Below are positions 1 through 52,293 of a DNA stretch of 52,293 bases, in pieces. The notes under the pieces were generated by a model that saw nothing but the letters and a program-made list of their open reading frames with translations, had not been told where the DNA came from and made no database searches. This DNA comes from an uncultured Eubacteriales bacterium. GTDB lineage: Bacteria > Bacillota > Clostridia > Oscillospirales > Oscillospiraceae. How positions within the stretch are numbered: position 1 is the first letter of the stretch; the number at the start of each line of letters is the position of its first letter. Where the stretch lies: NCBI GenBank assembly GCA_900319275.1, contig ONNS01000006.1, forward strand, positions 1-52,293, in the 5' to 3' direction. The position numbers were made by a program, and so were the translations under genes.

Positions 1-35
1 CATGTCTTCATGCAAAGGATCGGAGACTACAATGC

Positions 36-123
36 AATTTATTCCCAATACACGCCTTACGGCGTGTATACAGAGAAGTTTTAACTTCTCTGTGGCGGCA
101 TTTCGCCGCCTGGGGAATAAATT
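36..123. repeat. Cloverleaf palindromic element A
   Basis: A perfect 11-bp closing stem (36-46 AATTTATTCCC with 113-123) encloses three consecutive hairpins: 48-56/61-69 (9 bp, TTAC loop), 71-80/83-92 (10 bp by sequence, tiny loop) and 94-99/105-110 (6 bp). The element starts with TGCAAT (33-38) and ends in ATTATA. The third hairpin contains TTTCGCC. The same layout and end motifs recur at 31228-31322 and 31325-31430, so this is a repeat family. Whether it acts as DNA or RNA is unknown. Confidence 0.75.
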
Positions 124-145
124 ATAAAATTATACTTACGATTAT

Positions 146-178
146 CGCCCTGCGTCAATGGACGCAGAGCGTTTTTTT
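146..178 (+). terminator. Rho-independent terminator (plus strand)
   Basis: CTGCGTC (150-156), loop AATG, GACGCAG (161-167), with an outer CGC/GCG pairing, then seven T (172-178). The T run is only on the plus strand, so it would end a rightward transcript entering from the left edge, possibly one that includes cloverleaf element A. It is not oriented for the leftward glycosidase next to it. Confidence 0.7.
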
Positions 179-180
179 GT

Positions 181-1731
181 TCAATAGTATTTATACAGGA
201 TATACGCGGGGGTGCAGCTCCAGGCATGGCAGCAGCTGTTGACGATTGCGCCGCCGTAGGGCGAAGCCTTTGGGTCCTTCGGATCCCAGGCCTCAAAGAA
301 GGTGTCGGCTCCGGCGCGGATCATGGAACCCCAATAATATCGGATATGGTCAAGTGCTTCCGCCTTCAGACCGCATTTCAGAAGGGCCATCAGATAGTAA
401 TGATGCGCATAGGGCGTCATCATGCCATAGGGCCCGTCATAATCAGCAAGCGAGCGCATCAGCTCCACCGCCTGCTCCCCTTCCACCAGGTCTGCGAGCA
501 CCGCCCAGACCTGTGAGGCCACGGAAAACTGCCCGTTGGAGATCACCTTGTTCTCTTCGGCGCGGTAGAAGGACTTGACCGCCGCTTTACGCAGGCGCGC
601 CTGCTCGCTGCGCCAGCGCGCCGCACTGACGGAATCCCCGCAGCGCTCGGCCAGACGCACCCCGTAGCCAAGGCTGTCGATCAGCACGCACTGGGCCGCC
701 GCTGCCTTGTCTAGTCCCTCGGTCCAGTCGATAAAGGCATCTGCCGCCGACTCGCTCTTCAGAAGGCCATCGTCCCCGCAGAGCGAGAGCGAATACTGCA
801 GCTGCTCTCTGGCGATCGGGTAGAGATCACGCAGCGCCTCATCGTCTCCGGTTTCGCTCAGATACTCCTCGAGCGCGTCAACAAAGAACAGCGCGTAATC
901 GAAGAGCCAGGTGTCGTCGGCCTCGGTGTGCTTGCCGGTGAAGACACAGGCTGCCACGCGTCCGTCAGGAAAACGGGAACCTGCGAACAGATACAGGCAG
1001 CGTTTCGTCAGATCCATGTTCCGAAAGCTTGACGCATTCACGAGCGCCTGCAGACGCATATCTCCCGTCCAAAGACGCCTGTCGCGCTTGGGGCCATCCT
1101 CATAGACCTCCTGCATACAGTTGGCGAGTGTGCGCAGCCCCGTTTCGCTGATCCGGTCGAGTTCAGCATCGCCATAGGACCGCTTTTCCAGGCGACGCCA
1201 GTCGGCTGAGCTCTCGGTGCGGCACTCGGCATGGCGCACCAGCAGCTGATATTTCGGCGAGGTATCCAGCACGGTGATTTTCAGATACCGGAATGCATAA
1301 CGCCGCTCCAGATGCAAGTGTGTCGGGATCTCGTCAAGATGAACATACTCCTCCTGGATCCAGCCCGAGGAGATCCAGCCGTGATACTCAGCTGAATTCT
1401 CGCTGAGCTCATCGAGCGTCTCAGCAAATTTGAATTTCAGAAAAGCGGGTGCGTCCGGGTGCGAGCCCTTGAAGGCAAAATCCAGACTGACCCGGCCCAC
1501 GATATGTGTGCCAAAGTCCAGACACAGGTTCTGCCCCTTGGTAAAGGGCAGCTCCCGCAGCTGTTGCAGTCGGATCTCCTCCCGGTCTGGACTGTAACGC
1601 TCCTTGAGGATGAAACCGCCCTCGGGCTGTACGATCTGCCGATAGAGCACCGGGCGCAGCTGTTCGGCGCGCTCGAGCAGTCGCGCGTCGTTTTTGGGGT
1701 GAAAATTGGGAATGATAGATATAAGCGGCAT
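181..1731 (-). CDS. GH78-like alpha-L-rhamnosidase family protein
   Basis: Predicted glycoside hydrolase with a six-hairpin (alpha/alpha)6 barrel, related to family 78 alpha-L-rhamnosidases that remove terminal rhamnose from plant glycans or glycosides. The family-typical segment DGPKRDRRLWTGD, the later TFFEAWDP segment and the C-terminal CHAWSCTPAY segment are visible. An N-terminal beta-sandwich of about 180 residues precedes the barrel. There is no signal peptide, so it is probably cytoplasmic. At 516 aa it is shorter than many multi-domain GH78 enzymes. The ATG at 1731 was chosen because GGAGGA lies six bases upstream and a consensus promoter (1798-1826) lies between it and the longer ORF start at 1821. 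It has no neighbouring transporter. Substrate is inferred from family only; related six-hairpin enzymes could act on other sugars. Confidence 0.75.
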   Translation of the reverse strand: MPLISIIPNFHPKNDARLLERAEQLRPVLYRQIVQPEGGFILKERYSPDREEIRLQQLRELPFTKGQNLCLDFGTHIVGRVSLDFAFKGSHPDAPAFLKFKFAETLDELSENSAEYHGWISSGWIQEEYVHLDEIPTHLHLERRYAFRYLKITVLDTSPKYQLLVRHAECRTESSADWRRLEKRSYGDAELDRISETGLRTLANCMQEVYEDGPKRDRRLWTGDMRLQALVNASSFRNMDLTKRCLYLFAGSRFPDGRVAACVFTGKHTEADDTWLFDYALFFVDALEEYLSETGDDEALRDLYPIAREQLQYSLSLCGDDGLLKSESAADAFIDWTEGLDKAAAAQCVLIDSLGYGVRLAERCGDSVSAARWRSEQARLRKAAVKSFYRAEENKVISNGQFSVASQVWAVLADLVEGEQAVELMRSLADYDGPYGMMTPYAHHYYLMALLKCGLKAEALDHIRYYWGSMIRAGADTFFEAWDPKDPKASPYGGAIVNSCCHAWSCTPAYILYKYY

Positions 1732-1797
1732 AGCTGATCCTCCGCACTTTGTCCAACCTTTCCGGTCAGACAAATAGTATGTATTGTAGTCTTCAGT

Positions 1798-1826
1798 AGT
1801 ATAAAAGACCCCGGAGCACATGTCAA
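1798..1826 (-). promoter_or_regulatory. Promoter of the GH78-like gene
   Basis: Leftward TTGACA (1821-1826), 17-bp spacer, TATACT (1798-1803), close to sigma-A consensus. It places the transcript start near 1790, downstream of the alternative start codon at 1821. Confidence 0.75.
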
Positions 1827-1890
1827 ACCTTTTGATGAAAAAACGGAAAAACTGGAAGTTTTCCGACGTATAGAGCGCTCGGCGGCGGTC

Positions 1891-1910
1891 GATTATTTGT
1901 ACAAATGATC
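1891..1910. promoter_or_regulatory. Operator-like palindrome
   Basis: A 20-bp near-perfect palindrome centred on TTTGTACAAA lies between the divergent promoters, about 65 bp upstream of the glycosidase -35 box. It may bind a sugar-responsive regulator; this is inference from symmetry and position only. Confidence 0.35.
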
Positions 1911-1980
1911 AATTCTGACCAATTCTATACCTGTTTTTCCGTCAAAAGCGAGAACTTTTCCCATTTAAAGCATTTACAGC

Positions 1981-2008
1981 TTGACTTTTTTCCAAGCGGC
2001 GCTATAAT
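1981..2008 (+). promoter_or_regulatory. Promoter of lysine riboswitch/nhaC transcript
   Basis: TTGACT (1981-1986), 16-bp spacer, TATAAT (2003-2008). It is followed about 20 bp later by the L-box aptamer, fitting a leader that starts just before the riboswitch. Confidence 0.75.
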
Positions 2009-2028
2009 GAGCGCAACTGAACAAAGTA

Positions 2029-2192
2029 TGATAGAGGCGCGGCAATCAAGAGTAGCTCTCATCCCCTCCGGCGGGAAACCGGAGAGGGCGAAAGGGTTTG
2101 CCGCCGAAGGATGACTGTGTTCCCGTGCAGTCATACCTGGGCCATGGGATAAGATCTCATGGACTGTCGCAAGCAATTGCGGAGAGCTGTCA
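2029..2192 (+). promoter_or_regulatory. Lysine riboswitch (L-box)
   Basis: Conserved L-box core segments are present in order: AGAGGCGCGG, AATCAAGAGTAGC, GCGAAAGGG, GCCGAAGGAT, GTCGCAAGCAATTGC and GGAGAGCTGTC. The P1 stem is TGATAG (2029-2034) with CTGTCA (2187-2192). A strong terminator follows at 2216-2255, so lysine binding should stop transcription before the antiporter gene. Identification is from recalled consensus; a covariance-model search (RF00168) would confirm it. Confidence 0.9.
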
Positions 2193-2215
2193 CACGGTAT
2201 GATCCTGCCTGGTTG

Positions 2216-2255
2216 GAATCGTGAACAGTATCTGCTCTGTTCACGATTCTTTTTT
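2216..2255 (+). terminator. Riboswitch expression-platform terminator
   Basis: GAATCGTGAACAG (2216-2228) pairs perfectly with 2237-2249 around an 8-nt loop, followed by six T. It lies between the L-box aptamer and the AGGAGG ribosome binding site (2256-2261). Confidence 0.9.
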
Positions 2256-2269
2256 AGGAGGTCATCCCC

Positions 2270-3964
2270 ATGACAAGAACAAGAATTAACCGCATCCTCA
2301 GCATCCTCATGCTGCTGGTACTGCTGGTCGGCCTGACCACTGTCCCGGCCTTTGCAGACACCGAGACCGTATGTACGACCTGCGCCGGCACCGGCATTTA
2401 CGCCGGCGATGAGTGCGGCGAGTGCGGCGGCAGCGGCGTCCTGACCAGTGAGAGCAACCTCGCTTTCTCCTTCTGGGCTCTGGTCCCGCCGATCGTCGCC
2501 ATTATACTGGCGCTGATCACCAAGGAGGTCTATTCCTCGCTGTTTATCGGCATCGTGCTGGGCGGTCTGTTCAATACGAACTTCGCGCCGGTCCGCGCGC
2601 TTGACGCGGTCGTGAACGACGGTCTGATCCCCGCCGTATGTGATAACGCCGGCATCTTTATTTTCCTGGCTGCGCTCGGCATGCTGGTCAGCCTTATCAA
2701 TCTCTCCGGCGGTTCGGCTGCGTTCGGCCGCTGGGCCTCCACCCACATCAAGACCCGCGCCGGTGCCGCCATCTCCACCTTTGTGCTGGGTATTCTGATC
2801 TTTGTCGACGACTATTTCAACTGCCTGGCCGTCGGCTCGGTCATGCGTCCGATCTGTGACGAGCACCGCATCTCCCGCGCCAAGCTCGCCTTTCTGATCG
2901 ACGCCACGGCTGCCCCGATCTGCATGATCGCACCGGTCTCCTCCTGGGCTGCCGCCTTCTCCGGCGTGGTCGAGGACGGCGGTATCGCCCTGTTCATCCG
3001 CGCCATCCCTTATAACTTCTATTCCCTACTGATGATCATTTTCATCGTCGCCATCACGCTGATGCATTTTGACTACGGCCCGATGAAGGTTCGCGAGCTG
3101 GCGGCCGTCAACAACGGCGATCTCGGCGGCTCTGACGACGTCCAGGCCGAGAGTGCCAACGCCAATCCCCGCGGCCGTGTGATTGATCTTATCCTGCCTG
3201 TCGTCGTGCTGATCGTTTCCTGCACGCTGGGTCTCGCCTATGTCGGCGGCTTCTTCAGTGATGATCCCGCCGTGGCCGGCAACTTTGTCGAAGCCTTCGG
3301 CAACACCGACGCCTTCGCCGCGCTGCCCTGGGGTGCGCTGATTGCACTGGTCTTCACGATCATCTACGCGATCGCCCGCCGCCTTGTCTCCTTCAAGGAG
3401 GCCATGAACTGCGTGACCCGCGGCTTCTACAACATGGTTCCCGCGATGATCATTCTGACCTTCGCCTGCTCGCTCAAGAATATGACCGTCATGCTGGGCG
3501 CCAAGTACTATGTGGCCGGGCTGATGGGCTCTGCCGCCGCCGCGCTGTTCAACCTGCTGCCCGCCATCATCTTTGCCGTGGCCTGCGTGCTGAGCTTCTC
3601 CACCGGCACCAGCTGGGGCACCTTCGGCATCCTGGTTCCGATCGTCACCTATGTCTTCCCCGCTGACAGCGCTCTCTACATCATCGGTATTTCGGCCTGC
3701 CTCGCCGGCGCCGTGTTCGGCGACCACTGCTCGCCGATCTCCGATACCTCGATCATGGCCTCGGCCGGCGCCATGTGCGACCATGTGACCCACGTCTCCA
3801 CGCAGATGCCCTATGCACTGACTGTCGGCGCCGTCTGCTTCGTCAGTTATCTGGTCGCAGGCTTTGTGCAGAACTGGATCATCTCCTTTGTGATCGCGCT
3901 TGTGTTGCTGTTCGTCACGCTGATCGTGATCCGCAGCCGCAGCGGAAAGGCCCAAACCGCATAA
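2270..3964 (+). CDS. NhaC-family antiporter, lysine-regulated
   Basis: Integral membrane transporter of the NhaC Na+/H+ antiporter family, which in L-box regulons is predicted to move lysine (the LysW type). Roughly 11-12 hydrophobic segments and the family segment FGDHCSPISDTS near residue 485 are visible. The start is the ATG eight bases after AGGAGG. Residues 8-29 form a signal-like segment ending PAFA. The next stretch is unusual: two DnaJ-type CxxCxGxG motifs (C35/C38 and C49/C52) lie before the first transport helix and could bind one zinc ion outside or at the membrane face. The gene is monocistronic, between the lysine riboswitch and a bidirectional terminator. Direction of transport and substrate are inferred from the riboswitch. 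Confidence 0.88.
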   Translation: MTRTRINRILSILMLLVLLVGLTTVPAFADTETVCTTCAGTGIYAGDECGECGGSGVLTSESNLAFSFWALVPPIVAIILALITKEVYSSLFIGIVLGGLFNTNFAPVRALDAVVNDGLIPAVCDNAGIFIFLAALGMLVSLINLSGGSAAFGRWASTHIKTRAGAAISTFVLGILIFVDDYFNCLAVGSVMRPICDEHRISRAKLAFLIDATAAPICMIAPVSSWAAAFSGVVEDGGIALFIRAIPYNFYSLLMIIFIVAITLMHFDYGPMKVRELAAVNNGDLGGSDDVQAESANANPRGRVIDLILPVVVLIVSCTLGLAYVGGFFSDDPAVAGNFVEAFGNTDAFAALPWGALIALVFTIIYAIARRLVSFKEAMNCVTRGFYNMVPAMIILTFACSLKNMTVMLGAKYYVAGLMGSAAAALFNLLPAIIFAVACVLSFSTGTSWGTFGILVPIVTYVFPADSALYIIGISACLAGAVFGDHCSPISDTSIMASAGAMCDHVTHVSTQMPYALTVGAVCFVSYLVAGFVQNWIISFVIALVLLFVTLIVIRSRSGKAQTA

Positions 3965-3978
3965 ACCATATCGTCATT

Positions 3979-4014
3979 AAAAAAGACAGGAGTTAATCGC
4001 TCCTGTCTTTTTTT
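3979..4014. terminator. Bidirectional terminator
   Basis: GACAGGAG (3985-3992), 7-nt loop, CTCCTGTC (4000-4007), flanked by six A and seven T. It serves both the rightward antiporter gene and the leftward dehydratase gene that converge here. Confidence 0.88.
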
Positions 4015-4040
4015 ATTCGTATTAGCTTTCCGAGAGTAGC

Positions 4041-6074
4041 TTATTTACTATCTTCCTCCGTCAGTGCCACATACTTGTTATCCTTCACCATCGTCACCGC
4101 CGGCTGTGCCGGATGATAGGTGCTGACCATGGACGCCACGCGTTCCCGGATGTCCTTTTTATTGCTGTAGGCCGCCGACATCAGGCTGTCCAGCTGCTGC
4201 AGAAACTCGTCGGTATCGAACGGGATCGGACAGCCGATATGGATGAGTTCATTATCTGTTTTCTTCAGACCTTCCTCCGCCATCAGCTTTTCTTCAAACA
4301 GCTTCTCGCCGGGGCGCAGGCCGGAGTAGACGATCTTGATATCCACATCAGGCTTATAGCCGCTCAGACGGATCAGGTTCCTGGCCAGTGTGTCGATTTT
4401 GACCGGGCTGCCCATATCCAGCACAAAAATCTCGCCGCCCTTGGCATAGGTGCCGGCCAGCATGACCAGCGAAACCGCCTCGGGGATCGTCATAAAGTAA
4501 CGGATGATATCCGGGTGCGTCACCGTGACAGGGCCGCCCTCTTCGATCTGCTTTTTAAAGATCGGAATGACCGAGCCGTTGCTCCCCAACACGTTGCCGA
4601 AGCGCACCGCGACAAATTCAGTCTTAATATTCTCAAAGATACGGCCGGAGCCGTCCTTATCCGCGTTCTCATAACCGACATGCGTGAAAAGCTGCGGGAT
4701 TTCGTCGGCCTTTCCGGCCTTGATCTTGGCGTCGAAGCTCTGCACGATCATCTCACACAGGCGCTTGCTTGCGCCCATGATATTGGTCGGGTTGACCGCC
4801 TTGTCCGTGGAGATCAGCACGAAGCGCTCACAGCCGTGAACCATCGCGGCATAAGCGGTCTTGTATGTACCGATGGCGTTGTTCTTGATGGCCTCGCAGG
4901 GGCTGTCCTCCATCAGCGGGACATGCTTGTGTGCCGCCGCGTGATAGACGATCTGAGGCCGGTATTCATCGAAAACCTGGAACATCCGCCGGCTGTCGCG
5001 CACCGATCCGATCAGCACGACCAGATCCAGCTTCGGATACTTATGCTTCAGCTCCAGCTGGATGCTGTAAGCGTTGTTCTCATATATGTCAAAAATGATG
5101 AGCTGTTTCGGTCTGTGTGCGGCTACCTGCCGGCAGAGCTCCGAGCCGATGCTGCCGCCGCCGCCTGTGACCAGAACAACCTTGCCATTGATGAAGTCGA
5201 ATACTTCGTGCATATCGGCCTTGATCGGCTCGCGGCCCAGAAGGTCTTCCACCTTTACATCCTTCATGGCGCTGACGGATACCTGGCCGAGGACAAGCTG
5301 ATAGATGCCGGGCAGCTGTTTCAGCTCGCAGCCCGTCTCATTGCAGATTCCAAGGATCTCTTTTTTATCATGCGCGGAAGCGGATGGGATCGCGAAGAAA
5401 ATCTTTGTAATGTGATACTTTTCAACATTCAGAAGGATTTCTTCACGCCCGCCGACAACCGGCACGCCTTCAACAAGTCTGCCCCATTTATTGGGATTGT
5501 CGTCAATAAAGCAAACCGCCTTGTCATTCAGCTCCTTCGCCGTTTTCAGGTCGCGAAGCAGCATCTGTCCCGCCTGGCCGGCGCCGATGATCATCACACG
5601 CCCCGCCGTTTCATCCGTATGCTTCATACCGGCACGCATGAACAGCAGCAGCCGATAGGAAAAGCGCGGAACGACCAGGAAAATAAACTGTAGAGAGGAA
5701 CCCCACAGATAGTAGGACAGCGGCATCCTTCCGAATAACACACTGATGAGGATGATATGTATAAGAGACGTGCATCCCGAAGCAAGAAACGTCCGGATCA
5801 GTTCGCTGTAACTCGCGTACCTCCAGATACTGCGGTACATTTTAAAGAACCAGAAGAGCACGATCGCACCGGCCGCATAGATCGTGATCGTGTGGAGGTA
5901 CGCCTGCATATATCGGCCAGGAATTGCGGAATAAACGCAGTCAAACCGTACCCACAGCGCCAGAAAATAGGAAATATGTATGGAGAGAAAATCGCAGACC
6001 ATGAGGCACAGCGCTATGAGCTGCCAGTGCTCCCATTTCCGGTCTGTCATCTTCTGTCGGTGTTTTTGATCCAT
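4041..6074 (-). CDS. Membrane UDP-sugar 4,6-dehydratase (CapD/PglF/WbpM-like)
   Basis: Predicted membrane-bound nucleotide-sugar dehydratase acting on UDP-GlcNAc in surface polysaccharide or glycoprotein sugar synthesis. Four N-terminal membrane helices (about residues 15-135) precede a first Rossmann domain with IIGAGQAG (about 162-169). The catalytic SDR domain starts at TGGGGSIG (about 303-310). The active-site segment STDKAVNPTN (about 422-431) and MGASK, with Met in place of the usual SDR Tyr, is typical of this family. The ATG at 6074 has GGAGGG about 10 bases upstream; the longer ORF start at 6164 has no ribosome binding site. It lies downstream of nagB and a GlmU-like acyltransferase and may share their glmS-ribozyme control, although a hairpin sits in the 150-bp gap. 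The exact product isomer cannot be told from sequence. Confidence 0.88.
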   Translation of the reverse strand: MDQKHRQKMTDRKWEHWQLIALCLMVCDFLSIHISYFLALWVRFDCVYSAIPGRYMQAYLHTITIYAAGAIVLFWFFKMYRSIWRYASYSELIRTFLASGCTSLIHIILISVLFGRMPLSYYLWGSSLQFIFLVVPRFSYRLLLFMRAGMKHTDETAGRVMIIGAGQAGQMLLRDLKTAKELNDKAVCFIDDNPNKWGRLVEGVPVVGGREEILLNVEKYHITKIFFAIPSASAHDKKEILGICNETGCELKQLPGIYQLVLGQVSVSAMKDVKVEDLLGREPIKADMHEVFDFINGKVVLVTGGGGSIGSELCRQVAAHRPKQLIIFDIYENNAYSIQLELKHKYPKLDLVVLIGSVRDSRRMFQVFDEYRPQIVYHAAAHKHVPLMEDSPCEAIKNNAIGTYKTAYAAMVHGCERFVLISTDKAVNPTNIMGASKRLCEMIVQSFDAKIKAGKADEIPQLFTHVGYENADKDGSGRIFENIKTEFVAVRFGNVLGSNGSVIPIFKKQIEEGGPVTVTHPDIIRYFMTIPEAVSLVMLAGTYAKGGEIFVLDMGSPVKIDTLARNLIRLSGYKPDVDIKIVYSGLRPGEKLFEEKLMAEEGLKKTDNELIHIGCPIPFDTDEFLQQLDSLMSAAYSNKKDIRERVASMVSTYHPAQPAVTMVKDNKYVALTEEDSK

Positions 6075-6165
6075 ATAATCGGCACCCTCCCCGAATGATT
6101 TCGGGCATCTATGCTCCCGAAAGCCGATCGTCCCGGAAGTTTTTCTTATCGTCGATACCCACACG

Positions 6166-6196
6166 GAGGGGCAAGGCAGTGTATCCCCTGCCCCTC
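6166..6196. other. Inverted repeat in operon gap
   Basis: GAGGGGCA (6166-6173) pairs with TGCCCCTC (6189-6196) across 15 nt. No T run follows on either strand, so it is not a clear terminator. It could be an mRNA processing or partial attenuation site between the acyltransferase and the dehydratase. Confidence 0.35.
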
Positions 6197-6223
6197 TTTA
6201 TATAGTCGCTGCTGATTTGCTGA

Positions 6224-6886
6224 TTACCGTTCTTCTTTGTGAACGATGACGCCGCTGTCCTTCCAGATGCTGTTCTCAGGGATCACACCCCTGACGCAGG
6301 AGGTCGGATAGACGTTGCTGTGCCGCCCGATCACCGTGCCGGGATTGCAGACTGTGTTACAGCCGACCTCGACATAGTCGCCGAGCATCGCGCCGAATTT
6401 CTTCATGCCGGTCTCGATCTGCTCTGTCCCGTTGTGGACGACCACCAGCTTCTTATCACTCTTCACATTGGAAGTGATCGAGCCAGCGCCCATATGGCTG
6501 TAATAGCCCAGGATACTGTCGCCGACATAGTTATAGTGAGGCGTCTGGACGTGATCAAACAGAATCACATTTTTCAGCTCCACACTGTTGCCGACCACAC
6601 AGTCCGCGCCCACCAGCGCAGAACCGCGGATAAAGGCGCAGTGGCGCACCTCGGTGTTCGGTCCGATGATGCAGGGCGCACCCAGATAGGCGGACGGGAA
6701 TACTTTGGCGGTCTTGTGGACCCAGACATGCTCGGATACTTCCTCATAGTCCTCACCGAGCGTCGGTCCGAGTGCAAGAATAAACTCCTTGATTCCCTTC
6801 AGCGCCTCCCAGGGATAGGTAAACTGCCGGAGATAATCAGCTGCCAGGGTATGCTCGAGATCGTAGAGATCTGTAATCGTATACAT
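6224..6886 (-). CDS. GlmU-like left-handed beta-helix acyltransferase
   Basis: A 220-aa hexapeptide-repeat protein predicted to form a left-handed beta-helix like the acetyltransferase half of GlmU. The segment NYVGDSILG followed by SHMGAGSITSN and a Lys-rich turn resembles the GlmU region that acetylates glucosamine-1-phosphate. The N-terminal 60 residues are helical, and there is no nucleotidyltransferase domain. Related proteins are often labelled UDP-N-acetylglucosamine pyrophosphorylase, which the sequence does not support. The start at 6886 lies two bases after the nagB stop, with AAGGAGAG upstream, so the two are translationally coupled. With nagB this suggests a role in making amino-sugar precursors. 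Substrate is inferred. Confidence 0.75.
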   Translation of the reverse strand: MYTITDLYDLEHTLAADYLRQFTYPWEALKGIKEFILALGPTLGEDYEEVSEHVWVHKTAKVFPSAYLGAPCIIGPNTEVRHCAFIRGSALVGADCVVGNSVELKNVILFDHVQTPHYNYVGDSILGYYSHMGAGSITSNVKSDKKLVVVHNGTEQIETGMKKFGAMLGDYVEVGCNTVCNPGTVIGRHSNVYPTSCVRGVIPENSIWKDSGVIVHKEER

Positions 6887-6888
6887 TC

Positions 6889-7680
6889 TTACAGTCTCTC
6901 CTTCTTCTCAATATCCAGGAAATACTTGTAGGTGTCCACGGTCAGCTCGCCGCAGGCGGCCTCGTCGCAGGCAATGATCGCGCCGTTGTGCAGCTGCAGA
7001 GCCGAGCAGGTCCACTTCTGGCTGACGCCGCCCTCGACGGTCGCGGCCAGAGCGCGGGCCTTATTGTGGCCATTGATGAGGATGAGCACCTCTTTGGAAT
7101 CCGTCACAGTGCCGACGCCGACAGACAGCGCCTGTGTGGGAACCGCCTCGGGGTCATTGCCGAAGAAACGGCTGTTGACGATACGGGTATCTGTGGTCAG
7201 ATTCCTGACGCCGGTGCGGGAGGCGAGGCTGGTAAAGGGCTCGTTAAAAGCGATATGCCCGTCCACGCCGATGCCGCCCATGAAAAGGTCGATGCCGCCG
7301 TAAGAAGCGATCTTCGCCTCGTACCGGGCGCACTCGCCCTCGGGATCGTCGGTCATGCCGTTGAGGATGTTGATGTTCTCCGGCTTCATGTCGACCAGAT
7401 GATCGAAGAAATTGTCGTGCATGAAGTACCAGTAGCTCTGGTCGTGCTCGTGGGGCAGGCCGAGGTATTCATCCATGTTGAAAGTCACCACATTGGCAAA
7501 GGACAGCTCGCCGGCGCGGTTCTGGCGTACCAGCTCCTTGTAGACGCCGATCGGGCTCGAGCCGGTCGGCAGGCCAAGCACGAAGGGACGATCTTCCTTG
7601 TGGGCCTTGATTTTGGACGCAATATAGTCCGCCGCCCACTTGCACATCTTCTCATAGTTTTCCTGAATAACTACACGCAT
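6889..7680 (-). CDS. nagB: Glucosamine-6-phosphate deaminase/isomerase
   Basis: NagB interconverts glucosamine-6-phosphate and fructose-6-phosphate plus ammonia in the cytoplasm. The family catalytic residues are present: Asp in FNMDEYLGL (about 70), and Asp140, His142 and Glu147 in [11 protein letters not shown]. The length of 263 aa matches E. coli NagB (266). The ATG at 7680 was chosen over the upstream 7701 start because AAGGAG lies 10 bases before it. The leader contains a glmS ribozyme, which destroys the mRNA when glucosamine-6-phosphate is plentiful. That is the wrong logic for a catabolic deaminase, and the next genes are biosynthetic, so this enzyme may run in the aminating direction in place of glmS. 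Whether a glmS gene exists elsewhere cannot be seen here. Confidence 0.95.
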
Positions 7681-7790
7681 GATATATATACTCCTTATCA
7701 ACTGTTATTTTGCCTCTCTTTCAAAGGGCATGCCGCCATTTGACAGTAAAGGGCTGTTTTCCCGGTTCGATCCGGGATTTATCTCAGTGA

Positions 7791-7926
7791 TAAGAGAACC
7801 TCTGTTACGGTTTTGATTCCGCTTTTTGCATTCTCTTTGACGACACACCTTATGCCGTGGCAGCATCCGCCGAGTCTTTCGACAACTGCCAATCCTCGTC
7901 ACCCGATCACGGGCCAGGCGCTATAG
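7791..7926 (-). ncRNA. glmS ribozyme (GlcN6P-responsive) in nagB leader
   Basis: Read leftward, the segment starts CTATA|GCGCCTGG, with predicted self-cleavage between 7922 and 7921. P1 follows (CCCG/CGGG), then TGACGAGGA, TGTCGAAAG and CTCGGCGGATGC, with P2 made by GGCAG/CTGCC. The 3' part has AAGGTGTGTC and a P4-like AGAGAA/TTCTCT stem with internal AACAGAGG. These are the glmS ribozyme core elements known from Bacillus and Thermoanaerobacter. It lies 110-245 bases upstream of the nagB start and downstream of a good promoter. Normally this ribozyme precedes glmS. A covariance search (RF00234) or in-line cleavage assay would confirm it. Confidence 0.9.
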
Positions 7927-8014
7927 CGATCCTCTTTTCCTCCTTTTGTGAGGACTGCCATTTACTCTGTACGCTGCCAGGATTTACCTATCAAGGACCA
8001 GCATATTCTAACTA

Positions 8015-8043
8015 AATATATCACAATCACATACTAATATCAA
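8015..8043 (-). promoter_or_regulatory. Promoter of ribozyme-nagB operon
   Basis: Leftward TTGATA (8038-8043), 17-bp spacer, TATATT (8015-8020). Transcription would start about 80 bases before the ribozyme cleavage site. The rest of 8044-8239 is AT-rich and holds nothing else recognised. Confidence 0.65.
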
Positions 8044-8239
8044 TAGATAAAAAGGTAAAAATGCTCTCCGTTTTCTCTTTGTATTCTTTTAGAGCTTTAC
8101 AATTCTTCGTAAAAATTCCGAAAAAGCAATTGATCTTATGCGAACATCGTATTAGTCTGGAAAAAAATCATCTCCTCTGTCAGGCTGCGATAACGATGCT
8201 TTTCTCTTTACGGGCAAGCTGAGAATCTGTTTTTCCCTC

Positions 8240-8268
8240 TTGCAGGGTGAGACTTTGTCCCGTATAAT
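8240..8268 (+). promoter_or_regulatory. Promoter of flavodiiron gene
   Basis: TTGCAG (8240-8245), 17-bp spacer, TATAAT (8263-8268), 60 bases before the ATG, which has AAGGAG eight bases upstream. Confidence 0.7.
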
Positions 8269-8328
8269 AGAGTCAGGATTTTAAATCCGCAATACAACTG
8301 AGAATATTAGAAATAAGGAGAACATCTT

Positions 8329-10341
8329 ATGTACTGTACAAGAAAAGTTACGGACGACCTGATCTGGGTCGGTGCTGACGACCGGCGGCTCCCGTTCTTT
8401 GAGGGCGTCTATGGCGTTCCCGACGGCGTTTCCTATAACTCCTATCTGCTGCTCGACGAGAAGACCGTGCTCTTCGACACGGTAGACAAGGCCGTATACG
8501 GTGTGTTCCTTGAAAATCTGGCCCATGAGCTGGGCGGCCGCAAGCTCGACTATGTGGTCGTCCACCACATGGAGCCCGACCACGCCGCGACGCTCGAGCT
8601 CGTGCTGCAGCGCTACAGCGAGGCGACCGTGATCTGCAACGCGAAGATCAAGACCATGCTGGCCCAGTTCTTCCCGATGGATCTCTCCGAGCGCATCCAG
8701 CTTGTCAAGGAGGGCGACACCTTCTCCTCCGGCCGCCACAGCTTTACCTTTGTCATGGCGCCGATGGTCCACTGGCCTGAGGTCATGATGACCTACGACA
8801 CGACGGAGAAGATGCTCTTCACGGCCGACGCCTTCGGCAGCTTCGGCGCGCTCAATGGCCGTCTCTTTGCCGACGAGGTGGATTTCTACTCCGAATGCAT
8901 CGACGAAGCCCGCCGCTATTACACCAATATCGTGGGCAAATACGGCCCACAGGTCCAGGCTGTGCTGAAGAAGGCTGCCACATTGGAGCTCAATTATGTC
9001 TGCCCGCTGCATGGTTTTGTCTGGCGCAGCCACTTCGGTGATTTTCTGGAGAAATATCTGCTCTGGTCGAGCTATACGCCCGAGGAGAAGAGCGTCCTGA
9101 TCGCCTATGCCTCGGTCTATGGCCACACCGAGAACACCGCGAATATTCTGGCCGCCCGCCTGTGTGAAAAGGGTGTAAAGGTGCGCATGTACGACACCTC
9201 TGTCACCCCTGCGAGCTACATCGTGTCCGAGGCTTTCCGCTGCAGTCACATGGTGTTCGCCGCCACCACCTATAACGCGGGCGTTTTCGTGACGATGGAG
9301 AATCTGCTGCACGACATCGCCGCCCACAATCTTCAGAACCGTAAAGTCGCTCTGATCGAAAACGGCTCCTGGGCTCCCACCAGCGGCAAGGTCATGGCCG
9401 ATATTCTCTCCGGTCTCAAAGGCCTTGAAATCTACGATCAGAAGATCACGCTCAAGTCCTCCCTGCGTGAGGGCCAGATGGCCGAGATCGAAGCGCTGGC
9501 CGATGTGCTGGCAGCCGAGCTTGCCCCGAAGCGCGCCGTGACCGCGCCTGCCGCCGCTCCCGCCGGTGAGACGGTCAAGGCCGGGGATGTCGACAAGAAG
9601 GCCTTCAACAAGCTCAGCTACGGCGTCGAAGTGCTGACCACGAACGTCGACGGCAAAGACTATGGCTGCATCATCAACACAGCCTGCCAGGTCGGCTCGG
9701 GCGATCCCAAGGTCGTCACGATCTCCGTCATCAAGAAAAACCACACCTGCGATATGGTCCTGAAGGCCGGTCGCTTCAACGTCTCCATTCTCACTGAGGA
9801 CGCCCCCTACAGTCTCTTCCAGCGTTTCGGCTTCCAGAGCGGCCGCGATGTGGACAAGTTTGCTGATGTGAACTACAGCGAGCGCAGTGCAAACGGCATC
9901 CGCTACATCCCCGAGTACACCAACGCCTTTCTCTCCTGCGAGGTTGTCGAGACGCGCGAGCTCGAGACCCAGACGCTCTTCATCGCCAATGTGGTCGAGG
10001 CGAAGGTTCTCTCCTCCGCTCCCTCCTGCACCTACAGCTACTATCACGCCCACATCAAACCCAAGAAGAACCCCGCGCCCGAGCAGAAGGAATGCTGGGT
10101 CTGCAAGGTCTGCGGCTATGTCTATGAGGGTGCGGACCTGCCCGACGATTTTGTCTGCCCGCTGTGCAAGCACGGCAAGGATGACTTTGAGCATGTCGTG
10201 CCGAACGCCAAGCCCAAGCAGAAGGGCTATATCTGCAATATCTGCGGCCACTTTGAGCCCTGCGACGGCGAGCTGCCCGCGGATTATGTCTGCCCGCTGT
10301 GCAAGCACGGCAGGGACGACTTCTCCCCGGCCGAGCAGTAA
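8329..10341 (+). CDS. Flavodiiron protein fused to flavin reductase and two rubredoxins
   Basis: Cytoplasmic detoxifying enzyme predicted to reduce O2 to water and/or NO to N2O. Domains in order: a metallo-beta-lactamase-like diiron domain (1-250) with the H80-x-E82-x-D84-H85 motif plus H148, D167 and H228; flavodoxin-like FMN domain (about 254-395); Ala/Pro-rich linker; flavin-reductase-type FMN domain (about 430-575); and two tandem rubredoxins (C592/C595/C610/C613 and C636/C639/C655/C658). The full iron and FMN ligand sets are intact. The attached reductase and rubredoxins suggest a nearly self-contained chain from NAD(P)H to the diiron site. The two rubredoxins share the CPLCKHG segment and probably arose by duplication. 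It has its own promoter and is monocistronic. Confidence 0.93.
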   Translation: MYCTRKVTDDLIWVGADDRRLPFFEGVYGVPDGVSYNSYLLLDEKTVLFDTVDKAVYGVFLENLAHELGGRKLDYVVVHHMEPDHAATLELVLQRYSEATVICNAKIKTMLAQFFPMDLSERIQLVKEGDTFSSGRHSFTFVMAPMVHWPEVMMTYDTTEKMLFTADAFGSFGALNGRLFADEVDFYSECIDEARRYYTNIVGKYGPQVQAVLKKAATLELNYVCPLHGFVWRSHFGDFLEKYLLWSSYTPEEKSVLIAYASVYGHTENTANILAARLCEKGVKVRMYDTSVTPASYIVSEAFRCSHMVFAATTYNAGVFVTMENLLHDIAAHNLQNRKVALIENGSWAPTSGKVMADILSGLKGLEIYDQKITLKSSLREGQMAEIEALADVLAAELAPKRAVTAPAAAPAGETVKAGDVDKKAFNKLSYGVEVLTTNVDGKDYGCIINTACQVGSGDPKVVTISVIKKNHTCDMVLKAGRFNVSILTEDAPYSLFQRFGFQSGRDVDKFADVNYSERSANGIRYIPEYTNAFLSCEVVETRELETQTLFIANVVEAKVLSSAPSCTYSYYHAHIKPKKNPAPEQKECWVCKVCGYVYEGADLPDDFVCPLCKHGKDDFEHVVPNAKPKQKGYICNICGHFEPCDGELPADYVCPLCKHGRDDFSPAEQ

Positions 10342-10375
10342 GCACAGGGATCGTATCAACACGCACATCTGAACA

Positions 10376-10426
10376 TGAAAAACGCCTCCGGCGGGAACGT
10401 ACAAATCGTACGCTTCCGCCGGAGGC
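10376..10426 (-). terminator. Terminator of the ABC/hydrogenase-regulator operon
   Basis: A long stem (GCCTCCGGCGG 10384-10394 with CCGCCGGAGGC 10416-10426, plus an inner GTAC/GTAC) is followed leftward by a GTTTTT run. It ends the leftward transcript. On the plus strand only weak T-rich sequence follows, so it may partly serve the flavodiiron gene. Confidence 0.75.
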
Positions 10427-10440
10427 AAACTATAATTTAC

Positions 10441-11028
10441 TTATAAGAACTGCCCGTCCTGATACCGCAGGATGTGGCAGCCGAGAGCCTGCGCTTCTTC
10501 TTCGCTGTGGGTAGCCAGCAGGAGCGCTGTACGGTTCAGCGATTCCCCGACAACTTGGATCACACGTCGGCGCAGCGCCTCGTCCAGACCTTTGAAGGGC
10601 TCGTCCAGCACAAGCAGCTCCGGAGTCGCCGCGAGCGCGCGTGCGAGGGAAACACGCTGCTGCATGCCGCCGGAAAGTTCCGCCGGATACAGATTGAACG
10701 CATCGCCAAGCTCCAATCTCTCCAGCCACTTCCGCGCTGTCGGCAGTGTTTCGACGCGATCCGAGAGCACCAGATTCACGTTCTCTGACGCGGTGCGCCA
10801 CGGCAGCAGCCGCGGCTCCTGAAAGACAGCGGCTGTCCGTTCTGCCGCACACTGTATCGAGCCGCGATCGGGCAGCTGCAGCGACAGCGCCACGCGCAGC
10901 AGGCTGGTTTTGCCGCAGCCGGACGGGCCCATGATGGCGATACGCTCACCGGCTTTCAGCGAAAGGTTCAGATGATGTAACACCTGCTTTTCTCCAAAAG
11001 AAAGAGAGATATCAATTAGTTCAAGCAT
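10441..11028 (-). CDS. ABC transporter ATPase (SsuB/TauB-like)
   Basis: Cytoplasmic ATPase energising import with the adjacent permease and binding protein. Walker A GPSGCGKTSL (about residue 34), Q-loop VFQEPRLLPW, signature LSGGMQQR, Walker B LLVLDEP and the switch His in ATHSEEE are all present. At 195 aa it is short for the family. It begins inside the permease gene's 3' end (8-base overlap), with GAAGGA upstream of the ATG at 11028. It is the last gene of the operon headed by a hydrogenase-system regulator. Substrate is not determinable from the ATPase. Confidence 0.88.
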   Translation of the reverse strand: MLELIDISLSFGEKQVLHHLNLSLKAGERIAIMGPSGCGKTSLLRVALSLQLPDRGSIQCAAERTAAVFQEPRLLPWRTASENVNLVLSDRVETLPTARKWLERLELGDAFNLYPAELSGGMQQRVSLARALAATPELLVLDEPFKGLDEALRRRVIQVVGESLNRTALLLATHSEEEAQALGCHILRYQDGQFL

Positions 11029-11773
11029 GGCTGTCCTTCTTTCCTTCCACAAGCAATAACAAAACCCGCTCGATCAGAAAGCTCAGCAGCACCACGGCCA
11101 CGGTCCAGGCAAAGAGCTCCGTTGTCTCGAGATACAGCTTGGACTCAAAGATGTTTTTCCCGATGGAATACGGGGGCACGGTCAGCACCTCGGCAGCGAT
11201 CCCGGCCTTCCAGCCAAGCCCCAGGGCCGAACGCAGCGCCGAGCGCAGATACGGCAGCACCGAGGGCCAGATGATCCGCGAGAGGATACGCGCGCGAGGC
11301 AGCTTATATACCGCTGCCAGTTCCATCAGCTGCGGATCGACGCGCACAAGTCCGGTCGACACGTTGGCCCAGACGACAGGCAAAACCATCAGCCCCGCGA
11401 TAAAAACCGGAACCGCACTCCTTCCAAGCCATACGAGCGCCAGAATGATAAAGGAGGCTACCGGCGTACTCTTCAGCAGCGTCATGATCGGACTGAGCAG
11501 GGCTCTGGCAAGCGCGCTCCTATGTGTCAGCAGCGCAAGCAGGACACCCAGCACCACAGCGGCGAGAATACCGGCCAGGACGCGGAGCATGGTACGCGCG
11601 ACCGTTAGCCAGAAATCCGCCGCCATCATCAGCGACAGAAGTTTTTGGGCCGTCTGCAGCGGCGACGGCAGCAGCAGCTCCTGCCCCACGGTCCTGGCCG
11701 CCAGTGCCCACACCAGCAGCCAGAACAGCAGGACCGCTATTGTCCGTAGTGTTTTGCGGACGTCGGGTGTCAT
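11021..11773 (-). CDS. ABC transporter permease (SsuC/TauC-like)
   Basis: Inner-membrane permease of about six helices with the binding-protein-dependent transport segment near residues 140-165 (the EAA-like loop, ELAAVYKLPRA). It belongs to the nitrate/sulfonate/taurine/pyrimidine-precursor importer class. The ATG at 11773 overlaps the stop of the upstream binding-protein gene by ATGA, and its 3' end overlaps the ATPase gene, so the three are coupled. Confidence 0.88.
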   Translation of the reverse strand: MTPDVRKTLRTIAVLLFWLLVWALAARTVGQELLLPSPLQTAQKLLSLMMAADFWLTVARTMLRVLAGILAAVVLGVLLALLTHRSALARALLSPIMTLLKSTPVASFIILALVWLGRSAVPVFIAGLMVLPVVWANVSTGLVRVDPQLMELAAVYKLPRARILSRIIWPSVLPYLRSALRSALGLGWKAGIAAEVLTVPPYSIGKNIFESKLYLETTELFAWTVAVVLLSFLIERVLLLLVEGKKDSHA

Positions 11774-12723
11774 TTCAGCACGCAGTAGAAATCATCACCG
11801 GGGAGTGCCCCGCCGACAGACTGCGGCGCGGTGTCCAGCATGATTTCCAGGAAGGCGCCGAGCTCACGCTGCATGTCCTCGCCGGTGACAAAGCAGACAT
11901 TGCAGTTGGGGATCGCCTTGGCGGCGACGGCGGCCTTGGCAAAGATGCCGGCGGCCTCGATCTGCTCGGCGGCAGCCTGCACGTCCTCGGTCAGCAGATT
12001 GACAGAGGCCTCGTAGTCTGTGAGGAACTGCGCAAGTGCTTCGGGCTGCTCCTCGGCGAAGGCACGGCGCACAACGACACAGCCCTGCACCAGGCTGCCC
12101 GGCTCCATGACCTTGTCCCACTCCGCCGTGAGATCCAGCGCCACGGTGAGATCGGGATTCTGGCTTCGGGCCACGGTCACCATCGGCTCGGGCAGAACGG
12201 CGAGCGCAACCTTCCCGGCCGCGACGGCGGCGTTGAGCTCGGCGGGCTGGGCGTAGCTGTTGTCGATCGTCACGTCCAGCTCATTGGCCTTGCAGAGCGC
12301 CGAAAAGATAAAGCTGGGATTCTGCGCAGGGGCGTAGACCGTTTTTCCCGCGAGATCCGCCAGACTCTCGACCGTCTCGGAGCCGTCGGATACGAGATAC
12401 AAAACGCCGCGGGTGTTGAGCGCAAGCACCTGCACCTTGCCCTCGGTCTTGTTGTAGAGCGCGGCGGCCGCGTTGGTCGGCAGCGCCGCGATATCGCACT
12501 CGCCGCTCACGAGCGCGGCGGTGACGACGGAGGGGTCGGTCTCGACGGTGAAGACATAGTCGCTCTTTCCCTCGCCGATCATTCCGGCCATACCGAAGCC
12601 TGTAGTGCCGTTGAGCGTATAGACGCGCACAGGGGCCTCATCCGCGAAAGCGGCGGCAGAGAGCATGCTCATGCAGAGGCAGAGCAGCAGGGCAAAGCTT
12701 ATAATCAGTTGTTTCTTTTTCAT
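11770..12723 (-). CDS. ABC transporter substrate-binding protein (NMT1/SsuA-like)
   Basis: Exported binding protein of 317 aa. A signal peptide covers residues 1-27 (KKK, hydrophobic core, AAAFA). There is no lipobox Cys at the cleavage site. The mature part has the two-lobed type II fold typical of NMT1/SsuA proteins: GECDIAALPTNAAAALYN near 75-92, then a hinge and DLAGKTVYAPAQ. This class takes up sulfonates, nitrate, riboflavin or thiamin precursors; the ligand here cannot be told. AAAGGA lies ahead of the ATG. It follows the TM1266-type hydrogenase regulator by 18 bases, so its ligand may matter to hydrogenase maturation or redox metabolism; that link is inference from operon structure. 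Confidence 0.85.
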   Translation of the reverse strand: MKKKQLIISFALLLCLCMSMLSAAAFADEAPVRVYTLNGTTGFGMAGMIGEGKSDYVFTVETDPSVVTAALVSGECDIAALPTNAAAALYNKTEGKVQVLALNTRGVLYLVSDGSETVESLADLAGKTVYAPAQNPSFIFSALCKANELDVTIDNSYAQPAELNAAVAAGKVALAVLPEPMVTVARSQNPDLTVALDLTAEWDKVMEPGSLVQGCVVVRRAFAEEQPEALAQFLTDYEASVNLLTEDVQAAAEQIEAAGIFAKAAVAAKAIPNCNVCFVTGEDMQRELGAFLEIMLDTAPQSVGGALPGDDFYCVLK

Positions 12724-12741
12724 GTTCTTTTCCTTTCGTTA

Positions 12742-13002
12742 TCAAGCAGTCGTTTTTGAACTCTTGGGGGTGACGGCCTTGGCGCTCACGCCGGGGAGGC
12801 GCCCCAGCTTTCCGCTGAGCGCGTTGATGACATCCATCGGCGCATCCAGCACGAGACAGATCACGCTGACGCCCTTCTCCCGGTATGGGATACCGAGCCG
12901 CCCGAGGATATAGGGGCTGTAGTCGTGCAATACGGCGTTGAGCGTCTCGACCGACTCCGAGCCCTCAACCAGGATGGACACTGCAGCAATACGGGTTTCC
13001 AA
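12742..13002 (-). CDS. TM1266-family iron-only hydrogenase system regulator (TTG start)
   Basis: An 86-aa protein matching the small TM1266 family found near [FeFe]-hydrogenase genes and annotated as a putative regulator; it has a ferredoxin-like alpha/beta (ACT-like) fold. Characteristic segments are TRIAAVSILVEG at the N-terminus, LGRLGIPYREKGVSVICLVLDAP in the middle (read at about residues 32-54), and LSGKLGRLPGVSAK at the C-terminus. The TTG at 13002 was chosen because family members begin at this point and AAAGGAGAGGA precedes it. The longer in-frame ORF upstream is leader sequence. It is first in the operon with the ABC importer and divergent from hydCBA. Mechanism in the family is not established. 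Confidence 0.85.
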   Translation of the reverse strand: METRIAAVSILVEGSESVETLNAVLHDYSPYILGRLGIPYREKGVSVICLVLDAPMDVINALSGKLGRLPGVSAKAVTPKSSKTTA

Positions 13003-13099
13003 TTCAGCTTCCTCTCCTTTCCGCCGATGGCAATACCGCATAATGCGACAAGAGCGAATGGCGAGAAAAATTGAGTTCTGATGATGGCACTGTTTCGCA

Positions 13100-13118
13100 G
13101 CAATACTTTGTGTATTGC
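13100..13118. promoter_or_regulatory. Palindrome in hydrogenase-regulator leader
   Basis: GCAATAC-TTTGT-GTATTGC forms a perfect 7-bp inverted repeat about 100 bases upstream of the TTG start, downstream of the leader terminator. It may be an operator or RNA hairpin; no function can be assigned. Confidence 0.4.
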
Positions 13119-13190
13119 AAGAAAAAGTGACGAAATCAGGGCACAATTTTTCCGGCAGACGCCGCAGTTGTATTGTGCGGTATTGACAAG

Positions 13191-13215
13191 AAAAAAACCA
13201 TGCCGGAAGGCATGG
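13191..13215 (-). terminator. Leader terminator upstream of TM1266 operon
   Basis: Read leftward: CCATGCC, TTCC loop, GGCATGG, then seven T. It lies about 115-130 bases after the predicted transcript start and about 190 bases before the first gene. It is therefore either the expression platform of a regulated leader or the end of a small RNA. Confidence 0.85.
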
Positions 13216-13327
13216 CAAAAGCACGCAGATAAAGCGCGGTCACGGCCTTCCGCCTCAAGCTCTCTTTCGGCGTCAGATATGGTATCATTACCTCACCGTA
13301 AGCACAGCTCGCGGATCGGACGCCTTG
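13216..13327 (-). ncRNA. Structured leader of unknown class
   Basis: Between the promoter (13328-13355) and the terminator (13191-13215), the leftward RNA can form a long-range GGCGTC/GACGCC stem enclosing a GGTA-ATGA-TACC hairpin, and later a GCGG/CCGC hairpin. This promoter, structured RNA, terminator, gene order is typical of a riboswitch or protein-bound attenuator. I compared it by eye with TPP, SAM-I, M-box, Moco, cobalamin, ZTP and guanidine consensus cores and saw no match. It could instead be a ~125-nt independent sRNA. Confidence 0.5.
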
Positions 13328-13355
13328 ATTGTAGCAGAAAAGCGATGGAAGTCAA
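13328..13355 (-). promoter_or_regulatory. Promoter of leader/TM1266-ABC operon
   Basis: Leftward TTGACT (13350-13355), 16-bp spacer, TACAAT (13328-13333). It gives a leader of about 320 nt before the TTG start of the regulator gene. Confidence 0.7.
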
Positions 13356-13426
13356 GTGTTTTTCATATGCACTTAGCAAATGGAAACAATTTGTCAAATA
13401 CATGGTGCATTTTCTGTCAAAATGAC

Positions 13427-13453
13427 TTGCAATCCCCGCTACAATAGTATAAT
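13427..13453 (+). promoter_or_regulatory. Promoter of hydCBA operon
   Basis: TTGCAA (13427-13432) and TATAAT (13448-13453) with a short 15-bp spacer. The suboptimal spacing suggests an activator-dependent or modulated promoter. It is the only good -10 before hydC. Confidence 0.55.
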
Positions 13454-13524
13454 ATAGATGTGTGTGCGTTTGTCATAAAACTATCAAAACAGCACCAACC
13501 AATCATCGAAAGGATGTGTTCCCT

Positions 13525-13998
13525 TTGGAAACTGTTGATCTCGGATTTATCGATTCCATTCTCGAGAAATACGGCAGCGACAAGGCAAAGATCATCGCCA
13601 TCATGCAGGACGTGCAGGAGAAGTACCGCTATCTTCCGCAGGAAGCGCTGGAGTACATCGCCAAGAAAGTCGGCATGAGTGAATCGAAGGTCTACGGCGT
13701 GGCGACCTTCTACGGCAACTTCTCCCTGGACGCCAAGGGCAAATATGTCATGAAGGTCTGCCGCGGCACGGCCTGCCATGTGCGCAAGAGCAGCAACGTG
13801 CTGCAGGCGCTCTATGACGCGACCGGCACAAACGAAAACAAGCCCAGCTCGGATGACGGCCTGTTCACGATGGAGATCGTCTCCTGCCTCGGTGCCTGCG
13901 GCCTGAGCCCCGTGGTCATGGTCAACGACACCGTCCATGCCGCCATGACGCCGGAGAAGGCCAGAGCGCTGGTCGAGCAGCTGAGAGAGGAGGCCTGA
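13525..13998 (+). CDS. hydC: Bifurcating [FeFe] hydrogenase subunit C (NuoE-like)
   Basis: A 157-aa subunit with a thioredoxin-like fold carrying one [2Fe-2S] cluster, homologous to NuoE. The four-Cys motif is visible: VCRGTACH (C-x4-C) and SCLGACG (C-x3-C), after an N-terminal helical bundle with YGVATFYGNFSL. It passes electrons within the HydABC complex, which couples H2, NAD(H) and ferredoxin in related anaerobes. The TTG at 13525 was chosen because homologues start here and AAAGGA precedes it; the upstream ATG at 13462 lies just after the -10 box and would add an atypical tail. hydB begins four bases after its stop. Confidence 0.92.
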   Translation: METVDLGFIDSILEKYGSDKAKIIAIMQDVQEKYRYLPQEALEYIAKKVGMSESKVYGVATFYGNFSLDAKGKYVMKVCRGTACHVRKSSNVLQALYDATGTNENKPSSDDGLFTMEIVSCLGACGLSPVVMVNDTVHAAMTPEKARALVEQLREEA

Positions 13999-14002
13999 GA
14001 CC

Positions 14003-15886
14003 ATGCGGGAAAAAATCAAGAATCTGGAAGAGTTCCGCGCCCTGCAGGAAAAGCTGATTCAGGCGCGCAGCCATGAGAAACGCAAGGTCCTGGTCTGCTG
14101 CGGCACCGGCTGCGCGGCCGGCGGCAACCTTGCAGTCTATGAAGAGCTGAAGGCCCAGATGGAAGCGCACGGCGCAGCGTATGAGCTCAGTCTCAACGCC
14201 AACTGCGGCGGGGATGCCACCGGTATCAAGAAGTCCGGCTGCCACGGCTTCTGCGAGATGGGACCGCTCGTGCGCATCGAGCCGGAGGGATGGCTGTATA
14301 CCAAGGTCCACGCCTCGGACGTGGCCGAGATCGTCGAAAAGACACTGCTCGGCGGCGAGTTCATCGAGCGCCTCGGATATAAGCAGAACGGCCAGCTCTA
14401 CAAGCGTCAGGAGGATATCCCCTTCTACAAAAAGCAGACCCGCCGCGTGCTCGAGCACTGCGGCCACATTGACGCCGAGAGCATCGAAGAATACTTCTCG
14501 ATCGGCGGCTACACGGCGCTGACCAAGGCCCTGTTTGAGATGAGCGGGGACGAGGTCATTCAGGAGGTCACCGACTCCGGCCTGCGCGGCCGCGGCGGCG
14601 CGGGCTTCCCCACCGGCAAGAAGTGGGCGCAGGTCGCCGCTCACACCGAAGAACCGATCAAGTACATCGTCTGCAACGGCGACGAGGGCGACCCCGGTGC
14701 TTTCATGGACCGCTCCTGCATGGAGGGCGACCCCCACAAGATCCTCGAGGGCATGATCATCGCGGGCGTGGCCACCGGCTCGACCGAGGGCTATATCTAT
14801 GTCCGCGCAGAGTATCCGCTTGCGGTCTCCCGTCTGACGATTGCGATCTCCCAGGCCGAGGAATACGGCCTGATCGGCGATGATATTCTCGGCAGCGGCA
14901 AGAGCTTCCACATGCATATCAACAAGGGTGCCGGCGCTTTCGTCTGCGGCGAGGGCTCGGCCATGACCGCCTCGATCGAGGGCAACCGCGGCATGCCGCG
15001 CACCAAGCCCCCCAGAAGCGTGGACAAGGGCCTCTTCGGCAAGCCCACCTGCCTCAACAACGTCGAGACCTTTGCCAACGTCCCCGACATCATAAAGAAA
15101 GGCGCCGCCTGGTTCCGCTCGGTCGGCACCGAGAAGAGCCCCGGCACCAAGGCCTTTGCACTGACCGGCAACGTTGTCAACACCGGCCTTATCGAGGTCC
15201 CCATGGGCACGACGCTGCGCGAGGTCGTCTACGACATCGGCGGCGGCATCAAGAACGGCAAGAAGTTCAAGGCCGTGCAGATCGGCGGCCCCTCGGGCGG
15301 CTGTCTCACCGAAGAGCATCTCGACCTGCCGATGGACTTCGATTCGCTGAAGAAGGTCGGTGCGATCATCGGCTCCGGCGGACTCGTCGTCATGGACGAG
15401 GACAGCTGCATGGTCAATATCGCCCAGTTCTTCATGAACTTCATCTGCGAGGAATCCTGCGGCAAGTGCACGCCGTGCCGTGAGGGCACCACGCGCATGA
15501 ACGAAATCCTCACCCGCATCACCCAGGGCAAGGGCCGCATGAGCGATATCGACGAGCTGCGCGACCTGGCCGAGATGATCCAGGTGTCCTCTCTCTGCGG
15601 TCTGGGCAAGACGGCCCCGAATCCCGTCCTCTCCACGCTGCAGAACTTTGAGGATGAATACATCGAGCATATCCGCGACAAGCGCTGCCACTGCGGCACC
15701 TGCAAGGCGCTGAGCCAGTATGTGATCACCGACAAGTGCATCGGCTGCACGCGCTGCGCGCGCAACTGCCCGGTCGATGCCATCACCGGCACGCCGCGCC
15801 ACAAGCACGTTATCGACACCACCAGGTGCATCAAGTGCGGCACCTGCAAGCAAAACTGCCCGGTCGGCGCCATCAGGGAGGGTTAA
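14003..15886 (+). CDS. hydB: Bifurcating [FeFe] hydrogenase subunit B (NuoF-like, FMN/NAD)
   Basis: A 627-aa flavin subunit. An N-terminal thioredoxin-like [2Fe-2S] domain (about 28-115) is followed by the NuoF core with GRGGAGFPTGKKW (FMN/NAD site), an SLBB segment, and the N3-type [4Fe-4S] motif CGKCTPCREGT. Two C-terminal ferredoxin clusters (CIGCTRCARNCP and CIKCGTCKQNCP) complete it. This is the subunit where flavin-based bifurcation between NADH and ferredoxin occurs in Thermotoga/Acetobacterium-type HydABC. GAGGAGG precedes the ATG. It lies between hydC and hydA with 4-base and 3-base gaps, so expression is tightly coupled. All cluster ligands appear intact. Confidence 0.94.
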   Translation: MREKIKNLEEFRALQEKLIQARSHEKRKVLVCCGTGCAAGGNLAVYEELKAQMEAHGAAYELSLNANCGGDATGIKKSGCHGFCEMGPLVRIEPEGWLYTKVHASDVAEIVEKTLLGGEFIERLGYKQNGQLYKRQEDIPFYKKQTRRVLEHCGHIDAESIEEYFSIGGYTALTKALFEMSGDEVIQEVTDSGLRGRGGAGFPTGKKWAQVAAHTEEPIKYIVCNGDEGDPGAFMDRSCMEGDPHKILEGMIIAGVATGSTEGYIYVRAEYPLAVSRLTIAISQAEEYGLIGDDILGSGKSFHMHINKGAGAFVCGEGSAMTASIEGNRGMPRTKPPRSVDKGLFGKPTCLNNVETFANVPDIIKKGAAWFRSVGTEKSPGTKAFALTGNVVNTGLIEVPMGTTLREVVYDIGGGIKNGKKFKAVQIGGPSGGCLTEEHLDLPMDFDSLKKVGAIIGSGGLVVMDEDSCMVNIAQFFMNFICEESCGKCTPCREGTTRMNEILTRITQGKGRMSDIDELRDLAEMIQVSSLCGLGKTAPNPVLSTLQNFEDEYIEHIRDKRCHCGTCKALSQYVITDKCIGCTRCARNCPVDAITGTPRHKHVIDTTRCIKCGTCKQNCPVGAIREG

Positions 15887-15889
15887 GCC

Positions 15890-17581
15890 ATGACAGAAAA
15901 GAAAATGATCATCGACGGTATCGAATGCCCGTTCACCGACGAGCGCAACGTGCTTGAGGTCGCCCGTCACAACGGCATCGACATCCCCTCGCTGTGCTAT
16001 TGCGAAAACCTTTCGATCTACGGCGGCTGCCGTCTGTGCCTGGTAGAGAACGAGAAGGGCGTGCTGGACGCGGCCTGCTCGATGCAGCCGAGAAACGGCC
16101 TTGTCGTGTACACGCACTCCGAAAAGGTCCTCAAGAGCCGCCACACCACGCTGCAGCTGCTGATGAGCAGCCACCGGGCCGAGTGCCTGACCTGCGAGCA
16201 GAGCGGCCACTGCAAGCTGCAGGAGTACGCCCACCGCTACAATGTGGTCGAGCCCCGCTTCCATGAGAACACCTTCTCGCACGAGCGGCTCGACGTCTCC
16301 TCCCCCTGCATCACCCGCGATCCTTCCAAGTGCATCCTCTGCGGACTGTGCGTGCGCATGTGCTCGGAAGTTCAGAACATCGGCGCGATCGACTTCACCA
16401 AGCGCGGCAAAAAGGCCATCGTGGCCCCGGGCTTTGGCAAAATGCTCATCGAGACCGGCTGCGTCGGCTGCGGCCAGTGCGCGGCGGTCTGCCCCACCGG
16501 CGCTCTGACGATCAACCGTCAGATCCCCGAGATGTGGCGGATGCTGAACGACCCCAACAAGCGCGTGGTCGTGCAGTTTGCCCCGAGTGTGCGCGTGGGT
16601 CTGGCCGAGGAGTTCGGCATGCCCGCGAACGTACCTGTCACCGGCAAGCTGGTCACGGCGCTGCGCCGTCTCGGCGTGGACGTGGTGTATGACACCAACC
16701 TCAGCGCCGACCTTACGATCATGGAAGAGAGTGCGGAGTTCCTGGAGAAGGTCAAATCCGGCGCGAAGCTCCCGATGTTCACCTCCTGCTGCCCCGGCTG
16801 GATCCAGCATGTGGAAAAGGCCCACCCGCATCTGATGCCCCAGGTCTCCACCTGCGGCAGCCCCATGGAGATGATGGGCGCCCTGATCCGCAAGCAGTTC
16901 AAGGACGAGGACGTGTACTCCGTCGCAATCATGCCCTGCACCGCCAAGAAGTTCGAGGCCCAGCGCCCCGAGCTCGAGAAGGACGGCCAGCGCCTGATCG
17001 ACCTCGTGCTCACCACGGACGAGCTGGCTCGCCTCATCAAGGCCGCCGGCATCGACCTCAAGAATCTGCCCGACTCCGAGCCGGACAGCCCTCTCGGCGA
17101 TTACACTGGCGCTGGCGTCATCTTCGGCGTCACGGGCGGCGTGACCGAAGCCGTCATCCGCCGTGTGCTGGACGACGCCTCCCCCGACACGCTCAAGACC
17201 ATCGCTGAATGCGGCGTGCGCGGTCTCGAGGGCATCAAGGCCTTCACCGTCACGGCGGGCGAGCTGAAGCTCCGCATTGCGGTAGCCAACGGCCTCGGCA
17301 ACGCGGACAAGCTGATCGAGAAGGTTGAAAGCGGCGAGGAGCAGTTTGACTTCATCGAGGTCATGGCCTGCCCCAACGGCTGCATCGGCGGCGGCGGACA
17401 GCCCCCTGCTTCCAACGCCCGCAAGGCCGAGCGTTTCGAGGCCATCTTCAAAGCCGACGACGCCTGCGAGCTCAAGATCCCGCAGCAGAACCCGGCGCTG
17501 GGCTACATCTACGACGATCTGCTCAAGGGCCGCGCCCATGAGCTGCTGCACATCCATTATCCCACCCACGGCCATCACTGA
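15890..17581 (+). CDS. hydA: Bifurcating [FeFe] hydrogenase catalytic subunit
   Basis: A 563-aa H-cluster subunit producing or oxidising H2. Domains: plant-type [2Fe-2S] (C36, C47, C50, C63), His-ligated [4Fe-4S] (H95, C99, C102, C108), two ferredoxin clusters (C148/151/154/158 and C191/194/197/201), then the H-domain. The H-cluster signatures are canonical group A: TSCCPGW (298-304), MPCTAKKFE (C350) and MACPNGCIGGGGQP (C494, C498), including the proton-relay Cys before the L1 ligand. A short SSH-like tail follows. It lacks the extra C-terminal [2Fe-2S] domain of Thermotoga HydA. It is the last gene of hydCBA, followed by a terminator. Maturases HydE/F/G are not in this window. Confidence 0.95.
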   Translation: MTEKKMIIDGIECPFTDERNVLEVARHNGIDIPSLCYCENLSIYGGCRLCLVENEKGVLDAACSMQPRNGLVVYTHSEKVLKSRHTTLQLLMSSHRAECLTCEQSGHCKLQEYAHRYNVVEPRFHENTFSHERLDVSSPCITRDPSKCILCGLCVRMCSEVQNIGAIDFTKRGKKAIVAPGFGKMLIETGCVGCGQCAAVCPTGALTINRQIPEMWRMLNDPNKRVVVQFAPSVRVGLAEEFGMPANVPVTGKLVTALRRLGVDVVYDTNLSADLTIMEESAEFLEKVKSGAKLPMFTSCCPGWIQHVEKAHPHLMPQVSTCGSPMEMMGALIRKQFKDEDVYSVAIMPCTAKKFEAQRPELEKDGQRLIDLVLTTDELARLIKAAGIDLKNLPDSEPDSPLGDYTGAGVIFGVTGGVTEAVIRRVLDDASPDTLKTIAECGVRGLEGIKAFTVTAGELKLRIAVANGLGNADKLIEKVESGEEQFDFIEVMACPNGCIGGGGQPPASNARKAERFEAIFKADDACELKIPQQNPALGYIYDDLLKGRAHELLHIHYPTHGHH

Positions 17582-17591
17582 GTTAAACTTT

Positions 17592-17625
17592 GCCCTCCCG
17601 GATGAACGTCCGGGAGGGCATTTTT
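17592..17625 (+). terminator. Terminator of hydCBA
   Basis: GCCCTCCCGGA (17592-17602), 6-nt loop, TCCGGGAGGGC (17609-17619), then A and five T, directly after hydA. Confidence 0.9.
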
Positions 17626-17712
17626 ATGCTGATTTGCAACTGTTCAGTCTCTTACGGGACTAAACAAGTTCGCTGTTTTTTCTTTTCGGTTCTCCGGCTG
17701 TTGCCTGTGCAC

Positions 17713-18411
17713 TCATTTCAGGAACCGCTTCAGATCCTTTTCAGATGCCCCAGGGAACAGGCCGCGCAAGTGTTCCATCAGCCGCTCGCGGGATTCCTCC
17801 GGCGAGCGCTGATACACCCGATCCGAAAAGTCCGTTCCCATAAACTTCTCCGGCGTAGAATACTCGGCCACGCCCCAGCCGCGCCGATTGCCGTTCTTGT
17901 CCAGCGTATAGACAAAGTTGCTGATGATCACATAGCATTGCTCCTGAAGCCGCGTGATCGAGGCGTCAAAGCCTTTTTTGCCCTCGGTTTTCTGCCAGCG
18001 GCCGCTGTAGGCATAGCCGCCGCTCTGCCGCAGTACCCTGGACAGCACCGGCGCACTCGCGTTGATCAGGTCGAACAACTGCTTGTCCTGGAAGCGCGCG
18101 AGACCGTCGTCATATCTTGCGTCAAAGTCATAGCCGTCCCGGCGGTAGTTGGCCAGATCCAGAAAGAGGTCTTTGCGGACATAGGCGGCTTTCTTCTCAA
18201 AGAATTTGCCGTAGGCACAGCCTGTGGCCTGTATAACCGGCCCCTTCCATTCCCAGGTGTTCTCCTCGGTGTCGTTAAAAAGGATCGCCGGCGGGCAGTG
18301 CTCCTCCAGGGAAAAGCCCGGGATCGACGTGGAAAAATACGGGACGATCCCATATTCCCCGACCGCGTCGATCAGATCCTGCTTTGAACGCACATAAAAA
18401 TCGTATGCCAT
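17713..18411 (-). CDS. AlkZ-related protein (uncharacterised)
   Basis: A 232-aa soluble protein that resembles Firmicutes proteins annotated as AlkZ-related, distantly linked to the winged-helix DNA glycosylase AlkZ/YcaQ. The N-terminal segment MAYDFYVRSKQDLIDAV and the later RQSGGYAYSGRWQKTEGKKGF region are the recognisable parts. The ATG at 18411 was preferred because the longer frame start at 18453 would overlap the LysR gene; the ribosome binding site there is weak (AGAGAAG). It lies 17 bases downstream of the LysR gene in the same direction and may be cotranscribed. Glycosylase activity is not demonstrated by any motif I can see. Confidence 0.6.
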   Translation of the reverse strand: MAYDFYVRSKQDLIDAVGEYGIVPYFSTSIPGFSLEEHCPPAILFNDTEENTWEWKGPVIQATGCAYGKFFEKKAAYVRKDLFLDLANYRRDGYDFDARYDDGLARFQDKQLFDLINASAPVLSRVLRQSGGYAYSGRWQKTEGKKGFDASITRLQEQCYVIISNFVYTLDKNGNRRGWGVAEYSTPEKFMGTDFSDRVYQRSPEESRERLMEHLRGLFPGASEKDLKRFLK

Positions 18412-18428
18412 GGTTTTTCTTCTCTTTT

Positions 18429-19340
18429 CTATATGATTGATATAGTATTGCACAAATCCGTCTGCCCGGAAAACGAGGACCGGATCTGCTGCAGGAAGCG
18501 CTGTGCGATCGGGGTGAAGCTCTGATACTTGTTCCAGATCAGATACATCTTCATTTCAAGGTGCGGCGACAGCGGGCGGAAAACCAGGCCGCTCTGCGGC
18601 GAGGTGTCGATCAGGTTATTGAGCGTCAGCAGGACGCCCAGCCCCTCCCGGGCAAACAGCGAGCCGTTGTAGGCCAGCCGGAAGGAGCCCTCCAGACGAA
18701 GCCTTGAAAAGCTCTCCCCTGCCCAGGGGCGGATATCGTTTTCCCAGCTCTGTTCAGAGGTAAACAGCGGCAGACCGGCGAGATCCTCCGCTGTAATCTG
18801 CTCTCTGGCGGCGAGCGCAGAGTCAGATGAAAACACGGCTCCGAAATAATCGGATTCTGGAAAGGTGAGATACCGATACTTCTTCTCATCCGGCCTCTCG
18901 CAGATCACTGCGAAATCCAGCAGGCCCTTGTCCAGCTTCTCGGTGACCTGCTCGGTATCGCCGCTTGTGATGTGATAGCGCAAATTCGGATAGGTTTTTT
19001 TAAACGCATGAATTTCCTTTGCAAGATAGCGGATCTGAAAAGACTCCGCCAGCCCGAAGTAGATATCCCCGCCGGTGATATCGTCGAGAGATAAAAACTC
19101 CTGTTCGATCTTATCCGCCATCGAGACAAGATCTTCCGCCCGGTTTCGAAGCAGCACGCCCTCCTCCGTCAGCGCAATGCTGAAGCTGTGGCGGGTAAAG
19201 AGCTTTTTCCCAAGCTCGTCCTCGAGCGCTTTTAAGGCTTTTGACAGCGTCGGCTGTGTGACGTGCAGCTGCTCGGCGGCGCGGGACATGTTCTCCTCCC
19301 GCGCGACAGATAGAAAATAGCGCAGTGTCCGTATTTCCAT
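18429..19340 (-). CDS. LysR-family transcriptional regulator
   Basis: A 303-aa LysR regulator: winged helix-turn-helix at residues 18-40 (MSRAAEQLHVTQPTLSKALK), linker helix, and a two-lobed periplasmic-binding-protein-like effector domain (about 90-295). It is divergent from the small protein and hydrolase genes at 19457 and 19686 and probably controls them. The 116-bp intergenic region contains the palindrome ATATCATGATAT near 19370, a plausible LysR site. Effector unknown. Confidence 0.9.
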   Translation of the reverse strand: MEIRTLRYFLSVAREENMSRAAEQLHVTQPTLSKALKALEDELGKKLFTRHSFSIALTEEGVLLRNRAEDLVSMADKIEQEFLSLDDITGGDIYFGLAESFQIRYLAKEIHAFKKTYPNLRYHITSGDTEQVTEKLDKGLLDFAVICERPDEKKYRYLTFPESDYFGAVFSSDSALAAREQITAEDLAGLPLFTSEQSWENDIRPWAGESFSRLRLEGSFRLAYNGSLFAREGLGVLLTLNNLIDTSPQSGLVFRPLSPHLEMKMYLIWNKYQSFTPIAQRFLQQIRSSFSGQTDLCNTISII

Positions 19341-19456
19341 AGGGCTCTCCTTGATATGCTGATAAAGAATATCATGATATTCATTATAACCATTAGCGAA
19401 GATAAATGCAATATGCTATTCTTTAGCTGCAAGAAAAAACCGGGAGGCGTACAGCG

Positions 19457-19672
19457 ATGGTCGATTGGGCGAGCATGAAGGCGTGCATGACCGACGCGCG
19501 CTGCAGCGAGGCGGCCATTGAGCGTGCCGAGCGGCTCTATCATGGCGGCAGCTCCGAAGAGCTGATCCGCTGTCTGCGTTCCTGCCGCTGTGACATTCTG
19601 GAAGCTATACACGTCAAGCAGAAGCAGCTGGATCATCTCGATCAGCTGATCCGTGAAGCAAAGGACAGGTAA
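19457..19672 (+). CDS. Small conserved-type protein, function unknown
   Basis: A 71-aa, Cys-containing (four Cys), largely helical protein with a strong GGGAGG ribosome binding site. Its last half (LIRCLRSCRCDILEAIHVKQKQLDHLDQLI, at about 36-65) is predicted coiled/helical. It begins an operon with the alpha/beta hydrolase, opposite a LysR gene. I do not recognise a characterised family. Codon use and ribosome binding site support it being real. Confidence 0.65.
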   Translation: MVDWASMKACMTDARCSEAAIERAERLYHGGSSEELIRCLRSCRCDILEAIHVKQKQLDHLDQLIREAKDR

Positions 19673-19685
19673 AGGAGAGTACAAG

Positions 19686-20684
19686 ATGAAACTGGAAGAA
19701 CTCAATCTCACACAGGAATGGGACAAGACCTTCCCCAAGAGCGACGCCGTCGCTCACAGCAAGGTCACCTTCATCAACCGTTACGGCATAACCCTGGCCG
19801 GCGATCTGTATATTCCAGAAAAGGCTCAGGGGCATCTCCCGGCTATCGCCGTCTGCGGGCCTTTCGGCGCGGTCAAGGAGCAGTGCTCCGGTCTCTACGC
19901 CCAGACGATGGCCGAGCGCGGTTTTGTCACGCTGGCCTTTGACCCGTCCTTCACCGGCGAGAGCGGCGGAAACGTCCGCTATATGGCCTCGCCCGACATC
20001 AACACCGAGGATTTCATGGCTGCGGTGGATTTCCTCTCGCTGCACGAGCTGGTCGACGCTGACCGGATCGGCATTATCGGAATCTGCGGCTTGGGCGGTA
20101 TGGCGCTCAACGCTGCCGCGCTCGATACCCGGATCAAGGCCACGGTTGCGGCGACCATGTACGACATGACCCGTGTCAACGCCAAGGGCTATTTCGACGC
20201 GGCCGACAGCGAGGAAGCGCGCTATCAGGCCAGGGCGGCGATGTGCGCCCAGCGCCTTGCCGACCTGCAGGCCGGAGAATACAAGCTCGGCGGCGGCGTG
20301 GTCGATCCCCTGCCCGAGGACGCGCCCTTCTTTGTCAAAGATTATTACGATTACTATAAAACGCCGCGCGGCTACCATCCCCGCTCTCTCAACTCCAACG
20401 GCGGCTGGAACGTCATCGGCTGCGAGAGCTTTATCAATCAGCCGATCCTGCAGTACTCCAACGAAATCCGCTCGGCCGTGCTGCTGATCCACGGTGACGC
20501 GGCGCACTCCTGCTATTTCAGCCGCGACGCTTATGCCAACATGATCAAGGACAGTAAATATGCCGGCAACAAAGAACTGCTGATCATCCCCGGCGCGGTG
20601 CATACTGACCTCTATGACGGCGGCGGCAAGGGCGCTATCCCGTTTGATAAGCTGCAGGCGTTTTTTGCCGAAAATCTTCAGTAA
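19686..20684 (+). CDS. Alpha/beta hydrolase (YcjY/dienelactone-hydrolase-like, Cys nucleophile)
   Basis: A 332-aa cytoplasmic alpha/beta hydrolase. The nucleophile elbow reads GICGLGG, so the nucleophile is Cys rather than Ser, as in dienelactone hydrolases and the YcjY-like group. A candidate acid lies in IHGDAAHSC and the base in PGAVHTDLYD. The ATG at 19686 follows AAAGGAG; the ORF start at 19653 lies inside the preceding gene. A 13-base gap links it to the small protein gene, and the operon is divergent from a LysR regulator. Substrate unknown. Confidence 0.8.
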   Translation: MKLEELNLTQEWDKTFPKSDAVAHSKVTFINRYGITLAGDLYIPEKAQGHLPAIAVCGPFGAVKEQCSGLYAQTMAERGFVTLAFDPSFTGESGGNVRYMASPDINTEDFMAAVDFLSLHELVDADRIGIIGICGLGGMALNAAALDTRIKATVAATMYDMTRVNAKGYFDAADSEEARYQARAAMCAQRLADLQAGEYKLGGGVVDPLPEDAPFFVKDYYDYYKTPRGYHPRSLNSNGGWNVIGCESFINQPILQYSNEIRSAVLLIHGDAAHSCYFSRDAYANMIKDSKYAGNKELLIIPGAVHTDLYDGGGKGAIPFDKLQAFFAENLQ

Positions 20685-20702
20685 AGCGCAGGGGAAGCAA
20701 CC

Positions 20703-21218
20703 GTGAAAACCATACTCTCTCTGCTGCTCGCCATCATAATTGCCGCTCTCGGCGTCGCCTATGGCTTGCGAAACGGTGAAACACCCGTGACAGAGCAGCT
20801 TCCCACAGCAGCCCCGGCAGCTTCGCCGGAGACGGATATAGAAACGGAGTTGACAGATTTGGAAAAAGCATTACAGCTCAGCATCAACGACACGGCTGTC
20901 TGCGTCGAATGGGAGGATAACGCCTCTGTCGAGGCGCTGATCGAGCTTGCTTCCTCCCAGCCGCTTACCGTAGCGATGTCGATGTACGGCGGCTTTGAGC
21001 AGGTCGGCGCTCTGGGTACAAGCCTGCCGCGCGACGACCGACAGACGACGACCGACGCCGGAGATATCGTACTCTATGCCGGCAATCAGATCGTCGTATT
21101 CTACGGCAGCAATTCCTGGGCCTATACACGGCTCGGACGGATCGCGGACAAGTCTGCCTCGGAGCTGCGCGAGCTGCTGGGAAACGGCGACGTGACGCTC
21201 ACGCTGACCTGGAACTGA
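20703..21218 (+). CDS. Membrane-anchored cyclophilin-like fold protein
   Basis: A 171-aa protein starting with GTG (AGGGGAAG upstream). Residues 3-22 form one membrane anchor or uncleaved signal. A Thr/Pro-rich linker follows, then a cyclophilin-like beta-barrel domain (about 55-171) of the cyclophil_like2 type, with SMYGGFEQVGALGTSLPR, GDIVLYAGNQIVVFYGSNSW and a C-terminal LTLTWN. This family lacks proof of prolyl-isomerase activity. It lies in a rightward run with the hydrolase before it and the flavodoxin-fold protein 12 bases after it. Confidence 0.78.
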   Translation: MKTILSLLLAIIIAALGVAYGLRNGETPVTEQLPTAAPAASPETDIETELTDLEKALQLSINDTAVCVEWEDNASVEALIELASSQPLTVAMSMYGGFEQVGALGTSLPRDDRQTTTDAGDIVLYAGNQIVVFYGSNSWAYTRLGRIADKSASELRELLGNGDVTLTLTWN

Positions 21219-21230
21219 CAGGAGGAACAC

Positions 21231-21767
21231 ATGAAAAAAGTATTGATCGTATCGACAAGTCCCCGGTTGAACAGCAATTCCGAAGCCCTGGCACAGGCCT
21301 TTGCCCGCGGCGCGCAGGAGGCCGGGCATGAGACAGAACTCATCTCCCTGCGCGGCAAAACCGTGAACTTCTGCCGCGGCTGCTTCGTCTGTCAGGAAAA
21401 GCAGCGCTGTGTGATCCGCGACGATGCGGATGCGATCTGCCAGAAGGCCCTCGGCGCCGACGTGCTGGTCTTCGCCACACCGATCTATTATTACGAGATG
21501 TCCGGCCAGCTCAAGACGCTGCTGGACCGGCTCAATCCCCTCTTCCCGAGCGACTACGCCTTCCGCGACGTGTATCTGCTCTCCTCCGCCGCCGAGGATG
21601 AGGAAACTGTGCCTCAGCGCGCGGTCAGCGGCGTGGAAGGCTGGGTGGAATGCTTTGAGCGTGCAAAGCTCGCCGGAACGGTCTTTATGGGCGGCGTCAC
21701 CGCCGTCTGCGAAAAGCCCGAGCATCCCGCGCTGGAGCAAGCCTTCCGCATGGGAAAAGGAATATAA
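21231..21767 (+). CDS. Flavodoxin-fold NAD(P)H-dependent oxidoreductase
   Basis: A 178-aa FMN-binding protein of the NADPH-dependent FMN reductase/iron-sulfur flavoprotein type. The phosphate loop STSPRLNSNSEALA (residues 8-21) and the FATPIYYYEMSGQLKTLLDR segment are typical. A Cys cluster, FCRGCFVCQEKQRC (49-62), resembles the compact Cys motif of clostridial iron-sulfur flavoproteins, although many members lack a cluster. GGAGG precedes the ATG. It shares an apparent operon with the cyclophilin-like gene, an association common in anaerobes. Role: probably redox handling of small molecules. Confidence 0.85.
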   Translation: MKKVLIVSTSPRLNSNSEALAQAFARGAQEAGHETELISLRGKTVNFCRGCFVCQEKQRCVIRDDADAICQKALGADVLVFATPIYYYEMSGQLKTLLDRLNPLFPSDYAFRDVYLLSSAAEDEETVPQRAVSGVEGWVECFERAKLAGTVFMGGVTAVCEKPEHPALEQAFRMGKGI

Positions 21768-21784
21768 GTTTAGCTTATAAAGCA

Positions 21785-21833
21785 CAATGACACGGTATCG
21801 GAACAAAAAGCCCGTTCCGATACCGTGTCATTG
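21785..21833. terminator. Terminator-like long hairpin between convergent genes
   Basis: A perfect 20-bp stem (21785-21804 with 21814-21833) and 9-nt loop sit between the flavodoxin-fold gene and dinB stop codons. T-rich sequence is weak on both sides, so efficiency is uncertain. Confidence 0.65.
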
Positions 21834-21834
21834 C

Positions 21835-23049
21835 TTAATGGTGTCTGCGCATATATTCCGCGGTTTTATGCAGCGTTTCCATATGATAGAGCTGCTGCAG
21901 ATGCCCTTCAAAATCCAGATGATAGCGCTCCTCCAGCGCGGCAAAGAGGCGTTTTTGCTCGGCCTCCTGTTCTCTCTTCTCTTCCTCGTCAAAATCCTCG
22001 AGACGCAGCTGCTGTTCCTCTTCATCGGTCAGCTGATAGAGACTGACGCCGACCAGCCGGACCGGGCGCTCGGCCACCTTGTCCAGCAGCTTCACGGCTT
22101 CCCGCCAGATCGCGGCAGCCGAGCCGCAGGCGGCCGGACTGCACGAACGGGTGATGCTTTTCATGTCCGCATAGGTGAGCTTCAAGGTGACGCCCCGGCC
22201 GCGCAGACCGACGCGCCGCGCGCGGTTTTCCACGTTCAGTGCCAGCAGGAACAGCACGTCTCTCAGCAAGTCGAAGTTGTCCACGTCCTTCTGAAAGGTC
22301 AGCTCGCGGCCGATGGTTTTGGCCTCCTCCGGCCGATAGGGCTCCACCCGGCGCTCGTCAATGCCGGAGGCGATCTGTGTGATCCATCGGCCCTGCTTGC
22401 CCAAAAGACGCACCACATCCTCCGGCCGCTGCCGGATATCCCGCACCGTGTGGATGCCTATGCTATAGAGCTTCTCGGCGGTGCTGCCGCCCACCGTATA
22501 GAGGACCTTTACATCCCGGTCCGAAACCAGTTCGACGAAGGCCTCGGGGCTGAGAATCTCGAAATAGCCGTTCGGCTTTTTCTCCTCGCTCGCGGTTTTC
22601 GCGGCTGTCTTGGAGTAGGCCAGACCCACCGAGCAGGTCAACTGCAGTTCGTCCCGTGTCCGCTGCTTGATCAGTTGCGCGATCCGGCGCGCCCCGTCCC
22701 AGTCCCCGGCCTGTTCCGTCACATCGAGATAGGCCTCGTCGAGCGCGATGGCCTGGGACGCGGTGGCATAGCTGTCCCAGATCGCGTGGAGCTGAGCAGA
22801 GACCGCTTTGTATTTGTCGAAATTGGGGTGCCGGTAGATTCCCTGCGGACACAGGCGGTAGGCGTCCTTGATATTCATGCCGGAGTGGACGCCGAAGGTC
22901 CGCGCCTCGTAGCTGCAGGTGGCCACCACGCCCCGCTCGCTGGGCAGTGAACCGATGATCAGCGGCTTTCCGCGCAGGGCGGGATCGTCTCTCATTTCTA
23001 CCGAGGCGTAAAACGCATCCATATCCACATGTATGATGATCTGCGGCAA
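21835..23049 (-). CDS. dinB: DNA polymerase IV (Y-family)
   Basis: A 404-aa error-prone translesion polymerase. The palm motif HVDMDAFYASVE lies at the N-terminus and the second catalytic motif ALDEAYLDVT at about residue 102, both with intact acidic residues. Thumb, little-finger and a charged C-terminal tail follow. The TTG at 23049 was chosen because GGGGGAG lies just upstream and homologues begin a few residues before HVDMDAF; the ATG at 23091 has no ribosome binding site and would add 14 atypical residues. The C-terminus lacks an obvious canonical beta-clamp pentapeptide by eye. No LexA site was recognised upstream. Confidence 0.93.
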   Translation of the reverse strand: MPQIIIHVDMDAFYASVEMRDDPALRGKPLIIGSLPSERGVVATCSYEARTFGVHSGMNIKDAYRLCPQGIYRHPNFDKYKAVSAQLHAIWDSYATASQAIALDEAYLDVTEQAGDWDGARRIAQLIKQRTRDELQLTCSVGLAYSKTAAKTASEEKKPNGYFEILSPEAFVELVSDRDVKVLYTVGGSTAEKLYSIGIHTVRDIRQRPEDVVRLLGKQGRWITQIASGIDERRVEPYRPEEAKTIGRELTFQKDVDNFDLLRDVLFLLALNVENRARRVGLRGRGVTLKLTYADMKSITRSCSPAACGSAAAIWREAVKLLDKVAERPVRLVGVSLYQLTDEEEQQLRLEDFDEEEKREQEAEQKRLFAALEERYHLDFEGHLQQLYHMETLHKTAEYMRRHH

Positions 23050-23220
23050 TGCGCTCTCCCCCTGTGCAGACTTTTCAATTAAGGATACCATATCCGCTGA
23101 AAAATTTAAAGATTATCTTTGTTTATACGGAAAACCTGTGTTATGCTGTAGGCAGCAATCGGAGCTGAGACACACTCCGGATATAGGAAGCATTCAAGCG
23201 ATGGAAGGCGGTGTATTCCC

Positions 23221-23937
23221 ATGGTAAGCGAACAAAACATCCTGTTATCCCAGATTCTGCACTGTCTTTCTGTCTTTGGCGGGTTCATCGTCCCGGCCGT
23301 ATTGATCATTATCCCTGTCCGGTTTCTGACGAAGCTTCCATCGTATGTCTTTCGAAAGCTGCTGCACGGTATTGCCTTCACCTGCGTTTCACTGATGATC
23401 CTCTCCGCGGAGAGCTGGCAGGCCGCCGCGCTGACCTCTGTCCTGTCCGCCGCTGTGATCTACCCGATCCTCTCCGCCTTTGAGAAGGCGCCTTGGTACG
23501 GGAAGCTTTTTGTGCAGAAGTCGGCCGGGGAGATCAAAAAGAGTCTCCTTATGCTGTTTTTCATGTTTGCCGCGCTGATCTCCGTCTCCTGGGGCATCTT
23601 CGGCAAGCCGCAGCTGGCCTCCGCGGCGATCTTGATGTGGGGCACCGGCGACGCGGCCGCCGCCCTGGTCGGCATCCCGCACGGCCGCCATAAGGTCCGC
23701 TCGCGTTTTACTGACGGCAAGAAATCCTGGGAGGGCAGCCTTTCGATGCTGCTGGTCTCGTTTACTGTCGGGGCGATCGTTCTGTCCCTTACCCAACAGG
23801 CGGCTATGCCGCGCACAGTGCTGACCGCCGGTATGGGGGCTCTGTTCGGCACCGCGGCGGAGCTCTTCTCCCCCAGCGAATATGATACTGTGACCGTCCC
23901 CGTTGTCATTGCAGCGGTGCTGTTGCTGCTCGGTTAG
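23221..23937 (+). CDS. Polyprenol/diacylglycerol kinase-like membrane protein
   Basis: A 238-aa protein of about seven membrane helices related to CTP-dependent dolichol, phytol and diacylglycerol kinases (SEC59/DGK1/VTE5). The family residues FRKLLHG (about 44-50), WGTGDAAAALVG (about 140-151) and GKKSWEGS (about 166-173) are all present. It would phosphorylate a lipid alcohol, possibly for isoprenoid salvage. A weak promoter (TTGTTT, 17 bp, TATGCT) lies near 23115-23143. The CDF-like gene starts 13 bases after it with GGAGG, so they form an operon. Substrate is inferred. Confidence 0.75.
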   Translation: MVSEQNILLSQILHCLSVFGGFIVPAVLIIIPVRFLTKLPSYVFRKLLHGIAFTCVSLMILSAESWQAAALTSVLSAAVIYPILSAFEKAPWYGKLFVQKSAGEIKKSLLMLFFMFAALISVSWGIFGKPQLASAAILMWGTGDAAAALVGIPHGRHKVRSRFTDGKKSWEGSLSMLLVSFTVGAIVLSLTQQAAMPRTVLTAGMGALFGTAAELFSPSEYDTVTVPVVIAAVLLLLG

Positions 23938-23950
23938 AAATGGAGGATCT

Positions 23951-24574
23951 ATGGATCGGGAAAAGAAAAGCGGATTTCGGACGCTGCTGGTCTCCGTGCT
24001 GATGAGCGCCTACGGTCCGGTGATCCTGGGACTCGGGCTGAGAGTCGGCCACAGCACGACGCAGATTGCCGACTTCACCCGCAGGACCGCCGAGCTTCTG
24101 GCGCTGATCGTAGCGCTCATCGTTTTTGCGGCAACAAATGGCCGCAAAGCAATGGACGCCGCCGAAAAAAGCGTCTGGGAGAAACGGGGCAATACGTTTA
24201 CCGGCGTGATCATGTGCATCAGCGGTTTGAGCATGCTGATCCTCAGTTTTCTGTCAACGGATACGGACAAGGGGAATGTGATCCCGGCGCTCGTGATCGC
24301 CCTCCTCGGCGTGATCGCCAATACGATCTTCTGGCGGCGATATACCGTCTTGTATCACCAGCAGAACAACGCGATCCTCGGCGTACAGGCAAGACTGTAC
24401 GGCGCCAAGTCCGCGGTCGATGTCTGTGTGACAGTCGCGCTGGCCGCCGTGCTGGTGTTTCCGGGAACAGGCGTCTCCCTCTGGCTCGACCGCGTCGGCT
24501 CGGTTCTGGTTGCGCTGTATATGCTCCGCTGCGGAATCAAAACGATCCGGGAATTTCACGGCGCAGATATTTGA
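23951..24574 (+). CDS. CDF-like membrane protein lacking most metal ligands
   Basis: A 207-aa protein with about six membrane helices in the order of cation diffusion facilitators, but without the cytoplasmic C-terminal domain. The helix pair that normally carries HxxxD/DxxxD zinc ligands reads ADFTRRTAELLAL and YGAKSAVDVCVTVAL, leaving only isolated Asp residues, so zinc transport is doubtful. The ATG at 23951 follows GGAGG. It is cotranscribed with the lipid-kinase-like gene. It could be a structural paralogue with another substrate. Confidence 0.6.
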   Translation: MDREKKSGFRTLLVSVLMSAYGPVILGLGLRVGHSTTQIADFTRRTAELLALIVALIVFAATNGRKAMDAAEKSVWEKRGNTFTGVIMCISGLSMLILSFLSTDTDKGNVIPALVIALLGVIANTIFWRRYTVLYHQQNNAILGVQARLYGAKSAVDVCVTVALAAVLVFPGTGVSLWLDRVGSVLVALYMLRCGIKTIREFHGADI

Positions 24575-24679
24575 AGGAAAAGGAACAGCATTCTCTTTTA
24601 ATTTGTCGCCCGGCGGGCGACCGCTTCCCTGTTCTTAGCGTATATACTTGTGCCAGCAAAACGAAAAGGAGGAATCCCC

Positions 24680-25516
24680 ATGTACGGAGCCATTCTTGGC
24701 AATATGATCGGCGCTCCCTATGAGTTTGACAGGAGCCCGAAGACAAAGGATTTTCCGCTGTTTGGCAGCGGGACGGAATTCACCGATGATTCGGTCATGA
24801 CTATTGCCGTGGCACACGCGCTGATGACCAGCACCGGTACGACGGAGGCCGCGCTCTACCCTTCGCTGGTGTCCTCGATGCAGACCTGGGGCCATCGCTA
24901 TCCGAACGCCGGTTACGGTCTTCGCTTCTACCGCTGGCTGCGAGCCAGGAAGCCCGAGCCTTACAACAGCTACGGAAACGGTTCGGCCATGCGGGTCTCT
25001 TCCGTCGGATGGCTCTATGACAGTCTGGAGGAGACAAGACGCGTTGCCGCTCTGACTGCCGAGGTCACCCACAACCACCCGGAGGGCATCAAGGGCGCTG
25101 AGGCCACAGCCAGTGCGATCTTCCTGGCACGCACCGGCCACAGCAAGGATGAGATCAAGGCATACATCATCCGGAACTTCGACTATGACCTGTCCCGGAC
25201 CTGCGACGAGATCCGCCCGACCTACCGCCATGTGGAGAGCTGCCAGCAGACGGTGCCGGAGGCGATCACTGCCTTCCTGGAGGGCCGGGATTTCGAGGAC
25301 GTGATCCGGACGGCCGTCTCTCTCGGCGGCGACTGCGACACGCTGACCTGTATCGCCGGCAGCATGGCCGAGGCCTACTACAGCGTCCCGGACGAGCTGA
25401 TCACCGCGTGCCGAGACCGGCTGCCGGAGGATATGCTGACGGTGCTCGATCTCTTTGACGAGAAGAAGCTGCCCAGAGCGCCCGCTCTTCACGAGCCCGC
25501 CACAGCCGAGGACTGA
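24680..25516 (+). CDS. ADP-ribosylglycohydrolase family protein
   Basis: A 278-aa DraG/ARH-type enzyme, predicted to remove ADP-ribose from proteins or nucleic acids using two Mg2+ ions. The metal-binding motifs FTDDSVMT (about 34-41) and SLGGDCDTLTCIAG (about 214-227) are intact. AAAGGAGG precedes the ATG. It is monocistronic. No ADP-ribosyltransferase gene is seen nearby, so it is not obviously part of a DarTG-type pair. An upstream hairpin (24605-24621) has no T run. Confidence 0.9.
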   Translation: MYGAILGNMIGAPYEFDRSPKTKDFPLFGSGTEFTDDSVMTIAVAHALMTSTGTTEAALYPSLVSSMQTWGHRYPNAGYGLRFYRWLRARKPEPYNSYGNGSAMRVSSVGWLYDSLEETRRVAALTAEVTHNHPEGIKGAEATASAIFLARTGHSKDEIKAYIIRNFDYDLSRTCDEIRPTYRHVESCQQTVPEAITAFLEGRDFEDVIRTAVSLGGDCDTLTCIAGSMAEAYYSVPDELITACRDRLPEDMLTVLDLFDEKKLPRAPALHEPATAED

Positions 25517-25584
25517 TCGATCCTCCTTGCCGCAGCGGAGAACAATACTGTGCGGCAAATCGTCCAACTACTGCACAGCAAAAT

Positions 25585-25619
25585 ACATCGCCCTGCTGAA
25601 CCTGTCAGCAGGGCGATGT
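25585..25619. terminator. Terminator-like hairpin between convergent genes
   Basis: ACATCGCCCTGCTGA (25585-25599) pairs perfectly with 25605-25619 around ACCTG. It lies between the ADP-ribosylglycohydrolase and the HD-GYP gene. T tracts are short (ATTTT leftward). Confidence 0.6.
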
Positions 25620-25689
25620 CTCTATCCCCCGTATATGCCTGTGCTCTCAGCTGTCACTTTCTGACCTGTCAGCAGTTCAAAAGCGGCAG

Positions 25690-26886
25690 TTATTCGACCG
25701 TCTCCAAAAACAGCGGCACCAGATTCGGGTCGAACTGTGTGCCGGCCCCTTCCTTGATGATCTGCACCGCCTTCTCTTTGGGAAAGGCCTTTTTGTACAC
25801 GCGCTCGGAGATCAGCGCGTCATAGACATCTGCCAGCGCCATGATCCGCGCCTCCAGCGGGATCTCCTCGCCTTTAAGTCCATCGGGATAACCTGTCCCG
25901 TCAAAGCGCTCGTGATGATGCCTGGCAATGTTGCAGGCCACAGTAACGTAGCCCTCTTCCTCGACGCCCTTCATGGTTTTCTGGATGATCTCCGCCCCGT
26001 AGGTCGTGTGCTGCTTCATGAGGGAAAATTCCTCGTCCGTCAGGCGTCCGGGCTTGTTCAGGATTGCGTCGGAGATCTTGATTTTTCCTATATCGTGCAT
26101 CGGCGCGGCGAGAATCACGTTGTTGCAGTAATCCTCGGAGAGATGGGCATAGGCATCGCGGCTTTTCATAACAGCGATCAGCTTCTGCACATAGCCCGAG
26201 GTGCGGCTGATGTGATCCCCTGTGTTCTCGTCGCGTTCCTCCACAACGGCGGCCAGCGAGGAGATGATGCTCTGCTGGATCCGCTCGACCCTGGCATTCT
26301 GGTAGATCTCGCGGACATTGCGTACACAGATCACGCCGTACAGAACCATGCCTACCGTGCAGAACGTGATCGTATTCATGAGATCGAGTGAAAAAGCACT
26401 CCCGGATTTCAGCTTGAACGAGACCCACAGATAGCCCGCCGCTTCCAGCAGCATGACCGCGTACATTCTCACCGGCCGATCATCGACCGAGAGAGGCAAC
26501 AGCGAGATAAACACGATAATACTCGTGGCCGGGATCGCGTAATTGCTCTGCTGGGTGCTGAGGATGCCGGCATAGACGCAGAGCAGCAGCATTTCGGTGT
26601 AACACAGGGATATGCTGATCCACGTGTTGTTTTTCATCCTTCTCGTAATTTGAAGGGAGAGAGAAATCAGCAGGCTGCCGCAGAGGAGAAACAGATACGG
26701 AAATATAACCGCCGAGCGCGACAGCTTATTGATGAGATAAAACAGCAGCCCCATGGCGGCTGCAAACACGGAGGTGATCCGCAGCGTCTGCCGGTTTCTG
26801 TCCCAGATCTCCGGCCTGATGGAATCAAATTCCTCTCTTGTCAGCGTGCAGTATAGAAAGAAGTTCTTCAATGTGTTGATATTCAC
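25690..26886 (-). CDS. Membrane HD-GYP domain phosphodiesterase
   Basis: A 398-aa protein: six or so N-terminal membrane helices (about 28-190), then an HD-GYP domain (about 200-398) predicted to hydrolyse cyclic dinucleotides such as c-di-GMP. HDIGKIKI, HHHERFDGTGYPDG and the ALADVYDAL segment are intact, so it is probably active. The GTG at 26886 was chosen because AAAGGGGAG lies six bases upstream; the frame start at 26931 lies near the transcript start and lacks a site. It has its own promoter at 26946-26975. Confidence 0.88.
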   Translation of the reverse strand: MNINTLKNFFLYCTLTREEFDSIRPEIWDRNRQTLRITSVFAAAMGLLFYLINKLSRSAVIFPYLFLLCGSLLISLSLQITRRMKNNTWISISLCYTEMLLLCVYAGILSTQQSNYAIPATSIIVFISLLPLSVDDRPVRMYAVMLLEAAGYLWVSFKLKSGSAFSLDLMNTITFCTVGMVLYGVICVRNVREIYQNARVERIQQSIISSLAAVVEERDENTGDHISRTSGYVQKLIAVMKSRDAYAHLSEDYCNNVILAAPMHDIGKIKISDAILNKPGRLTDEEFSLMKQHTTYGAEIIQKTMKGVEEEGYVTVACNIARHHHERFDGTGYPDGLKGEEIPLEARIMALADVYDALISERVYKKAFPKEKAVQIIKEGAGTQFDPNLVPLFLETVE

Positions 26887-26945
26887 AGGCAGCTCCCCTT
26901 TTTCGGCGGCAGTTGTCAAGTGGCAGTGCAATGCCTTCTGTAATC

Positions 26946-26975
26946 ATTATACAATAACCGACAAGCTCCTGTAAA
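26946..26975 (-). promoter_or_regulatory. Promoter of HD-GYP gene
   Basis: Leftward TTTACA (26970-26975), 18-bp spacer, TATAAT (26946-26951). Confidence 0.6.
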
Positions 26976-27294
26976 CTCCTCATTTTGTGTAAAAGTATGT
27001 TTTTCAATCGAAAAATTCAATTTTTGTCTTCTAAATCGGAGTATTCAACGCATAATATCAAAAAACTCTCATTTATTCAGCCGGCACATCCGGTTGCGGT
27101 CGGCAAGGAGCGTCGAGGCCTTGGCGCAAAGGGCCCAGCGAAAGCGATCAAAAAAAAGAGCGCAAAGATACTTGCCAATGCTATGGTAAAGTGAAATCTG
27201 TTTCAGATATGGTTGGTCTCCCTACTTCTATGAATGAATTAATAACCATCTTTGATTCCGAGAGTCGCAACTCAAATATTCGTAATATTCTTCG
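26976..27294. other. AT-rich intergenic stretch with gene debris
   Basis: No convincing gene. A GTG-started 35-codon frame at 27191-27298 reads naturally (KSVSDMVGLPTSMNEL) but lacks a ribosome binding site. A 69-codon frame at 26985-27194 ends in a Lys/Ala-rich tail. Both may be remnants left by insertion of the toxin-antitoxin module that follows. Confidence 0.3.
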
Positions 27295-27323
27295 TTGATT
27301 TTATCGAATGTTTAGCGTATACT
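27295..27323 (+). promoter_or_regulatory. Promoter of toxin-antitoxin operon
   Basis: TTGATT (27295-27300), 17-bp spacer, TATACT (27318-27323), 25 bases before the antitoxin ATG. Phd-type antitoxins usually bind such promoters. Confidence 0.7.
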
Positions 27324-27348
27324 TTGTACAGAAAGGTTGGTGATTTGT

Positions 27349-27615
27349 ATGCCGAGTATCAAGCCGGTATCCGATCTGAGAAACTATGGGGAAGTCCTGC
27401 GCGACGTGGCTATCGGGCAGCCGGTGTTTCTGACCAAAAACGGCCACGGGCGCTACGCCGTTATCGACATAGAGGAATACCGCGAATATGAGAAAATGAA
27501 GGCCATGCACTGGCTGCTGGGCGAGCTGGATAAGGGCCGCGTTTCCGGCGAACAGGATGGTTGGCTTGACTCCGACGAGGTGTTCCGCGATTTAGAGGCG
27601 AGATATCATGGCTAA
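27349..27615 (+). CDS. Phd/YefM-family antitoxin
   Basis: An 88-aa antitoxin. The N-terminal DNA-binding fold begins MPSIKPVSDLRNYGEVL and continues GQPVFLTKNGHGRYAVIDIEEY (about 23-44), typical of Phd/YefM. The acidic C-terminus (WLDSDEVFRDLEARY) would wrap the toxin. Start at 27349 by homology and the GGTTGGTGA sequence upstream. It overlaps the toxin gene by eight bases, giving coupled translation and probable autorepression. Confidence 0.9.
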   Translation: MPSIKPVSDLRNYGEVLRDVAIGQPVFLTKNGHGRYAVIDIEEYREYEKMKAMHWLLGELDKGRVSGEQDGWLDSDEVFRDLEARYHG

Positions 27616-27934
27616 GCTGATCGTCTCCCCGCTCGCACGAGCGGATATGCGGGAAATTGGAGATTATATCAGCCACGAGCTCAGAAATCCCGACGCCGCC
27701 CTGCGGATAATCCGGCGCATTCATGATACGATGTCTCCTTTGCGAGAGTTTCCGGATATGGGGTCACCGCTGCTGATTGCAGGGAAGCAGAGCATTCCTT
27801 ACCGCCGTCTTGTCTGCGGCAGCTATCTGATCTTTTACCACGTTGGCAGCGAAGCGGTGTATATCGACCGCGTGCTCTACGGTCGGCGTGACAACATGGC
27901 GCTGCTGTTTGGCGATCAGATCGAAGAAGAATAA
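27608..27934 (+). CDS. RelE/ParE-family toxin
   Basis: A 108-aa toxin of the RelE/ParE superfamily. Family features are LIVSPLARADMREIGDYI at the N-terminus, the mid-segment PYRRLVCGSYLIFYHV, and the C-terminal VYIDRVLYGRRD strand. Similarity leans to ParE (gyrase inhibitor), but an RNase role cannot be ruled out from sequence. Full length, downstream of and overlapping its antitoxin. Confidence 0.9.
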   Translation: MAKLIVSPLARADMREIGDYISHELRNPDAALRIIRRIHDTMSPLREFPDMGSPLLIAGKQSIPYRRLVCGSYLIFYHVGSEAVYIDRVLYGRRDNMALLFGDQIEEE

Positions 27935-27944
27935 TCGTTCTACC

Positions 27945-27970
27945 ATCAGCTCTCCAAGTGGGGAGCTGAT
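27945..27970 (+). terminator. Terminator of toxin-antitoxin operon
   Basis: ATCAGCTCTCC (27945-27955), AAGT loop, GGGGAGCTGAT (27960-27970), then TTGCTTTG. It may also serve the leftward hydrolase gene ending at 28029. Confidence 0.6.
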
Positions 27971-28028
27971 TTGCTTTGCCTTATTCCGCTCCCCTGCACG
28001 GATACCGTATTCTTATTCGAAACAGCAA

Positions 28029-28829
28029 TCACCTGCAAAACTCCGCCACGCGCTGAAGGAAGTCGGGCGCTTCCTCGTATAGACCGTGGCCGAGGCCGTC
28101 ATACAGCACGAGCTCGCTGCCCGGGATCCTCTCCGCAATCTCCATAGATGCCTCGCCGGTGACGATCTTATCCTCCCTGCCGCCGATCACCAGCGTCGGG
28201 CAGCCGATGCGCGGCAGCAGCTCGTAGGTGTCGTGGGTCACGCACGAGCGCGCCTGGATCAGAAAGCGCTCGAAGGACTTCGGTTTGCCGACGCTGCCGA
28301 GTAGCCGGTATTCCAGCCTTGTCTGCTTCAGACGTTTTTCCGAGTACGAGCGCTCCGCGGTGTCGAGCATGATGCCCTTGTAATCGCCCCGCTCGGCCAT
28401 GGCGATCCAGCGGGCAATCACATCCCGTATGACCGCGTTCGCCCGGCACAGCGTGACCGTGAGCACCAGCTTCTCCACCTTGTCCGGGTGGTCGATCGCG
28501 AGCCACTGCGCAATCATGCCGCCCTGCGAGACGCCGACCACGGCGGCTGAGCGCAATCCCAGCGCCTCCAACGCGCAGTTGAGCTCCTCCGCCATATCCC
28601 GCGTCGTCATCCCCGCGGACAGCTCGCGCCGCCGGCTGAACACATACACGGTAAAGTCCTTGGCAAGACTGCGATAGAGAAGCGCGAAGGGCAGCGCCAT
28701 GCCCTTGACGGTCTTCAGGCCGTCGCCCACACCGGGGAGCATAACAAGTGACTTTGCCCCGCTGCCAAAGCGGATATAGTCGACGCGTCCGTCCGGCAAG
28801 TCGAGGCAGCCGTTTTGTGCCTGCAGCAT
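28029..28829 (-). CDS. Alpha/beta hydrolase
   Basis: A 266-aa soluble alpha/beta hydrolase with nucleophile elbow GVSQGG (Ser about 98), acid in GGREDKIV (about 213) and His in DGLGHGLYEEA (about 243). The HG-type oxyanion region is replaced by LPGVGDGLKT. It lies 15 bases downstream of the ICMT-like gene in the same direction. Substrate unknown; esterase or lipase-like activity is the default inference. Confidence 0.85.
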   Translation of the reverse strand: MLQAQNGCLDLPDGRVDYIRFGSGAKSLVMLPGVGDGLKTVKGMALPFALLYRSLAKDFTVYVFSRRRELSAGMTTRDMAEELNCALEALGLRSAAVVGVSQGGMIAQWLAIDHPDKVEKLVLTVTLCRANAVIRDVIARWIAMAERGDYKGIMLDTAERSYSEKRLKQTRLEYRLLGSVGKPKSFERFLIQARSCVTHDTYELLPRIGCPTLVIGGREDKIVTGEASMEIAERIPGSELVLYDGLGHGLYEEAPDFLQRVAEFCR

Positions 28830-28844
28830 ATGATTTCTCCCCCG

Positions 28845-29516
28845 TCACCACACATACGGGATCAGCCGATAGCGCACCCGCTGTTTATACGCGGTATAGC
28901 CATCCAGCCCTTCCTCCAACACCTGCTCTTCGTTCCGGATGCGCTTTACAATGATCGGGATATAGGCCAGCAGGATGACAAAGGAGATTGGCGAACCCAG
29001 CACCAGCGGCATAGCCAGGAACAGGAACAGCGTGCTTGTGTACATCGGGTGGCGGACAATGCCGTACAGCCCCGTATCAATGACCTTCTGGTTTTCCTGC
29101 ACCTCGACCGTCCGGGAGAGCCAGACGTTTTCGCGCAGCACCTCGGCGTACAGCGCATAGGCCAACAGGAAAACCACGGCCGCCGCATAAGAGACCCAGG
29201 CGGGCAGCATCAGCCAGCCGAAGCGGATATTCAGCCCCGCAGTTACAAAGGCCGCCAGGAACATCACCCCGCTCAGCTCAATGACGGTTTTCTGCTCGGT
29301 CTGCTCCTCTTTGACATTCAGCCTTTTTTGCAGCAGCTCGGGGCTCTTTTTTATCATGATCAGCCCGGCGACAAACATGGGTATGAACAAAATACCGATC
29401 AGCAGCCAGGCCTGCCAGTAGGCAAAGGTCCCCGCGGGCAGAAACAGCAGCAGGCCGATCAGGACAATGCCGCTCACAAATTTGCCGATCCCCTGCATAA
29501 AGAGTTTTGTATCCAT
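28845..29516 (-). CDS. Isoprenylcysteine carboxyl methyltransferase family protein
   Basis: A 223-aa integral membrane protein with about five helices. The C-terminal motif GIVRHPMYTSTLFLFLAMPL (about 131-150), followed by an RIRNEEQVLEEGLDGYTAYK segment, is the SAM-binding core of the ICMT/PEMT family. In bacteria these enzymes methylate lipids or small hydrophobic substrates, since prenylated proteins are absent. The downstream alpha/beta hydrolase is likely cotranscribed. Confidence 0.85.
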   Translation of the reverse strand: MDTKLFMQGIGKFVSGIVLIGLLLFLPAGTFAYWQAWLLIGILFIPMFVAGLIMIKKSPELLQKRLNVKEEQTEQKTVIELSGVMFLAAFVTAGLNIRFGWLMLPAWVSYAAAVVFLLAYALYAEVLRENVWLSRTVEVQENQKVIDTGLYGIVRHPMYTSTLFLFLAMPLVLGSPISFVILLAYIPIIVKRIRNEEQVLEEGLDGYTAYKQRVRYRLIPYVW

Positions 29517-29549
29517 CTTTTCATGTCATCTCCTGTCTTTGTCATTATC

Positions 29550-29602
29550 AGCAGAAATAAGACATCCGGGGCGTGCTGCAAATTTACAGCGCTCCCCGGA
29601 TG
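29550..29602 (-). terminator. Terminator of group B hydrogenase gene
   Basis: CATCCGGGG (29563-29571) pairs with CCCCGGATG (29594-29602), with an extra GCTG/CAGC pairing inside. Leftward it is followed by TCTTATTTC. It lies 80 bases after the hydrogenase stop. Confidence 0.6.
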
Positions 29603-29683
29603 GGTTTTCTATTGACTGCCGGAGAGCCCTTCCCTGCCACTGGGCAGCACACGCGCTGTCTGTGAAACAGTCGCGGCGCGGGA

Positions 29684-31201
29684 TTATTTCTCCGCTTCCT
29701 TCAGCCGGTCGGCCAGCTCGCTCTCACCGGCGGACTTCTTCTTTGCGGCGGCCTTGTACTTGGCCACATTGGCGACGGAGTTCTTCACGGGCGTGATGGT
29801 GCCGGCGCCGGCGATGCAGCCGCCGGGACAGGCCATGCCTTCGAGCAGATAACCGTTGCGCTTGCCGGCCTTGGCCATCAGCAGCATCTTCTTGCACTCG
29901 CGCAGACCGTCGCCGTACTCGATCATGACCTCGCGGTCGGGCGCGATCTTTTCGATGTGCTCCTTGACCGCGGCGGCGACGCCGCCGACGACCGGGAAGC
30001 CGCGTCCGGCAGCCGTGCCGGCCGTGAAATCGGTGTCGCACTCGTCCGGCTCGAGCGTGTCGAAGTCGATATCCTTGGCGCGGAACATGCCGTTGATCTC
30101 CTCAAAGGTCAGCACAAAGTCCACGTCCGAGCGCACGGCGCGGCGGCTCGCCTCGAGCTTCTTGGCCGCGCAGGGGCCGACAAAGACGATCTTCGCGTCG
30201 GGGTGATCCTTCTTCACAAGGCGCGCCGTAATGACCATGGGCGTGAGCGACATGGAGATATACTCCGGATGGTCGGACATCATGCGCTTGGCCATGACGC
30301 TCCAGGCCGGGCAGCAGGAGGTGCCCATATAGGGCTGCTCGGCGGGGACCTTCTCGAGGAAGTCCTGTGCCTCTTCGATCGTGCAGAGGTCGGCGCCGAT
30401 GGCCACCTCCACGGTATCGGACATGCCCAGCAGGCGGATGGCCTTTTTCAGCTTGGCGGGCGTGGCGCCCGGGAACTGCCCGACAAAGGCCGGGGCCACA
30501 ATGGCGATCACCTCGGTGCCGGACTTGATGGCCTGGATCAGCTGGAAGATCTGGCTCTTGTCGGCGATAGCCCCGAAGGGGCAGTTGACCAGGCACATAC
30601 CGCAGGAGACGCATTTGTCATAGTCGATCTTGGCATGCCCGTGCTCGTCCGAGCCGATGGCGTCCATGCCGCAGGCCTTCGCGCAGGGGCGTTCGATCTT
30701 GCTGATGGCGTCGTAGGGGCACTGATCCACGCAGCGGCCGCACTTGATGCATTTATCGTTGTCGATCACACTGTGACCGTAGCGGTCGGTGGTGATGGCG
30801 TTTTTCGGGCAGACGGCCTGGCACGGGTGGGACAGGCAGCCCTGGCAGTTGGAGGACACGCGCATTTCCTTGCTGGGGCAGGCGTTGCAGGCAAAGGAGA
30901 TGACGTTCACCAGCGGCGGCTCGTAATACTTTTCGGGGATGTTCGCCTCTTCAATGCCGAGACTGGCCGGCCCGTACTCTGCGGGAGAGCGCAGGGGCAA
31001 ACCGCAGGCCAGGCGCAGACGCTCGGTCACGATGGCGCGCTCGCGAAACACGCTGTCGCGGTACTTTGCCACGTCGCCGGGGATGATCTTATAGGGGATC
31101 TTGTCGATGCGCGACAGATCGCCGCCCTCATAGGCCAGGCGGGCGACTTCCTCAAACACGTCTCTGCGCAGGTCGTCAATAACGCTGTGTATTCCTCTCA
31201 T
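29684..31201 (-). CDS. Group B monomeric [FeFe] hydrogenase
   Basis: A 505-aa iron hydrogenase of the group B (M-type, ferredoxin-linked) class. An N-terminal helical domain (1-95) is followed by a Cys-rich region with several [4Fe-4S] sites (C105, C108, C119, C122, C127, C131; C151/154/157/161; C173, C177; C197/200/203/207). The H-domain has TSCCPAW (294-300), GPCAAKKLE (C344) and MACPGGCIAGAGT (C458, C462); the GxGT rather than GGGQP end marks group B. It would evolve H2 from reduced ferredoxin or sense redox state. GGAAGGA lies seven bases before the ATG. The predicted transcript carries two cloverleaf elements as its leader (31228-31430). It is monocistronic. Confidence 0.92.
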   Translation of the reverse strand: MRGIHSVIDDLRRDVFEEVARLAYEGGDLSRIDKIPYKIIPGDVAKYRDSVFRERAIVTERLRLACGLPLRSPAEYGPASLGIEEANIPEKYYEPPLVNVISFACNACPSKEMRVSSNCQGCLSHPCQAVCPKNAITTDRYGHSVIDNDKCIKCGRCVDQCPYDAISKIERPCAKACGMDAIGSDEHGHAKIDYDKCVSCGMCLVNCPFGAIADKSQIFQLIQAIKSGTEVIAIVAPAFVGQFPGATPAKLKKAIRLLGMSDTVEVAIGADLCTIEEAQDFLEKVPAEQPYMGTSCCPAWSVMAKRMMSDHPEYISMSLTPMVITARLVKKDHPDAKIVFVGPCAAKKLEASRRAVRSDVDFVLTFEEINGMFRAKDIDFDTLEPDECDTDFTAGTAAGRGFPVVGGVAAAVKEHIEKIAPDREVMIEYGDGLRECKKMLLMAKAGKRNGYLLEGMACPGGCIAGAGTITPVKNSVANVAKYKAAAKKKSAGESELADRLKEAEK

Positions 31202-31227
31202 AGTACTGTCCTTCCCTTATATGTTCT

Positions 31228-31322
31228 ATAATGAATATAGGATGGCGAAAAGCCAAAAAGCTTTTCGCCGCGCCACTTTGTGGCGCAGCAAAACAGCACA
31301 GCTGTTTTGCCATATATTCATT
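31228..31322. repeat. Cloverleaf palindromic element B (inverted)
   Basis: Closing stem 31230-31239 with 31313-31322 encloses three perfect hairpins: 31244-31253/31260-31269, 31270-31276/31280-31286 and 31288-31297/31301-31310. On the minus strand it begins TGCAAT and ends ATTAT, and the last hairpin ends TTTTCGCC, as in elements A and C. It lies tail-to-tail with element C. Confidence 0.8.
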
Positions 31323-31324
31323 GC

Positions 31325-31430
31325 AATGAGTATCGGCGAATGATTCAAGGAATCATTCGCTGCCAAACGTGTCGTTTGGCAGCGAAATCAATCGAATCCT
31401 CGATTGATTTCGCCATCCGATAGTCATTAT
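31325..31430. repeat. Cloverleaf palindromic element C
   Basis: Closing stem 31325-31336 with 31417-31428 (11 of 12 paired) encloses three perfect hairpins: 31337-31346/31350-31359, 31360-31369/31373-31382 and 31383-31395/31400-31412. Loops are 3-4 nt. It begins TGCAAT and ends ATTAT. The outer 20 bases of element B (31228-31247) and C (31411-31430) are inverted repeats of each other with two mismatches. Confidence 0.8.
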
Positions 31431-31442
31431 GATTCCATCTAC

Positions 31443-31472
31443 AGCATACCACCTGGCGGGGTGTTTAATCAA
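31443..31472 (-). promoter_or_regulatory. Candidate promoter of group B hydrogenase
   Basis: Leftward TTGATT (31467-31472), 18-bp spacer, TATGCT (31443-31448). The transcript would start near 31436, so elements C and B would form most of the 5' leader. Confidence 0.5.
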
Positions 31473-31497
31473 TAGTGAATCTTCATAAATCTGCCGA

Positions 31498-31617
31498 TCA
31501 GGCCAGAAGCTCCATCCAGCTGCCGAAGGATACCGGGCGGTCGCAGACGGTCTCCGCGCGGCAGAGCCGCCCGATCTTCCCGCTCGGGATGTTTTTCCTC
31601 GACCGCATCCAGCACAT
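31498..31617 (-). pseudogene. Possible gene remnant
   Basis: A 39-codon leftward frame (GKIGRLCRAETVCDRPVSFG in the middle) has natural composition and ends in TGA at 31498. The start of the same stretch reads well in another frame (LDAVEEKHPE), which would fit a frameshifted C-terminal remnant. I do not recognise the family. Confidence 0.25.
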
Positions 31618-31620
31618 GGC

Positions 31621-31649
31621 AGGACAGTTTCGTTATTTTTTTGTATAAT
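31621..31649 (+). promoter_or_regulatory. Candidate promoter of ABC exporter operon
   Basis: TATAAT (31644-31649) with a weak -35 (AGGACA 31621-31626, 17-bp spacer). It leaves a leader of about 180 nt that contains a GTCCGG/CCGGAC hairpin near 31785-31806. Confidence 0.4.
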
Positions 31650-31835
31650 TTGTTTTCATTTCAGCATTTTTGTGGTATTCTGAAGTTATTGAGCACAGGA
31701 TGATGCGTTCTTTTCTGACAGCAAACCGGCCAGTCCCTTGATGCTGCATGCCGTGCAGAAGAAATGGACAAGCCGTGACGCCGCTGTCCGGCGAAGTCCC
31801 CCGGACAAATCGTATGCACCGGAGATGACATACAC

Positions 31836-33584
31836 GTGAAAAAGCTTTTGAAATATTTAAAAAAATACTGGCTGCTGGCGATTCTGGCGGCCGGCTTCAT
31901 GGTGGCGGAGGTCTATGTGGACCTCTACCAGCCGCGCATGATGCAGCGGATCGTGGACGACGGCATTCTGGGGCTGAACAACAACGGCGTCTCGGATCTG
32001 CCTCTTGTTGTCACGACAGGACTCCGGATGCTGCTGGTCGTGCTGGCGGGCGGCCTCTGCGGGCTGCTGTCGGGCGTGTTTGCCAACGTGACCGGCCAGA
32101 ACTACGGCAACGACATCCGCAAGGCCTGCTTTGAGAAGGTCATGCGCTTCAGCTTTGAGCAGACCGACGATTTCTCCACGGGCTCGCTGATCACGCGCAT
32201 CACCAACGATGTGACGCAGCTGCAGCAGCTGGTCATGCAGATGATCCGCGGCTTCGTGCGCTGCATGATGTTTTTCATCGGCGGTACGGCGGCGCTGTTA
32301 AGTCTGGACCTGAGCTTCGGCGTGATCGTGGCCTGCGCCTTCCCGCTGATCCTCATTGACATCATCTTTGTGGTCTGGCGCACCAATCCCCTGTTTACGG
32401 TTCTGCAGGAGAGTCTTGACAAGCTCAACGGCATCATTCAGGAGAATGTGGCGGGTATCCGCGTGGTCAAGGCCTTTGTGCAGGAAAAGCGTGAAAAAGC
32501 GCGCTTTGACGCTGCCAACCGGCATCTGGTGGATACCCAGTTCACCGTACAGGTCATGCTCTCGTTTCTGCGGCCGGTGATGAACATCGTGCTGAACATC
32601 GCCGTCGTCGGCATCCTCTATGTGGGCTCCTACCAGGTGCGGCAGGGGGACGTGGCCCCGGGCATGGTGATGGCCGCAATCACCTATATCTCTCAGATCC
32701 TCAACGGCATGATGATGCTCGCCATGATCTTCCAGACGCTCTCGCGCGGACTTGCCTCGGCCAGGCGCATCCAGGAGGTTCTGAATACCGAGTCGGATAT
32801 CGTGCAGGATTCGGCCCTCGGCACGGAGACATCCGGCGAGCGCGGCTCGGTATGCTTCCGGGGCGTCAGCTTTGCCTATGCGGACAACGGCAAAACCGTG
32901 CTGCACGACATCGACCTGGAGGTGAAGCCGGGCGAGACGCTGGGCATCATCGGCGCCACCGGCTGCGGCAAATCCAGCCTTATCAGTCTGATCCCCCGTT
33001 TCTATGATGCAACCGAGGGGCAGGTGCTGGTGGACGGCGTCGACGTGCGCGCCTACGATCCCGCCGCGCTGCGGGAGAAGGTCACGGTCTGCCTGCAGAA
33101 AAGCGAGCTGTTCTCCACGACGATCGGTGACAATATCGCCATCGGGAAGCCCGGCGCAGCGCAGGCGGAAATCGAAGCCGCGGCAAAGGCGGCCCAGGCG
33201 GACGAATTTATCCGTCAGCAGCCCGAGGGCTACGACACGGCCGTAGCCGAGCGCGGCATGAGTCTCTCGGGTGGGCAGCGTCAGCGCGTCGCCATTGCCC
33301 GCGCACTCTTAAAGCGCAGTGAGATCCTGATTTTTGACGATTCTACGAGCGCGCTCGATCTGAAAACCGAGGCAAAGCTATACGAGGCGCTGCGGCGCGA
33401 GTACGCCGGGACGACGAAAATCATCATCGCCCAGCGCATCGCCTCGGTCAAGGATGCCGACCGGATCGCGGTGCTCGACGGCGGCAGCATCGCCGCCTGC
33501 GGCAGTCACAGCGAGCTGATGGCGACAAGCCCGATCTATCGGGATATCTATGATTCCCAGCTGAAAGAGGAGGCGACGGCATGA
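31836..33584 (+). CDS. Heterodimeric ABC exporter, degenerate-site subunit
   Basis: A 582-aa type IV ABC exporter half: six membrane helices (about 1-310) and a nucleotide-binding domain (about 335-580). Walker A is GATGCGKSSL, signature LSGGQRQRVAI, but Walker B ends DDST, with Asp in place of the catalytic Glu, and the switch residue region reads AQRIAS rather than AHR. This marks the catalytically weak half of a heterodimer such as BmrCD, LmrCD or TM287/288. GTG start at 31836 with GGAG upstream; the nearby ATG at 31825 is out of frame. It overlaps the next gene by ATGA. Probable role: export of drugs, peptides or lipids. Confidence 0.9.
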   Translation: MKKLLKYLKKYWLLAILAAGFMVAEVYVDLYQPRMMQRIVDDGILGLNNNGVSDLPLVVTTGLRMLLVVLAGGLCGLLSGVFANVTGQNYGNDIRKACFEKVMRFSFEQTDDFSTGSLITRITNDVTQLQQLVMQMIRGFVRCMMFFIGGTAALLSLDLSFGVIVACAFPLILIDIIFVVWRTNPLFTVLQESLDKLNGIIQENVAGIRVVKAFVQEKREKARFDAANRHLVDTQFTVQVMLSFLRPVMNIVLNIAVVGILYVGSYQVRQGDVAPGMVMAAITYISQILNGMMMLAMIFQTLSRGLASARRIQEVLNTESDIVQDSALGTETSGERGSVCFRGVSFAYADNGKTVLHDIDLEVKPGETLGIIGATGCGKSSLISLIPRFYDATEGQVLVDGVDVRAYDPAALREKVTVCLQKSELFSTTIGDNIAIGKPGAAQAEIEAAAKAAQADEFIRQQPEGYDTAVAERGMSLSGGQRQRVAIARALLKRSEILIFDDSTSALDLKTEAKLYEALRREYAGTTKIIIAQRIASVKDADRIAVLDGGSIAACGSHSELMATSPIYRDIYDSQLKEEATA

Positions 33585-35392
33585 GTCAGGTCCAATCCAA
33601 TATAGCCACACAGGGCTTTTCCCGGCGTCGCCCCGGGATGGGCGCTCCGGTGGAGAAGCCAAAGGACGGCGGGAAAACCCTGCGCCGTCTGATCCGTTAT
33701 TTCCGTGAAGAGCGGCGGTATGTGCTGTATCTGGCGCTCGCCGTAGTACTGGCGGTGCTGGCGGGTGTGTTTGCGCCGCGCCTGCAAAGCGGTGTGATCG
33801 ACGATCTGGTTGCGCGGGACTTCTCCGCGATCCCGAAGGCGCTAGCGATGATGCTTGGTCTGTATATCGTTCACGGCTGCGCCACGCTGCTGCAGGGCTT
33901 TCTCTCCGCGCGGCTCGGGCAGCGCGTCGTATACCGCCTGCGTCGGGAGCTTTTCGGCAAGGTGATCGAGCTTCCGATCCCCTATCTCGACAGCCATTCC
34001 CATGGCGATCTGATGAGCCGCATGACCAACGACGCCGAGAACGTCTCGAACGTGATCAGTTCGTCGCTTTCCAGCCTGTTCTCCGGCGTTCTGACGCTGA
34101 TCGGCACCGTGATCATGATGCTCAGCTTCAGCCTGCCGCTCACGGCTCTGACCTGTGTGACGGTGGTGCTGTCGGTGCTGGTGACCAAAGTGCTCTCGAA
34201 ATACATGCGCCGCTACTATCTGAAGCGCCAGCAGCTGTTAGGACAACTCAACGGCATTGTTGAGGAAAAGGTCAGCGCCGGGAAGACCGTCACCGCCTAC
34301 AACCTGCAGGAAGCGACGATCCGTGACTTTGCCGCCACCAGCGACGCGCTGACCAAAACCGGGATCATCGCAGATGCGATCGGCAACGCGATGGGGCCGC
34401 TGATGAATATGATCAACAACGTCTCGTTCGTCATCGTGGCGGCCGTCGGCGCCTGGTTTGCGCTCAAGGGGATGATCTCGGTCGGTGTGATTTCAGCCTT
34501 CATCGTTTATTCCAAGCAGTTCAGCCGCCCGATCAACGAACTCGCGCAGCTCTACGGTCAGATTCAGACCGCCGTGGCCGGCGCCGAGCGGATCTTTTCG
34601 ATACTCGACGAACCGAGCGAGGACAAGAGCGGCGAGGACAGCCTGCGGATTTCCAAAGGCGTGATCGAATTCAAGCATGTCGATTTCAGCTATGTGCCCG
34701 GCAAGCAGGTCATTTACGATTTCAACCTCAAAGTCGAAGCCGGGAAAAAGATCGCGCTGGTGGGCTCCACCGGCTCGGGCAAGACCACCGTCGTCAACCT
34801 GCTGATGCGCTTTTACGATATCGACAGCGGCAGCATTACGGTCGACGGGGTCGACATCCGGGACATCTCCTCCGACGTGCTGCGCGACGCGGTGGGCATT
34901 GTGCTGCAGGACAGCGTCCTCTTCACCGATACCGTGCGGAACAATCTGAAATACGCCGATCCCTCGATTTCCGACAAAAAGATGATCGAGGCCGCCGAGA
35001 GCGCCAACTGCGACAAGGTCGTCGCGGCCCTGCCCGACGGCTATGACAGCGTGCTGACGGCGGCCGGGGCAAATCTCTCGCAGGGGCAACGGCAGCTGCT
35101 GACCATCGGGCGTGCATTTCTAAGCTTCCCGAAGATCTTAGTGCTGGATGAAGCCACCTCCAGTGTTGACACCCGAACCGAAAAGCAGATCCAGAATGCC
35201 ATGGTGGAGTTGATGAAAAACCGTACCAGCCTCATCATCGCCCACCGTCTCTCCACCATCCGCGACGCGGACGAGATCGTGGTCATGGAGCAGGGGCATA
35301 TCATCGAGACCGGCACGCACGAATCGCTGCTCCGGCAAAAGGGCAATTACTACAAGCTGTACATGACCCAGTTTGCCGGGCAGGCGACATAA
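33581..35392 (+). CDS. Heterodimeric ABC exporter, catalytic subunit
   Basis: A 603-aa partner half with an N-terminal cytoplasmic extension of about 40 residues (YheH-like), six membrane helices and a nucleotide-binding domain with Walker A GSTGSGKTT, canonical Walker B LVLDEATSS and switch His in IAHRLST. Its signature reads LSQGQRQ instead of LSGGQ. So the two halves together make one canonical and one degenerate ATP site. ATGA overlap with the first half gives coupled expression, and a terminator follows. No MarR or two-component regulator is adjacent. Confidence 0.92.
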   Translation: MSQVQSNIATQGFSRRRPGMGAPVEKPKDGGKTLRRLIRYFREERRYVLYLALAVVLAVLAGVFAPRLQSGVIDDLVARDFSAIPKALAMMLGLYIVHGCATLLQGFLSARLGQRVVYRLRRELFGKVIELPIPYLDSHSHGDLMSRMTNDAENVSNVISSSLSSLFSGVLTLIGTVIMMLSFSLPLTALTCVTVVLSVLVTKVLSKYMRRYYLKRQQLLGQLNGIVEEKVSAGKTVTAYNLQEATIRDFAATSDALTKTGIIADAIGNAMGPLMNMINNVSFVIVAAVGAWFALKGMISVGVISAFIVYSKQFSRPINELAQLYGQIQTAVAGAERIFSILDEPSEDKSGEDSLRISKGVIEFKHVDFSYVPGKQVIYDFNLKVEAGKKIALVGSTGSGKTTVVNLLMRFYDIDSGSITVDGVDIRDISSDVLRDAVGIVLQDSVLFTDTVRNNLKYADPSISDKKMIEAAESANCDKVVAALPDGYDSVLTAAGANLSQGQRQLLTIGRAFLSFPKILVLDEATSSVDTRTEKQIQNAMVELMKNRTSLIIAHRLSTIRDADEIVVMEQGHIIETGTHESLLRQKGNYYKLYMTQFAGQAT

Positions 35393-35401
35393 ATCTGGAA
35401 A

Positions 35402-35436
35402 AGGAGCAGCGTGCATCCGCTGCTCCTACATTTTTT
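35402..35436 (+). terminator. Terminator of ABC exporter operon
   Basis: AGGAGCAGCG (35402-35411), 6-nt loop, CGCTGCTCCT (35418-35427), ACA, six T. Confidence 0.85.
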
Positions 35437-35476
35437 GCTCTACCACAACTATTGACATAGAGCCGATTCAAACCGG

Positions 35477-36073
35477 TCAATCGGTGATCACGATACGCTC
35501 GATGACCGGCTGCTGCTCTTTCGGGATGGTCCCGTTATTGTCAATGGGCCTTGCGTCTTTCGCGATCTGCTCAGCTACCTCCAACCCCTCGGTGACACGG
35601 CCAAAGGCCGCATAGCTGCCGTCAAGGAAGGTAGAGTCGGCGACCGTGATAAAGAACTGGGAGCTGGCGCTGTCCGGCGCGTTGGCGCGCGCCATCGAGA
35701 TCACGCCCTTGACATGGCTGATCGGATTGTTGACGCCGTTTTTGGCAAACTCCCCCTTGATTTTGTCCTTGGCGCCGCCGGTGCCGTTGCCGTCCGGATC
35801 GCCGCCCTGGATCATAAACCCGTCCATGATCCGATGGAAAGTCAGGCCGTCGTAAAAGCCGGCCTTTGCGAGTTTGATAAAGTTGGCAACCGTGATCGGT
35901 GCGCTCCCTTCATCGAGTTCCAGCTTGATCGTACCGTAATCCCGGACGGTAATCTCGGCATGGCGAACGGTCTGAAAGGGCTCGGCCGCCTGCTGTTCGC
36001 CGGACGTCGGCTTTAAGCCGCAGGCCGAAAGCAGCAGGGCCAGCAGCGCAAGCATGATGATGGTTCTCTTCAT
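35477..36073 (-). CDS. Lipoprotein cyclophilin-type peptidyl-prolyl isomerase
   Basis: A 198-aa exported lipoprotein. Signal peptide with lipobox LLSAC (Cys about 18), then a compact bacterial cyclophilin domain (about 35-198) with FHRIMDGFMIQGGDPDGNGTGG and SSQFFIT, containing the catalytic Arg and the Gln/Phe substrate-pocket residues. It would assist folding of secreted proteins at the outer face of the membrane. AAAGGAG precedes the ATG at 36073, and a promoter is at 36134-36161. Monocistronic. Confidence 0.93.
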   Translation of the reverse strand: MKRTIIMLALLALLLSACGLKPTSGEQQAAEPFQTVRHAEITVRDYGTIKLELDEGSAPITVANFIKLAKAGFYDGLTFHRIMDGFMIQGGDPDGNGTGGAKDKIKGEFAKNGVNNPISHVKGVISMARANAPDSASSQFFITVADSTFLDGSYAAFGRVTEGLEVAEQIAKDARPIDNNGTIPKEQQPVIERIVITD

Positions 36074-36133
36074 GGTTTTCTCCTTTGTAAAAGCTTTTAT
36101 ATTCGATTTCACTGGAAGGAAGGCGCGATCCTT

Positions 36134-36161
36134 ATTATAACGCAGATTTTGCGCCAGTCAA
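36134..36161 (-). promoter_or_regulatory. Promoter of cyclophilin lipoprotein gene
   Basis: Leftward TTGACT (36156-36161), 16-bp spacer, TATAAT (36134-36139). Confidence 0.7.
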
Positions 36162-36208
36162 ACAATTCCATGACTTTTTCATAAAACCGCTTTAAAAAAT
36201 GAAAACGG

Positions 36209-36547
36209 TATGATATATGCCATGCCTGCAGCTACCCGCTGAGCGAGGACTACCACCTGCCCCACGGCGAAGCCTGTGCCTTCACGCTCGACAGCTTTGT
36301 GCGCATCAACGCCGATGAGCGGCTGGAACCGCTGTGCCGCCGTGTCGGCCTGTCCGGCACCGAAGAGCTCGCCGGACGCATCGCCGCTTTCAAAAAGCTG
36401 GCCGGTCTGCGCAGCCGTCTATATGAGCTCGGTGAAGTCGATCTCGACAAGCTGGCGCACGACAGCGCCGTACACGCGCTGATGAACAACAACCCCGTGC
36501 CGATGGACGAGAGCGCGCTGCGCGCGATGTTTGAAAAACTCGCCTGA
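36209..36547 (+). pseudogene. 5'-truncated iron-containing alcohol dehydrogenase
   Basis: About 110 C-terminal codons of a type III iron alcohol dehydrogenase survive without a start: ICHACSYPLSEDYHLPHGEA (36215-36274) carries two of the metal-binding His positions. The frame then runs intact to the natural C-terminus LRAMFEKLA. Upstream in frame there is a stop at 36200, and the Rossmann domain is missing. The break lies just past the cyclophilin gene's promoter region, pointing to a deletion or rearrangement. Closest in feel to the alcohol/phosphonoacetaldehyde-type branch, but that is a guess. Confidence 0.75.
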
Positions 36548-36595
36548 AACCGTTTCCCATTGCACTTTCTATTGCAACCGTACAATTCCCGCATT

Positions 36596-36618
36596 CCCCC
36601 ACTCCGCCGGGGTGGGGG
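36596..36618 (+). terminator. Candidate terminator after alcohol dehydrogenase remnant
   Basis: CCCCCACTCC, GCC loop, GGGGTGGGGG (one T-G pair), followed by CATTGCTTTATT. The T tract is poor. Confidence 0.45.
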
Positions 36619-36644
36619 CATTGCTTTATTGAGGTCTGGCATTC

Positions 36645-37550
36645 ATGAAGGATAATCTGAAATACACGCTGATGGTGGCCGGGATGGTCATATCCTGGTC
36701 GATCTATTACGCGGTCAGTAAAATAGTGGTAGACGCGACGGGCTCGGCACGGCTGGCGGGTTTTCTCCTGCGGTCGGCGGCGCTCGTGTTCCTGACGGTC
36801 CAGCTGCTGGCGGACAGGAACTTCAAGCGCCTGTTCCACCAGGGAAAGGCCGTTTTTATTCTCGTTCTGATCGGCGTTTTCGGCTTCCTGCTGGATCTGT
36901 TCGCAAACCTCGGTTATGCCGGCGGCTCGCTGAGTACCGGCACGGCGCTGTTAAAGACAGACGTGCTCATGGTCAACCTGGCCACGGTCATTGTCTACCG
37001 CAAGCGTCTCTATTTTTCCGACTGGCTGGGGACGGCCATCATGCTCTTCGGCGTACTGCTTGTGCTTGGCGTGGACTTCGGCGGCATGACGCTCCATCTG
37101 ACAGATCTGTATTTTCTGCTGTCGGCGGCCTGTGTCAGTGCAAACGCCTTCATCATCAAGGCCGCCCAGGAGAAATACCACGAGGATGCGGACATGATCT
37201 CGTATTATAACAACGCGGTGGTATTGCTCCTCTTTACCGCCAGCGCCGCGGCATGCGGGGATTTCCGCCTGCCGATTGAGCCGGGGCGCGGCTTCTGGCC
37301 GCTGGTGGCGCTCGGCGGGCTTGCCCAGACCGGGATCTATTTCTTTTACTACCGCAACCTCAAGCACTTTGAGGTCTGGCTTGTCAAGCTGTACCTGCTG
37401 TTGATGCCGGTGCTCAGCTGCTTTATCGGGGTGTTCTTCCTCAACGAAGAGCTGACAACCAAAAAGCTGCTGGGTATCCTGGTCGTGCTGGCCGGCGCGG
37501 CCGTCATTCTGCAGCGCGGACGGATCAACGCACATACGGCGAAAAACTGA
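36645..37550 (+). CDS. EamA/DMT-family transporter
   Basis: A 301-aa protein with about ten membrane helices in two EamA repeats. The first repeat opens YTLMVAGMVISWSIYYAVSK, and the second ends with the typical FLNEELTTKKLLGILVVLAGA (about 265-285) and a positively charged tail. The substrate class (amino acids, nucleotides or sugars) cannot be resolved. It is first in an operon with a ROK regulator 11 bases downstream and a DUF4867 gene, suggesting carbohydrate-linked export or uptake. Confidence 0.88.
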   Translation: MKDNLKYTLMVAGMVISWSIYYAVSKIVVDATGSARLAGFLLRSAALVFLTVQLLADRNFKRLFHQGKAVFILVLIGVFGFLLDLFANLGYAGGSLSTGTALLKTDVLMVNLATVIVYRKRLYFSDWLGTAIMLFGVLLVLGVDFGGMTLHLTDLYFLLSAACVSANAFIIKAAQEKYHEDADMISYYNNAVVLLLFTASAAACGDFRLPIEPGRGFWPLVALGGLAQTGIYFFYYRNLKHFEVWLVKLYLLLMPVLSCFIGVFFLNEELTTKKLLGILVVLAGAAVILQRGRINAHTAKN

Positions 37551-37561
37551 AAGGAGCGACT

Positions 37562-38782
37562 ATGTCCTACAAGGGCGACAATCTGATGAGCGTCAAGCGC
37601 ACCAACCGGAGCGTAGTCCTCCGCGCGCTGCACGAAAAAGGCGCCATGTCGCGCAAGCGTCTGGCGGAAAGCATGAACCTGACGCCGGCCGCTATCACGA
37701 AAATCGTCGGGGAGATGATCAGCGACGGTCTTCTGTGTGAAGGCGAGATGCTCCCGAGCGGCAATGCCGGAAGAAAGGAAATCCTGATCGAACTCAACAC
37801 GCATGCGTTCTGCGGATTGGGGATCCTCATCCATCTGCGGCAGGCGATCCTCTCGGCCGCCTGGCTCGACGGCAGCGTGGCCTTTTCCGAAGAAGTTCCC
37901 CTGCCGGACATGGCCCCGGCGGAGGCGACGGCCAGGCAGCTTTCAAAGCGGCTGTTAGCGCTTCTGGAGGAAAACGGAATTGCGCGTGAGCGTGTGGTCG
38001 GTCTCGGCATCGCGGTGCGCGGCATCACCTCCGAGGATGGGCGCGTCGTGCGAAACTCCTTCGGCGCTCTGGCGGAGACAGACTATCCTCTTTGCGCCCT
38101 GTTTGAAGAACTGACCGGCTTTCACTGCCTGATGGAGAACAACGTGCGCTCGCTGCTTGCCGCACAGATGTTTCTCTCGCGGGACGAAACCGCCGGCGCC
38201 CAGTTCTTTCTGCGCTGCGGTACCGGCATCGGCGCCGCGCTGTCGATCGACGGAAAGATCTGGCACGGTGTGACCGCCCAATGCGCCGAAATTGGCCACA
38301 TCCCGGTGATCCGGCGTGGCGGGAAGCCCTGCCACTGCGGGAAAAGCGGCTGTCTCGAGACGATCGCCTCCCCCGGCTCGATCCGCGAAGACGCGCTGGC
38401 CATTCTGTCAAAAGAAAAAACGCCGCTGCTCTGGCGCATATGCCGAGAGAAGGGCGAAGAGAATCTGAGCGTATTCGACGTGTTTACCGCCGCGAGCAAT
38501 GGGGACGAGGGTGCCGCCGGCATCGTGGATCTGGCGGTACAGGCTCTGGCCTCGGCTGTCAAGGCCGTGATCTACCTGGTGGACCCGGGAAAGATCGTGC
38601 TCTACGGCAGCGTGTTTGAAGATGCGTATTACCTCTCCCGTCTCAGCAGTGAGCTACAGGAGGGCGTGGATGCCAGACATCGCGTACGCATCAAGAAGAG
38701 CATATACAATCAGCAGTTGGAAGATCGCGCAGCCTGTCTGCTGGCTGTGCAGCATTTTATAGACAACGGAGGAATACAATGA
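37562..38782 (+). CDS. ROK-family transcriptional regulator (NagC/XylR type)
   Basis: A 406-aa sugar-responsive repressor. The MarR-like winged helix at residues 15-65 (AMSRKRLAESMNLTPAAITK) is followed by a ROK sugar-kinase-like domain with the zinc motif CHCGKSGCLE (about 259-268) and a glycine-rich phosphate loop (FLRCGTGIGAALSIDG). AAAGGAG precedes the ATG. Its stop overlaps the DUF4867 start (ATGA). Effector sugar unknown; it probably controls its own operon. Confidence 0.92.
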   Translation: MSYKGDNLMSVKRTNRSVVLRALHEKGAMSRKRLAESMNLTPAAITKIVGEMISDGLLCEGEMLPSGNAGRKEILIELNTHAFCGLGILIHLRQAILSAAWLDGSVAFSEEVPLPDMAPAEATARQLSKRLLALLEENGIARERVVGLGIAVRGITSEDGRVVRNSFGALAETDYPLCALFEELTGFHCLMENNVRSLLAAQMFLSRDETAGAQFFLRCGTGIGAALSIDGKIWHGVTAQCAEIGHIPVIRRGGKPCHCGKSGCLETIASPGSIREDALAILSKEKTPLLWRICREKGEENLSVFDVFTAASNGDEGAAGIVDLAVQALASAVKAVIYLVDPGKIVLYGSVFEDAYYLSRLSSELQEGVDARHRVRIKKSIYNQQLEDRAACLLAVQHFIDNGGIQ

Positions 38783-39450
38783 TGGATACCTTGTTGAAGA
38801 CGCTCCGCGAGAAAAATCCGGAGCTGAAACTGTACAGCGTGCTGGACCCGGCTTTTTCAAGATACGGGCGCGTGCTCGGTGCCGGGACCGACGAACTCTC
38901 CGCCGCGATGGCCGCGACTGAGATTCCCGGGCAGGGCAACTGCTACCGCGCCAGCGTACCGGAATTGGAGGCCGTGTCCCTCATGCGGCAACTCCGCCGT
39001 ACGGTCTTCGGAGAGATGGACATGCAGGCCGGCTACTGCAACGGACGCGGGTACACGCTCAACGCTATGGAGTATCACAAGTGCAGCGAGATCAATTTCA
39101 GCACGACCGGTCTTGTGCTGTTGCTGGCTCTGCCGGAGCAGCTGCGCGATGGACGGCTCGACAGTGCGGACGTGGTGGGCTTTTATCTGCCGGCCGGTGT
39201 TCTGGTGGAGATTTTCCCGCTCGTGCTGCATTTTGCCCCCTGCCGGATTGCCGAGAGCGGCTTTAATTGCCTCGTTGTGCTGCAGCAGGGCACCAATGAA
39301 GAACTGGACACCGTGGACACTTCCGCACAGGGCGAAGAAAAGCTGCTCTGGATGCGCAACAAGTGGATGACCTGTCATCCCGATTCTCCTCAAAAGGAAA
39401 AAGGCGCTTTTGTCGGTATCCACGGCGAGAATATCAAATTGAAAGTCTAA
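38779..39450 (+). CDS. DUF4867 family protein
   Basis: A 223-aa soluble protein matching the DUF4867 family, cupin-like and found with sugar catabolism genes in Clostridia. Recognisable segments are PGQGNCYRASVPELE (about 50-64), NGRGYTLNAMEYHKCSEIN (about 88-106, with His/Glu that could bind a metal) and FAPCRIAESGFNCLVVLQQGTN. GGAGG precedes the ATG. Its coupling to a ROK regulator suggests a sugar isomerase or binding role, not demonstrated. Confidence 0.8.
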   Translation: MMDTLLKTLREKNPELKLYSVLDPAFSRYGRVLGAGTDELSAAMAATEIPGQGNCYRASVPELEAVSLMRQLRRTVFGEMDMQAGYCNGRGYTLNAMEYHKCSEINFSTTGLVLLLALPEQLRDGRLDSADVVGFYLPAGVLVEIFPLVLHFAPCRIAESGFNCLVVLQQGTNEELDTVDTSAQGEEKLLWMRNKWMTCHPDSPQKEKGAFVGIHGENIKLKV

Positions 39451-39470
39451 TGCGATAGCATCAATTGAAA

Positions 39471-39521
39471 AGCAGCGGGAAGGCGTTCCTCTGACAGAGG
39501 CTCACTCCCGCTGCTTTTTTT
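39471..39521 (+). terminator. Terminator of EamA-ROK-DUF4867 operon
   Basis: AGCAGCGGGA (39471-39480) pairs with TCCCGCTGCT (39506-39515), with an inner CCTCT/AGAGG hairpin, then seven T. Confidence 0.85.
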
Positions 39522-39623
39522 GCATTTTTCTCGGTATCACTGTTGAGATTGCGTATAGATTCCCCATTTCAACAAATTGCGTAGCTGTTCAGTCTCCCTG
39601 CAATTGTGGAGCGTTCAGAGGGA

Positions 39624-39657
39624 GAACGCCTCCAAGCACGATCGCTTGAAGGCGTTC
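39624..39657. terminator. Hairpin near end of flavin reductase gene
   Basis: GAACGCCT...CAAGC pairs with GCTTG...AGGCGTTC (one mismatch). On the plus strand it is followed by TTCATATTTT, and leftward no T run is seen. It may act as a second terminator between convergent operons. Confidence 0.45.
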
Positions 39658-39693
39658 TTCATATTTTGATGTACTATGATGACCTATCTCAAT

Positions 39694-41727
39694 TTATTTT
39701 GCCAGCTCGAGCGCCGCGGCGACTGCCTGACGGAAACCGTCGCTTGTCATGGTCGCTCCGGAGGCTCCGTCGATCGCAGCGGAGTTTGCGGCGACAGCCT
39801 GATCAACAAGCTTCGGCAGAGCCAGCGCGCCGATATCGGCGGACTCGCTGTGGCTCAGGATCTCGACGCCGGCGATCTTGCCGTCGGTGACCGTAACGGC
39901 GACCTTGATCTCACCGTTGCGTCCGGTGCCGACGCCCTCATACACGCCGTCCTTGTACACGGTGGAGTCAACCACGACCTCCGCCACATCCTCGCCCTTC
40001 AGCGTGAGCAGCTCATCATAGCCGGTCAGCGCTTCATCCAGCCCCTCTTTGCCGGCCAGGATCTTGCCCAGCAGATAGCCCCAGATAAAGCAGCGGCCGT
40101 TGGAGTTGCCGGCGCAGTTGATCGGGTAGTCGATAGCATAGAGATCGCCGGAGGTGTTGCCGGTAGCATAGAGCCCGGGGATCGCCTGTTTATCGTTATT
40201 CAGCACCTGCAGATCGGTGTTTACGGACAGACCGCCGACAATGGCCAGCAGTGCAACGCCGATCTTGGCCGCGTAGAAGGGCCCCTCGTTGACGGGATAG
40301 AGGAATTCGACCGGCTTGTGGAAATCGTCGTCAAACTTCTGGGCGACCATTTCATTGTAGCGCTTGATGGTCTCGACAAAGGTATCGACCGGGCAGCCGA
40401 TCTTCTCCGCCAGCTCTTCCAGCGTGTCGGCGACGAGGGTGTTGCCGTTTGCAATGTCGCTCTCCACCGTCGGGATAACATCCTCCGGGGCAAAGGCCTG
40501 GCCGATGGAGCCGGCCATCGAATCCCAGAACATGCCGCCGCCGGTGCCGCCCTCCAGAGATTTCACGTTATACTCGCCATAGTTCTTGTCGAAGATCGAG
40601 TAGGCGATGTTGCCGGGCTGGTTCATAATGTTCATGGACTTGCCCTGCACCCAGGTGCCCTCATTCATGAAGCGCTCGCCGTTGGTATTGACGAAGGGGA
40701 AGCAGCCGTGGAACATGGCGTTTGCCTGCGGATGGAGCATCAGCGGGAAGGGGCCGCCCTCCTGCATCTTGCCGCCGACCCAGAGACCCATCTTGTGGCC
40801 GTCGCCGGTCGAGAAGCCGGCAGGGCCGTGCTCGCAGCGCTGTACACGGTTTACATAATCATCGCAATAGTAGGCGGTCATTTCAGGATCCTCGTGGATG
40901 CCGCCGGTAGCCAGGATAACGCCCTTGGTGCCGCGGAAGAGCCAGAGCTCGCCGCCGCGCTCGGCAAAGACGCCGACCACGCGGCCGTCCTCGACCAGAA
41001 GATCCTGCGCCTTGGTGTTGAAGAAGAACACCGCGGGTTTTTCGTGCTTGTCGGCGCGCTGTGCATCCGTGTAGCAGACGTTGCTGGCTGCGAAGTAGCC
41101 GCATTTGTCGTCGAACTGGAAATCGCCCACGCCAAAGAACATGTGGTAATCATAGGTCTCGGGAATGATGGCCTTCGGCGCGTGAGCACGGAAGGAAATC
41201 GGCACGACGCCATATTCGGCACATTTGTCGATCAGCCACTCCCCGGTCGCGGGAGAATTGTTGAACCACATGGACACAAGCTTTTCATTGACGCGGCTGC
41301 CGCAGCGCTGAACCCAGATATTCTGGTGCTCTACGACGTCGGTCAGGCCGTCAAGCTTCCCATCGTCCACAAGGCTCTGGACGAATTTGGTATTGACCAT
41401 GCCAATGCCGCCGCCCTGCCCGTGGATGACATTCTGCTGTTCGATGACCACAGTCTGCACATTGTTGTCCGCGAGAGATGCCGCTGCCGCGCAGCCGGCG
41501 TTGCCCGCGCCAACGACAATGACCTCTGCCGTCACGACCTTTGCCGCATCGGATGCGGCGTGGTTATAGGGATTTGTGAAGAATCCCGGCTTTTCCGCGG
41601 GGTCCTTGGAATTGAGCCCCGCCGCCTCCGCCTTCGGCGCGGCAGCGCCCAGGCCGACACTTGTCAGCGCCAGCGCTGCGGCTCCGGCCAGAGAGCCCTT
41701 CAAAAAATCTCTGCGACTTACTTCCAT
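39694..41727 (-). CDS. Tat-exported flavinylated FAD/FMN reductase (fumarate/urocanate reductase-like)
   Basis: A 677-aa exported flavoprotein. A Tat signal (SRRDFLKG at residues 4-11, then a hydrophobic stretch to AEA) is followed by an FAD_binding_2 reductase domain with VIVVGAGNAGCAAAASLAD. A C-terminal FMN-binding domain (about 585-677) contains DGASGATMTS, the motif whose Thr receives covalent FMN from ApbE. In characterised homologues such domains pass electrons to fumarate, urocanate, cinnamates or other acceptors at the cell surface. No cytochrome domain and no apbE are seen here. AAGGAGG precedes the ATG at 41727. Divergent from an AraC regulator that may respond to the acceptor. The acceptor is unknown. 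Confidence 0.9.
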   Translation of the reverse strand: MEVSRRDFLKGSLAGAAALALTSVGLGAAAPKAEAAGLNSKDPAEKPGFFTNPYNHAASDAAKVVTAEVIVVGAGNAGCAAAASLADNNVQTVVIEQQNVIHGQGGGIGMVNTKFVQSLVDDGKLDGLTDVVEHQNIWVQRCGSRVNEKLVSMWFNNSPATGEWLIDKCAEYGVVPISFRAHAPKAIIPETYDYHMFFGVGDFQFDDKCGYFAASNVCYTDAQRADKHEKPAVFFFNTKAQDLLVEDGRVVGVFAERGGELWLFRGTKGVILATGGIHEDPEMTAYYCDDYVNRVQRCEHGPAGFSTGDGHKMGLWVGGKMQEGGPFPLMLHPQANAMFHGCFPFVNTNGERFMNEGTWVQGKSMNIMNQPGNIAYSIFDKNYGEYNVKSLEGGTGGGMFWDSMAGSIGQAFAPEDVIPTVESDIANGNTLVADTLEELAEKIGCPVDTFVETIKRYNEMVAQKFDDDFHKPVEFLYPVNEGPFYAAKIGVALLAIVGGLSVNTDLQVLNNDKQAIPGLYATGNTSGDLYAIDYPINCAGNSNGRCFIWGYLLGKILAGKEGLDEALTGYDELLTLKGEDVAEVVVDSTVYKDGVYEGVGTGRNGEIKVAVTVTDGKIAGVEILSHSESADIGALALPKLVDQAVAANSAAIDGASGATMTSDGFRQAVAAALELAK

Positions 41728-41774
41728 ACGATTACCTCCTTGATTGTTATTTTTTTGCTGCAATGGACATAAAT

Positions 41775-41803
41775 ATAATACTGCATTATTATGCGTTTGT
41801 CCA
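41775..41803 (-). promoter_or_regulatory. Promoter of flavin reductase gene
   Basis: Leftward TGGACA (41798-41803), 17-bp spacer, TATTAT (41775-41780). The rest of the 360-bp divergent region (41804-41968) holds no recognised gene. Confidence 0.65.
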
Positions 41804-41968
41804 GTGTGTTTTGCATAGAACCTTTATATACGAGCAGCAAGACATGGTTTCCCGTACCGAGAAACCTCTTTTTTCTGATAGTCACTATGTCAGTCAGCGG
41901 CCCCAATCCGTATTTCAAAACTGTCATAAAAATCCACGGCTGATGACGCCACTATTTATAGAAACACT

Positions 41969-41997
41969 TTGATGTACTTAAAGAAAAGTGTTATAAT
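41969..41997 (+). promoter_or_regulatory. Promoter of AraC-type regulator
   Basis: TTGATG (41969-41974), 17-bp spacer, TATAAT (41992-41997), 95 bases before the ATG. Confidence 0.7.
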
Positions 41998-42091
41998 CAG
42001 ACTGTCCATCATCTGAACACGGCCCGTCGCGATTGTGCCGGCACGAATCTGAACGACACACAAGGGAAAAAACCACAGAAAGGCGTGTACT

Positions 42092-42826
42092 ATGGGAATC
42101 TACAGCATTGTTTTTGACCGGGACACCAGGGAGTTTTCCGAGCATGGCGGGGCCGATGCGCGTGACGCCCTGTACTCCTGTGTCGAAATGGGAGACCTTG
42201 CGCAGTTCGAGCAGGTGTTTCAGTCTTTCGACAGAGCGCTGATGTCACTGACAAAAAACGACCGGACCCACTACAAGTTTACCATCCAGTACGTCATGGC
42301 GCAGCTGGAGCTGGTGGCTGTGCGAGGCGGCTTGTCGCTGATGGAATGCAACGAGCTCGAGGATCGGTACTATCGCGAACTGGAGAACACAGCCACGCCA
42401 GCGGAGGCCGTAAGTCTTCTGAAAAGCCATTGCCGGGCGTTGACGGAGATGATCGCCGCGTGCCGCGAACTCAGCCCCATCACGCGCGAATGTCGCTGCT
42501 ATGTGCAGAACCACCTGTACGAGGATCTGTCGCTGCCCGCAATCGCTTCGGCTCTCCAGTACAGCGAGAGTTATCTCTCCCATAGATTCAAAGAAGACCT
42601 GGGACAGAGTGTGAACGACTATGTCCGTGAGATGCGTCTCGCGCGCGCAAAGACCCTGCTGCGGCAGGACTACTCCGTGGCGCAGATTGCGAATATGCTG
42701 TGCTTTTCCTCGCAGAGCCATTTTGCCGCGGCCTTCAAAAAGGCGACAGGCGTCACACCCAGCGCCTATAAAAAGCAGGCTCCCGCCGAGCTGGAAGCAT
42801 CAGCCGACAAAAAAGCAGGATTTTGA
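42092..42826 (+). CDS. AraC-family transcriptional regulator
   Basis: A 244-aa regulator with an alpha-helical N-terminal domain (1-135) unlike the usual cupin, and a C-terminal double HTH (about 140-232): LSLPAIASALQYSESYLSHRF and YSVAQIANMLCFSSQSHFAAAFKKATG regions are canonical. It lies between the divergent flavin reductase and the codirectional GPH transporter and esterase genes, so either could be its target. AAAGG lies before the ATG. Confidence 0.9.
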   Translation: MGIYSIVFDRDTREFSEHGGADARDALYSCVEMGDLAQFEQVFQSFDRALMSLTKNDRTHYKFTIQYVMAQLELVAVRGGLSLMECNELEDRYYRELENTATPAEAVSLLKSHCRALTEMIAACRELSPITRECRCYVQNHLYEDLSLPAIASALQYSESYLSHRFKEDLGQSVNDYVREMRLARAKTLLRQDYSVAQIANMLCFSSQSHFAAAFKKATGVTPSAYKKQAPAELEASADKKAGF

Positions 42827-42832
42827 CAATTT

Positions 42833-42868
42833 GCAGCCGCAGCTTTGTATCTTCAAAGCCGCGGCTGC
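42833..42868 (+). other. Strong hairpin between AraC and transporter genes
   Basis: GCAGCCGC-A-GCTTTG pairs with CAAAGC-C-GCGGCTGC around a 6-nt loop. No T run follows, so it is likely an mRNA-stability or partial attenuation element rather than a terminator. Confidence 0.45.
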
Positions 42869-42911
42869 GTTATGCTAAATGCGAACAATCCCATAAACAG
42901 GAGGCTTTCGT

Positions 42912-44279
42912 ATGCAATCCAAGTCAAAAACGCTGAATCCGGAGCAGATCCCCATGCGTCAGCAGCTCTCTTACGCGCTCAGCGAGCTGGCGTCCTGCCC
43001 CTTGTACACCATTGTCTTTACCTTCCTGACTTTCTTCTACACGGACGTGCTGGGTATGAATGCCGGTACGGTCGGCATCGTGATCCTGGCCAGCAAGGTC
43101 TTTGACGGCATCAGCGATCTCTGGGCCGGCAATTTGATCGACCACACCCACACCCGCAATGGTTCGGCGCGTCCCTGGATCCTGCGGGCAGCGATCCCGC
43201 TGGCGCTGAGCTATGTGCTGCTCTTCACCGTTCCCAACCTTGGCAATATCGGAAAGATCCTCTATATCTTCGTCACTTATAACTTTGCCATGACCGTGGC
43301 CTTCACGATCAACAACTGCGCCATCAACGCGCTGCCGGTCTATATGTCCAACGACACGACCAGCCGCTCCTCGGCCTACGCGGTGCGCACGATCTTCGCA
43401 GGCGTGGTGCAGATGGCCGTCTCCATGGTCTTTCTGAACCTGGTGGAAAGCTTCGGCGGCGGGCAGAGCGGCTGGATCAAGGTCTCCGGCATTCTGGCGG
43501 TGATCTCACTGCTCTTCAGCCTGGTGGTCTACTTTGGCACCCGCGAGCGCGCCGTCAAGGCTGAGGAAGAACAGGTCGAAAATGTTCCGTTCAAAACAGC
43601 GATCGGTTCCGTTCTGCAGAATAAATACTGGTTTATGGTGCTGGCCATGATCCTGATCATCGCCCTGCACCAGGTCGCGACGCTGACGGTCGGCGTATAT
43701 TATGCCAAGTATATCCTGCTGGATGAAAAGCTGGCCGGCAATCTGGTGCTGTACCACCATCTGGGCGGCGCCGTCGGCATGCTGGCGATGCCCTTCATTC
43801 TGCGCACCGGCATCTCCAAGCGCAGCGCGGTTTTTGCGGCCGGACTCTGCATGGTCGTCGGCTCGCTGGTCTCTGTCTTCCGCGGTGACGGTGTCTTTCT
43901 GATCGCATCCCTCGCCCTGCGCGGCATGGGCTTTGGCGTGACCAACAGTCTGTACTACGGCATGCTGGCTGACAGCGTCGACTACGGCGAATGGAAAACC
44001 GGCATCCGCGCCACAGCGGTCACCACCAGCGCGGCCAGCGTCGGCAATAAGCTCGGCTCCGGACTCGGCTCCGCGCTGATCGGTCTGGCGCTCTCCGCCG
44101 CCGGCTACGACGGACTTCAGGCCGTTCAGACCGCTTCCGCAGTCTCCTGCATCCGCGTCGTGTTCGTGGTGCTGCCGCTGGTGCTCTACGCCCTGCTGCT
44201 CGTCCTGATGTACTTCTACAGGCTCGATGCACAGCTCCCGCAGATCCGCGAGGAGCTTGACCGGAAAAACAACACGTGA
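42912..44279 (+). CDS. GPH-family (melibiose-type) sugar:cation symporter
   Basis: A 455-aa, 12-helix major facilitator of the glycoside-pentoside-hexuronide family. Typical features: N-terminal YALSELASCPLYTIVFTFLT, then the loop DGISDLWAGNLIDHTHTRNG with the conserved Asp residues used for cation coupling, and late GLADSVDYGEWKTG-like text (MLADSVDYGEWKTGIRATA at about 351-369). CAGGAGG precedes the ATG. The downstream esterase starts within 9 bases, so transporter and hydrolase probably handle an acylated sugar or glycoside. Confidence 0.9.
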   Translation: MQSKSKTLNPEQIPMRQQLSYALSELASCPLYTIVFTFLTFFYTDVLGMNAGTVGIVILASKVFDGISDLWAGNLIDHTHTRNGSARPWILRAAIPLALSYVLLFTVPNLGNIGKILYIFVTYNFAMTVAFTINNCAINALPVYMSNDTTSRSSAYAVRTIFAGVVQMAVSMVFLNLVESFGGGQSGWIKVSGILAVISLLFSLVVYFGTRERAVKAEEEQVENVPFKTAIGSVLQNKYWFMVLAMILIIALHQVATLTVGVYYAKYILLDEKLAGNLVLYHHLGGAVGMLAMPFILRTGISKRSAVFAAGLCMVVGSLVSVFRGDGVFLIASLALRGMGFGVTNSLYYGMLADSVDYGEWKTGIRATAVTTSAASVGNKLGSGLGSALIGLALSAAGYDGLQAVQTASAVSCIRVVFVVLPLVLYALLLVLMYFYRLDAQLPQIREELDRKNNT

Positions 44280-44287
44280 GGTCAGCT

Positions 44288-45166
44288 ATGAACAAGCTAT
44301 CTGTAAAACATATCCCTTCCAACCCGACACTGCACGGGCTCTGCCGCCTGATTCCCGACGTCGTCTACTCCGAGGCGCAGGAAAAGAGATTGCATCTTGA
44401 TCTGCTCGTCCCCTGGACGGCAGAGCGCCCCGGCTTTGAAAAGCGCTATCCTCTGATCGTATTCATTCAGGGCAGCTCCTGGACCACGCCCGATCGGGGC
44501 TATGAGATCCCCCAGCTGAGCTTCTTTGCCCGGCAGGGCTATGTAGTCGCAACGGTGGAGCACCGCAGCATTTTCGAAGGCGCTGCCTTCCCTGCTTTTT
44601 TGGAGGACGTGAAGTGCGCCGTCCGTTTTCTGCGGAAAAACGCCGACAAATACACCGTTGACCCGGAGCGTGTCGCTGTCTGGGGAACCTCTTCCGGCTC
44701 CAACGCAGCTATGCTGGTCGGTCTGACTGGCGGGGACAAGCGGTTTATCACGGAGGAATACCCTGCGTTTTCCGACAGCGTCCAGGCTGTCGTGGGCTGC
44801 TTCGGTCCGGCGGACATCAGGGATCTGGTCTGGAACGCCAGGCACTCGGCTGCGATCGCGCCGGTGCTGACGGCGGCCTTCGGCCCGGACGAGGACACGT
44901 GGGAGCGCGCCATGGCCGCGTTCAGCCCTATGTCCTATGTTGAGGGAAACGAGGCGATTCCGCCGTTTCTGCTGCTGCACGGGAACAGCGACGTGGAAGT
45001 GCCCTATGAGCAAAGTCTTCGCCTTGCGCAGAAGCTGGCCGACTGCGGTGCGGAGGTTTCCGCCGTATGTGTCGATGGTGCAGGCCATGAGTGGGACTTC
45101 TGGAGTCAGGCCGTATACGAGGAGATTCTTGGATTTCTGAACCAAAAGCTTTATGATATGCACTGA
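44288..45166 (+). CDS. Alpha/beta hydrolase / esterase (BD-FAE-like)
   Basis: A 292-aa carboxylesterase-type hydrolase. Oxyanion segment FIQGSSW replaces HGGG. The nucleophile is in GTSSGSNAA (Ser about 138), the acid in HGNSDVEVP and the base in GAGHEWDFW. It resembles the bifunctional/BD-FAE esterases that deacylate sugars. The ATG at 44288 (GAGG upstream) was preferred; a GTG at 44276 overlapping the transporter stop is an alternative start. Cotranscribed with the GPH symporter. Confidence 0.82.
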   Translation: MNKLSVKHIPSNPTLHGLCRLIPDVVYSEAQEKRLHLDLLVPWTAERPGFEKRYPLIVFIQGSSWTTPDRGYEIPQLSFFARQGYVVATVEHRSIFEGAAFPAFLEDVKCAVRFLRKNADKYTVDPERVAVWGTSSGSNAAMLVGLTGGDKRFITEEYPAFSDSVQAVVGCFGPADIRDLVWNARHSAAIAPVLTAAFGPDEDTWERAMAAFSPMSYVEGNEAIPPFLLLHGNSDVEVPYEQSLRLAQKLADCGAEVSAVCVDGAGHEWDFWSQAVYEEILGFLNQKLYDMH

Positions 45167-45220
45167 TACTATTTTGCGTTGCTTTTTATCTGAATTCGTA
45201 TAGAAAGTATAGAAAACGGA

Positions 45221-45261
45221 AACAGCACCAACCGGGTCCATTTGGCTCGGCTGGTGCTGTT
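45221..45261. terminator. Bidirectional terminator
   Basis: AACAGCACCA (45221-45230) pairs with TGGTGCTGTT (45252-45261), followed rightward by GTTCTTTCTT and leftward by TCCGTTTTC. It lies between the convergent esterase and kinase genes. Confidence 0.7.
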
Positions 45262-45269
45262 GTTCTTTC

Positions 45270-46448
45270 TTATGCTTCTGCCACTTCCCGGATGATGCGC
45301 CGCATATCCTCCATGTGCGCCATCATATCCCGGAACAGCGTCAACTGCGCCTGCGCCCTGCGCAGGTTCTGCTTCGGATCGTCGATACGGAAATACTTGT
45401 CTCCCAGCAGATAATCCGCCAGGAACCGCGACGCCAGCTCCAGCGTGATCACCGCAGCCCCCGTCGCCAGAGACTCCAGCTCCGCCTCGCTCAGCACCGT
45501 CTTCATCTCCGCGAGATAGCCCTCCGTGTATGCGCGGAACAGTCTCAGATCCAGCTGCATTCCCTCGACCTGGTCCTCCTCCGCCGTGCACGCCGCGAAG
45601 CGGATCGTGTCGCCGAAATCGTAGCACGCCAGTCCCGGCATGCAGGTATCCAGGTCAATGATCACCAGCGGGTCGTGCGTGTCGCGGTCGAATAGGATGT
45701 TGTTCGTCTTCGTGTCGTTGTGCGTCACCCGGATCGGCAGCTCTCCGCGCTCGATCTGTCGGCACAGCGTCCCCGCGAACTCGCGGTTCTCGCGGATCTG
45801 CGCGATCTCTTCCTCCGCCTCGGCCGCCCGACCCAGCGGGTCCGCCGCCACAGCATCGAAAAAGCTGTTCATGCGGTATACGGTGTCGTGGAAATGCGGG
45901 ATACTCTCCACCAACCGCCCGGCGTCAAAATCCTGCAGCTGCCGGTTGAACTTTCCGAAGGCCTTACCCGATATCCGCAGGATCTCCGCGTTCCCCTCCG
46001 CTGTCTCAAACGACACGCTGTTCTCAATGAAGTTGTACAGCCGCCAGAACTCCCAATCCGTGTTCCAAGGCTCCTCGCCGAGACTCTCCCCGCTCTCTGA
46101 CTGATCCACAAAGCCCTCGGCCGTCTCCTTCAGGATCAGATAGTTGTTGCCCGCAGCCGTGTGATGGAAGTGCAGGCGTCTGCGTCTCTCCAGCGTCGGC
46201 TCTTTGCTCATGATATGCTGCGTGATCAGGTCGATGTTCCGCATCATCGACACCGGATCGCGGAATACGTACCAGTTGATTTTCTGCGCGAGGTACTGCC
46301 GTACCTCTTTCCCGTCGTACAGCGCCACATAGTACGCCGTGTTGATGTGCCCCGTCGGGATCCATCTCTGCAGGATCAGCTCTCCCGGGAGCCGGAACTG
46401 CTTGCAGATATAGGCAAGCTTTGCTTCCATGTTTTCTTTCCGTTCCAT
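45270..46448 (-). CDS. APH-fold sugar kinase, N-acetylhexosamine 1-kinase-like
   Basis: A 393-aa phosphotransferase closely resembling bifidobacterial NahK, which phosphorylates GlcNAc/GalNAc at C1 in the lacto-N-biose pathway. Catalytic HNDTKTNNILFD (Asp base) and IDLDTCMPG (metal Asp), then YDFGDTIRFAACTAEED, match NahK. The N-terminal GHINTAYY is the phosphate-binding turn. Start uncertain among GTG 46457, ATG 46448 and ATG 46430; none has a strong ribosome binding site. It stands alone, without lacto-N-biose phosphorylase nearby. Other APH-fold kinases (choline, homoserine) are less likely. Confidence 0.8.
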   Translation of the reverse strand: MERKENMEAKLAYICKQFRLPGELILQRWIPTGHINTAYYVALYDGKEVRQYLAQKINWYVFRDPVSMMRNIDLITQHIMSKEPTLERRRRLHFHHTAAGNNYLILKETAEGFVDQSESGESLGEEPWNTDWEFWRLYNFIENSVSFETAEGNAEILRISGKAFGKFNRQLQDFDAGRLVESIPHFHDTVYRMNSFFDAVAADPLGRAAEAEEEIAQIRENREFAGTLCRQIERGELPIRVTHNDTKTNNILFDRDTHDPLVIIDLDTCMPGLACYDFGDTIRFAACTAEEDQVEGMQLDLRLFRAYTEGYLAEMKTVLSEAELESLATGAAVITLELASRFLADYLLGDKYFRIDDPKQNLRRAQAQLTLFRDMMAHMEDMRRIIREVAEA

Positions 46449-46674
46449 TTCACTCACCGCATTTCTTTACTATTCTAACATATATACCTTGGCAGAACTA
46501 TATGGATGACCGCCAAGAAAAAGCTTGTTTCTATTATCACACTGAGCTGTTCCGTCTGTACACTCAGTCCGCATACTATACTGAATACCGCCTTCCATGC
46601 CTTATGAATCTAGGGCGGCCAGCAAGAAGTCACCTCAGCTGAATGATTGCTTGCTGTCTTATGTTGAGTCCGCT

Positions 46675-47349
46675 TCATAAATACGCACGGAGTTTTTTGA
46701 TAATCAGGTGTACCTGTGTGCCAGGAGCGGATTCTGCCGGGGTTTTGCCGTCATTATTCATCTCCAGCTTTTCTGCATTTCTGATTGCATCATCCATGAA
46801 GGGTTTGAGAAGTGCATACATATCATCTCGGTTTTTACGATACTCACCAGCGTTCAATTGAGTTAAATACTCTGTTATTTTTGGCCAGTATTCTCTTCTA
46901 TGAATGTCCGATTGATAGAATGCAAAGTGGAGTAGAAACCAGAGTTCAATGCATTGGTTAGACCAAATTGCATGATACTCTGTCTTTTCCGTTGTATTTT
47001 CCTCACAGAGTGTAGAGGTTAGATTAATCTGATCCGCCGGAAAATCATCGGTATCGTAGACAATCCAAACGTGCTTGTAGCCATTTGGACTTTCTTCTGC
47101 TAACGCCTTCGCCTTGTAGAAAAGATTTACTGTGTTGTCACCGGTGCCCTCAATTTCAAGACTAATTCTGTCCCTGAAGTTTCTGTTTATTTCGTTTTTA
47201 ATGGCTTCAAAGTACTTAGGCTCCGTATCTGTGCCCTCTGTGACAATCAGATGGTACTCAGGATTGATTCGAATCTTTTTTGACTTGGATTCACGTCCTT
47301 TAAGCCAATCCTTACTCAGATCTGATTTTTTAATCGGCTTCGGACTCAT
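46675..47349 (-). CDS. RloB family protein
   Basis: A 224-aa RloB-domain protein. The segments IVTEGTDTEPKYFEAI (about 35-50), HVWIVYDTDDFP (about 92-103) and SNQCIELWFLLHF (about 129-141) place acidic residues as in TOPRIM-type nucleases, a resemblance I infer rather than know. It is encoded 3' of, and overlaps by 20 bases, an AAA/SMC-type ATPase gene. RloA/RloB pairs were first noted near restriction-modification loci and are candidate phage defence. The region is visibly more AT-rich than the rest of the window. Confidence 0.85.
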   Translation of the reverse strand: MSPKPIKKSDLSKDWLKGRESKSKKIRINPEYHLIVTEGTDTEPKYFEAIKNEINRNFRDRISLEIEGTGDNTVNLFYKAKALAEESPNGYKHVWIVYDTDDFPADQINLTSTLCEENTTEKTEYHAIWSNQCIELWFLLHFAFYQSDIHRREYWPKITEYLTQLNAGEYRKNRDDMYALLKPFMDDAIRNAEKLEMNNDGKTPAESAPGTQVHLIIKKLRAYL

Positions 47350-48559
47350 CCCATTCGCCTCCTAAAATATTCTGAAGATAAGGATCTGCTCCGTATCGGC
47401 CCTCCAAGTACTGTTTATCATATGCTGCAGTATTGTTGATGTGTTTATCATTCTCGTCGCGGATATCATATAGGGAATAGATACAACTCACATGGTCATC
47501 ATTCTCATAGGCAAACCATATTTCATCCCTGCGAAACACATCATTTTTCATTGTTGTGAGATCATGTGATGAAAATAACAGCTGAGCTCCATTCTTATTG
47601 ATTTGGGGATCATGGAAAAGCTTGATAATATACCGAAGCAATTTGGGATGGAGCTTTGCATCCAGCTCATCAATTACGACAAATCTTCCCTGGCGAAGCG
47701 CCATCAGCATGATTGGCAGTGACGCAAGTACCTTTCTTGTCCCATCTGATTCATACTCAAATGGCAATTCATATAACTTTTCATTTACTTTCCTAATTGT
47801 GTAGAATCTCTTTCCGTCATCGCTGAACTCATAATCCGCAATATCAATATCTAAATCGTTCAATGCGCGAATCAATGTTCTTTTCTCTTTTTCGCCCTGA
47901 GCTACGAATACTCTGTTGTCAACAATCGGATTTGCATAACTTTGCACGATGCAGGATTCAAACCACGAAATAACTTCTGAGATAGCCGGAAAATCATAAT
48001 TGATGGCAAGAAATGAGAGATACGGTAGTTTAGGATTGACCTGTTTATTCACGCTTGCTTTGTTAATGCTTGCGCCTAACGTAATTTCATTTCCTTGCCG
48101 ATCAAACAACAAGCCCGTTTTCTTTCCTCCAACAGCCCGCCATGAGAGCGTCTCAGATACGACCTCATCATCCCGAATGGCGAGATCATACCGATATTCA
48201 TTTCCATTTGTTCGGAAATAAATCTGAAATACCGTCGGATCGTTTTTGGAATTATCGTCCATTAAAAAGGGAATACACGGAACACTCCACTGAAATATCG
48301 TTGATTCTCTTGTCTTTCCCAAATCCACTACAGGTTTTACAACGGTTGAGACAAGACAGGCAATTGCCTTCAGCAGATTTGTTTTTCCTCCTCCGTTCGG
48401 TCCGTAAACCACGCCTGCAGAGAGAAGGTCCGTTGCTTTATCGTGTACAATCAAGGTGTTTGCCAATTCCGGAATTGAAGCTGCTTGAAAATCAAATACG
48501 GTCTCATCCTTATATGACATAAAATTCTTAAATGAAAATTGGCAAATCAAAGCTATCAT
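47330..48559 (-). CDS. RloA-like AAA ATPase (ABC/SMC type)
   Basis: A 409-aa ATPase. It opens with the family-typical FSFKNFMSYKDETVFDF, Walker A YGPNGGGKTNLLKAI (about 53-67), and a late Walker B VVIDELDAKLHPKL with a following SSHD switch. The middle segment is variable, as in OLD/AriA/RloA-type ATPases that control partner nucleases. It is upstream of and overlapping rloB, suggesting a two-component effector. ATG at 48559 with AGGA upstream; 48577 is an alternative. Low GC suggests horizontal acquisition. Confidence 0.85.
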   Translation of the reverse strand: MIALICQFSFKNFMSYKDETVFDFQAASIPELANTLIVHDKATDLLSAGVVYGPNGGGKTNLLKAIACLVSTVVKPVVDLGKTRESTIFQWSVPCIPFLMDDNSKNDPTVFQIYFRTNGNEYRYDLAIRDDEVVSETLSWRAVGGKKTGLLFDRQGNEITLGASINKASVNKQVNPKLPYLSFLAINYDFPAISEVISWFESCIVQSYANPIVDNRVFVAQGEKEKRTLIRALNDLDIDIADYEFSDDGKRFYTIRKVNEKLYELPFEYESDGTRKVLASLPIMLMALRQGRFVVIDELDAKLHPKLLRYIIKLFHDPQINKNGAQLLFSSHDLTTMKNDVFRRDEIWFAYENDDHVSCIYSLYDIRDENDKHINNTAAYDKQYLEGRYGADPYLQNILGGEWDESEAD

Positions 48560-48791
48560 CCCTTTCCTATAAATCACATTACTCGTTGCCTCTTGTTTGC
48601 TTGTATCCTATCATATACTGTATCTGCTTGTCAACTTTTATTCCCGTTATTGCAGATTATTTTGTTAATATTGGTTTTATGGATTTATTCAATCCTTTAT
48701 TGCAGCTTATTAGCAATTTCAACATGCGTAATTACCGGTTTTATTGTTCTTCGAGCGCGGTGATGATTTTGATACCGGACGTACTCGTCAA

Positions 48792-49345
48792 TTATCGGAG
48801 GCCCAGGTCGTACACGCCCCCGTTCTCCTTCAGCTCTTTCAGGAACGCATTGACGAATATGGGATTGGAAAACGTCTGAAGAAAATCGAGGGTGAAGCGT
48901 CCATTCACTGCGGATATTTCAACGGTCAGGCCATCTGCTTCCGAGGATGTCCACAGCCGGAAATCACTGATATACTGCTCGGCTTCCTGATAGTTGGCCT
49001 TGCCAACATAGCTCACGGTGGCCGTGGGACCCTGGCCGCCAGCGCGTTGATATATCCCGCCACCCCCACGTGCTCACGGTCACTCCCTTTGGAGAGAAAG
49101 AAAGCCATTGATCCCCTTGATGGAGGCTGCGTCCATCAGCACATTTTTCTCCTGCGTCTGGGCAAACACCATGCCCCGGTAAGCGGTGGCCTGCTGGTCC
49201 AGGGGCCAGTCGCGCATCTTGTCTTTATACTCCAGGAAAGCGCCGCCGTCCAGACTTTGGTGCGCCAGAGGCGCGTGGAGCGCCTTTCTCTGATTCACGC
49301 ACAGCTTCGGTACGATCCAATTTAGATGGAGATGAAGAGGGATTC
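48792..49345 (-). pseudogene. Frameshifted copy of the gene at the right window edge
   Basis: Read leftward, a frame from about 49340 (NWIVPKLCVNQRKALHAPLA) continues to 49080, then breaks. The C-terminal part resumes in another frame at 49016-48792 (SYVGKANYQEAEQYISDF). Compared with the intact copy at 51889-52293 there is a one-base insertion near 49110 and a one-base deletion near 49031, which cancel in length. The protein family is not recognised; the end (GRFTLDFLQTF) faintly recalls the C-terminus of CoA-dependent acyltransferases or condensation proteins. Confidence 0.7.
48805..49154. repeat. Direct repeat, left copy
   Basis: About 350 bp matching 51944-52293 at a constant offset of 3139 bases, roughly 90% identical by eye, same orientation. 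It covers coding sequence of the degraded gene. The right copy is cut by the window edge, so the repeat may be longer. Confidence 0.8.
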
Positions 49346-50147
49346 ACGCCTCCCTCGAAGCCGTAATCACACCAAACCGCAGAAACATGGCATACAGGTT
49401 TGACCGCACTCCCGGCACCCCAAGCTTGCGTGGACCGGATACGCAGCCTTCCTCCGCTTGAACCAGTAGCGCATTCTTCAGTGCCAAATCAACGCTCGAG
49501 CGAGATATGCTCTTGTCCTTCTTCTCCCCATCTGCTCCAATGATCCACATCTCGTTTCCATATCCATCGACGCTCATCCCCTGATAATGCCGACCGCCAG
49601 CGCCTGTTGCGCGGCTCACCTCATATTTGAACTCTACACCGCCCCTTTTACCGCGACCGCTCGTTTTGAATGGATAGCCCTCGAAGGCAATTACAGTCTT
49701 CCACAGATACAGGGACTGGTCAGGAAGATTAATATGTGACTGAAGCTCCGATACCACCTTCCGCCGCATTCGATAGAGACAGATACGTTCCGCTTCAGTT
49801 GACACAGTATTCAGCGAATATATGATCTTACTGTATGGCAGATAACCTTGGACGGATGTGTAGGAGAGACCAGTAACCTTCTGTATTTCCTTGGCACTCT
49901 TTCCCTGATGATACAACGACAGTATCTGTGTGGCAGTGGACGAGTCATAATATGTTGTCTTATCCCTCTCCCCAGCTGTGATTAGTAGCTTACGAATCTT
50001 CGCCGGACTGAGTTCTGTCTCCTCCGCAACCGTCTTTATCTCCGGTTCTTCCTCTGTAGTCCATGCTGCCACGACTTCATCCAGCAATTCATTCATGAGA
50101 CGCTCTGCTTCCGCTTTATGTTCAGGATGTTTTTGTTTTCTTGGCAT
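49344..50147 (-). CDS. Uncharacterised HTH-containing protein
   Basis: A 267-aa protein I cannot name. An acidic/basic N-terminus (1-35) is followed by a helix-turn-helix-like segment (TVAEETELSPAKIRKLLITAG, about 39-59) and a second one (KSAKEIQKVTGLSYTSVQGYLP, about 82-103). A Gly/Arg-rich region (GRGKRGGVEFKYEVSRATG, about 164-182) and a C-terminus with LYAMFLRFGVI complete it. It resembles DNA-binding proteins common in accessory regions of gut Clostridia. The start is supported by AAAAGAGG upstream. It lies within the segment bounded by the direct repeats. Confidence 0.7.
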   Translation of the reverse strand: MPRKQKHPEHKAEAERLMNELLDEVVAAWTTEEEPEIKTVAEETELSPAKIRKLLITAGERDKTTYYDSSTATQILSLYHQGKSAKEIQKVTGLSYTSVQGYLPYSKIIYSLNTVSTEAERICLYRMRRKVVSELQSHINLPDQSLYLWKTVIAFEGYPFKTSGRGKRGGVEFKYEVSRATGAGGRHYQGMSVDGYGNEMWIIGADGEKKDKSISRSSVDLALKNALLVQAEEGCVSGPRKLGVPGVRSNLYAMFLRFGVITASREA

Positions 50148-50289
50148 TATGGTTGATCCTCTTTTCCGTTACAATCCGCTTTCGGCGCTTATCAAGCAAA
50201 TATGGCATTTTCTAAACTCAAACGCCCTTGTTAGGGAAAAGTCCCCTAATACCCTGTATACACTGTACCGACAAACTGGAAGCTATCAA

Positions 50290-51585
50290 TCAAGGCAACG
50301 TGTTTTCGTTATCACGCAATATATAAGTATCATCCTCATCAATCATTTGAAGAAGAATGTCAGCGAAGTCAGGATCAAACTGTGTTCCTCTTCCCATCTC
50401 GATCTGTTGACGAACGGCTGCCTGGGTCATTGTTTTTCGGTAGCTTCGATTGCTGGTCATCGCGTCATAGGCATCAGCAACAGCAATGATCCGGGCCTCT
50501 TCCGGGATTTCCTTAGCCTTTAGGCCATCCGGGTATCCACGGCCGTCATACCGTTCATGATGCCATTTTGCGCCCACTGCGAGTTTTGGAAGTTCTTCGA
50601 TTGCCCGGAGTATTTTAGCCCCTTTTTCGGGGTGGGTTTTAATCTGCTCAAATTCCTCATCTGTGAGCCTCCCGGGCTTTGTAATCACTGCATCGGGTAT
50701 GCCGATTTTGCCGACATCATGTAAGAGGCCCATCATATATATCTCATCCTGTGCCGCCTCTGAAAAATGCGATCGTTTGGCAATCTCTTTGGAATACTCC
50801 GCTACACGGCTGGAATGCCCCTTTGTATAAGCATCCTTCGCATCAATAGCTTCCGCAAGTACCTTGACTACATGAATGCTCTTTTGCAGATTCCTGTGAT
50901 CAGGAATCTCGACGCCGATGTAAAAGATGTAGCTTCCGAGTGTCGCACCGAAAGACGTAAGAAACACACCGCGCTTTTGTATCAGCTGAACAATCACGGC
51001 CAGCACGATTACGGAATACGCGAGCAGCGCGGTAAAGAGCGCACGCTTCTCAAAGCTTTTGTGAAAGCGTATTATGAGCACAATTGCAGAGATCAGATAA
51101 TAAAGCTCTACCACATATCCAATCAGGATTCTGCTAATGTTTGGAATTCCGACTACCTGTACTTCGGCACTGATCTGTGACAGTGCGTGAAAAAACAGCA
51201 CAAGCGCATATACCGCGCTGGCGGCTGCAATGATAGAATTGAGGTGTCCCACCCAGTTCTTTTTCTTGCTGTTTTTTACAAATGTCTCAAGATACAGCAG
51301 AACATAGTATGTCAGGAAAACATTCATCAGAATTGCTGCGAGCTGCAGGAAAATCTGAAACCCAAGACTGGACTCAAATACCTTTGTAACACGGAAGAGA
51401 TTATCCATGATGCTTACAACCGTACCGCAAAGAGTCAGGATAACCATTGTGCGGAATTTCATGTTGTTGTCACGCTGCCTGTGTCCCAACACCAGCAGAA
51501 GAATCAACAGCATCATTTCAAAGATAAACGCTGCAACTCCGAAAGAAATCCTAAACCATGCCTGATCTGACATTATATGCTCCAC
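50290..51585 (-). CDS. Membrane HD-GYP domain phosphodiesterase
   Basis: A 431-aa protein: seven or eight N-terminal membrane helices (about 10-225), a short linker, then an HD-GYP domain (about 235-425) with HDVGKIGIP, HHERYDGRGYPDG and AVADAYDAMTSNRSYR intact. Predicted to degrade cyclic dinucleotides in response to a membrane signal. The GTG at 51585 has GAGGAG eight bases upstream; an ATG at 51573 with GGAG is an alternative. It is only distantly related to the HD-GYP protein at 25690-26886. Located between the direct repeats. Confidence 0.88.
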   Translation of the reverse strand: MEHIMSDQAWFRISFGVAAFIFEMMLLILLLVLGHRQRDNNMKFRTMVILTLCGTVVSIMDNLFRVTKVFESSLGFQIFLQLAAILMNVFLTYYVLLYLETFVKNSKKKNWVGHLNSIIAAASAVYALVLFFHALSQISAEVQVVGIPNISRILIGYVVELYYLISAIVLIIRFHKSFEKRALFTALLAYSVIVLAVIVQLIQKRGVFLTSFGATLGSYIFYIGVEIPDHRNLQKSIHVVKVLAEAIDAKDAYTKGHSSRVAEYSKEIAKRSHFSEAAQDEIYMMGLLHDVGKIGIPDAVITKPGRLTDEEFEQIKTHPEKGAKILRAIEELPKLAVGAKWHHERYDGRGYPDGLKAKEIPEEARIIAVADAYDAMTSNRSYRKTMTQAAVRQQIEMGRGTQFDPDFADILLQMIDEDDTYILRDNENTLP

Positions 51586-51888
51586 AAAAGTTTCTCCTCG
51601 CTGTAAAATCCCGGCTTATTGGGATGATTCTACCATATTGCGAGTATAAGAGCAACATGAATTCACTCCTTCTTTATTCTCACGCCTAATATTGGCTTAT
51701 TATCTTTTAGTGCGGTTCAGGGGTACGGCCCCTGGGAGTTTGTCCTATTGCTTAACGTCTACTGCCTCTTCAGCCTTGTCAGTGATTGCTCTCACGGCTA
51801 CAAACCGCACATACTCCCGTAGGGTATCCCGTCTGAACCATCATAAGTGTGTTAGTTATCGCCATCAGCACTCAACCTCAACCTGATT
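51586..51888. other. Intergenic stretch with small remnant
   Basis: No full gene. Leftward, an open stretch at 51745-51840 reads DTLREYVRFVAVRAITDKAE and ends at TAG, possibly the tail of a lost gene. A CAGGGG/CCCCTG hairpin lies at 51718-51734 without a T run. Confidence 0.3.
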
Positions 51889-52293
51889 TCACTCTGTCCA
51901 GGGTAACTGTATATTCGCAAGCTCCAATTCATTGACATCCTGAAGGTCGTACACGATCCCGTTCTCCTCCAGCTCTTTCAGGAACGCATTGACGAATATG
52001 GGGTTGGAAAACGTCTGTAGAAAATCGAGGGTGAAGCGTCCATTCACTGCGGATATTTCAACGGTCAGGCCATCTGCTGCCGAGGACGTCCACAGCCGGA
52101 AATCACGGATATACTGCTCAGCTTCCTGATAGTTGGCCTTGCCAACATAGCTCACGGTGGCCGTGAGGACTCTGGCCGCCAGCGCGTTGATATATCCCGC
52201 CACCCCCAGGCGCTCCTGATCGCTCCCTTTGGAGAGAAGCAAGCCATTGATCCCCTTGATGGAGGCTACGCCCATCAGCACATTTTCCTCCTG
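51889..52293 (-). CDS. Unknown protein, 5' end beyond the window
   Basis: The 3' 134 codons of a leftward gene; the start lies to the right of the window. The open frame runs intact from the edge to the stop at 51889, ending ELANIQLPWTE. Segments SYVGKANYQEAEQYIRDF and VEISAVNGRFTLDFLQTF are shared with the frameshifted copy at 48792-49345. No family is recognised with confidence; a faint likeness to acyltransferase/condensation C-termini is noted only. Confidence 0.65.
   Translation of the reverse strand, partial: QEENVLMGVASIKGINGLLLSKGSDQERLGVAGYINALAARVLTATVSYVGKANYQEAEQYIRDFRLWTSSAADGLTVEISAVNGRFTLDFLQTFSNPIFVNAFLKELEENGIVYDLQDVNELELANIQLPWTE
51944..52293. repeat. Direct repeat, right copy
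   Basis: Partner of 48805-49154, in the same orientation, continuing to the window edge. Together they bracket about 2.8 kb carrying the HTH protein and an HD-GYP gene. Confidence 0.8.

Follow-up and report, generated by a model that had tools for sequence, protein, structure and literature searches.

A probable MITE-like element of one bacterial genus that folds, with no strand bias, into two cloverleaves, and two or more families of like shape in its genome

Descriptions of small mobile repeats of bacteria mostly refer to the ends or to a single palindrome. The units of REPINs are palindromes of 20-40 bp, and in REPIN/RAYT systems insertion is asymmetric, uses a single strand and leaves no duplication. 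REP/REPIN-RAYT systems are treated in the accessible parts of PMC2817692 and PMC3733652, and the latter also covers the bacterial MITEs RUP, NEMIS, ERIC and Nezha. According to the portion of PMC10969869 available to us, MITEs are shorter than 500 bp, have inverted ends and a duplicated target, lie mostly between genes and form a stable fold. The repeats bcr1-bcr3 of the Bacillus cereus group are presented in the available excerpts of PMC6542083 and PMC3446304 as multi-copy, MITE-like repeats of one bacterial group, often found in UTRs, with a mobility associated with a TTTAT motif.

Here we describe a folded feature in DNA of an uncultured bacterium, where the window is the whole stretch of DNA analysed, 52,293 nucleotides in length. 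We estimate at roughly 0.72 the probability that it is one copy from a family of non-autonomous, MITE-like mobile elements that are defined by their ends together with their fold. Among the open papers listed by our literature searches, none was seen to describe such an element.

The window element and its family

The window copy occupies 31228..31430 (annotated without strand) and has 203 bp, the mode of the family being 204 bp. Unit A (31230..31322, plus strand) is enclosed by a closing stem of 31230-31239 with 31313-31322 and holds hairpin 1 (31244..31269, 10 bp), hairpin 2 (31270..31286, 7 bp) and hairpin 3 (31288..31310, 10 bp). In unit B (31325..31428, plus strand), 31325-31335 pair with 31418-31428, with one internal mismatch, around hairpin 4 (31336..31360, 11 bp), hairpin 5 (31361..31381, 9 bp) and hairpin 6 (31382..31413, 14 bp), all six hairpins being given on the plus strand. 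The units are linked by a central join, TCATTGCAATGA (31318..31329, without strand), with a TGCA core that is common to the families C and D described below. An earlier sequence-only reading had reported the six perfect hairpins in two sets of three with a closing stem for each set, as well as the outer ends ATAATGA..GGATGGCG and the join, and these were confirmed, with hairpin stems of 10, 7, 10, 11, 9 and 14 bp. The outer ends also pair with each other as it had claimed, over 23 nt at 91%, and so form terminal inverted repeats like those of a MITE. The flanking AT on the left (31228..31229) and on the right (31429..31430), both without strand, are probably the two sides of a 2-bp duplication, following the family rule seen at three empty sites of other copies.

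As RNA, the segment 31218-31440 folded to -110.8 kcal/mol compared to a shuffled mean of -52.75 (z -12.9), and as DNA, 31228-31430 folded to -78.1 compared to -27.3 (z -15.9); none of 200 shuffles was as low in either case. The optimum of the DNA fold consists of two cloverleaves with three hairpins each. A cloverleaf scan of the window, looking for three adjacent perfect hairpins within a closing stem, returned two matches, unit A (31230-31322) and 36-123. Unit B was probably missed because its hairpins overlap once they are extended to full length. No Rfam family matches the window element, and ARAGORN detected no tRNA genes in the window. Elsewhere in the window, Rfam scores above gathering were obtained for a lysine riboswitch (2024-2197, plus strand) and a glmS ribozyme (7782-7933, minus strand).

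The element is dispersed and restricted to one genus. A BLASTN-type search of 40 genomes gave 57 matching pieces in the window's own genome (G000) and matches in 11 genomes altogether, these being its own and 10 of the 24 others of the genus; the 15 genomes taken from other families had none. As an exact match, the end motif ATAATGANTATNNGATGGCGAA was present in 37 of the 102 genomes examined for the genus, G000 among them, with 23 occurrences in G000 and up to 37 in G087. A reversed-pattern control had 0 matches in the 102 genomes, and the motif itself was absent from all 393 genomes searched in the rest of the order, which included 42 from the same family. Both the size (mode 204 bp, under 500 bp) and the copy number (23 end motifs in G000) are those of a MITE. 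When contigs of GTDB genomes were scanned, the motif occurred in at least 114 stretches. Among the 80 titled matches listed, nearly all were uncultured Oscillospiraceae, Ruminococcaceae, Clostridiales or Clostridia MAGs, and rumen, sheep or Lapin (rabbit) were frequent in the titles listed. In a Bacteroidetes match (L107) and an untitled one (L151) the motif is not followed by an element, whereas the copy in a 'Rikenella' bin (L111) is genuine. Phage and plasmid sequences had no match to the element, and in viral contigs there was a single end motif, again not followed by an element, and no centre motif.

The family ends are ATAATGATTAT..GATGGCG. An end consensus was drawn from 260 ends, and the commonest distance between paired ends is 204 bp. 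There is a second size class of 189-196 bp, many of its contigs being titled Lapin, and deleted copies are shorter. Elements with unit A only exist (L101, L118), which is explained by deletion between TCATT repeats, and no forms with unit B only were present among the matches listed. Three copies (L075, L133, L153) are 355-356 bp long because the loop of hairpin 4 contains some 152 bp of inserted, hairpin-rich sequence; the two titled contigs among them are UBA3758. Several contigs of G000 (for example C30, C38, C41, C56 and C160), as well as the start of the window, break inside these elements, and assemblies of the genus are therefore probably fragmented by them.

Covariation of the fold

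We aligned 67 distinct full copies. From 101 candidate end pairs, the removal of identical sequences, one copy with N and the low-scoring L089 left 83, and 16 copies shorter than 199 bp were left out. Over 81 pairs, 95.1% of the cells were paired and 38 pairs had changed on both sides, with a covariation score of 0.125 vs 0.046 and 0 of 500 shuffles as high. Taken by themselves, the closing stems had double changes in 11 of their 21 pairs (0.092 vs 0.038; again 0 of 500 shuffles as high); one pair in the closing stem of unit B goes from G-C to C-G in 14 copies, and one pair supplies 15 of the 33 double-changed cells. When the closing stems were slid by +1 as a control, 8 of the 21 pairs still had double changes, but in 12 cells compared to 33. 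The long stem between the two terminal inverted repeats behaved differently, as 83.7% of its cells were paired, 1 of 16 pairs was doubly changed, and the covariation of 0.064 vs 0.065 shuffled was reached by 287 of 500 shuffles. Since the closing stems covary and the long stem does not, the two-cloverleaf form is the covarying one, and the switch to a single long-stem form that had been proposed from the window copy is not supported.

A few pairs fit poorly: column 8/91 in the closing stem of unit A is unpaired in 54 of the 67 copies, column 105/206 in unit B in 19 and the loop-proximal pair 151/155 in 56. The copies also share ancestry, and cell counts are therefore counts of non-independent events. 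Among nearest neighbours (48 comparisons with at most 25 differences each), unpaired sites differed at 275 of 1909 positions, and the stems had 125 single and 32 double changes, 30 of these compensatory, in 3591 pairs. Each half of the element keeps its own three-armed cloverleaf via compensatory changes. The sequence-only reading had suggested a structure kept under sequence change and had set as its test copies with compensatory changes in related genomes, and such copies were found, with 38 of the 81 pairs concerned.

If the fold were selected on one RNA strand, G-U intermediates should outnumber A-C. We observed 46 G-T and 38 A-C mismatches in the core pairs (75 pairs, with the seven poorest excluded), 41 G-T, 42 A-C and 42 other changes among the single changes between nearest neighbours, and 36 G-T and 54 A-C over all hairpin pairs. 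The near-equal numbers argue against selection on one RNA strand, and as the mismatches have no strand bias, the fold would be kept as DNA, equally on both strands, or by a mutational process.

A mutational process could produce perfect arms without selection, if template switching during replication corrects imperfect palindromes and introduces paired changes in one step. The rarity of G-T intermediates (46 of 5018 core cells), while many pairs show two or three Watson-Crick types, fits this explanation, as do the 30 double compensatory changes between close neighbours. However, uncorrected single changes exceed the doubles (125 vs 30), the closing stems, with arms about 75-110 nt apart, covary too, and the layout of two units with three arms recurs in families C and D, which makes correction unlikely as the origin of the fold.

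It is also rather unlikely that the fold acts as RNA, so that transcribed copies in leaders or 3' regions would stabilise, terminate or insulate transcripts. The RNA fold is very stable, and 35 of 125 outward-facing neighbour genes start 10-45 bp from an end of the element. Inside the window copy there is one terminator-like match on the minus strand (31293-31263), which is at about chance level (0.7 expected). Against an RNA role, G-U shows no excess over A-C (46 vs 38; 41 vs 42), no Rfam family fits, and the element lies beside gene starts in either of its orientations, with 21 A ends, 13 B ends and 1 unassigned end. Of 240 ends with a neighbour gene, as seen by a crude gene caller, the gene points away at 125 and towards the element at 115. 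The flank profile had hinted at a strong preference for gene starts, but the proportion is 28% compared to 22.9% for TATA sites of the same intergenic DNA, and any preference is mild at most. The sequence-only reading had offered structure in DNA and structure in RNA as alternatives, and a DNA transposition substrate is the branch that is supported.

Insertion sites, look-alike families and mobilisation

Empty sites were searched by joining the flanks of each copy with one inserted AT and querying all loci collected. All three empty counterparts inspected show one AT in place of the AT-element-AT found at filled sites. They are L117 for the filled L165, inside a coding sequence, L157 for L156, upstream of a gene resembling rpsT, and L008 for L049. 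The AT duplication is read from these three cross-species comparisons, at about 70-75% identity and with a query that carried one AT added between the flanks; a match at L157:6195 was the same copy again, and L164, listed as a second counterpart of L165, lies outside the three inspected. The orthologous site of the window copy (L185) is without the element and too diverged for an exact junction. In four loci (L078, L094, L133, L167) copies abut in tandem with one common AT. Outside the A end, T stands at -1 in 55% and at -2 in 57% (n=129), and outside the B end in 60% and 46% (n=113), giving a symmetric target, Y-T-[AT]-A-R. As in MITEs, there is a target-site duplication with empty sites (AT, three sites). 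The symmetric target together with the 2-bp duplication suggests a double-strand, DDE-like reaction. It may be that a trans-acting enzyme, possibly of the DDE type given the symmetric target, cuts double-stranded DNA at the element ends with a 2-bp stagger, and that the cloverleaves serve in DNA form, for example as four-way junctions of a single strand or a cruciform, in mobilisation or replication.

The mention of an 'element C' in the sequence-only reading led to a genuine second family at window positions 1..125 (plus strand). This copy is cut by the contig start, and its second unit (about 36-122) is whole, with hairpins at 48-69, 70-93 and 94-110 and a closing stem. Family C occupies eight places in G000, with copies at L356, L358, L359 and L361, and was found in none of 101 other genomes of the genus (E 0.001). 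Four full copies are 187-198 bp long when counted from one AT to the other, and those at L358, L359 and L361 fold into two units, each with a closing stem and three hairpins. Family D, of 186 bp, is present at four places in G000 and as a partial copy in G080 (locations L026:2383-2569, L024:1625-1811, L355 and L357, both at 1318-1504, and L334:2229-2312), and the copy in L026 folds into two units of three hairpins.

The cloverleaf scan was also run over 363 sequences (1.53 Mb, a total in which locus overlaps are counted twice). It found 114 distinct matches, which were 99 of the 204-bp family, 11 of C, 4 of D and nothing else, with distinct referring to unit sequences, not places, because loci overlap between retrievals. 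There were 0 matches in the shuffled window and shuffled L069 and later loci, and 0 in 50 kb of E. coli K-12. Relaxing the scan (stem 5) added two non-family matches (L122, L160) that look like chance. Variants with two hairpins with long stems or with four hairpins had zero matches, but as the known families were missed too, these variants are uninformative. Short-word BLASTN between C, D and the 204-bp family detected no significant similarity (best E 0.17). Families C and D have the closing stem GTCTCC/GGAGAC in common and ends that are alike by eye, and may therefore be distant relatives. Their copies have AT at the start and end; the left AT is preceded by T in 7 of 8 and the right AT is followed by A in 7 of 8. 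At two places (L355, L357), C abuts D with one common AT. The centres of the three families are CATTGCAATG, CAATGCAATT and CGTTGCAACG, all with TGCA. C and D resemble the 204-bp family in being built from two three-armed units, in their similar size (186-198 bp), in the AT boundary and in the TGCA centre. In L359, the C copy near 1596 is followed by an almost perfect palindrome of about 50 bp, which has a single hairpin and ends like those of D and appears to be a minimal derivative of that family.

At least three families in one genome follow the plan [AT-end]-[closing stem + 3 arms]-[TGCA centre]-[closing stem + 3 arms]-[AT-end], and on this ground we propose, tentatively, a structural class of mobile DNA. 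In such a class an enzyme or host factor would read the fold, as paired four-way junctions, together with the short ends, and the arms would be free to drift or be replaced. The fold of two three-armed junctions is constant over the 67 copies and recurs in two other families, and if structure is the recognised feature, the idea that mobile DNA is read by its shape can be put to the test with this element of uncultured gut bacteria.

Candidate enzymes were sought with transposase profiles, rve in 5 and then 102 genomes and DDE_Tnp_1, DDE_3 and Y1 in 102 each. The end motif was present in 20 of 55 rve-positive genomes, 15 of 40 with DDE_Tnp_1, 3 of 17 with DDE_3 and 10 of 28 with IS200-type Y1, compared to 37 of 102 overall, and none of these four was positively associated with element-bearing genomes. 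The ends of the 204-bp family were found as a pair in 0 of the 110 transposase loci retrieved (rve, DDE_Tnp_1, DDE_3, Y1), which are part of all matches and were screened for these ends, and for C and D by BLASTN only. A parent transposase with the same ends, as expected for a MITE, was not found among the four families tried in these incomplete MAGs, and for this reason we use the label MITE-like. As MAGs lose repeats and insertion sequences, this absence is weak evidence. Three candidates for autonomous copies were rejected: in G041, ends 1,211 bp apart belong to two short elements flanking a gene; in L334 an IS3-like element has a partial D copy nearby and, by eye, a transposase with no D ends around it; and L289 (G042:C35), which lies at a contig end, has an apparent IS200-type element that starts within hairpin 1 of a copy.

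A REPIN-like system, in which a RAYT or other Y1 HUH transposase mobilises single-stranded hairpin elements, is improbable here. Weak-scoring Y1-like proteins (about 160-260 aa) are indeed commoner in element-bearing genomes, and the motif was present in 16 of 27 genomes with a RAYT-like Y1 compared to 21 of 75 without (Fisher p 0.005, uncorrected, for one of four classes that were sorted by hand). However, of the 15 genomes that contain at least five motifs, only 6 have a RAYT-like Y1 protein, and among the 20 loci retrieved for Y1 hits an element is present in just one (L286), where it lies about 2.4 kb away from the gene; no RAYT gene was found beside or among the repeats in these loci. By eye, the Y1 fragment beside an end in L289 appears to be an IS200-type element inserted into hairpin 1. 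The symmetric T and the AT on both sides also misfit insertion of one strand, and the asymmetric insertion without duplication known from REPIN/RAYT systems was not observed.

The window copy lies between an ABC transporter gene (31836..33584, plus strand) and an [FeFe] hydrogenase-like gene with Fe_hyd_lg_C and Fer4 (29684..31201, minus strand), which starts 26 bases from the element. The 5' end of the hydrogenase gene has matches in 28 other genomes of the genus, and in the 11 loci retrieved from these (L185-L195) the element was found in 0; the closest of them, L185 (87%), has a short upstream region. Two sigma-70-like sites occur in 31190-31840 (0.9 expected), at 31404-31433 and 31621-31649, and as both are on the plus strand, none is directed at the hydrogenase gene. 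A conserved regulatory leader of the hydrogenase operon, for which the distance of 26 bases to the start codon speaks, is thus highly improbable, as the element is a dispersed repeat, absent from 11 of 11 orthologous loci retrieved, and the right strand has no promoter-like site. The hydrogenase neighbourhood is incidental. What stands of the earlier interpretation is the conserved structure and its probable use as a DNA transposition substrate; the hydrogenase leader, its candidate promoter and the long-stem switch were not borne out. Folded 'leaders' in MAGs may be insertions, which calls for caution.

Comparison with known systems

The MITE-like element resembles the cis-regulatory RNAs of Rfam in having a conserved secondary structure with compensatory changes. 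It differs from them in its mismatches without strand bias, its dispersed insertion and the lack of a covariance-model match in Rfam, and it was not conserved upstream of orthologues (0 of 11). With REPINs it has in common hairpin units that are dispersed and arranged as an inverted pair. In contrast to REPINs, the units are four-way junctions of about 90-100 nt, with terminal inverted repeats and AT on both sides, and no adjacent RAYT gene was found in the 20 loci retrieved around Y1 hits.

Going by their description in the available parts of PMC6542083 and PMC3446304, bcr1-bcr3 are likewise group-restricted, multi-copy and MITE-like. Unlike in these repeats, the boundary of the window family is an AT in a T..A context, and the TTTAT motif given for the bcr repeats in those parts was not found. 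Compared to MITEs, by description only and as far as the available portion of PMC10969869 extends, the element is set apart by its two three-armed cloverleaves with covarying arms and closing stems, by three families with one layout and by a parent insertion sequence that was not found. It shares with MITEs, as described in the same portion, the short length, the inverted ends, the duplicated target, the mainly intergenic location and the stable fold.
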